From an uncultured Cryomorphaceae bacterium (lineage in GTDB: Bacteria; Bacteroidota; Bacteroidia; Flavobacteriales; Schleiferiaceae), in assembly GCA_913060465.1 (NCBI GenBank), contig CAJXTR010000006.1, positions 1-37,014 of the forward strand: a stretch of 37,014 nt of DNA, given 5' to 3'. A program made the position numbers and the translations under genes. The notes beneath the pieces were generated by a model that worked only from the letters and a program-made list of their open reading frames with translations, did no database searches and was not told the origin of the DNA. Shown one piece after another: positions 1 through 37,014 of the stretch; position 1 is the stretch's first letter, and each line of letters begins with the position of its first letter.

Positions 1-2063
1 GGACTCAACAAAGTGTCGAGGTCTATCATTGGCAATACGATATTCGCTGTATCCGAAGTTGCGGTTTCCGGTCTGGTAAACATATATCCGCTAGAGCCCC
101 CAGTGTGGTCTGAATTTGGTCCTGTAAAGGCGACGTGATCGAAACCACTGCGTGCACCAGACCAGTAGTAGCCTGAGTTTTCGAAACGCGTAAAACAATT
201 GCCAATCTGTCCAGTGGTTAGAAATGGGGAAGGGCCTTGCCATTGATTATTTGTAAAGTTGTTTGAGTAGGGTGCGGTGAAAATTGTACACGCAGTATAA
301 AAAGAAGGTCCTCGTACCCAATCACTGAAATCATTCGCTCCGCAGGAATCGCGAACTTCCCAGCGGTATTTTTTATTGGCCTGAAGTCCAGAAATAGTGA
401 TGTTCGAAGTATTTGTAGCCAGAACAGTCCAAGCAGAAGAATTCACCTGTTGATATCTAACCTGATGATAAGAGGCTCCACCGCTGGACCAATCCAAATC
501 TGCATCTGTAGTGGTGGTAGCTATTACTTTTGGAAATTTCGGGCGCGGGCAGGAGGGTGCCGCTTCAATCGAGATATCATCTATAGAAAGCTCTTGATAT
601 TGATTCGCTTGAATGGCTTCGTATCGAAACTTCACTCGAACGGTATCAGAGGAAAAGGTGCTCAAATCGATGATAATCTCTTTCCAAGGAGAGGTTTGGC
701 TAGCCTGAAGGTTTCCTGAAGTATCTAGGACCGTCGCCGTAGTTCCGCTTAGGTTTTCGATAATCACAGAAAAGTTGCCAATTTGTGTTTGATTAGAATA
801 CCCATGAATCCAGAATTTTAATTCGGGGTCAGTAATTGATGACAACGAGATCCATGGTGTTATTAAAACAGGTTTTGTTGGAGATACGCTAAGGGTAGAC
901 CTATGATTGATAGTCAAGTATCTTGATGGTCCTGTGGGCGTATGATCTGTGTTAGGGCCAGCATCTGTACCATAAGGGCTGTTACACAACTTCCAAAAGT
1001 GCAGTACAGCTCCTGAATCTTGGTAGCAAGATTGGAACGTACCTTGCTCAGTCCAATCATTCGATGGAACCCAGGCGGCACCACTAAAATCTTCACTCCA
1101 TGGAGCTGGAAATACTCCGCAATCCGTTTGAATAGTCACAAAACCTGACCAAAGTGAAGTGTCTCCAACTCCGCAAATTGAACGTACTCTTACTGTGTAA
1201 TTTGAGTTCGGTGCAAGGCCAGAGTAATTGAATGTATTTCCCGTTACTACTGTAGTGGCTCCTCCGCTAGGGGCAGTGCTGCCACTTGCATATTGTACTT
1301 CATAGGTGTTCGAGGAATTGGTGCTTTCCCATGAAATCAAAGCATTACTTACCCCGGTACTGAGGATTCTAATATCTCTAGGCTTTCTGCAACTGCCGTC
1401 CCATTCATCTACCTCAAAATCATCTAAACTCGTTCTACAATTAGCGCCATTGCTCTGTGTGGAAATTTCTCTAATGGTAGTGAAACGAAATTTTACAGTG
1501 TCGTCAACGAAACTATCCAAAGGATAAACCGCTTGATGCCATGGGCTGCTTTGAGAAACGAATCCACCGGAATTACCCGCCAAGGTATCAATGGGTAGCC
1601 AATTAGTATCTCCACTTACCTGTATATCAATACGTAGTTCCTGAATTTCTGAGCCATACATATGGTACCAAAAGGATACCTCTGGTGCAGTATCGTTCAC
1701 CAAAGAAATCGGAGGAGTAACAAGTGAAGAAGCGGTATCATTGAATCCAAATGGATATGAATCGGCACTCAAATAGCCATTTCCACCACTCGTATTATCG
1801 CCTGAAGGCCCCGTATTTCCGTTGCTCCCACCAGTTACGCTGGGTGCTTTAACCCAAACATACCCTGTAGTAGTGCGGTCCCAACAGCTGTTTATAGTTC
1901 CCGAATTGAAAAAACTCGTAGGCGGGGACCAGCCACCACCTGTACCTGAAAATGCCTCCGTATAGGGAGTTGTTTTAATACAGTTTTGAGCCACACTAAT
2001 CTCTGGATGCAACATGAGCATCATCGAGAATAAAATGAAATACGAGAAGAATTTGTGCTGCAT
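1..2063 (-). CDS. Large secreted modular protein, N-terminal part (truncated by window edge): signal peptide plus alternating MAM/jelly-roll-like and fibronectin type III-like modules
   Basis: Open minus-strand frame from ATG at 2063 to the window edge, absent from the ORF track because it has no stop inside the window. Translation starts MQHKFFSYFILFSMMLMLHPEISVAQNCIKTTPYTEAFSGTGGGW. Repeating modules: PYTEAFSG..CW, PWSEDFSGAAW..CYQ, PYSNNFTNNQW..CFT, with Fn3-like linkers (ALISWESTNSSNTYEVQYA; ADLDWSSGGASYHQVRYQQV). Confidence 0.8.
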   Translation of the reverse strand, partial: MQHKFFSYFILFSMMLMLHPEISVAQNCIKTTPYTEAFSGTGGGWSPPTSFFNSGTINSCWDRTTTGYVWVKAPSVTGGSNGNTGPSGDNTSGGNGYLSADSYPFGFNDTASSLVTPPISLVNDTAPEVSFWYHMYGSEIQELRIDIQVSGDTNWLPIDTLAGNSGGFVSQSSPWHQAVYPLDSFVDDTVKFRFTTIREISTQSNGANCRTSLDDFEVDEWDGSCRKPRDIRILSTGVSNALISWESTNSSNTYEVQYASGSTAPSGGATTVVTGNTFNYSGLAPNSNYTVRVRSICGVGDTSLWSGFVTIQTDCGVFPAPWSEDFSGAAWVPSNDWTEQGTFQSCYQDSGAVLHFWKLCNSPYGTDAGPNTDHTPTGPSRYLTINHRSTLSVSPTKPVLITPWISLSSITDPELKFWIHGYSNQTQIGNFSVIIENLSGTTATVLDTSGNLQASQTSPWKEIIIDLSTFSSDTVRVKFRYEAIQANQYQELSIDDISIEAAPSCPRPKFPKVIATTTTDADLDWSSGGASYHQVRYQQVNSSAWTVLATNTSNITISGLQANKKYRWEVRDSCGANDFSDWVRGPSFYTACTIFTAPYSNNFTNNQWQGPSPFLTTGQIGNCFTRFENSGYYWSGARSGFDHVAFTGPNSDHTGGSSGYMFTRPETATSDTANIVLPMIDLDTLLS

Positions 2064-2191
2064 ATCCTTAAACCATACGCCTATTTAACCCACGATGATT
2101 TGATTGGTTCAAGGAGATAAATAGAAAGACAGAGTAAACCTTCGTCTCGATAGATACTCCTATCTTAGTATCTAAACCATTATCACTCAAT

Positions 2192-3553
2192 ATGTCCACC
2201 ACAACACTCATCTTAGTCCTCGTAGGTTTTACCATCGTTGGAATTTTATTGGGAAGAATGACCTCCACGAAGTCCGTAGATGATTTTGCTCTAGGTGGCA
2301 GAAGTATGGGTTTTTTCCCTTCTTTGATGACTTTGAGTGGAACATTTGTAAGCGCCGTGACACTGATGGTATATACCAGTTTTGTATACATCTACGGCAT
2401 TTCCGCTGCTTGGATATTTATAGGGTACACCCTTGGTTTTCTGTTGTTTATACCCTTCGCTTTAAAGATATATAGACTTGGGGTAGAACATGGATTTTTT
2501 ACGTTGACCGATTATTTTGTCTTCCGCTACGGCCGTAAAACAGCCCGTTGGGTCATAGGTACCATCTTCGTGTGGTATGTGGGGTTATTGAGTACCCAAC
2601 TCCTAGTCGGATCCAACCTTCTTAATGAACTCGGCGGTATCCCAGTAAACATTGCCAAAGTTAGTATGCTGGTGTGTGTGTTGACCTATCTATTGGTCGG
2701 AGGATTTGGTTCTGTCGTTAAGACCGATATGTTCCAATTCATGGTCATCTTTCTCGTCCTTATCCTAGTAAGCTTGACCATACAGCAAGGGGGAGATGTA
2801 CCTCAAGAAATGTATGAGCCCTTTAATGCAGGTCCAGTGAATATCGTTGCCTTCCTGCTCCTCGGCATTCTTACACCTTTCGCTACCCAGGACTATTGGC
2901 AGAAAGTTTTCGCGATGAAGAATGAAAAGGTTGTCAAACAAAGTTTTGGCGTTGGGGCAGGGGTAAACATCTTATTGACGGTAGCACTCACTTACGTAGG
3001 CTTGATTGCACGTGCCCAATTTCCTATTTCAGAAGGAATCACCAACGAACATGCCGAAATGATGGTGTTGCGGACATTTACGGAATTGGTCCCTCCAGAA
3101 TTTCAAATTGCCGTACTCATCGCCTTCTTCGCAGCCATTCTGAGTACTTCAGACACCTATCTGTTCTTGCTTAGCTTGAATGTGACAAACGACCTATTCC
3201 CAAATAAGGAGGAGAGTGCACAAGATGGGATCCAGCGTATTCGTAAAGCCCTAGTGATTGTTGGAATTCTAGCATTACTTATTGCACTGTTCTTCCAGCG
3301 AATCGAGGACATCGTAGTCACGTTTAAAGCATTGGGTATAGGTATATCCCCAGTGATCTTCTACGAATGGGCCGGAAAGCATGACAACAAAAGTTTGGTG
3401 CGTGCTCTTGTAGTTATGACTATTGTGAGTTTGTCGGCCAGTTTGTGGATGATGTACACTGCTGGTAAGATTGATCCAGCTATTGCCTTCGTAAGTATCG
3501 GAACCTCCTCTATAGTCTACGGCGTGAGCTATGCCTTGAGAAAAAAGGCATAA
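2192..3553 (+). CDS. Sodium:solute symporter family (SSS) protein
   Basis: 453-aa multi-TM ORF; DDFALGGRSMGFFPSLMTLSGTFVSAVTLMVYTSFVYIYG is typical of the SSS family N-terminus. Confidence 0.85.
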   Translation: MSTTTLILVLVGFTIVGILLGRMTSTKSVDDFALGGRSMGFFPSLMTLSGTFVSAVTLMVYTSFVYIYGISAAWIFIGYTLGFLLFIPFALKIYRLGVEHGFFTLTDYFVFRYGRKTARWVIGTIFVWYVGLLSTQLLVGSNLLNELGGIPVNIAKVSMLVCVLTYLLVGGFGSVVKTDMFQFMVIFLVLILVSLTIQQGGDVPQEMYEPFNAGPVNIVAFLLLGILTPFATQDYWQKVFAMKNEKVVKQSFGVGAGVNILLTVALTYVGLIARAQFPISEGITNEHAEMMVLRTFTELVPPEFQIAVLIAFFAAILSTSDTYLFLLSLNVTNDLFPNKEESAQDGIQRIRKALVIVGILALLIALFFQRIEDIVVTFKALGIGISPVIFYEWAGKHDNKSLVRALVVMTIVSLSASLWMMYTAGKIDPAIAFVSIGTSSIVYGVSYALRKKA

Positions 3554-3574
3554 AAAAACCCGCGTAAACGCGGG
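3552..3574 (-). terminator. Intrinsic terminator acting on the minus strand
   Basis: CCCGCG-TAAA-CGCGGG stem with 7 A on the plus-strand left side, i.e. a T-run only for minus-strand transcripts; it overlaps the symporter stop codon. Confidence 0.75.
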
Positions 3575-3604
3575 TCAAACAAATAAACAAAACACAAAAA
3601 GTGT

Positions 3605-3712
3605 CTACGTGAAAAGCTCTTCTACTGGACTATTATCAGATTCCTCAACTTGCGTCTGAGGTAGTCCTTCAATCACCACTACGGGCTTTTGAATTGTTTT
3701 AAAAGGGTACAT
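3605..3712 (-). CDS. Putative 35-aa microprotein MYPFKTIQKPVVVIEGLPQTQVEESDNSPVEELFT
   Basis: Read by eye on the minus strand (ATG at 3712, TAG at 3605-3607). Preceded by a promoter-like element and followed by a minus-strand terminator; below the ORF-track length cut-off. Confidence 0.45.
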   Translation of the reverse strand: MYPFKTIQKPVVVIEGLPQTQVEESDNSPVEELFT

Positions 3713-3740
3713 AGTTTAATAGTTTAGGTTGGTTGTGGTA

Positions 3741-3770
3741 CTAATATACCAATAATCCATTCAAAACCAA
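3741..3770 (-). promoter_or_regulatory. Bacteroidota-type promoter candidate (TTG-N19-TATATTAG)
   Basis: Minus strand TTG (3770-3768), 19-nt spacer, TATATTAG (3748-3741), one mismatch to TAnnTTTG; 28 nt upstream of the 35-aa ORF. Confidence 0.4.
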
Positions 3771-3821
3771 GGTTATGAACATAATTTGACGGTTTATTAA
3801 CAGATAGTTAAGTTTAAAACG

Positions 3822-5714
3822 CTACAATCGGACGATGCGCTCAACTTTCCTGAAACCTTGGGAACCACTAATTTCAATGATATAAATTCCTTGAGCTAAA
3901 GTGCTCATATCGAGATAAAGTTCAGCTGGCCCAGAGGGAAGTAATCGCCCGGCCAAATCTTGCACCTTTTGACCATTTTCAAAGAATAATCGTGCCTCAA
4001 TGTTTTGCTCTACCTCGAGATTGAACTCAACAGTTACAGTAGTGGCGTCGGCGACAGGGTTAGGGAATACACGACCACCATCGGGATGCAAGGGCACGAT
4101 GGTATCCATACTAAACACTTGTGAAATAAATGTTCGGTTTTGGTTCGGTCCATCACCATAAAAGCCCGCCATCCAGGCTTCCGAAGGAATGAGCTCTCCA
4201 TTAGCATCGAACATAGGCTGCACGGCGAAATAATCTCCCCAACGCTCATAACTATCGCTGTGACGGTCAACATATGTAGTACCGTTCTTCAGGTCAATAG
4301 GGTCCGAGAAAGTAGTATCATTGCCTATTAATACGGCACCCATGCCAGGATGACCATCAATGGACGAGAAGTTGAACCCAATCAAACACTGGGTTTGCTT
4401 TGGATGGACGCCGGTCCAAGTAATGTTAGGATAAGCCAAATCCCGCACAGGATCCCATAACACACGACCGGTCACTCTAGGGGCCGATGATACGTTAGAG
4501 ATAAAACCATGGTATATCCCAGCATTGGCATTATTGCCATGAGCCGTAGTACTGACAAATTGAATCCAATCGTCTTTCTGAATAGCGCCCAAAACGCGGC
4601 CGTCGTTAGTCTGCAGCCCTTTAGTAGCATCGCTGGTATCTGTATCTCCTTGCTTTCCATTCGGAGGTACACCATAGGGTAAATTCGTCACCAGCGCTTG
4701 TACGTCTACAGTAGTGTCCACATCTCCCTCGTTTAAGGAAACCAAGAAAATAGTGTCGTTTTGAAGGTCAAAGTTCCGGTTACTAAGGAAATACAACTTG
4801 TCGGCTATATTGTCGTGACCACGCACAGCATGAAGATTTCGAACAAGTCTTCCGTTGTGCTTAATCTGTGTGTATACCGAAGCCATTACGTTGCCGCCTG
4901 AGAATCCTGCGAGTTTATCTAGATGCCAGATAACAGAGCCGTCAAAACCGACTTGCCAGCTCACGTTGGGAATAATCAGGTTTCCAGTAATGACCACACC
5001 TGTCTCGCTCAATGCGACAGCAGGAAAGTCTGTCCAACGATTGTTATTTAATGGATTTCCGTTTAAACGGTACACGTGCCAAGGATCCGATGGGTCGTTA
5101 GTAGAACTAAAACATACAATGATCTTACTATTGGCCGCATCATTGTCTTTAAGGAAGACCAAAACAAATCTATCCTGTGTAGGGTCGTAGATAAGCTTGG
5201 GATCGTAGTAGTTCTCAAAGCTCGAGCCATTTGCCATCTGCTGTAAGCTGAATAAACCAACAGGAGAGGGCATTATCAAATCTCCTGTGTGAATATCCTG
5301 CGCCCAAAAAATGCTATTTACGGCCGCACAAAGAATGCCATCTTTGCTGATTGCCATCGCATTATCATTTGGGATACCTCCGCTGAAGTCAAAGGGGCTT
5401 CCATTTGGAGTGAGGCGATAGATGGAAGTTCCGTAACCCGCAGTAGGACTGGGGGTTGTCGTTGTTTTCAATGTCGCAGAAGAAGCCGGAAAGTTGCGGT
5501 GATCTTGAGCTGTTTTTTGAGAAGCTAAGAAGGCCTTGTAATTATCACCGCCAGGAACGGGTGCTCCTGTAGGGTACAAAAATGAAACTGCTTCAGTAGC
5601 CGCCAAGCGTGGATCAAAAGTACCTGCATATTCCACAGTAACTTTGGAGCTATTGAAATTCTGTGCGTTAAGGCCTAAGGCACAAAGGATGAAAATGACG
5701 AGTAGTTTTTTCAT
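3822..5714 (-). CDS. Secreted T9SS type A sorting-domain-containing protein
   Basis: Signal peptide MKKLLVIFILCALGLNAQ; C-terminus VFPNPVADATTVTVEFNLEVEQNIEARLFFENGQKV...LAQGIYIIEISGSQGFRKVERIVRL fits a T9SS type A sorting domain. Confidence 0.85.
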   Translation of the reverse strand: MKKLLVIFILCALGLNAQNFNSSKVTVEYAGTFDPRLAATEAVSFLYPTGAPVPGGDNYKAFLASQKTAQDHRNFPASSATLKTTTTPSPTAGYGTSIYRLTPNGSPFDFSGGIPNDNAMAISKDGILCAAVNSIFWAQDIHTGDLIMPSPVGLFSLQQMANGSSFENYYDPKLIYDPTQDRFVLVFLKDNDAANSKIIVCFSSTNDPSDPWHVYRLNGNPLNNNRWTDFPAVALSETGVVITGNLIIPNVSWQVGFDGSVIWHLDKLAGFSGGNVMASVYTQIKHNGRLVRNLHAVRGHDNIADKLYFLSNRNFDLQNDTIFLVSLNEGDVDTTVDVQALVTNLPYGVPPNGKQGDTDTSDATKGLQTNDGRVLGAIQKDDWIQFVSTTAHGNNANAGIYHGFISNVSSAPRVTGRVLWDPVRDLAYPNITWTGVHPKQTQCLIGFNFSSIDGHPGMGAVLIGNDTTFSDPIDLKNGTTYVDRHSDSYERWGDYFAVQPMFDANGELIPSEAWMAGFYGDGPNQNRTFISQVFSMDTIVPLHPDGGRVFPNPVADATTVTVEFNLEVEQNIEARLFFENGQKVQDLAGRLLPSGPAELYLDMSTLAQGIYIIEISGSQGFRKVERIVRL

Positions 5715-7340
5715 TTAAGTCTGAATTACTCCAGGATTATATTTTGCAATATCAGGGTTATGGTTGGCCATCGCAATACCATAACTCAACCATTGTCTAG
5801 TGGCAGCAGGATCGATGATTGCATCAACCCACAAACGAGCAGCTGCATAATAGGGACTCATTTGTTCCTCGTAACGCTTCTCAATCTTTTCTTTGAGTGC
5901 TTTAAGGTCTTTTTCGCTAAGTTCTTCTCCGCTTGCCTTCAGACGAGATTTTTCAATCTGCAGAAGGACCTTAGCCGCTTGAGCACCACCCATAACAGCA
6001 AGTTTTGCGTTAGGCCAGGCTAGAATAAGTCGGGGATCATAGGCTGTTCCGTTCATAGCGTAATTACCTGCACCGAAGCTATTCCCTGTGATAACGGTGA
6101 ATTTAGGTACGGTCGAGTTCGCTACCGCATTAACCATTTTAGCCCCATCCTTGATGATACCTCCATGTTCACTTTTTGAGCCTACCATAAAACCGGTAAC
6201 ATCTTGCAGAAAGATAAGCGGGATGCGTTTTTGATTACAGTTAGCAACGAATCTAGCAGCCTTATCAGCACTGTCGCTATAAATCACACCGCCAATCTGC
6301 ATTTCGCCTTTAGCGTTTTTAATAATGGATCTGTTGTTCGCTACGATACCTACTGCCCATCCATCTAGTCGAGCATAGCCGCAATGTATGGTTTGTCCGT
6401 AGGATTCTTTATAGGGCTCCCAACTACCGCTATCTACGATACATTTAATAATCGGTAGGTTATCGAACGGCTTTCCATCATGTGGAATGTATCCATAGAT
6501 TCGCTTGGCATCTTCTTCCGGAGCTACAGCTTCGATTCTATTGAAGCCAGCCTCAGGGAAGGCGCCCATCTTATCGAAAATATTTTTGATGGTATCGAGC
6601 GCTTCTGAATCGTTTTCACACTTGTAATCTGTCACGCCGGAGATATCACAATGTGTATCTGCTCCTCCCAGGGTTTCATTATCCACATCTTCACCTATGG
6701 CTGCCTTAACTAGGTACGAACCGGCCAAAAAAATGCTGCCAGAGCCTTTAACGATAAGACTCTCATCGCTCATGATGGGTAAATAGGCACCACCAGCTAC
6801 ACAGCTGCCCATGATGGCTGAAATTTGGGGAATACCCATTCCCGACATGATCGCATTGTTTCTGAAAATGCGTCCAAAGTGCTCGCGATCCGGGAATATT
6901 TCATCCTGAAGGGGTAGAAAAACACCGGCGCTATCTACGAGATAAATGATAGGAATGCGATTCTCCATGGCAATCTGCTGGGCTCTTAGGTTCTTCTTAC
7001 CCGTAATAGGGAACCAAGCGCCCGCTTTCACCGTGGCATCATTAGCAACCACGATGCATTGACGACCCTTTACTTCAGTGAGCACAACGACTACGCCGCC
7101 CGCAGGACAACCGCCGTATTCTTTATACATGCCATCACCGGCAAAAGATGCAACTTCAAGGCAAGGAGCATCTTTATCGATAAGGTATGATATGCGCTCT
7201 CTGGCGGTTAGTTTTCCTTGATCGCGCTGTTTTTGAAGCTTAGCGCTACCGCCTCCGAGCTCAACTTTAGCTTGACGCTGCTTGAGTTCACTGAGGAGTA
7301 GTTTGAGTTCGTCTTCGTTTTTATTGAAGGATAGGTCCAT
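5715..7340 (-). CDS. Acyl-CoA carboxylase beta (carboxyltransferase) subunit, methylcrotonyl-CoA carboxylase-like
   Basis: 541 aa; IFPDREHFGRIFRNNAIMSGMGIPQISAIMGSCVAGGAYLPIMSDES and LGGADTHCDISGVTDY are MCC-beta-like motifs. Confidence 0.88.
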   Translation of the reverse strand: MDLSFNKNEDELKLLLSELKQRQAKVELGGGSAKLQKQRDQGKLTARERISYLIDKDAPCLEVASFAGDGMYKEYGGCPAGGVVVVLTEVKGRQCIVVANDATVKAGAWFPITGKKNLRAQQIAMENRIPIIYLVDSAGVFLPLQDEIFPDREHFGRIFRNNAIMSGMGIPQISAIMGSCVAGGAYLPIMSDESLIVKGSGSIFLAGSYLVKAAIGEDVDNETLGGADTHCDISGVTDYKCENDSEALDTIKNIFDKMGAFPEAGFNRIEAVAPEEDAKRIYGYIPHDGKPFDNLPIIKCIVDSGSWEPYKESYGQTIHCGYARLDGWAVGIVANNRSIIKNAKGEMQIGGVIYSDSADKAARFVANCNQKRIPLIFLQDVTGFMVGSKSEHGGIIKDGAKMVNAVANSTVPKFTVITGNSFGAGNYAMNGTAYDPRLILAWPNAKLAVMGGAQAAKVLLQIEKSRLKASGEELSEKDLKALKEKIEKRYEEQMSPYYAAARLWVDAIIDPAATRQWLSYGIAMANHNPDIAKYNPGVIQT

Positions 7341-7357
7341 GAAGTATGCTGTGGTTC

Positions 7358-7963
7358 TTACTTAAGTTGTTGCTCATTGAGGTAGTCCCATGAGCTTCGC
7401 CCTAAGTTAAACAACAGATCTAAGGCACTCAAGTTGTTTTGGAAACCATTTTTAGAAAAAAATACTTGGTGGTATTCGGTATTAGTAAAGGATTGTGGCC
7501 CCTTAGGACTCAAACTTCTCAAATCATTGCCACTAAAGTCAAGTTGGTAGTTTGAGGTTGGTTTCCAATTACTTGGCGCATCAAGCCAATGCAACATCAA
7601 ATCAAGAATACGCGTGTTGAGCTCCCAAAGTGTCTCTGGCTGGTCGTTTAGGATGTCAACCAAATCTGGCATAAGAACCTCGAAGAAAGGACTTTTTGCA
7701 TAGGCGCTTTCAATAGCCTTAAGGTGGTCTTTCGTCCAATTTTCTGCGTAACTAATAGTGCATTCCCGAATGCCCTTCAACTGTTTTTGCACCGGGACAT
7801 TCAACACTTGAATACCCTGCGGCCCTGAAATCAAGGCACGACTCCTATACGTTTGCTTCTGAAAATTCTCATACGCCTCTAACCAAACCTCTTTTCCCTG
7901 AATGTAGTGTGCGAGCCACTCGATATTGGGTAAATAGGCAATGGATAGAAGGGTAGTGGACAT
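7358..7963 (-). CDS. WbqC family protein
   Basis: 201 aa; LLSIAYLPNIEWLAHYIQG...WLEAYENFQKQTYRSRALISGPQGIQVLNVPV is WbqC-like; next to lepB. Confidence 0.8.
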   Translation of the reverse strand: MSTTLLSIAYLPNIEWLAHYIQGKEVWLEAYENFQKQTYRSRALISGPQGIQVLNVPVQKQLKGIRECTISYAENWTKDHLKAIESAYAKSPFFEVLMPDLVDILNDQPETLWELNTRILDLMLHWLDAPSNWKPTSNYQLDFSGNDLRSLSPKGPQSFTNTEYHQVFFSKNGFQNNLSALDLLFNLGRSSWDYLNEQQLK

Positions 7964-9570
7964 TATTTATTCTTTCTGCGTCGGATGAACATCACGATCT
8001 GATACAGTCCAAGTACGACTATAAAATGCCAAAAATAGCTCGTTCGCTCTCCATCGCCATTAACGGTGGAGAATACACGTTCGGTTCTGATTTTCTTCAG
8101 TCCTTTACCGTGTTTATCCCAACTCATCCAGATAAATACAGGCTTACCGACTATGTGATCTTCAGGCACATACCCCCATTTACGGCTATCTAGTGAATTA
8201 TGGCGATTATCTCCCATCATCCAATAGTAGTTCTTTTCAAAGGTGTAGGTTGTGGCCACTTCACCATCTATAAGTACCGTACCGTCTTTTTTAATTTTGA
8301 GTTCGTGACCTTCGTATTCGCCAATAATCCTGCGGTAAGCATTTATATTCCAATCATCGAGTTCAACGGTAGTACCTGCTTGGGGAACATAAAAAGGCCC
8401 ATAATTATCCCAAGTATCACCATATGGACGCTCACCATGGCCTGTATCTGGATTTGGAAAGAGAATATTTGCAGCTTGGTCTTTTTGGATCTGAATTAAA
8501 CCGGCAGGAAGCGTTGTGTCTACGGCCGTCCCAGGACGGTCTGCAATAATTGGCCATACATTTTTCACGTTCTCAAGTGACTTCATTGCCTCAACATGGC
8601 GCTCTTGCATGAACATAATGTATTCATCTTGAGCGACTTGATAGACATCTTGGTCTGTAGGGTACTTCCGATACTCTTCATTAGTCAGATAGTTAATATC
8701 CATTCTTGATTTCAGCCACTCTCTAGTGAATCCACGCCCATCTGTTTTAATGTAGTAGAGGTATTGCGGGTAGCTGCGATCTGGGAATCGGAAAGGAATC
8801 CCATTAATGAAAACATTTCGATCCACGATGTTCAAACTATCACCAGGTGTCCCGATGCAGCGTTTCACGTAATTTTCCTTTTTGTCTACTGGCATGTTGT
8901 CCATAGGGTAATTAAACACCACCGGATCTCCTGATTTTATCGCCTCAAAAGCGGGTAAACGCAAGTAAGGAATTTGAGGCCAAGCTACGTAGGAGGGGAC
9001 CCCTAGGAATGGCACTTTGTTGTGCACTAAAGGCAAGGATAGTTGCGTCATTGGCACACGAACCCCGTAGTGCATTTTTGACACGAAGAGGAAATCTCCC
9101 ACCATTAAGCTCTTTTCCATAGAGCTCGTTGGAATGGTATACGCCTCGAAGGTGGTTGATCGAATCACTGTAGCAACAACAATCGCGAAGAATATACTAT
9201 TCACACCATCCCCAAGGTTTTTCTTAATGTATGCATCGTCACGTCCCCAAAACTTCAGTTGCTCTTTGTAGTTCAAATAGCCTAAATACAGGCCAAGTGA
9301 GCCCATGACAGCTGCTGTTTGCCAAGTCTTTCTGAATTTAAATACGTGCAACAGTTCATAGACCATGATGATGCCCATGACCACACCAACTACGGGAATA
9401 CAGTAGAGCAGCACCCAATACGTAGGGCGATCCGCAATCTTTACTAAGACATAGGTATTGTATACGGGGATAAATGCCTCCCAAGCTTTGCGATCAGCCG
9501 CAACATAAAACTTCCAAGAAATGGCTCCGAACCACAATGCTTGGACTAGAGTGAAGATGATAAATTCCAT
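7963..9570 (-). CDS. lepB: Signal peptidase I (long Bacteroidota form with N-terminal membrane extension)
   Basis: Ser motif TSSMEKSLMVGDFLFVSKMHYG, Lys motif NYVKRCIGTPGD, C-terminal MMGDNRHNSLDSRKWGYVPEDHIVGK. Confidence 0.92.
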   Translation of the reverse strand: MEFIIFTLVQALWFGAISWKFYVAADRKAWEAFIPVYNTYVLVKIADRPTYWVLLYCIPVVGVVMGIIMVYELLHVFKFRKTWQTAAVMGSLGLYLGYLNYKEQLKFWGRDDAYIKKNLGDGVNSIFFAIVVATVIRSTTFEAYTIPTSSMEKSLMVGDFLFVSKMHYGVRVPMTQLSLPLVHNKVPFLGVPSYVAWPQIPYLRLPAFEAIKSGDPVVFNYPMDNMPVDKKENYVKRCIGTPGDSLNIVDRNVFINGIPFRFPDRSYPQYLYYIKTDGRGFTREWLKSRMDINYLTNEEYRKYPTDQDVYQVAQDEYIMFMQERHVEAMKSLENVKNVWPIIADRPGTAVDTTLPAGLIQIQKDQAANILFPNPDTGHGERPYGDTWDNYGPFYVPQAGTTVELDDWNINAYRRIIGEYEGHELKIKKDGTVLIDGEVATTYTFEKNYYWMMGDNRHNSLDSRKWGYVPEDHIVGKPVFIWMSWDKHGKGLKKIRTERVFSTVNGDGERTSYFWHFIVVLGLYQIVMFIRRRKNK

Positions 9571-9623
9571 GGGGTGAAACTAGTAATTATGGGAGGTTTG
9601 GGTTGTTAGTGTAATGTGAAAAA

Positions 9624-10325
9624 TCAAAGTCCTAGGACATCACGCATATCAAAGGCTCCAACCTTTCCCGGAAGCCACTCTGCGGCAATGACCGCACCTA
9701 GTGCAAACCCTTCTCGACTGTGCGCCTCATGTTTTAAGGAAATGGTATCAATGGAACTGGCATAGCTGACTTCATGCGTTCCAAAATAGGGATCAATACG
9801 ATCGGCTGAAATGGAAATTTTCCCTTCTTCTCCGGACATTGTCCAACCGGTGAGCTCATCGTAAGATGACAAGACGCCTTCTGCTGCCGTGATGGCTGTT
9901 CCAGAAGGCGCATCCTTCTTACCAGTATGATGTATTTCATGGATAGTAGGTACATATTCAGGATGGTCACTCATTAATCGGGCGAGGCGTTCGTTCATGA
10001 CGAAAAAGAGGTTCACCCCGAGCGAAAAGTTCGAAGCGTAAAGGAACCCTACTTGGTTTGCCTGTGCAGCAGCGTCGGCATCACCTTTATGTTCAAGCCA
10101 TCCTGTAGTTCCACTTACCACAGGAATTCGGAGTTCTAGTAGGTTCATGATGTTTTCCCTTGCCGCGTCTGGTTGGGTGAACTCAATGGCAACATCTACA
10201 CCCCTCAACTCATCGGTATTAAAACTACCTCCTTTGTGTATGTAAGAGATAGTATGTCCACGTTGGGTTGCAATCTTTTCGACCGTTTTACCCATTCTTC
10301 CGTATCCTATAATGGCGATGTTCAT
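9624..10325 (-). CDS. dapB: 4-hydroxy-tetrahydrodipicolinate reductase
   Basis: MNIAIIGYGRMGKTVEK, VVSGTTGW, EIHHTGKKDAPSGTA signature. Confidence 0.93.
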   Translation of the reverse strand: MNIAIIGYGRMGKTVEKIATQRGHTISYIHKGGSFNTDELRGVDVAIEFTQPDAARENIMNLLELRIPVVSGTTGWLEHKGDADAAAQANQVGFLYASNFSLGVNLFFVMNERLARLMSDHPEYVPTIHEIHHTGKKDAPSGTAITAAEGVLSSYDELTGWTMSGEEGKISISADRIDPYFGTHEVSYASSIDTISLKHEAHSREGFALGAVIAAEWLPGKVGAFDMRDVLGL

Positions 10326-10930
10326 GGTAGTGTGTAAGTTAAGCGAAGTCCAGGTGCCGAGACTAATGACTCTTGATTCGCAAAATATTGTTTAGTAGTT
10401 AGTTGAGGTCGTATACTTAAATCATCACTCACGTCAAAATCATGGAGATGTGCATCAATATTTGCATCTAAAATGCCCAGGAGGTAGATACCTAAAACAC
10501 CGAAAAGCGCATATTCGCGTTGGGTTCTTAATTGCTCCATGTATCCAATTGATTCCTGCGCTACACCGTTTGCGGTATTTTGATAAAATGGGGAAGGAAC
10601 ACCGGTAAAAATTTCTGGTGCGGCAGCCTCTAACTCACTTCTTGTTGTGAGGCTTGGATTGTCAATGATGAATTGTAAAACGCTTTCGTAGGCATTGAAT
10701 TGACCGTTTAGTTGACCATAATAGTAAACGGTACCACCAATACCACCCCAAAAAAGTGGTGCCTTCCAATACTTCCCATTATAAATCTGACCAGCTCCTG
10801 GAATTAACGAAAGGGTGGTGGCTAGCTTTATATTGTGTGCCTGTGCTGGGGTATGCAAGCTATCCTGATGTTGTGCTTTCCCTTGGGGGCCAAGGAAAAA
10901 AAATAGAACAATCAGTAGCGCAGGTCTCAT
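10322..10930 (-). CDS. DUF5683 family protein
   Basis: 202 aa; signal peptide, LATTLSLIPGAGQIYNGKYWKAPLFWGGIGG; 4-nt overlaps with parB and dapB. Confidence 0.75.
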   Translation of the reverse strand: MRPALLIVLFFFLGPQGKAQHQDSLHTPAQAHNIKLATTLSLIPGAGQIYNGKYWKAPLFWGGIGGTVYYYGQLNGQFNAYESVLQFIIDNPSLTTRSELEAAAPEIFTGVPSPFYQNTANGVAQESIGYMEQLRTQREYALFGVLGIYLLGILDANIDAHLHDFDVSDDLSIRPQLTTKQYFANQESLVSAPGLRLTYTLP

Positions 10931-11847
10931 GAATTAAACTTCGAAATGATACGCTGCAGGTCTTCGTCAGAAGTAAAATCAATTAGGATTTTCCCTTTCC
11001 CGTTAGCTTTCATTTGAATGTTCACTTTGGAAGAGAAATAGTTACCCAAGTCTTTGGAGAGTGCTTCTATACTTGGGTTTGCGGGAGTCGGTGATTTTGC
11101 CGGCTTAGGGGATTTAATAGATTGCGCTAAGGCTTCGGTTTGGCGTACACTCAAGCCACCTTTAAGAATTTTTTTATACAAAGCAATCTGATCATTCTCA
11201 GAAGGCAAATTCAACAACGCTCGTGCATGCCCCACTGAAAAAACAACAGAGGCAGCACCATCGCCATTTTCGTCAAGGCTTTCATTACGGTGAATGTCAC
11301 GGAGTTCAGCTTGAATGATTGCGGGTAATCTTAGTAGGCGCATAAAGTTCGTAATGGTCGAACGTCCTTTACCTAAACGCTTGGCGACTTCTTCTTGAGT
11401 AAGGCCCAATTCATCCATCATGCGTTTACAAGAATACGCCATCTCAATAGGGTCGAGGTCCTCACGTTGCAAGTTCTCAACGATTGCCAACTCGAGCATG
11501 TTCCTATCATCAGCTAATCTGATGTAGGCTGGAATCTCTGTTAATCCAGCGATTTGAGAAGCTCTGAACCTGCGCTCACCCGAGATTAACTCGAATTTCA
11601 TACCATTCTTGCGAACGGTTATAGGCTGAATAATACCTAGTTCGCTAATACTTTGGGCTAGCTCAACCAAAGCATCATTATCAAAGTTAGAACGAGGTTG
11701 AAATGGGTTCGTAGTGATATCTTCGATGGAAATCATAGCGACCTTGCCTACGAGCTTTTCAGCGCCCGCATCAGTCACTTTATTCACCTTAGCGATTTCT
11801 TCACCAAGAATAGCCGAAAGGCCTTTTCCCATTGCTCGTTTTGCCAT
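10927..11847 (-). CDS. parB: Chromosome partitioning protein ParB
   Basis: ISIEDITTNPFQPRSNFD, GERRFRASQ, AIVENLQREDLDPIEMA; HTH LTQEEVAKRLGKGRSTITNFMRLL. Confidence 0.95.
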   Translation of the reverse strand: MAKRAMGKGLSAILGEEIAKVNKVTDAGAEKLVGKVAMISIEDITTNPFQPRSNFDNDALVELAQSISELGIIQPITVRKNGMKFELISGERRFRASQIAGLTEIPAYIRLADDRNMLELAIVENLQREDLDPIEMAYSCKRMMDELGLTQEEVAKRLGKGRSTITNFMRLLRLPAIIQAELRDIHRNESLDENGDGAASVVFSVGHARALLNLPSENDQIALYKKILKGGLSVRQTEALAQSIKSPKPAKSPTPANPSIEALSKDLGNYFSSKVNIQMKANGKGKILIDFTSDEDLQRIISKFNS

Positions 11848-11848
11848 A

Positions 11849-12613
11849 TTACCCTTGTTTTGCGAGTATCTCTTGTGCTAAAGTAAGATAATTCTCTGCG
11901 CCTTTGCTCCCGGCATCGTAAGTAAGAATATTCTCACCGTAGCTAGGGGCTTCACTCAATTTTACATTTCTGTGGATTACAGATTCGAAAACCAATCCTT
12001 CGAAATGGTTTCTAACCTCATCAGCCACCTGGTTCGAAAGTCGTAATCTACTGTCAAACATCGTCAAAAGAAGCCCTTCAATCTCCAAATCTGGATTGTG
12101 CAGTTCTTGTACTTTCTTAATGGTATTCAACAACTTTCCTAACCCCTCGAGTGCATAGTATTCGCACTGAATAGGCACTAAAATGGAATTTGCCGCCGTC
12201 AAGGCATTTAGTGTAATAAGGCCTAAAGACGGAGCGCAGTCGATGATAATGTAGTCGTAATCCTCTTTGATCGTCTCCAAAGCTTTCTTTAAAAAGTACT
12301 CTCGCTTTGGTTGGTCGATAATTTCCAACTCTACTGCGACTAAATCCAAATGTGCAGGTATGATGCTCACACCAGGGGCATCCGTTGATTGCACTAAAGA
12401 ACGAGCATCTTTGGCACCTTCGATCAGCTCGTAGGTTCCTTCTAAGGCTTGTTCTGGGTTGAGGCCGAGTCCACTTGTTGCATTTGCTTGAGGATCCGCA
12501 TCTACAATCAAAACACGCTTTTCGAGCGCACCTAAAGCTGCACTAAGATTTACAGCGGTGGTGGTTTTACCGACGCCGCCTTTTTGGTTTGCAATCGCAA
12601 TAATTCTAGCCAT
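11849..12613 (-). CDS. parA: Chromosome partitioning ATPase ParA/Soj
   Basis: Deviant Walker A IIAIANQKGGVGKTTTAVNLSAALG; VDADPQANATSGLG. Confidence 0.96.
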   Translation of the reverse strand: MARIIAIANQKGGVGKTTTAVNLSAALGALEKRVLIVDADPQANATSGLGLNPEQALEGTYELIEGAKDARSLVQSTDAPGVSIIPAHLDLVAVELEIIDQPKREYFLKKALETIKEDYDYIIIDCAPSLGLITLNALTAANSILVPIQCEYYALEGLGKLLNTIKKVQELHNPDLEIEGLLLTMFDSRLRLSNQVADEVRNHFEGLVFESVIHRNVKLSEAPSYGENILTYDAGSKGAENYLTLAQEILAKQG

Positions 12614-12691
12614 AGACGAGGAGACTTAAATGAGAAACTCAAAAGTAAATCATTGAAGTACGAAATACTAAAAAAGTAATGAACACCTTGT

Positions 12692-14461
12692 TTACGATAT
12701 ATCCAATTGGCCCTCCAACTGCATTTGAATAAGTTCGGCATAATGACCGTTACTCGATTCAAGTGTCTCTGGACTGCCAGACTCAATAATAACGCCATTT
12801 TCTAGGCAGATTATTTGCTCACAGTGCTTCACGCTACTAACTCTATGGGCAATAATAATTCCACTTAAATTGGCCGTTGCTGTTCGGAGGTTATTAAGGA
12901 TGAGTTCCTCAGTTTCGGTATCTACAGCACTTAAACAATCATCCAAGACAATGACTTGTGGCTTTTTAATCAAGGCTCGAGCTATACTCACACGTTGTTT
13001 TTGTCCTCCACTCAAAGTGATTCCGCGTTCTCCAACTCTTGTTGCATAGCCTTTATCAAAACCAATTATATTTTCATGAACACCCGCAGCTTTCGCCGCA
13101 GCTTCGACCTCATCTTGGTCTAATGTATCCATGCCAAAGGCAATGTTATTGGCAATACTGTCACTGAAAAGAAAAGCTTCTTGTGGTACCCAGCCCAAGT
13201 ATTTTTTGAGCGTTGGTAGGTGCCACTCTTTTAAATCCACCCCGTCAATATAGATCGTTCCCTCTGTAGGGTCGTATTGGCGCACCATTAATGCTGCAAT
13301 GGTACTCTTTCCGGCTCCGGTCTTACCAAGGATCCCTAAGCGGGTACCGGGAGCTATGTCGAAACTCACTTTGCTTAGGGCTGTTATCCCAGAATTTGGA
13401 TAGGTGAAACTGACTTGATCGAAGGTTATAGCTCCTTTGAATTCCTTGGGCTTATAGGTGCCCGATTCAAACTCGGGTTCCTCTTTTAAGAATTCATCCA
13501 GTCGTTGCATCGACGCATCTGCACTTTGCACCAGAGAGGTCACCCAACCTATGGATGCAATTGGCCAAGTGAGGAGGTTAACGTAATAGATAAACTCTGT
13601 GATGTTTCCAGCGCTTACTTGACCTGCAAAGAATAATCGGCCACCAACATAAATGGTGATCAACGTACTGATGCCAACCATCAGAATCATCAGCGGCTGG
13701 AAAGTAGCATTGACGCGGAATAGGCGCTCATTCACTGCGCGGTATTCAATGGCTTGTTGCTTGAAATTTGAACTAAACCAAGGACTCTTATGGTAAGCCT
13801 TTATAACTCGTGTTCCAGAAAATGATTCTTGCGCAAAGGTGCTCAGTTCCGACAATTGTTCTTGAACTTTTCTCGACCGAATATGAATCAAATTTGCCAC
13901 TCGATACACCAAAAAGGCAAGAAAGGGCAGGGGAACAAGGGTCAACAGCGTCAACTTAGGGCTGACGGAAATCATGATTGAAATCACTAGTATGATGGTA
14001 AACCCTGTGTTCAAGGTATACATAATAGCGGGACCTACGTACATACGCACCTTACTTACGTCTTCGGAAATCCGATTCATTAAATCCCCCGTACTATTAT
14101 TCTTATAGAAGCGTTGCGTTAGCCTTTGGTAATGAGCGAATACAGTATTCTTTAAATCGAATTCTATGTGGCGCGACATTACAACAATGGTTTGTCGCAT
14201 GAAATACATGAAGATGCCTTGCAAAACGGCTGAGGCGATGATGTACAAGCCATATTTTACTAAAGCACCGCTCACATTCGCATCTTGTGCATTACCCGAG
14301 CGGTAATTCTCGATGATCGTTGCAATGGCATCGAAACTGTTTCTGATAAATAGGGCTGGGAAAAGCTTGAAGATTACCGAAACAATTACGAAGAATGCGC
14401 CGGCAATGAGGAGCCACTTATGTTTAAGGAAGTACGGATTTAGTTTTTTTAATGCGCTCAT
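12692..14461 (-). CDS. ABC exporter, fused TMD-NBD (MsbA-like)
   Basis: 589 aa; Walker A LGKTGAGKSTI, signature LSGGQKQRVSIARAL, Walker B VIVLDDCLSAVD. Confidence 0.93.
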   Translation of the reverse strand: MSALKKLNPYFLKHKWLLIAGAFFVIVSVIFKLFPALFIRNSFDAIATIIENYRSGNAQDANVSGALVKYGLYIIASAVLQGIFMYFMRQTIVVMSRHIEFDLKNTVFAHYQRLTQRFYKNNSTGDLMNRISEDVSKVRMYVGPAIMYTLNTGFTIILVISIMISVSPKLTLLTLVPLPFLAFLVYRVANLIHIRSRKVQEQLSELSTFAQESFSGTRVIKAYHKSPWFSSNFKQQAIEYRAVNERLFRVNATFQPLMILMVGISTLITIYVGGRLFFAGQVSAGNITEFIYYVNLLTWPIASIGWVTSLVQSADASMQRLDEFLKEEPEFESGTYKPKEFKGAITFDQVSFTYPNSGITALSKVSFDIAPGTRLGILGKTGAGKSTIAALMVRQYDPTEGTIYIDGVDLKEWHLPTLKKYLGWVPQEAFLFSDSIANNIAFGMDTLDQDEVEAAAKAAGVHENIIGFDKGYATRVGERGITLSGGQKQRVSIARALIKKPQVIVLDDCLSAVDTETEELILNNLRTATANLSGIIIAHRVSSVKHCEQIICLENGVIIESGSPETLESSNGHYAELIQMQLEGQLDIS

Positions 14462-14486
14462 TGCTCTAGGTGCCTCTTTCGAAGTG

Positions 14487-14494
14487 TATATTTG
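14487..14494 (+). promoter_or_regulatory. Bacteroidota -7 box (TATATTTG) upstream of nusB
   Basis: Exact TAnnTTTG match; possible TTG 23 nt upstream at 14461-14463; 24 nt before the small ORF at 14518. Confidence 0.4.
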
Positions 14495-14517
14495 CCGCTA
14501 TAAAAACAGTCCTTTAC

Positions 14518-14598
14518 ATGCGGAGCCTCAAAAATAACATCAGTTTGCCGAACTCGTTCACAACGATGCTCCGACTCTTCATTTATTTACAAGCATGA
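14518..14598 (+). CDS. Putative 26-aa leader ORF upstream of nusB: MRSLKNNISLPNSFTTMLRLFIYLQA
   Basis: ATG 14518, TGA 14596-14598; overlaps the nusB ATG (14595) as ATGA. Confidence 0.35.
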   Translation: MRSLKNNISLPNSFTTMLRLFIYLQA

Positions 14599-15533
14599 TT
14601 ACAAGACGACACATTCGTATCAAGGTCTTGCACCATCTATTTGCCCAAAGTTCGGACGATAGTATGGATGCAGCGCTATTGCTCAAAAATTTGAACAAAA
14701 GTTTAAATGAAGTTCATGAGCTGTTTGCTTGGGACATGAGCGCCTTCTTACGCCTATATAAAGAGGCGATGGCACAATACGAGAGAGTAGAGAGCAGAAA
14801 ACAACCGGATACAGAACTTTTAACCCGTATTGCACACTTTACGGAGTTGCCATTTTGGCAATTGTGTGAGGAGAGTAGTGCACTAACTACCTTGATCGAG
14901 GGTGCACATTGCAACTGGAGTGATTATGATCAGCATTTCCGTAACCAATGGGATGCCTTGTTTGAGAGTGATCGCTATGCTCAGTTTATAGCTGGTCCCA
15001 AGGATTTCGCTGCACAAAAACGTTTCATACGTGAACTGTATCAAATCAATATTGCGGAAAATGAATTTCTGCATGATGTCTACGAGGATCAAAATGCGCA
15101 ATGGGGCGATGATTTAGATGCTGCTCAAATGATGTCTGCAAAGGTGATCTCAAGCTGGAAAGAGACAAATACACCTTTGATCATACCGCAACTGTTTAAG
15201 GATTCGTCGGACGCTTCATTTGGTGCTATGCTAGCGCGCAAGTACTTTGAATTTAACGCAGAGAGTCAAGATCGCATTGAATCAAAAAGTCGGAACTGGG
15301 AGAGTGATCGAATTGCTAAGATGGACATCATCCTCATGAAACTTTGCATTGCCGAGTGGCGTGGTTTTGAGGAGATTCCTATCAAAGTAAGCTTGAACGA
15401 GTACCTAGATCTAAGTAAGCAATACTCTACGCCAAAAAGTTCTTCCTTTATCAATGGTATTCTTGATAAAATCGTTGCTAATTTGCAGGAGGAAGGCCTG
15501 ATCAATAAGGTGGGCCGTGGAATGATTGACTAA
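14595..15533 (+). CDS. nusB: Transcription antitermination factor NusB (long Bacteroidota form)
   Basis: 312 aa; TRRHIRIKVLHHLFAQ N-terminus; C-terminal RIAKMDIILMKLCIAEWRGFEEIPIKVSLNEYLDLSKQYSTPKSSSFINGILDKI. Confidence 0.9.
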   Translation: MITRRHIRIKVLHHLFAQSSDDSMDAALLLKNLNKSLNEVHELFAWDMSAFLRLYKEAMAQYERVESRKQPDTELLTRIAHFTELPFWQLCEESSALTTLIEGAHCNWSDYDQHFRNQWDALFESDRYAQFIAGPKDFAAQKRFIRELYQINIAENEFLHDVYEDQNAQWGDDLDAAQMMSAKVISSWKETNTPLIIPQLFKDSSDASFGAMLARKYFEFNAESQDRIESKSRNWESDRIAKMDIILMKLCIAEWRGFEEIPIKVSLNEYLDLSKQYSTPKSSSFINGILDKIVANLQEEGLINKVGRGMID

Positions 15534-15545
15534 TAACAAAAACAT

Positions 15546-15983
15546 ATGAAAAGAACAGTTTTAGCCATTGCAGCAATCGCATTCACAGTAGCTTCATGTG
15601 GAAACGCAACAGACCGCATTAAATCTTCAGACGATTCAGGAACCGAGACGATGATGGAGGCTTTGCCGGAAATCACTTTCGCAGAGGAATTCCATGATTT
15701 TGGAGAGGTTCAAGAGGGTCAGGTTGTTGAGCACACATTTACCTTTACTAACGAGGGAGAAGGTCCACTAATCATCTCTAACGCTCAAGGTTCATGTGGA
15801 TGTACTGTACCAGATTGGCCAAGACAACCTATCGCGCCTGGTCAGACCGGACAAATTAAAGTGAGTTTCAACTCTAAAGGCCGCGCAGGTCGTCAAGATA
15901 AGCGCGTTACATTAACAACAAATGCAGTTCCTCAGTCGAAGGTGTTGAATATCACATCGACTGTAATTGCTAAAGACAAGTAA
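15546..15983 (+). CDS. DUF1573 domain-containing lipoprotein
   Basis: Lipobox-like VASCGN; HDFGEVQEGQVVEHTFTFTNEGEGPLIISNAQGSCGCTVPDWP. Confidence 0.9.
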   Translation: MKRTVLAIAAIAFTVASCGNATDRIKSSDDSGTETMMEALPEITFAEEFHDFGEVQEGQVVEHTFTFTNEGEGPLIISNAQGSCGCTVPDWPRQPIAPGQTGQIKVSFNSKGRAGRQDKRVTLTTNAVPQSKVLNITSTVIAKDK

Positions 15984-15984
15984 A

Positions 15985-16278
15985 ATGCAATCAATATTTC
16001 TACAAGCTCAAGGGGGCGCTATGAGTTTACTCCCATTCGTACTTATCCTTTTGGTGATGTACCTATTTTTCTTCAGACCTCAAATGAAGAAGCAGAAAGA
16101 GGAGTCCCGATTTCGTGAAGAAGTTAAAAAAGGTGCCCGGATTGTCACGACTAGTGGAATTCATGGAAAGATTCTTGAGGTAGCTGACAAACACCTGATC
16201 ATTGAATCGGAAAACTCAAGATTAAAGATTGAGAAAAGCGCAGTCAGTAAAGAATTGAGTGCCCAATACAATCAGTAA
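15985..16278 (+). CDS. yajC: Preprotein translocase subunit YajC
   Basis: LLPFVLILLVMYLFFFRPQMKKQKEESRF...GARIVTTSGIHGKI; ATG at 15985 preferred over the track's alternative start at 15967. Confidence 0.92.
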   Translation: MQSIFLQAQGGAMSLLPFVLILLVMYLFFFRPQMKKQKEESRFREEVKKGARIVTTSGIHGKILEVADKHLIIESENSRLKIEKSAVSKELSAQYNQ

Positions 16279-16292
16279 GTTCTTAACTTAGA

Positions 16293-16316
16293 AACCGGCG
16301 AAAGCCGGTTTTTTTT
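16293..16316 (+). terminator. Intrinsic terminator after yajC, abutting the ybbR-like start codon
   Basis: AACCGGC-GAAA-GCCGGTT followed by T-run, immediately followed by ATG at 16317. Confidence 0.75.
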
Positions 16317-17204
16317 ATGCGTACAATTCAATCAAATAAATGGTTAGAGGGGGCTCTTTTCGTGGCGTTCGCATTCGCGGTCTGGTTCGCAATGCGCGTG
16401 GCTAATACAAAGGTCTCCAAGCAGATTAATATTGAATTGGTAGCTACAGGACGGGGCATCGAAGGTAAACGATGGCTTAGCGATAGTACGGCCGAAATTG
16501 CTGTGACCATCGAAGCCAGCGGTTTAGATGCTTTGTTCATGCAAAAGTTCGACCGCCGCAAAGTGGTGTTTAAATCATCGGATTTTGTTGCTTCATCCTC
16601 TTCGAAATCGTACGTCCTACGGCCAGATGTCCAGGCTATTTTACGAGAGCAATTTGGTTCAGGATATTCCTACATTCTTAGCACTGATACGGTAGTGTTT
16701 GCCTCGGAGAAAATGCTTTCTGCAAGAAAAAAGGTGCGAATCCAAAGTAAAGAATCTTTGACTAAGGCCATCGATGCACGTTGGGTAAAACGTCCGGAAT
16801 TGGAAAACGACTCAATTACCATTTTTGGCCCCAAAGAGCTCGTTGAAACTTGTGAACCGTATGTGGAGATGCCAAAAATAGAATGGCAAGGTGCTCAAAC
16901 CTTAGAATTGCCCTTGTTGGGAATTGAAAGGAGCATATCCACAGATCAACATTGGATTAAGCTAGTAGGAGAGGCAGCTCAATGGGCGGAACAGAAAGTT
17001 GAAAAGACCATTGTATATCAGAATAAATCTGTCCGTGTTGAGCTTTGGGTGAGTGGGCCGTTGAAAGAATTGGCCCAGGATAAATTTAAAGAATCCATAA
17101 CGTTGGAGTGGCGTATAGAAGGAGAGCGATTGCGTATCGATCCTTTTAGTTCTAATCCTAACGTGGTTGTATTAAGCTATTCACCCAAATATTTGCAATT
17201 ATGA
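16317..17204 (+). CDS. YbbR-like (CdaR-like) domain-containing protein
   Basis: 295 aa; single N-terminal TM and YbbR-like repeats; between yajC and coaE. Confidence 0.7.
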   Translation: MRTIQSNKWLEGALFVAFAFAVWFAMRVANTKVSKQINIELVATGRGIEGKRWLSDSTAEIAVTIEASGLDALFMQKFDRRKVVFKSSDFVASSSSKSYVLRPDVQAILREQFGSGYSYILSTDTVVFASEKMLSARKKVRIQSKESLTKAIDARWVKRPELENDSITIFGPKELVETCEPYVEMPKIEWQGAQTLELPLLGIERSISTDQHWIKLVGEAAQWAEQKVEKTIVYQNKSVRVELWVSGPLKELAQDKFKESITLEWRIEGERLRIDPFSSNPNVVVLSYSPKYLQL

Positions 17205-17785
17205 AGCCAATTGTCTGTGTTACGGGAGGAATAGGTTCTGGAAAAAGTGCCGTTTGTGCCTATTTCGCATTAAAAGGACTTCCTATTTACTACAGTGATA
17301 ATAGGGCTAAGGAAATCATGGTCGAAAATCCATCGGTTCGAGAAGCGTTGATTTCTCTTTTTGGGACAACAGTGTATTCAAATGATGGGGAACTCAATAA
17401 AGAGGTATTGGCCCAAGCTATTTTTAATAATGTTGAATTAAAGCAGCAACTTGAGCAAATTGTCCACCCGGCCGTACATGAGGATTTTAATAATTGGGCA
17501 CAATCTCAGCAAGGACCTGTTTTAATCAAAGAAACTCCCTTGGCTATTGAAAAAGGCGATACTACATGCCAAGAACTCTTAGTTGTCATGGCGAGCTCAG
17601 CAACACGCATACAACGCATACAAGCTCGAAACCCTGAGTGGAGCAACGAAGAAATAATGGCTCGAATCTCGAACCAAGTCTCTGATGAGGAGCGCAAAAA
17701 AAAGGCATCCATCCTGGTTTGGAATGATGCCTCTTTGGATGAATTATACCATCAGCTCGATCAGCTTCTCACTAAATGGATTTGA
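17201..17785 (+). CDS. coaE: Dephospho-CoA kinase
   Basis: VCVTGGIGSGKSAVCAYFALKGLPIYYSDNRAKEIM; 4-nt overlap with the upstream gene. Confidence 0.93.
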   Translation: MKPIVCVTGGIGSGKSAVCAYFALKGLPIYYSDNRAKEIMVENPSVREALISLFGTTVYSNDGELNKEVLAQAIFNNVELKQQLEQIVHPAVHEDFNNWAQSQQGPVLIKETPLAIEKGDTTCQELLVVMASSATRIQRIQARNPEWSNEEIMARISNQVSDEERKKKASILVWNDASLDELYHQLDQLLTKWI

Positions 17786-18294
17786 ACCAACCCATTCGGG
17801 TAAGATTTGGTTTTAATATTAGACCACTCTAAGACTTGGTCATTCTCCCTAAATAATGGAATTCCTTTACCCAATGTAGTTGGAATGTAGGTGAGTATCA
17901 TCTCATCGATAAGATCAAGGCTATGTAACTGAGCGTTTGTCGCACCTCCGCCAACTAACCAAATAACTTTATTTGATACCTTTTGTGCACGGAGTACATC
18001 AACAGAAGCATCGGTACTTACTGTAATACTGGGATCTGCAAGCTCGATGTCCTTAGACCTGCTCAATACAATGCACTCTTTGCCGCTGTACGGATAACCA
18101 CCTTCGAATGAAATGATTTGAGCATAGGTGTTATAGCCCATAATTATGGTGTCTACAGTATCCAAAAAGGCTGCATAGCCATAATCTTCCTCAGGCAATT
18201 CAAACCTTGGGTGGTCAAGGAAATCAATTTTTCCGTGCTCATCGGCAATGTATCCGTCTAAGGACACTGCGGTGTAAAGAATAGTTTTACTCAT
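17761..18294 (-). CDS. Dihydrofolate reductase / RibD C-terminal family protein
   Basis: 177 aa; LYTAVSLDGYIADEHGKIDFLD, TIIMGYNTYAQI, VIWLVGGGATNAQLHSLDLIDEMILTYIPTTLGKGIPLF. Confidence 0.85.
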   Translation of the reverse strand: MSKTILYTAVSLDGYIADEHGKIDFLDHPRFELPEEDYGYAAFLDTVDTIIMGYNTYAQIISFEGGYPYSGKECIVLSRSKDIELADPSITVSTDASVDVLRAQKVSNKVIWLVGGGATNAQLHSLDLIDEMILTYIPTTLGKGIPLFRENDQVLEWSNIKTKSYPNGLVQIHLVRS

Positions 18295-18315
18295 GGTAGG
18301 TTTGGTTTATACTGG

Positions 18316-19680
18316 TTATAGCAAATCGTTTGCCAAGTTTGCTAGGGCAGAACGCTCTCCTTTCTCAAGGGTGATATGTGCGTACATATCATGTCCCTTA
18401 ACTCGGTCAACCAGGTAACTCAATCCGTTGGATTGTTCGTCCAAATACGGGGTGTCGATTTGACGTACATCTCCGGTGAAAATGAATTTAGCACCTTCAC
18501 CTGCTCGAGTTATAATAGTCTTTACTTCATGAGGCGTTAAGTTTTGGCTTTCGTCTACAATGAAGATAATATTGGCAAGTGATCGACCTCTGATGTACGC
18601 TAATGGTGTGATTACAATCTTTTCACGTTCAACCATTTCCTCCAACTGCTTGTATTCTTTGTCTCGGTCGCTGAAGGTGTTTTTAATAAACTTCAGGTTG
18701 TCCCAAAGTGGCTGCATGTATGGGTTGATTTTCTCCTTTGCATCACCGGGTAAATAACCTAAGTCTCTGTTAGATAATGGAACAATTGGGCGCGCGAGAT
18801 AAATTTGTTTGAAATCCCTGCGTTGTTCTAACGATGCAGCTAGGGCCACCAATGTTTTCCCTGTACCCGCAACTCCAGTCAAACTGACCAGTTTAATGTC
18901 TGGATTTAAAATTGCATGAATGGCAAAGGCTTGTTCAGCATTTCTTGGTTTTATCCCATAAACGCTTCTTTTCTCTACATGATCGAGGGTTTTATTGTGC
19001 GCGTTGTAGTACGCCAACCCAGAGCTGTTATCAGATTTTAGGATGTAAAAGCAGTTTGCCATTGGTGCGAAATCTGGATTTTCCGCAATCACATCATCAA
19101 TATCTAAGGATTTGTGCTCATAGAGATTAGAAAGGGTGGTGGCATTGAAATTCTCCACCGTGATTTTCCCTTTGAATAAGGAATCAACATCTTTGATTTT
19201 ACCCGTTAGGTAATCTTCAGATTTAAGCTCCAAGGCCTTCGCCTTAAGTCTTAAGTTAATATCCTTCGTAATTAAAATAGTCTCGCGCGTGGGCTCCTCG
19301 TCTGAAATGTTCAATGCTGCATTAATGATGCGATGATCCATTTTTCGACCGAGCACCTTTTCTGCATCTACACCCGTACGAGAGGTGTCCATAATCACTT
19401 TAATGGATCCTTTCCCGGGGCCATCTAGAGGAATCCAATTCGTAAAATCCTTGCCTTCTGTAATGCGGTCCAAGTTTCTAATGAACTCGCGCGCTTCATA
19501 ATTCTTTGAGTCGTGGCCTTTTTTAAACTCGTCCAATTCCTCCAATACAGAAATGGGAAGGACTACATCATGTTCCTCAAAACAGTTGATGGAGTTGTGG
19601 TCAAATAGAATTACAGAAGTGTCTAAAACAAAGATTTTTCTTGGTTTGGCGCCTTTAGCGCTCGCTTTCTTGGTAGGCAT
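18316..19680 (-). CDS. PhoH family protein (PIN domain fused to PhoH ATPase)
   Basis: PIN: KIFVLDTSVILFDHNSI; PhoH: LTGVAGTGKTLVALAASLEQR, FIVDESQNLTPHEVKTIITRAGEGAKFIFTGDVRQID. Confidence 0.93.
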   Translation of the reverse strand: MPTKKASAKGAKPRKIFVLDTSVILFDHNSINCFEEHDVVLPISVLEELDEFKKGHDSKNYEAREFIRNLDRITEGKDFTNWIPLDGPGKGSIKVIMDTSRTGVDAEKVLGRKMDHRIINAALNISDEEPTRETILITKDINLRLKAKALELKSEDYLTGKIKDVDSLFKGKITVENFNATTLSNLYEHKSLDIDDVIAENPDFAPMANCFYILKSDNSSGLAYYNAHNKTLDHVEKRSVYGIKPRNAEQAFAIHAILNPDIKLVSLTGVAGTGKTLVALAASLEQRRDFKQIYLARPIVPLSNRDLGYLPGDAKEKINPYMQPLWDNLKFIKNTFSDRDKEYKQLEEMVEREKIVITPLAYIRGRSLANIIFIVDESQNLTPHEVKTIITRAGEGAKFIFTGDVRQIDTPYLDEQSNGLSYLVDRVKGHDMYAHITLEKGERSALANLANDLL

Positions 19681-19773
19681 GCGATAATTGTTTGCAATTA
19701 AATTACCGCAAGTGGACGTTAGTTAGAAGTTAAGAATTGAAATCATCGACCAACTTACTAACCATACATTGTG

Positions 19774-19804
19774 AAAAAATAAGCCCGCGTTAAAAACGCG
19801 GGCT
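19774..19804 (-). terminator. Intrinsic terminator of pckA (minus strand)
   Basis: AGCCCGCGTT-AAA-AACGCGGGCT stem with a T-rich run on the minus strand; 28 nt past the pckA stop. Confidence 0.8.
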
Positions 19805-19832
19805 CGAACACAACACATCTACGTCTGGCTTA

Positions 19833-21434
19833 TTAAGCCGTTACATAGAGGCTAGGGGCACCTTTTAGGAGTTCGGCCGAAGCCTGATCCTTGTATTGTT
19901 CAAAATTGGCCTCGAACTTCTTAGCCAATGCAATGGCATTTTTATCATATGCATCACCATCTGCCCAAGTATTCTTAGGATTCAAAAGTTCATCGGGGAC
20001 CCCAGGGCAAGTAGTAGGCATGGCTAAGCCAAAAATGGGGTGTCTCTGGTAAGCTACCTGATCGAGTTTACCCTCTAAGGCAGCCGTAATCATTGCTCTG
20101 GTGTATCGAAGTTTAATTCGGTTACCCGTTCCGTAGGCGCCACCAACCCAACCTGTATTGATTAGCCATACGTTCACACCGGCCTCTTCCATTTTTGTGG
20201 ATAGCATATCAGCATAACGTGTCGGGTGCAAAGGCATAAAAGGCGCACCAAAACATGCGCTAAACACGGCCTTCGGCTCTGTTACGCCTTCCTCTGTACC
20301 TGCAACTTTTGCCGTGTAGCCGCTGATAAAATGGTAAGCTGCTTGATTTGGATCTAGTTTAGAGATCGGAGGTAATACGCCATAGGCATCCGCCGTTAGG
20401 AAGAATATGTTTTTGGGGTTGTTCGCCAAACTTTCTGGCTGGATGTTCTGTATATGCTCAATAGGGTAGCTCACCCTGGTATTCTGAGTAATGCTCGTAT
20501 TACTGAAATCTACATTGCCGTTTTCATCCATGATGATGTTCTCCAAAATGGCGTGCGGCTTAATAGCATTATAGATATCAGGTTCATTCTCTTGAGTCAA
20601 ATCAATGGCCTTTGCATAACATCCACCTTCAAAATTGAAAATGGTATTATCAGCACACCATCCGTGTTCGTCGTCGCCTATCAATTTTCGCGCTGGATCT
20701 GCACTTAGGGTAGTTTTACCTGTTCCACTGAGTCCAAAGAAAATAGCAGTATCACCATCTTCTCCCACGTTAGACGAACAGTGCATACTCAAGACATTCT
20801 TTTCATGTGGAAGAATGAAGTTCAATGCGCTAAAGATTCCTTTTTTGATTTCACCGGTGTAGCCGGTGCCGCCGATCAGAATGGTTTTTTCTGTAAAGCT
20901 TAGCACTGCGAAATTTTCTTGGCGTGTTCCATGTATTTCAGGATTAGCCATGAATCCAGGCGCATTCAATACGGTCCATTCGTGCTGAAAGTCTTCGAGA
21001 TCCGCCTCAGAAGGACGCAAAAACATATTGTAGGCGAACTGGTTCGACCAAGGAAATTCATTCACAACCCTGAGAGCCATCCGATAGGAAGGATGCGCGC
21101 CTGCAAATGCATCACGTACATACACGTCCTTATCATTGAGATAAGCACATAGATCGCGCTTTAATAGGTTGTAATGCTCTGTGGAAAAGGGCTTGTTAAT
21201 GGGCCCCCACCAAACAGAATCTGCGGTCTTTTGATCTTTAACAATGAAACGATCCTCTGGGCTTCTTCCGGTAAACTTTCCAGTTTCGATAGCAATAGCG
21301 CCTAATGAAGAACGAACGGCCATACCGCGTTCAAGACTATGTGCTTCAAGAGTATCGGGACTTAGGTTGCTATAAACAGCATTTGCTCTGATGCTCAATG
21401 AGCTCAGAAAATCCAGGTGGTTCTGGGTGGTCAT
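19833..21434 (-). CDS. pckA: Phosphoenolpyruvate carboxykinase (ATP)
   Basis: 533 aa; TGRSPEDRFIVKD, FFGLSGTGKTTLSADP, NTGWVGGAYGTGNRIKLRYTRAMI. Confidence 0.97.
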   Translation of the reverse strand: MTTQNHLDFLSSLSIRANAVYSNLSPDTLEAHSLERGMAVRSSLGAIAIETGKFTGRSPEDRFIVKDQKTADSVWWGPINKPFSTEHYNLLKRDLCAYLNDKDVYVRDAFAGAHPSYRMALRVVNEFPWSNQFAYNMFLRPSEADLEDFQHEWTVLNAPGFMANPEIHGTRQENFAVLSFTEKTILIGGTGYTGEIKKGIFSALNFILPHEKNVLSMHCSSNVGEDGDTAIFFGLSGTGKTTLSADPARKLIGDDEHGWCADNTIFNFEGGCYAKAIDLTQENEPDIYNAIKPHAILENIIMDENGNVDFSNTSITQNTRVSYPIEHIQNIQPESLANNPKNIFFLTADAYGVLPPISKLDPNQAAYHFISGYTAKVAGTEEGVTEPKAVFSACFGAPFMPLHPTRYADMLSTKMEEAGVNVWLINTGWVGGAYGTGNRIKLRYTRAMITAALEGKLDQVAYQRHPIFGLAMPTTCPGVPDELLNPKNTWADGDAYDKNAIALAKKFEANFEQYKDQASAELLKGAPSLYVTA

Positions 21435-21468
21435 GACAATAAGTGGTTGGTTCTATAATAGGTATGGA

Positions 21469-21476
21469 CAAAGTTA
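21469..21476 (-). promoter_or_regulatory. Bacteroidota -7 box (TAACTTTG) of pckA
   Basis: Minus strand TAACTTTG, exact TAnnTTTG match, 34 nt upstream of the pckA ATG. Confidence 0.55.
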
Positions 21477-21480
21477 GCAG

Positions 21481-21498
21481 GTCATTTTATAAAATGAC
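21481..21498. promoter_or_regulatory. Perfect 18-bp palindrome GTCATTTTATAAAATGAC, candidate operator of pckA
   Basis: Exact self-reverse-complement, 4 nt upstream of the pckA -7 box. Confidence 0.5.
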
Positions 21499-21552
21499 TT
21501 TCTGTAGGCAAAAATTATCCTCCAATTCTCAAAATTTATCCCAAGCCCCTGA

Positions 21553-21903
21553 CTATGCCTTCTTTGGCCACCAAAGAGAGAGCCAACCCGCGACAAAAAG
21601 TAGTCCGCCAATAGGGGTTAATGGACCTAAAATGCGAAGATCTATTCCCAATAATCGATCGAAAACGAGTAGATATATGCTAAATGAAAAGAATAAAATA
21701 CCAAGCATCCATAACCGCATGGTACTTTTTCGATTCTCATCATTCGCCACAGCGAGTAGCGCGACACTATGCACGAGTTGGTAGAGAACGGCTGTTTTAA
21801 ACGAGGCCATTTCTTCAGGCGATAAAACATCTTGTAGAGCATGTGCACCTAAGGCACCGAGAATCACGGCACTCGCGCCGAAAAAAGGAACAAAACTTTT
21901 CAT
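21553..21903 (-). CDS. DUF423 family membrane protein
   Basis: 116 aa; FFGASAVILGALGAHALQDVLSPEEMASFKTAVLYQLVHSVALL, PIGGLLFVAGWLSL. Confidence 0.9.
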   Translation of the reverse strand: MKSFVPFFGASAVILGALGAHALQDVLSPEEMASFKTAVLYQLVHSVALLAVANDENRKSTMRLWMLGILFFSFSIYLLVFDRLLGIDLRILGPLTPIGGLLFVAGWLSLWWPKKA

Positions 21904-21985
21904 AGATCTAAGATAGTAAAGGAGGGCATCGATTCAGTTGTTATATTTAACACGCTAACTTTTATTACAGTTATATTTTCAACAT

Positions 21986-23344
21986 ATGTCAAAACGTATT
22001 GTCCTTATTGGTGCCGGGTTAAGTACCCAAAGTTTAGTTCCTTATTTAAAGGACCGATTAGATTCAAATGGATGGTATTTGCGTGTGTTGGATAGAGATT
22101 TAGAAGTGGCTCAGCAACGACTTAATGGTGCTAATGAGACATGTTCGGCTGGTGCTTTGGATATCCAAGACCAAGAAGCGCTAGAGCAAGAGGTTAAAGG
22201 GGCACATTTGGTTATTTCAATGGTACCTGCCCATATGCATATGAACATTGCTAAAACGGCATTGAAATTTGGAGCGCATCTGGTTACAGCAAGTTACAGC
22301 ACCCCAGAAATGCAGGCCTTGAACACTGAAGCTCAGGCTGCGGGATTAGTCTTTTTGAATGAATGTGGGCTGGATCCCGGCATAGATCACATGAGCGCAA
22401 TGAAACTTCTCGATCAGATTCGTGGTGAAGGAGGTAAGGTGGTACTCTTTGAGAGCTTCACCGGTGGGTTGCTGAGTCCGGAATCTGAGGCGGGTAACCC
22501 TTGGCGTTACAAATTTACTTGGAACCCGAGAAACGTGGTTCTCGCCGGGCAGGGAGGTGCCGTAAAATTCATTCAAGAAGGGAAGTACAAGTACATTCCT
22601 CCTCATATGGTATTTCGACGTACAGAATTCATGGACGTCGAGGGTTTCGGCCGATTTGAGGGCATTGCAAACCGCGATAGCTTGAAATACCGCGAGGTTT
22701 ATGGGCTGGAAAATGTAGAGACGCTGTATCGCGGTACGTTGAGAAGACCTGGATATGCTCGAGCCTGGGACTGTTTCGTAAAGTTGGGAATGACCGATGA
22801 TTCCTATCAAATTGCCAATACTCACTTGCTTTCATTTAGAGAATTTACCAACCTATTCTTGGCATATAATCCAAGTGATAGTGTCGAATTAAAACTGAAG
22901 TATTATTTGGGCATACCTCAAGATTCTGATCTTATGGATAAACTGGTATGGGCAGGTCTTTTCTCTTCTCAAATGTTCCCGTTCGAGAGCGCTACACCGG
23001 CGCAATGCTTAGAATACATACTACGCCAAGTTTGGACGCTGAAGCCCGAAGACCGCGATTTGATAGTAATGTATCATAAAATAGGCTGGGAGCGTGACGG
23101 GGAACGTTTCATGGTGGAAAGTTCCATGGGTGTAGAAGGAGAGAGCGCCACCAAAACAGCGATGGCAGCAACCGTTGGTTTGCCTTTGGGAATCGCCACG
23201 CGCCTAATCTTAGAAGGGAAGATTGAAACAACTGGGGTCCAATTACCTATGACGGCACAATGGTACAACCCGATTCTGGATGAGCTGGAATCAGATCATG
23301 GTGTCCGATTTTTCGAGAAATCGGTCCCGTATTCGGGATACTAA
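21986..23344 (+). CDS. Saccharopine dehydrogenase family protein (saccharopine reductase-like)
   Basis: 452 aa; N-terminal Rossmann IVLIGAGLSTQSLVPYL; FLNECGLDPGIDHMSAMKLLDQI; ESFTGGLLSPESEAGNPWRYKFTWNPRNVVLAGQGGAVKF. Confidence 0.9.
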   Translation: MSKRIVLIGAGLSTQSLVPYLKDRLDSNGWYLRVLDRDLEVAQQRLNGANETCSAGALDIQDQEALEQEVKGAHLVISMVPAHMHMNIAKTALKFGAHLVTASYSTPEMQALNTEAQAAGLVFLNECGLDPGIDHMSAMKLLDQIRGEGGKVVLFESFTGGLLSPESEAGNPWRYKFTWNPRNVVLAGQGGAVKFIQEGKYKYIPPHMVFRRTEFMDVEGFGRFEGIANRDSLKYREVYGLENVETLYRGTLRRPGYARAWDCFVKLGMTDDSYQIANTHLLSFREFTNLFLAYNPSDSVELKLKYYLGIPQDSDLMDKLVWAGLFSSQMFPFESATPAQCLEYILRQVWTLKPEDRDLIVMYHKIGWERDGERFMVESSMGVEGESATKTAMAATVGLPLGIATRLILEGKIETTGVQLPMTAQWYNPILDELESDHGVRFFEKSVPYSGY

Positions 23345-24066
23345 AGACTTGCGTAAAAAGGTGAAAGTACTTCTCTAGCTTCAGAAGTGTAGCACTGATT
23401 GCTTTCGTAAAGAGTGATTTTACGACGTTGTGGTTCAGATACTTCCTGCTTGGTCAAAGAATAGATACATCGATTTGCGGACCTATTTTCCTTTGGATGT
23501 ACATGAATAATGCTGTTCAAATACAGTCCCTCATCTAAGGCCTCATCTAAAAATCGGTCGGACTGATCACACGGTAAAATCACCCAAAAGCAACCCGAGG
23601 TTTTCAAAAGACGGGCAGCATTGTGCACCAAACTCTTAAAATCTAGGGTCAACGCATGACGCGCTGCTGCTACACCTGCATCCATCTTCGTAGGTCCGTC
23701 CTCGAAGTAGGGAGGATTACTGACGATAATATCGTAGAGTAAATTCAATTCGAACTCTTGAATAGGCTCGTGATAGCAAACCATACGATTCGCGAAAGGA
23801 CTGTCCTTAAAGTTCGCGGTTGCCTGTTTTGCGCTAGGACCATGGATTTCAACCGCATCAACATAGGCCTTTGGGAAGCGCTGTGCCAGCTGCATAGCAA
23901 TGACTCCACTACCGGTTCCAATGTCCAAGGCATGCTGGACATCAAGTGGACCTAGGTGTTCGCCTGCAATAGCACCTAGTAGGCAGCCATCGGTATTCAC
24001 GCGCATTGCACATTGATCATGCGCAACGCTAAACTCTTTCATTTCGAACGGTTTGAGGTAATTCAT
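23341..24066 (-). CDS. tRNA1(Val) (adenine(37)-N6)-methyltransferase-like protein (TrmN6/YfiC family)
   Basis: 241 aa; ALDIGTGSGVIAMQLAQRFP, DIIVSNPPYFEDGP (NPPY motif). Confidence 0.85.
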   Translation of the reverse strand: MNYLKPFEMKEFSVAHDQCAMRVNTDGCLLGAIAGEHLGPLDVQHALDIGTGSGVIAMQLAQRFPKAYVDAVEIHGPSAKQATANFKDSPFANRMVCYHEPIQEFELNLLYDIIVSNPPYFEDGPTKMDAGVAAARHALTLDFKSLVHNAARLLKTSGCFWVILPCDQSDRFLDEALDEGLYLNSIIHVHPKENRSANRCIYSLTKQEVSEPQRRKITLYESNQCYTSEAREVLSPFYASL

Positions 24067-24491
24067 ACGCCTCCGGACAAACTAAAAATCTTTGGACGCA
24101 AGGTGAAGAAATAGATGATATTCACCAAAGCAAATACGAAGTAAATGAAATTTGATTCGACCAATGTATAGGTGAGAAGTAGAACGGTTCCTAGTTCGAC
24201 CATAATCCACTGCCAAATATGAATCTTTGTTAAAATCTTAAGTTTTTCCTCAAGTTCTTCAGTATGGCTGATTTTCAACATGCCTTTGTTCCAAATGGTT
24301 CGACCTAAGGAGTCAAGGACTATCGCGACAATAGGGATTACGATATGGTTTAATTGGCCCAAGATGAACTCAATAACAGCATTTTCCTGTGCAGCATATA
24401 GTACAATGGTTGTGATAACCAGCTGTGCCATCAGCAATACAGAATAAATCAGTTGTAATGAACTGGGATCGTATGCGGGTTTTTCATTCAT
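24063..24491 (-). CDS. Hypothetical multi-TM membrane protein
   Basis: 142-aa ORF with four hydrophobic segments, overlapping the trmN6-like gene by 4 nt. Confidence 0.65.
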   Translation of the reverse strand: MNEKPAYDPSSLQLIYSVLLMAQLVITTIVLYAAQENAVIEFILGQLNHIVIPIVAIVLDSLGRTIWNKGMLKISHTEELEEKLKILTKIHIWQWIMVELGTVLLLTYTLVESNFIYFVFALVNIIYFFTLRPKIFSLSGGV

Positions 24492-24497
24492 CTTCTG

Positions 24498-25010
24498 TTA
24501 CAGGTCAAGTAAACCTTCTGGTAACTCAAGATAAATGATTTTTTTCGCCTTATCTAGGCTTGAAATGAAAGGATCCACGGCGGGAATGAGATGTTCGCTT
24601 GATTCAGATGAAACAACGAACAAGTTTTGGCTAGTATTCTCTACCACATCTACAATTTTGCCGATAGAATTGCCCTTGACTACTACGTCATAACCAATGA
24701 TCGCTTTGTCATAATACAGGTCATCTTCAACTTCGGGAAACATGCTTTGTGGCAAATAGGCATCGCGTCCGACTAATGCACTGGCTTGTTCAGGACTGAT
24801 GTCCTCAAAGTACACGAGCAGCTTTTTGCCGTTAAGTTTGCCCTTTTGAGCAAAAAAAAATGGAACCAGCTCTTGGTTAATTTCCAAGAAAACTGATTCC
24901 AAATCTTTAAAGAATTGTGGGGTAGAGGAATCGATATGTAATATCAATCCACCTTTGTACCCGTGGAGTTTTGTGATTTTACCTAGTGAAAAGCACTGCT
25001 CCTTTTGCAC
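24498..25010 (-). CDS. rimM: 16S rRNA processing protein RimM
   Basis: 170 aa; FSLGKITKLHGYKGGLILHID; PRC-barrel YDKAIIGYDVV...IGKIVDVVENTSQNLFVV; 3' of rpsP. Confidence 0.92.
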   Translation of the reverse strand: MQKEQCFSLGKITKLHGYKGGLILHIDSSTPQFFKDLESVFLEINQELVPFFFAQKGKLNGKKLLVYFEDISPEQASALVGRDAYLPQSMFPEVEDDLYYDKAIIGYDVVVKGNSIGKIVDVVENTSQNLFVVSSESSEHLIPAVDPFISSLDKAKKIIYLELPEGLLDL

Positions 25011-25012
25011 AA

Positions 25013-25570
25013 TTACTCTGCGCTTTCCTCTGCAGGAGCTTCTTCTGCTTCAGCAGCAACTTCTTCAGTTACCTCTTCTGCAGCTTCTTCACTAGCTTCT
25101 ACTTCTTCAGCTGGGGCATTTGCAGCAGCAATAGCAGCTACACGTGCATTGTTTACTTCAGCTTCAGCAGCCAAACGGACAGATTTCGCTTTCGCATCTG
25201 CACTAGCCAATGACTCTACTTTGTTTTGAATCTTAGACTCCTTTTCGTTAGTCCAAGCATCAAATTTTGCTTCAGCTTGCTCTTCGGTCAAGGCACCTTT
25301 ACGAACACCTTCTAGCAAGTGCTTCTTCATCATTACACCACGGTAAGATAGAATTGCACGAGCAGTATCCGTTGGTTGAGCACCTTTCATTACCCAAGAT
25401 AGGGCTGAATCAAAGTTTAGATCGATTGTTGCTGGGTTGGTGTTCGGGTTGTACGTACCTAGTTTCTCGATGAAACGACCGTCACGCTTTGCGCGAGAGT
25501 CAGCCACTACGATTGAGTAAATAGGACGAGCTTTGCGTCCACCGCGTTGCAAACGAATCTTTGTTGCCAT
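25013..25570 (-). CDS. rpsP: 30S ribosomal protein S16 with long Ala/Glu-rich C-terminal extension
   Basis: [42 protein letters not shown]; 185 aa, about 100 residues longer than canonical S16. Confidence 0.96.
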
Positions 25571-25624
25571 AATTAATTGTTTTACAAGGGTCCGAAACCC
25601 AGTTAATTAATAATTAATGAGCGG

Positions 25625-25632
25625 CAAAAGTA
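25625..25632 (-). promoter_or_regulatory. Bacteroidota -7 box (TACTTTTG) of rpsP-rimM
   Basis: Exact TAnnTTTG match on the minus strand, 54 nt upstream of the rpsP ATG. Confidence 0.4.
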
Positions 25633-25666
25633 CGTAAAGAAAATCAAAGACTACACTAGGTAGAAA

Positions 25667-26650
25667 TTATCTTTCAATATGGATAAGTTTTGATCCTTCT
25701 GTTTCCATATTAAAATCGAAGGGTGTAGCGCCAACCGAATGCATAGCAGCATCAAGTGCACCATGTACATTTTCCGGTGCGTAGAAAAGCATAAAGCCAC
25801 CGCCACCTGCTCCCAATAGTTTTCCGCCAAGTGCACCGGCAGCGAGCCCTGCATCATAGGTATTGGTTATTTGCGGCGTTGTAATTCCAGATGCCAGACG
25901 TTGTTTGAGTAGCCAATTTTCATGCAACAAAGCCCCAAAAGAATCCAAATCACCAGCTTCAATACAATCACGCAGTTTATACACGAGCCCAACCATTGTT
26001 TCCAAAGCTTTAAACTTGTCTTCTGCGGACGTGTTTTTCTTTTGTTCAGCGAGTATTGCACTAGCAGAACGTTGATTGCCAAGATAGTAGAGTTTTAGGT
26101 TTTGGTCCAATTGGTCACGGACCTCTGGCGAAATATTCACAGGTTCTACAGTAACCGTTCCGTCAGTATTGAATTCAATCACGTTTAGGCCCCCATAGGC
26201 TGCGGCATATTGGTCTTGCTTTCCAATGGGTTCTCCCAATAAATCAATTTCAATCCTACAAGCCCCTGCACCGAGAGATTCCTTAGAAACTTCATGGCCT
26301 ATGTAGGTATTTAAATTATGTAACAAGCCAACAGTGAAGCTTGAACTGCTCCCCATGCCTGTGCCACCTGGGATATCAGCGATTGAACTTACCTCAATAC
26401 CGTTCAGATTGAAATCACTTAAAACGGTACGTAAAATCGGGTGTTTTAAATCTTCAATACGATCGACAGTCTCCGTTAATGAGTATTTACAACGCACCTT
26501 ATCCGCTTCAAAGTATTTGTGTGTGCTGATGTACATGTATTTGTTGATGCTCGTGCTGAGCACGGCACCTTTTTGCTTTTCAAAGAAGGCAGGTAAATCA
26601 CTACCGCCGCCAACAAAAGAAATGCGGAATGGGGTCTTGGTTATAATCAT
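25667..26650 (-). CDS. GHMP kinase, D-glycero-D-manno-heptose 7-phosphate kinase (HddA)-like
   Basis: 327 aa; ITKTPFRISFVGGGSDLPAFF, PGGTGMGSSSSFTVGLLHNL, LLGAGGGGFMLFYAP. Confidence 0.85.
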   Translation of the reverse strand: MIITKTPFRISFVGGGSDLPAFFEKQKGAVLSTSINKYMYISTHKYFEADKVRCKYSLTETVDRIEDLKHPILRTVLSDFNLNGIEVSSIADIPGGTGMGSSSSFTVGLLHNLNTYIGHEVSKESLGAGACRIEIDLLGEPIGKQDQYAAAYGGLNVIEFNTDGTVTVEPVNISPEVRDQLDQNLKLYYLGNQRSASAILAEQKKNTSAEDKFKALETMVGLVYKLRDCIEAGDLDSFGALLHENWLLKQRLASGITTPQITNTYDAGLAAGALGGKLLGAGGGGFMLFYAPENVHGALDAAMHSVGATPFDFNMETEGSKLIHIER

Positions 26651-26753
26651 GCGCCTAAAATAGGCTATTGTGTGGATAACCTAAAGTTTTCAAATCCCAC
26701 AATTTTATTGAAATGACCTCGTAGTTTTAGAATGAACATTAAATAACCATGTC

Positions 26754-26879
26754 ATGTACAAAATCAGAAAAACAATCATGAGATGGGTAGAAGCCTATTT
26801 TTTTCGAAGGCGTAACCTATCTATCGTAGCCCTAACTGCCATTAATACAAAATCTTATAACATGATCTACTATGTATAA
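26754..26879 (+). CDS. Putative 41-aa basic microprotein MYKIRKTIMRWVEAYFFRRRNLSIVALTAINTKSYNMIYYV
   Basis: Read by eye: ATG 26754, TAA 26877-26879; overlaps the next ORF start (26872) by 8 nt. Below the track cut-off. Confidence 0.4.
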   Translation: MYKIRKTIMRWVEAYFFRRRNLSIVALTAINTKSYNMIYYV

Positions 26880-27258
26880 TAGTTCCAACTTAATCCAGAG
26901 CAAGAGCTCTTTTTACTTGCAACAAACCGCACATAATATTTTATCTTATTTCCATTATTTGAAGGGGCAGCCTATATATGATAACATGCTGAGTTGCCAT
27001 ACTCGTATGACCGATGTAATCTGCAACTACCATTCTATTGGAGGTATTGAGCGTCAGATTTCTCACTATGGCGTTTTTATCCAATTAGTTATAGAATTCA
27101 AAACCATGATCGATCTCATGCTCAAGCGTGGCTTGGAATTTCCTGGTTTGGCATATACTATAATGGAGGTAGAAAATTTATATAAACTGTTGCAGGAGGA
27201 ACTGTTAAAGATGCGGGTATACCAGCTTCAGATTCAACTAATCCTGAAATCTAAATAG
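26872..27258 (+). CDS. Hypothetical helical protein (orphan A)
   Basis: 128-aa ORF; helix-rich composition; 2 nt before the next co-directional ORF. Confidence 0.6.
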   Translation: MYNSSNLIQSKSSFYLQQTAHNILSYFHYLKGQPIYDNMLSCHTRMTDVICNYHSIGGIERQISHYGVFIQLVIEFKTMIDLMLKRGLEFPGLAYTIMEVENLYKLLQEELLKMRVYQLQIQLILKSK

Positions 27259-27260
27259 CC

Positions 27261-27677
27261 ATGAATACAGCACTTTCGCAGCCTATTTATCAAGAGTCGT
27301 TGTCCATCAATAGGACCATACAACAATTGACTAGAGGCTATCATAGTAATGGTACATTTAATCTTGCCTTTAAAATAAAGGATGATATCATCGCTATTTG
27401 CAATGACCTAGATCAAGGTGTGAGCGCTCGCTTTGAGCATACCTTCCTATCGTACTATAAGAATGCGCTCAATAGAACAGCGTTGCTGATAGAGCACATG
27501 GAGATCGCTAATAAGGCACACATGTTGAAAGGTGAAGGTTTTCCAGATAGCTTGTTCATTCGAGTGAGATTACTTCATAAGAAAATGGAACTCATGCTTG
27601 AGATGATTCAATCTGAAGTACCAGTTGATTTTCTGACTCTTTCGGCTTGGGCACGGCAAAAACTAGCGTTAAGTTAG
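27261..27677 (+). CDS. Hypothetical helical protein (orphan B), probably distantly related to orphan A
   Basis: 138-aa ORF; C-terminal MLKGEGFPDSLFIRVRLLHKKMELMLEMIQSEV resembles MLKRGLEFPGLAYTIMEVENLYKLLQEELLKM of A. Confidence 0.6.
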   Translation: MNTALSQPIYQESLSINRTIQQLTRGYHSNGTFNLAFKIKDDIIAICNDLDQGVSARFEHTFLSYYKNALNRTALLIEHMEIANKAHMLKGEGFPDSLFIRVRLLHKKMELMLEMIQSEVPVDFLTLSAWARQKLALS

Positions 27678-27681
27678 CAGT

Positions 27682-28536
27682 GTGAATACGGAAGAAATCA
27701 ATGATTTATACTGGTGGGCTCAAGAGCGAGTTCGCGGATTCATGTCAGGGCTGCATCGCAGCCCTGATTTTGGCTATAGCGTAGAATTTGCGCAGCATCG
27801 TCAGTATGTTCCTGGGGATTCTCCGAAACACATTGATTGGTCTGTATTAGCGAAGACGGATCGGTATTTAACAAAGCAATACGAGGCAGAATCGAACATG
27901 CGTTCGTATTTCGTTCTGGATTCCAGTTCCAGTATGCAGGCTCCAGCCGGTCCGGAAGGGAAGTGGAACACTACCTTAAAATTATTAGTGCTCATAGCAG
28001 CCCTTGTACAAAAGCAAAGGGATGCGCTTGGCTTATTAGAAGTGCATGGAGAAACCCTGAACTTTTTTGAAAGCTCAAATAAGTCGGAGAATATACAGCA
28101 GATCTTAAACCACATTCAAGGCATTGGAACAACGCCGAAGGCAAACACGGTATTTTCTGCAGCTATTCAACAATTGTTAGTTCGAATACCAAAACGTTCT
28201 CAAGTTTTGATTTTCACCGACTTCTACCATGAAGATGATGAGGGTTTTGTTCAGGAGGTAAACAAGCTAAGACACGCTGGCCATCATGTACGAGTTTTTA
28301 TGATGTACAGCGGGGCATTGGAAGTTGAAGGGAAGACGTTAAGTGGTTCCTTAGTCGAAGATGTTGAGTTTGGAACGCGCACGATGCTTTCCTCATCTGA
28401 TGTTAAGCGTTACACGGCTTTCTGCTCAGAGAAGCTTCGATTCTTTGAATCGGCTTTCAGGACAGCTAATCTGCAGTTCGACACCGTTGATATCGATCAT
28501 GGTGCTTTGATCGGTCTTCGGAAAATTATTGCATAA
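27682..28536 (+). CDS. DUF58 domain-containing protein (GTG start)
   Basis: 284 aa; FMSGLHRSPDFGYSVEFAQHRQYVPGDSPKHIDWSVLAKTDRYLTKQYEAESNMRSYFVLDSSSSM. Confidence 0.88.
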   Translation: MNTEEINDLYWWAQERVRGFMSGLHRSPDFGYSVEFAQHRQYVPGDSPKHIDWSVLAKTDRYLTKQYEAESNMRSYFVLDSSSSMQAPAGPEGKWNTTLKLLVLIAALVQKQRDALGLLEVHGETLNFFESSNKSENIQQILNHIQGIGTTPKANTVFSAAIQQLLVRIPKRSQVLIFTDFYHEDDEGFVQEVNKLRHAGHHVRVFMMYSGALEVEGKTLSGSLVEDVEFGTRTMLSSSDVKRYTAFCSEKLRFFESAFRTANLQFDTVDIDHGALIGLRKIIA

Positions 28537-28563
28537 AAAAGCCCGGCTCCGCCGGGCTTTTTA
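28535..28563. terminator. Bidirectional intrinsic terminator between convergent genes
   Basis: AAAAAGCCCGGC-TCC-GCCGGGCTTTTT, with A-run and T-run flanks on both sides. Confidence 0.85.
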
Positions 28564-30132
28564 TTATTTATTGTCCTTTACGGTTTCGCTTTTCTTGTAA
28601 GCATCATCGACCTTTTTTTGATCGGCCGGAGAAAGTGACTTAGCATCAGATGCTTTCTTTTTGGAATCTTTATCCTTTTTGAATCGGCTATCAAAGAATA
28701 CCATACTTACCCCTGCTGTAAAGTTGATTCTCGAAGTAGCAGCACCAACCATGACTGCGCCATTACCCGAATTAGCCGCAATAGTGGCAACATCACCAAC
28801 AGTCGAAGAGCCCATATATACTTGCATTAACGGGGTGATTCTGAATTGAACAACAGCATTAATAAGATCTGAATTGTACTCGTCCATGGACATGTAATAT
28901 CCTCCTTTGAGTTGGAAGTTCTTATGTAACCATAACAACGAAGTGAAGCCTAGGTAGTTGTAATCCATATTTGATTTAGAACGAGCAGCATAATGTATAC
29001 CTACGTAAGAGTTCTTATTCAAATTATAGTTCATTGCAGCATTCATTACCTGTGGCACATCGTATGTGTAGGTATGAGTTGTTGTATTTAATGAAGTAGA
29101 GAGTCCATTTTGAATATCTGAAGTGAAAGCGTTCACCTCTTGTTTTACTGCACTGGCTAATGTATCGCCTGCTTGACTTACATATTCAAAACCTGTGATA
29201 GCAACACCACCTTCGATAGATTTAGCGTAATCAGAAGAAAGGGTTAAGGTTTCAGCGCCCAAGCCACTCATGCTAAACTGAAGGGTGAGTTGCTTAATAG
29301 GTTCAAACGTAGTTCCAAAAGCGAATGAATTCGTGCTTTGTGAGCTACCTGATAAGTAATTCACTAAGCCGCCAATATCTCCGCCGCTGAGCATATTCAA
29401 AGGCAAGACAGCATCTTGATTTAGTTCAGATAGTTCAGTGGCTGTAGATGCGGGATCAAGCAAATTCGAACCGGCGAGTGTAAAGTCGTAGTTCACGTTC
29501 AATTCATTGCGACCTGCAATGGCTGTCGGAGTACTTGTAATACTAAATGAATTGGCATCGAAACGCATTCCGGCTACATAGCCCACCTGACTTGCTGAAA
29601 GACCAATGCGAAGTTTCTCTTCCATGAACGTTCGTTGTAATCCAACGGTCTTGTGATTCGTGATATCAAGTGCAATCCCGAGGTCACTGAAATCACCAAC
29701 ATAGGAGAGATTTAGATTACCATTTGCATCTCCCATTCCGTATTTAGCAAATTTTGCCAAATCATTGTCGAATGTGAATCCTAGATCAATATTCTGACCA
29801 TAACCTGCAAATACGAAATTCTTTCCAAGCTTAAATCCCAAGTTCAACGCGCTGATACTGGTTGAATTATTAATGCTTGTGTTTGAGGAATTTAAATCTG
29901 AGATATTCTTGAGTAGATCCGAGGTCGCAAAGAGACTTCCGGCAGTTTCACTTAAGAATACGTCATTTTGAATTCCGAAATAGTTCAAGTGGAACTTCGT
30001 CTTAGCATCTGCGCCAGGATTTTGAACGAGGTTATCTGGATTGCCTGATAATCCAAAGGTGCTAAAGTTTTGTGCGTTTGCTAGAACAGTGACGCTTACG
30101 GCTAATAGTGTGATAAACTTTTTCATCGTCAT
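28564..30132 (-). CDS. DUF5723-like outer-membrane/secreted protein
   Basis: 522 aa; signal peptide FITLLAVSVTVLANAQ; beta-rich sequence resembling the DUF5723 family; charged Lys/Asp C-terminal tail. Confidence 0.65.
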   Translation of the reverse strand: MTMKKFITLLAVSVTVLANAQNFSTFGLSGNPDNLVQNPGADAKTKFHLNYFGIQNDVFLSETAGSLFATSDLLKNISDLNSSNTSINNSTSISALNLGFKLGKNFVFAGYGQNIDLGFTFDNDLAKFAKYGMGDANGNLNLSYVGDFSDLGIALDITNHKTVGLQRTFMEEKLRIGLSASQVGYVAGMRFDANSFSITSTPTAIAGRNELNVNYDFTLAGSNLLDPASTATELSELNQDAVLPLNMLSGGDIGGLVNYLSGSSQSTNSFAFGTTFEPIKQLTLQFSMSGLGAETLTLSSDYAKSIEGGVAITGFEYVSQAGDTLASAVKQEVNAFTSDIQNGLSTSLNTTTHTYTYDVPQVMNAAMNYNLNKNSYVGIHYAARSKSNMDYNYLGFTSLLWLHKNFQLKGGYYMSMDEYNSDLINAVVQFRITPLMQVYMGSSTVGDVATIAANSGNGAVMVGAATSRINFTAGVSMVFFDSRFKKDKDSKKKASDAKSLSPADQKKVDDAYKKSETVKDNK

Positions 30133-30139
30133 CTGTTAT

Positions 30140-32194
30140 TTAAAGTTGGTAATTAACCTCTAATTCAACGCCAAGATCGAGATCAATGAAAGCATCTGTT
30201 CGAAGTTTGACAGGGTCATTGCCAGCGTTGTAGGTTTCCATACTTGCTTCAGCGATAATGTGAATCGCATCGAGCACGGATTTAGCATCTGCTGCATTAA
30301 GCGCTATTTCTGTACTTAGCACATTCGGTGAGTTAATAACACCAGATGCATCAGGTGTTCCACTTTCCATTAATCCCATGTTGATACTGTGGATCTCATT
30401 CCAGCCCGCGTCATAGAATCTCAGTGTGACAGAAGCGTCTAGAGGCAGGGTAGTAGTGGTTTGAAGTAAGAGTTTTGCACTCTCGAGTGTTGCTCCTTCA
30501 GGCAATGCGTTCGCGTTGCTTTGATTTGTTGCCAATGTATCTGAAAAACCAAGTCCAGCCGCGGTGAAATAGAATGGCATTTCCATTAACAAGTTTCCGG
30601 AGATAGAGGAACTGTTGGTTACGAAATTATCAGTACCGAAGGTTAATGTATCATGATTAACATTTACCTCACCACCATAGACAATACTGTCTTTTGGTAG
30701 GGTAAATACATCAACAATCGAAGAGTTAGTATTGTCGAAGGTCAATGTCCCCGTCGCTGTATTGCCTAGCGTGGTTGGGTAAGGCAATACATAATCAGGT
30801 CCATTTAAGGCATAACCTGTACCGTCTTTGTATGACGCAAAATCTAGAACCAGTTCAATTGGAAGACCAATTGAATTCGTTACGTCCATAGAAATACTTG
30901 GTTCAGCAAAACTTATTGAACCATCGAAGTTCTCTAGGAAATCAATGGCGAGATCTACACTTCCTGGGTCGATCGTGATTTGTTGTGTCCCGAAGAAACC
31001 TTTGATATGTCCGAATTGAAGGTTTGCCATCTCGAAGGTCATATTGAGGGCATCAGAGCTATCTACAGTTACCATATTTCCAGAACCAATCAACGTTGCA
31101 CTCACAGCTATTGGTAACCTGCTGTGGTTTTGTGAAGGATCTTGAGTTAAGTCAAGAATAGTATTATTCATATTGATAGACCCTGAAGTAGTTGCGCCTG
31201 AGGTAATGGTGATGGTCGTATCAATCTCAACGCCATTTTGATCAGAACCAGGGAAGTTCAAGGTGAGTTCTAAGTCTTCAGCTAATGACGAGGTAAATTC
31301 ATAATCAAAGCTTGCCGTAGCTAGCATTAATTCGCGCAGTTCCTCGCTACCACCAGTGCTTAGATCGACATATTGCGTATCTGAAGAAATATCTTGTGTG
31401 GTAATCTCAGTAACTGCATTATAAACCTCTAGGCCTGCTGAAGAGATATCTAGTACAAGGTTGTCCGTAGTGTCAATTCCAACTAGCGTTGTACCTGATC
31501 CTGGGGAGGTAATCGATGTGATTTTAAAACCAACGCTATTAGGTAGTGTCTTATTAACCAATGATTGCGCATTTGAAGCGGTACCGCCATTGGCACTAAC
31601 ATTATTCAAAGCATAGGAAACAATGGTGCTCCCAGTTGATGTATTAACAAGGTCAATTCCCATTGAAACAACTACAGGCCAGTTATTAGTTAACTCTAAG
31701 GTCAAGGTACCATTGGAAAAAGATGCGCTTGTAAATGAACCAAAACCACTACCTCCATAGGTACCAACATTAGTCTCATTCATTGGCGGGAAAATGGAGT
31801 TGCTGCCGTGCGCAGATGAAATTAAGGTCAATCCGGCGTCACTGGCTACAGTTCCAAGGGGAATGCTCTGACTCAAAGTAACATTATCAACGGCAATAGT
31901 TCCCATAGAAATGCTACTACTGGATGGGCTTTGTGCCGGGATTTCAATCAAATCATTCACGTTAATCCCAAAAACACTGTCTTCAGCAACCACCACCTTG
32001 TACGTGGCATTATCGTTGTAAATGAGGCTATCATCTGGGGCTAGAAGGTGCTCCATTGTTAGGTTTACACTACCCAAGGGTAGGGCGATGGCGGGTTCGG
32101 CTATGATATCAACATTAGTCGGATCTACTAAATCTGACTGACAGCTGAATAAGCCTAGTGCAGCAAAAGTTATTGCGCTTAGGTACTTTTTCAT
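30140..32194 (-). CDS. Hypothetical secreted lipoprotein, beta-rich
   Basis: Start MKKYLSAITFAALGLFSCQSD at 32194 preferred over the track start at 32233, giving a lipobox; a -7 box lies at 32223-32230, downstream of the track start. Confidence 0.7.
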   Translation of the reverse strand: MKKYLSAITFAALGLFSCQSDLVDPTNVDIIAEPAIALPLGSVNLTMEHLLAPDDSLIYNDNATYKVVVAEDSVFGINVNDLIEIPAQSPSSSSISMGTIAVDNVTLSQSIPLGTVASDAGLTLISSAHGSNSIFPPMNETNVGTYGGSGFGSFTSASFSNGTLTLELTNNWPVVVSMGIDLVNTSTGSTIVSYALNNVSANGGTASNAQSLVNKTLPNSVGFKITSITSPGSGTTLVGIDTTDNLVLDISSAGLEVYNAVTEITTQDISSDTQYVDLSTGGSEELRELMLATASFDYEFTSSLAEDLELTLNFPGSDQNGVEIDTTITITSGATTSGSINMNNTILDLTQDPSQNHSRLPIAVSATLIGSGNMVTVDSSDALNMTFEMANLQFGHIKGFFGTQQITIDPGSVDLAIDFLENFDGSISFAEPSISMDVTNSIGLPIELVLDFASYKDGTGYALNGPDYVLPYPTTLGNTATGTLTFDNTNSSIVDVFTLPKDSIVYGGEVNVNHDTLTFGTDNFVTNSSSISGNLLMEMPFYFTAAGLGFSDTLATNQSNANALPEGATLESAKLLLQTTTTLPLDASVTLRFYDAGWNEIHSINMGLMESGTPDASGVINSPNVLSTEIALNAADAKSVLDAIHIIAEASMETYNAGNDPVKLRTDAFIDLDLGVELEVNYQL

Positions 32195-32222
32195 CAGAGA
32201 AAGGAATTGAAATATTTCCTGA

Positions 32223-32230
32223 CAAAGGTA
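32223..32230 (-). promoter_or_regulatory. Bacteroidota -7 box (TACCTTTG)
   Basis: Exact TAnnTTTG match on the minus strand, 28 nt upstream of the lipoprotein ATG at 32194. Confidence 0.4.
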
Positions 32231-32253
32231 CAATTTCCTTTTCTACCCGTGGA

Positions 32254-33084
32254 TTAAGATTTCATAAAGTAGCCGCGCAGTCCGGAGAGTTGTTGTGACA
32301 TGATGTATGCCGTATACAACTGCTGCATGCCTCTAAGAACCATGATGATTGCGAGTAGGGATGCATCGCCTGAAATCCCGCCAATGAATTGACTTAAAAT
32401 TAGTGCTGCTATGAGGGTAGTTAGAATAATGAACTCCCTAGCATTCTTATTGATGGAATCCCAATGAATAGCCCTTGTTTTTACCGTACCCCATTCTTTA
32501 GAATGAGATGATTGCATCTCATCAACATCATTTTGTAAAATGACTACCTTCTGATGAGTCGCGTCTTGATGCTTCTTAATCCATCGCATGGGTGCAATCC
32601 AAAGTAGTAGGAATACAAGCGTTAATAGACCAAAATGAGGCATGAGATAAAGCCCACCAAAATAGAAGAGTACTCCAGGTACTAGTTGCGACCAACCTAC
32701 AAATAGGAAGTTCAATGCTTGGGTCTTTTTACCATAGTTGAAACGGTCCTGCTTAGAAGTGTCTTCAATTGATTTGAATTGAGCCAATAAATCTGTCCGG
32801 ACCTTGCCATTGTAGTACTGGCTTAAATAGCCCATTAGAAATCGGAAAATCAAAAGCACGAGCAGGAGTACTCCATATTTCTGCCAGCTTAGGGAATGAC
32901 CTGCTGCTTGAATGTTCTCTTGGCCAAGAAATATACTCCTTAACAATGGCAACGAAGCCAAAATGGGGAGGGTTTCAAAAACCCCACTGATGCCGGTAAG
33001 TAAGAGCATTGCACCAATAGTAGGCTGCGACTTTGATTCGCGATAAAAGCGAAAGGCGGCTGCTATGGTGTTGTTTTGATTCAA
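32254..33084 (-). CDS. Membrane protein resembling an ABC-exporter transmembrane domain without an NBD
   Basis: 276 aa, TM-rich; ISGVFETLPILASLPLLRSIF and C-terminal LRGMQQLYTAYIMSQQLSGLRGYF resemble exporter TM1 and TM6/linker; no Walker A or signature motif follows. Confidence 0.6.
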   Translation of the reverse strand: MNQNNTIAAAFRFYRESKSQPTIGAMLLLTGISGVFETLPILASLPLLRSIFLGQENIQAAGHSLSWQKYGVLLLVLLIFRFLMGYLSQYYNGKVRTDLLAQFKSIEDTSKQDRFNYGKKTQALNFLFVGWSQLVPGVLFYFGGLYLMPHFGLLTLVFLLLWIAPMRWIKKHQDATHQKVVILQNDVDEMQSSHSKEWGTVKTRAIHWDSINKNAREFIILTTLIAALILSQFIGGISGDASLLAIIMVLRGMQQLYTAYIMSQQLSGLRGYFMKS

Positions 33085-34190
33085 TCGAGTGGCGAATTTT
33101 GAGCAATATGTAACCCGTATCCATGCACACCAATGCGCTTTATGGGGTTATTGGTCAATAAATCTATGTTTTTGATTCCTAAAAAGCGAATGATTTGTGC
33201 TCCAACACCGAAATCGCGCGTGTCTTTACTGAAAGAAGTCTGCTGCCCTTCATTATTTGCTTTGAAGGATCGGATTCTACTCATTAGGCGATTTCCACTT
33301 GGTTCTTGATTCATGTAAATGATCGCTCCTTTGCCGCGTTTACTGATCCCTTTCAATGAACGCTCAAGCTGAGAAGATTCGTTGCTCGTTAGTAAGTGGA
33401 AGATATCATTTGCTACTCCAGCGCTTTGAATACGAACCGGAACTACCTCATCTTGCTCCCATGCACCCATCGTTAAAGCTAAATGGACTTGGTGATTGGT
33501 TTTCTGTTCAAACGCATGAAGTGTAAAGTCGCCGTATGGTGTTGATATTTCAAACTTCTCAGCAAGGTCTATAAGACTCTCTTTTTCCATTCGATAGGCC
33601 ACTAAATCCTCAATGGAGATAATCTTTAGATCATGCTTTTTCGCAATCTCTTTAAGTTGTGGTAGTCGAGCCATCGTACCGTCCTCATTCATGATTTCTA
33701 CAATCACTCCGGCAGGAGGTAATCCCGCTAACCTTGCTAAATCTACCGCGGCCTCAGTATGACCTACACGGCGGAGTACACCACCTTGTTTTGCAATCAA
33801 GGGAAAAATATGCCCAGGACGTGCGAGTTGATCTGGCTTTATAGTGGGATCTACGAGCGCCTTAACTGTCATGTAGCGGTCGTAAGCACTAATGCCTGTA
33901 GTACATCCTTCACCAATACGATCAATACTCACGGTGAAGGCAGTTTTATTAGGGTCGGTGTTGTTTGTTACCATTGGAGGAAGGTCCAATTCCTCGGCAC
34001 GCTGTGGCAAAATAGGGGTACAAATGAGGCCACGACCCTCAGTTGCCATGAAGTTGATCATATCAGGCGTTACCTGTGAGGCCGCAGCGACAAAATCTCC
34101 TTCATTCTCGCGATCTTCATCATCTACAACAATGACTACTTTACCTGCAACAATGTCTACTAATGCTTCTTCAATGGTATTAAGACTCAT
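33081..34190 (-). CDS. ribB: 3,4-dihydroxy-2-butanone-4-phosphate synthase fused to a degenerate GTP cyclohydrolase II-like domain
   Basis: DHBPS motifs VVDDEDRENEGDF, RPGHIFPL, GHTEAAVDL; start ATG 34190 (MSLNTIEEAL) preferred over 34268. C-terminal half keeps RDFGVGAQIIRFLGIKNIDLLTNNP but lacks the Zn cysteines. Confidence 0.9.
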   Translation of the reverse strand: MSLNTIEEALVDIVAGKVVIVVDDEDRENEGDFVAAASQVTPDMINFMATEGRGLICTPILPQRAEELDLPPMVTNNTDPNKTAFTVSIDRIGEGCTTGISAYDRYMTVKALVDPTIKPDQLARPGHIFPLIAKQGGVLRRVGHTEAAVDLARLAGLPPAGVIVEIMNEDGTMARLPQLKEIAKKHDLKIISIEDLVAYRMEKESLIDLAEKFEISTPYGDFTLHAFEQKTNHQVHLALTMGAWEQDEVVPVRIQSAGVANDIFHLLTSNESSQLERSLKGISKRGKGAIIYMNQEPSGNRLMSRIRSFKANNEGQQTSFSKDTRDFGVGAQIIRFLGIKNIDLLTNNPIKRIGVHGYGLHIAQNSPLD

Positions 34191-35316
34191 CTTGATTTCT
34201 TTTTGTGGGTTGCCAAACGCTGGATTGTACACCTTTTCCATAGGTAATGAACCCTTTAAGCATCGCAACGTTCATAGCGCAAAAGTACACTATAGGACCT
34301 GCCCCGCGGTAGATTAAATATTCAACTGCTATAATTCCAAACGCTAGGGCTAGTAAGTAAAAGCCATAAGGTATGAACGGGAGTGTTACTAGCATTAATA
34401 TCAAGGCTTGCGGGGTAGTCCAGCGCATTATCTTATGCATTAAGAACGCAGTACCAAATGGGAATGGATTGCGCAACACCAGGCCGCTAAACCTACTGAG
34501 ATTTTGGAAGTTACCGATACTAATTCTGGTCTTTCTCTTGTATTCCTCCTTCAAGGAAGTACTCACATCCTCAAATCCCAAGGCCTTAGGATTGTAATAG
34601 ATGCATTTTTCCCGCTGGATAAGTTGGACAGTCTGAAAGAAGTCCTCCATGAAAGTGTGAGGAGGGATTGGCTTCCAAAGTGCTTTTCGCATACTGTACA
34701 ATCCACCTTCCATGCCTAGACAAAAGCCATATTTATTGCTTTCTGCAAGTCTGATCTTGTTTTCAAGATTGAGGTAAACTTTTTCAGTTTTCGCTGTATT
34801 TCCTTCGATAGTTGCGGCTTTGTAGGTGAGATTACCAGCTACGGCTGCGTATTCTCCGGTAGCAATAGGACGGACCAATTCCTCAATGGTTTTCTCATTG
34901 AAAATAATATTGGCATCCGTGGCAATGATAATTTCTCCACTACACAACTCGACCAATGTATTGATAGTGGCCGATTTTCCGGAACGAACCTCATTAATAT
35001 GTAGGTGAAGATTAGGATACTTGGTTTGGAGCGACCTAATAATATCATCCTGACCGTCATTACTGAGATCTGATCCTATCCAAACTTCCAGCTGCTCAGG
35101 GGGATATTGCGTGTTAAATATGCTCTCAATTTTCTGAGCAATGACGCCACTTTCATTGTAGGCGGCAAAAATTACACTGACCTTTGGAGTGAGCTCAGTA
35201 TAGCTGTATCCCTTGTGTTTACCGGGAAAGATTAATTGCCAAAGCGGATAAATTGCATAGGGCACGAGCACCCAAAATAAGGCACTGAAGAATATAAAAA
35301 GGGCTATTGTTCCCAT
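34180..35316 (-). CDS. Family 2 glycosyltransferase, membrane-associated
   Basis: 378 aa; PKVSVIFAAYNESGVIAQKIESI, ATDANIIFNEKTIEELV, C-terminal TM segments. Confidence 0.88.
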   Translation of the reverse strand: MGTIALFIFFSALFWVLVPYAIYPLWQLIFPGKHKGYSYTELTPKVSVIFAAYNESGVIAQKIESIFNTQYPPEQLEVWIGSDLSNDGQDDIIRSLQTKYPNLHLHINEVRSGKSATINTLVELCSGEIIIATDANIIFNEKTIEELVRPIATGEYAAVAGNLTYKAATIEGNTAKTEKVYLNLENKIRLAESNKYGFCLGMEGGLYSMRKALWKPIPPHTFMEDFFQTVQLIQREKCIYYNPKALGFEDVSTSLKEEYKRKTRISIGNFQNLSRFSGLVLRNPFPFGTAFLMHKIMRWTTPQALILMLVTLPFIPYGFYLLALAFGIIAVEYLIYRGAGPIVYFCAMNVAMLKGFITYGKGVQSSVWQPTKRNQDES

Positions 35317-36476
35317 AGGATTTTTAAGGCCTGCAAGGTAGCGCCCATTCCAAACCTATTCAAGATGTCCTCTTGAGTTTTACGCCCTAGTTCTAATGAT
35401 TGGTCTGGATGCTCCATTAGAGTTGATAAGACCTCTGCCATTTGATTCGGGTCCGATTGGATGAAGTAGTTTTCCTCAGAGGATTCAAAAATACCTTCGG
35501 CTCCAATAGAAGTACTGACCATCGGGATGCCTTGAGCGGCCAATTCTAAAATCTTTATTCGCATGCCAGAGCCCGCCAAAAGCGGAACTATACTGATCCC
35601 GTTTGCTTCTCGGAATGCATTCGCATCCTCAACACGACCATGGAAAAAGACATTTGGATGTTGCTTGAAATCGAGTTCATCAGGAGGATTGTTCCCTGCA
35701 ATGTGAAATTCTGCTTGAGGCATCCGTTTCAATACGATCGGCCAAACTTTTGCTAAAAACCATTGAATTCCTTGAACATTCGGAGCCCAATCGAGAGCAC
35801 CGAGATGATGACACTTAAAGGGTTTAATAGAAGAAGGGGCGGTCTGTGGAAGAACCGTGTTAGGGAAAAATCCAACTTTAGGATTTAAGGATTTGAACCA
35901 AATGGAATCCTTGGGTGAAATGGTCCAAATGGCATTAACCTGTTGACTTATATGGGTTTCGAAGCGTTGTAAACGCTGAGATTGAATTTTGAGATACACC
36001 CTCTTAAGGGTATTGGGCTCATTTTGAGCTAATCGATCCCAGATGACCCATTCTACATTGTGAGCCCGCAAAATCACGCGCTTGGCTTTTCGTTGCGCAA
36101 GATCTAGATATTTCCCCATGAAAGCACCTTCAATGATGATCGTATGGAAGAATTGGTCCTCGAAGGCGCTCAACTCTCGGACAACTGGAGGTAAATAGAA
36201 TCGGCTAACATGGTAAGGTGAACCTTCAATTAAGTTTCCTAACGCACCTAAAAGCGAAGGAGAGGTATTGGCATCAAAGAATCTAAAGTGAACACTTGGC
36301 GCTTTTTGGATAAATATTTCTGGACTCTTCTTATGCTTATCGGGATTAATAGCAAAGTACCAAAGGTCCATATTGCCCTGTTCTACGAGCGCCTCAAGCA
36401 ATCTGGCCATCGCAATAGAGCTGCCATCTTCCGCAGGGTAGGGAATCTTATTCGAAAGAATGAGAACCTTATCCAT
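35304..36476 (-). CDS. Group 1 (family 4-like) glycosyltransferase
   Basis: MDKVLILSNKIPYPAEDGSSIAMARLLEALV; GIQWFLAKVWP, LLAGSGMRIKILELAAQGIPMVSTSIGAEGI; ATG at 36476 preferred over 36503. Confidence 0.88.
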   Translation of the reverse strand: MDKVLILSNKIPYPAEDGSSIAMARLLEALVEQGNMDLWYFAINPDKHKKSPEIFIQKAPSVHFRFFDANTSPSLLGALGNLIEGSPYHVSRFYLPPVVRELSAFEDQFFHTIIIEGAFMGKYLDLAQRKAKRVILRAHNVEWVIWDRLAQNEPNTLKRVYLKIQSQRLQRFETHISQQVNAIWTISPKDSIWFKSLNPKVGFFPNTVLPQTAPSSIKPFKCHHLGALDWAPNVQGIQWFLAKVWPIVLKRMPQAEFHIAGNNPPDELDFKQHPNVFFHGRVEDANAFREANGISIVPLLAGSGMRIKILELAAQGIPMVSTSIGAEGIFESSEENYFIQSDPNQMAEVLSTLMEHPDQSLELGRKTQEDILNRFGMGATLQALKILWEQ

Positions 36477-37014
36477 TCTTCTTCTTTCTTGCCCAGCGAG
36501 CACTTAAGGCACTAAACCATTCTCCAGAGATTAGTGCTTTATCGGTTGATGCACTGTAGGTTAGCCAAAAAGCGATGGGAGCTAAAATCATTGAAGGAAG
36601 CCACGTTGCAATCAATGGATCCATCAATTCTTCACGTCCCATTTTTTCGAATGTGGTGTTTAACACATGGAATATCAAGAAAGCGATGGTGGAAATAACT
36701 AGTGGTAAACCGATCCCACCTTTGCGTATTATGCTCCCTAAGGGTGCGCCAATGAAGAACATGATTAACACACTAATACCAAGTGCGTATTTTTTATAGT
36801 ACTCAAGCCAATGGCGGAGTCTTGTTTCGTTGCGCCACTCCATTTCACGGTCCATTTGGCGCAGATAATCTAGGTTAGAGCGAGCGAGGCGTATGGCGTT
36901 CTGAGAAGCCCGTAGACGCATCCCGCTGAGCAGATTCTTCATCAAATCTTCTCGCAGCACTTCTGTAGCATTTGCTTTATCTACCTCGATATAATCGAAT
37001 TTGTACTTGCCGTT
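36469..37014 (-). CDS. LptF/LptG family permease, C-terminal part (truncated by window edge)
   Basis: Frame stays open to the window end; YKKYALGISVLIMFFIGAPLGSIIRKGGIGLPLVISTIAFLIFHVLNTTFEKMGREELMDPLIATWLPSMILAPIAFWLTY is typical of YjgP/YjgQ C-termini. Confidence 0.85.
   Translation of the reverse strand, partial: NGKYKFDYIEVDKANATEVLREDLMKNLLSGMRLRASQNAIRLARSNLDYLRQMDREMEWRNETRLRHWLEYYKKYALGISVLIMFFIGAPLGSIIRKGGIGLPLVISTIAFLIFHVLNTTFEKMGREELMDPLIATWLPSMILAPIAFWLTYSASTDKALISGEWFSALSARWARKKKNG

Follow-up and report, generated by a model that had tools for sequence, protein, structure and literature searches.

The locus described here touches on two groups of known systems. The first is the S23 or 23S-rRNA-intervening-sequence protein family (IVP; PF05635, TIGR02436), which includes Xcc0516 (PDB 2gsc) and BT_0352 (2rld). 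The title of the Xcc0516 paper, as cited in PMC10053308, describes an assembly of five four-helix bundles, and Avd, an accessory protein of diversity-generating retroelements, is homologous to PF05635/2GSC (PMC10053308). The second group consists of the DUF58 proteins, which have a vWA-like domain with a DxSxS motif and are found in MoxR-DUF58-BatA/BatB clusters or as stand-alone genes, the latter in other genera of Flavobacteriales mostly after trxA and often with dnaE before that.

Here, we analysed a DUF58 locus in a stretch of 37,014 nucleotides from an uncultured Cryomorphaceae bacterium (the window), which corresponds to contig C6 of a genome of 1.74 Mb and 84% completeness. The initial annotation proposed an operon composed of a 41-aa microprotein, two short helical orphans, which we call A and B, and a stand-alone DUF58 gene, with A and B acting as alternative partners of DUF58. 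The features of the locus are the following.

26720..26732, + strand: conserved promoter-like element CGTAGTTTTAGAA upstream of A (positional conservation across the genus)
26754..26879, + strand: 41-aa ORF, probably not a gene, or a leader ORF under weak constraint at best
26872..27258, + strand: gene A, 128 aa, predicted four-helix bundle (genus homologues, AlphaFold, dN/dS)
27261..27677, + strand: gene B, 138 aa, putative divergent four-helix bundle of the S23/IVP/Avd superfamily (PF05635, Foldseek, hhalign)
27682..28536, + strand: stand-alone DUF58 (vWA-like), 284 aa, GTG start (PF01882, alignment, tree)
28536..28562, + strand: strong intrinsic terminator separating DUF58 from the convergent DUF5723 gene (fold energy against shuffles)

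Layout and conservation of the locus

A-B-DUF58 is a real operon-like unit, restricted to one genus. All ORFs are co-directional and tightly packed, with exactly the spacing first annotated: the 41-aa ORF overlaps A by 8 nt, and the gaps are 2 nt between A and B and 4 nt between B and DUF58. The strong terminator that was proposed to close the unit is borne out: it has a 12-bp stem, a 3-nt loop and a T tail, and its stability of -19.9 kcal/mol (z = -4.1) was equalled by none of 200 shuffles. At the other end, CGTAGTTTTAGAA may correspond to a Bacteroidota -7 box, which its letters resemble. It has one exact match in the window, and about 0.8 matches with at most one mismatch are expected by chance. 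Hence, its support comes from positional conservation and not from rarity. Beyond the terminator, the DUF5723 protein (28564-30132) adjoins a 697-aa lipoprotein-like protein (30140-32233, - strand) with no Pfam or NCBIfam match.

The available genomes of the genus are incomplete MAGs of uncultured Flavobacteriales. Twenty of 25 contain B, including all 11 of good quality, although among these the copy of G010 is broken and that of G014 is only a remnant. A is present in 17 genomes of the genus, counting that of the window and leaving out a match in G001 that covers a short stretch with an internal stop. All 17 loci that are complete over the stretch and have an intact B also carry A. The order A-B-DUF58 is intact in 17 genomes, again including that of the window, with A and B separated by -4 to +34 nt. 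In close pairs of genomes, A has dN/dS values of 0.04-0.08 and B of 0.004-0.06, one pair having identical B proteins, and purifying selection is strong on A, B and DUF58. Since they are conserved across the genus and have low dN/dS values, A and B are real genes and not chance ORFs. B is the best conserved, with 17 full-length homologues at 63-69% identity and 60 invariant columns out of 138. A evolves faster than B: its 16 homologues in the genus are 23-48% identical and share 10 invariant columns, with a conserved N-terminus (MYxSxxLIxSKxxFxxQ). The profiles of A and B had no match beyond the genus in 398 Flavobacteriales genomes (1 of 109 genera positive), nor did that of B in a phylum-wide sample of 396 genomes. 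The conservation of gene order in relatives is thus constant within the genus but limited to it. A limited search found no published description of the operon.

The microprotein proposed as first member of the operon did not withstand this comparison. The 41-aa ORF has no family match in the family-model searches, and an ORF in the same position, sharing a W-x-E-x-[YH]-[FY]-F-R-like stretch, is present in the three closest species only. Its similarity in frame 0 peaks among the four closest species, a modest signal, and its dN/dS in one pair of genomes is about 0.46, compared with values of about 0.04 there for A and for B. Most of the genus lacks it and has in its place unrelated ORFs, four-codon ORFs or a small PID-CTERM protein, and we reject it as a microprotein gene. 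Two of these upstream ORFs deserve mention in their own right. In one subclade (G007, G008, G011 and G012), a conserved ORF of 60-63 aa directly upstream of A begins like a signal peptide and carries a PID-CTERM sorting domain (NF046080), which scores above the cut-off in G008 (E = 7e-8) and just below it in G011 (E = 1e-5; loci L077 and L116, just upstream of A at L116 9399). A four-codon ORF, M-[TI]-[YF]-[HYF]-stop, lies upstream of A in five of the six genomes G002, G009, G013, G016, G023 and G024 (loci L057-L061 and L056), about 30 nt past a conserved CGTAG-TTTA element; that of G024 is slightly different. It is possibly a minimal leader ORF, or a product of chance among close species.

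Nature of the A and B proteins

Several lines of evidence indicate that B is not an orphan. PF05635 (23S_rRNA_IVP) matches 17 of 18 B sequences, with a best E-value of 5.5e-9, and two members exceed its gathering score (36.4 and 35.9 versus 33.8 bits). The window's own B is a weak match (E = 0.0022) and falls under both curated cut-offs (18.6-18.8 of 33.8 bits and 14.1 of 24). Its AlphaFold model (mean pLDDT 85.9) is an up-down bundle of four helices (3-23, 35-54, 59-85 and 96-116), and its nine best PDB matches in Foldseek are all 2gsc or 2rld, with probability 1.00, E-values of only 0.004-0.02 and TM-scores of up to 0.70 (query) and 0.82 (target). Sequence searches of B against the PDB gave nothing meaningful. 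A profile comparison with hhalign aligned B over 99 columns, with a probability of 92%, to a set of typical IVP proteins, almost all of them taken from other genera within this bacterial family. Judging from these sequence and model comparisons, B is a divergent member of the S23/IVP/Avd superfamily of four-helix bundles. It shares with the S23/IVP family the fold and the order of helices, over about 99 aligned residues, and has retained the G and R residues of its "NIAEG..R" region. It differs in lacking the W-Q-K-A and S-I-x-x-N-I-A-E-G signatures, in having a nearly invariant loop of its own, GYHSNGTFNLAFK, and an additional C-terminal helix, and in having its gene in the same operon as A and DUF58. 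Matches of B to PHROGs were weak (E of 0.01 or worse), and a phage origin was not retained.

Membership of this superfamily raises the question of whether B could serve a diversity-generating retroelement as an accessory protein of the Avd type. The fold is common to both, and Avd is itself homologous to the family of B. However, there is no reverse-transcriptase (PF00078) match in the genome, at 84% completeness, nor among the ORFs of the window, which largely refutes this identity and makes it extremely improbable.

The case of A is different. Its AlphaFold model is a confident four-helix bundle (mean pLDDT 93.4; helices 11-26, 34-52, 59-85 and 93-127) with helix boundaries nearly equal to those of B. 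The structures 2gsc and 2rld are among its best natural matches, without significance, and an "Avd-like protein" is among the weak ones. The family-model searches gave no match for A, none of its 17 members matched PF05635, and hhalign gave a probability of 0.3% to IVP and of 0.3-1.3% to B. A paralogy of A and B was not retained, as the profile comparison was negative and the structures are suggestive at best; a shared ancestry is possible in the light of the models. Of the initial description as two helical orphans, the predicted helical nature of both proteins is supported, but the orphan status of B is not.

The stand-alone DUF58 and its relatives

The DUF58 assignment is clear (PF01882, E = 1.2e-25, 90.4 bits versus a cut-off of 23.4). 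The DxSxS motif starts at residue 80. Of the vWA metal site, this motif and the later Asp are mostly preserved, while the Thr position is not. A tree of DUF58 splits MoxR-linked and stand-alone proteins with 100/100 support and places the genus on the stand-alone side. The window's protein shares with those of MoxR-DUF58-BatA/BatB clusters the vWA-like domain with DxSxS, but lies on a separate branch and lacks MoxR or Bat neighbours: no MoxR or BatA/B-type gene was found in the window's ORF list, as annotated, and no relative examined, close ones included, has MoxR beside the stand-alone DUF58. On the same side of the tree are the stand-alone genes after dnaE-trxA of other Flavobacteriales, at about 30-40% identity. 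These have neither A-B nor MoxR next to them, occupy a different neighbourhood and encode proteins 25-30 residues longer (309-315 aa versus 284 aa in the window). The stem of the genus is very long, at 2.87 changes per column, which makes its precise placement relative to the dnaE-trxA-linked genes uncertain. In another genus of the same bacterial family (g27, e.g., G145, G154 and G159; 96-98% complete), we found no DUF58 match at E <= 0.001, either stand-alone or MoxR-linked.

These observations bear on the proposal that A and B are true alternative partners of DUF58, scaffolding or regulating its vWA-like domain in place of MoxR/Bat. In its favour, A-B constantly adjoin DUF58 in the genus, MoxR never does, and the long stem and the shortening of DUF58 coincide with its relocation and the arrival of A-B. 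However, the same genome encodes, on contig C15, a canonical cluster of MoxR, DUF58, a 292-aa ORF, vWA and vWA/TPR genes, and this MoxR could serve in trans. A bolder version, in which a heteromeric ring of A and B replaced MoxR as partner of the rapidly diverged stand-alone DUF58, in a reversible swap of AAA+ partner, seems to us quite improbable.

Joint loss of A and B

The history of the locus provides further evidence on these partnerships. Five genomes keep DUF58 without A-B. G014 and G015 (L002 and L004) share a common deletion that left a short 3' piece of B, and also retain CGTAGTTTTAGAA in an altered form. G004 (L019) has a degenerate tail of B, and G003 (L017 and L117) a mere trace of it (LLQMKLILEL). 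In G010 (L088, around 6001-6420), A is gone and B has a frameshift and a nonsense codon. The supported branches of the DUF58 tree require at least four independent losses of A-B. After these losses, DUF58 is intact and constrained, with pairwise dN/dS of 0.03-0.15. Its branches are longer, which could have suggested relaxed selection, but when the neighbouring GHMP kinase gene served as reference in a relative-rate test, whole lineages proved to be faster, and no change in rate was particular to DUF58.

Because A and B were lost together while DUF58 remained constrained, the two seem mutually dependent, whereas DUF58 seems to need neither of them. Their adjacency may account for part of the joint loss, since a single deletion removes both genes. 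The best evidence against adjacency as the sole cause is G010, the only genome that shows a deletion of A followed by the decay of B through separate lesions. The relics retain chiefly the 3' end of B, which adjoins the start of DUF58, and those of G014 and G015 also CGTAGTTTTAGAA, a pattern consistent with the tail of B holding the translation start region of DUF58 and with a single promoter for the unit.

Since four lineages lost A-B while DUF58 stayed intact and constrained, without a DUF58-specific shift in rate, the idea that A and B are its alternative partners is weakened and we consider it unlikely, even if its premise of a stand-alone DUF58 without a MoxR neighbour stands. The same losses could be explained if A-B were an independent module, conditionally useful, e.g., in defence or stress, that landed upstream of DUF58 and borrows its promoter. 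Its single apparent gain in one genus, the repeated joint loss, the strong constraint while present and the faster evolution of A would all fit. On the other hand, A-B were found away from DUF58 in no locus examined, and matches to defence families (PADLOC) are weak and partial at most, such that a defence role was not retained. This explanation appears rather unlikely to us, if a little less so than the alternative-partner one.

We lean, with moderate confidence, towards A-B being a co-dependent pair of helical bundles, a lineage-specific accessory module placed in the transcription unit of a DUF58 that is independent of it. A, B and DUF58 would be transcribed as a single unit, confined to one uncultured Flavobacteriales genus, and A-B would use the promoter of DUF58 without DUF58 depending on them. 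The two proteins would most likely form a hetero-oligomer, acting as an accessory scaffold or adaptor. This assembly may be ring-like: a solved member of the superfamily assembles as a ring of five, the title of its paper naming five four-helix bundles. The biochemical role of A-B-DUF58 is one that we infer; a tuning by the A-B module of DUF58's own vWA/MoxR-type activity is a tentative guess, to which we give limited credence.

These results link the S23/IVP/Avd bundles, a very common yet functionally obscure family, to a stable genomic neighbour. They illustrate how repeated joint loss reveals which genes of a unit appear mutually dependent. Finally, they tell apart the stand-alone and the MoxR-linked branches of DUF58, which are conflated when genes are annotated by domain name.
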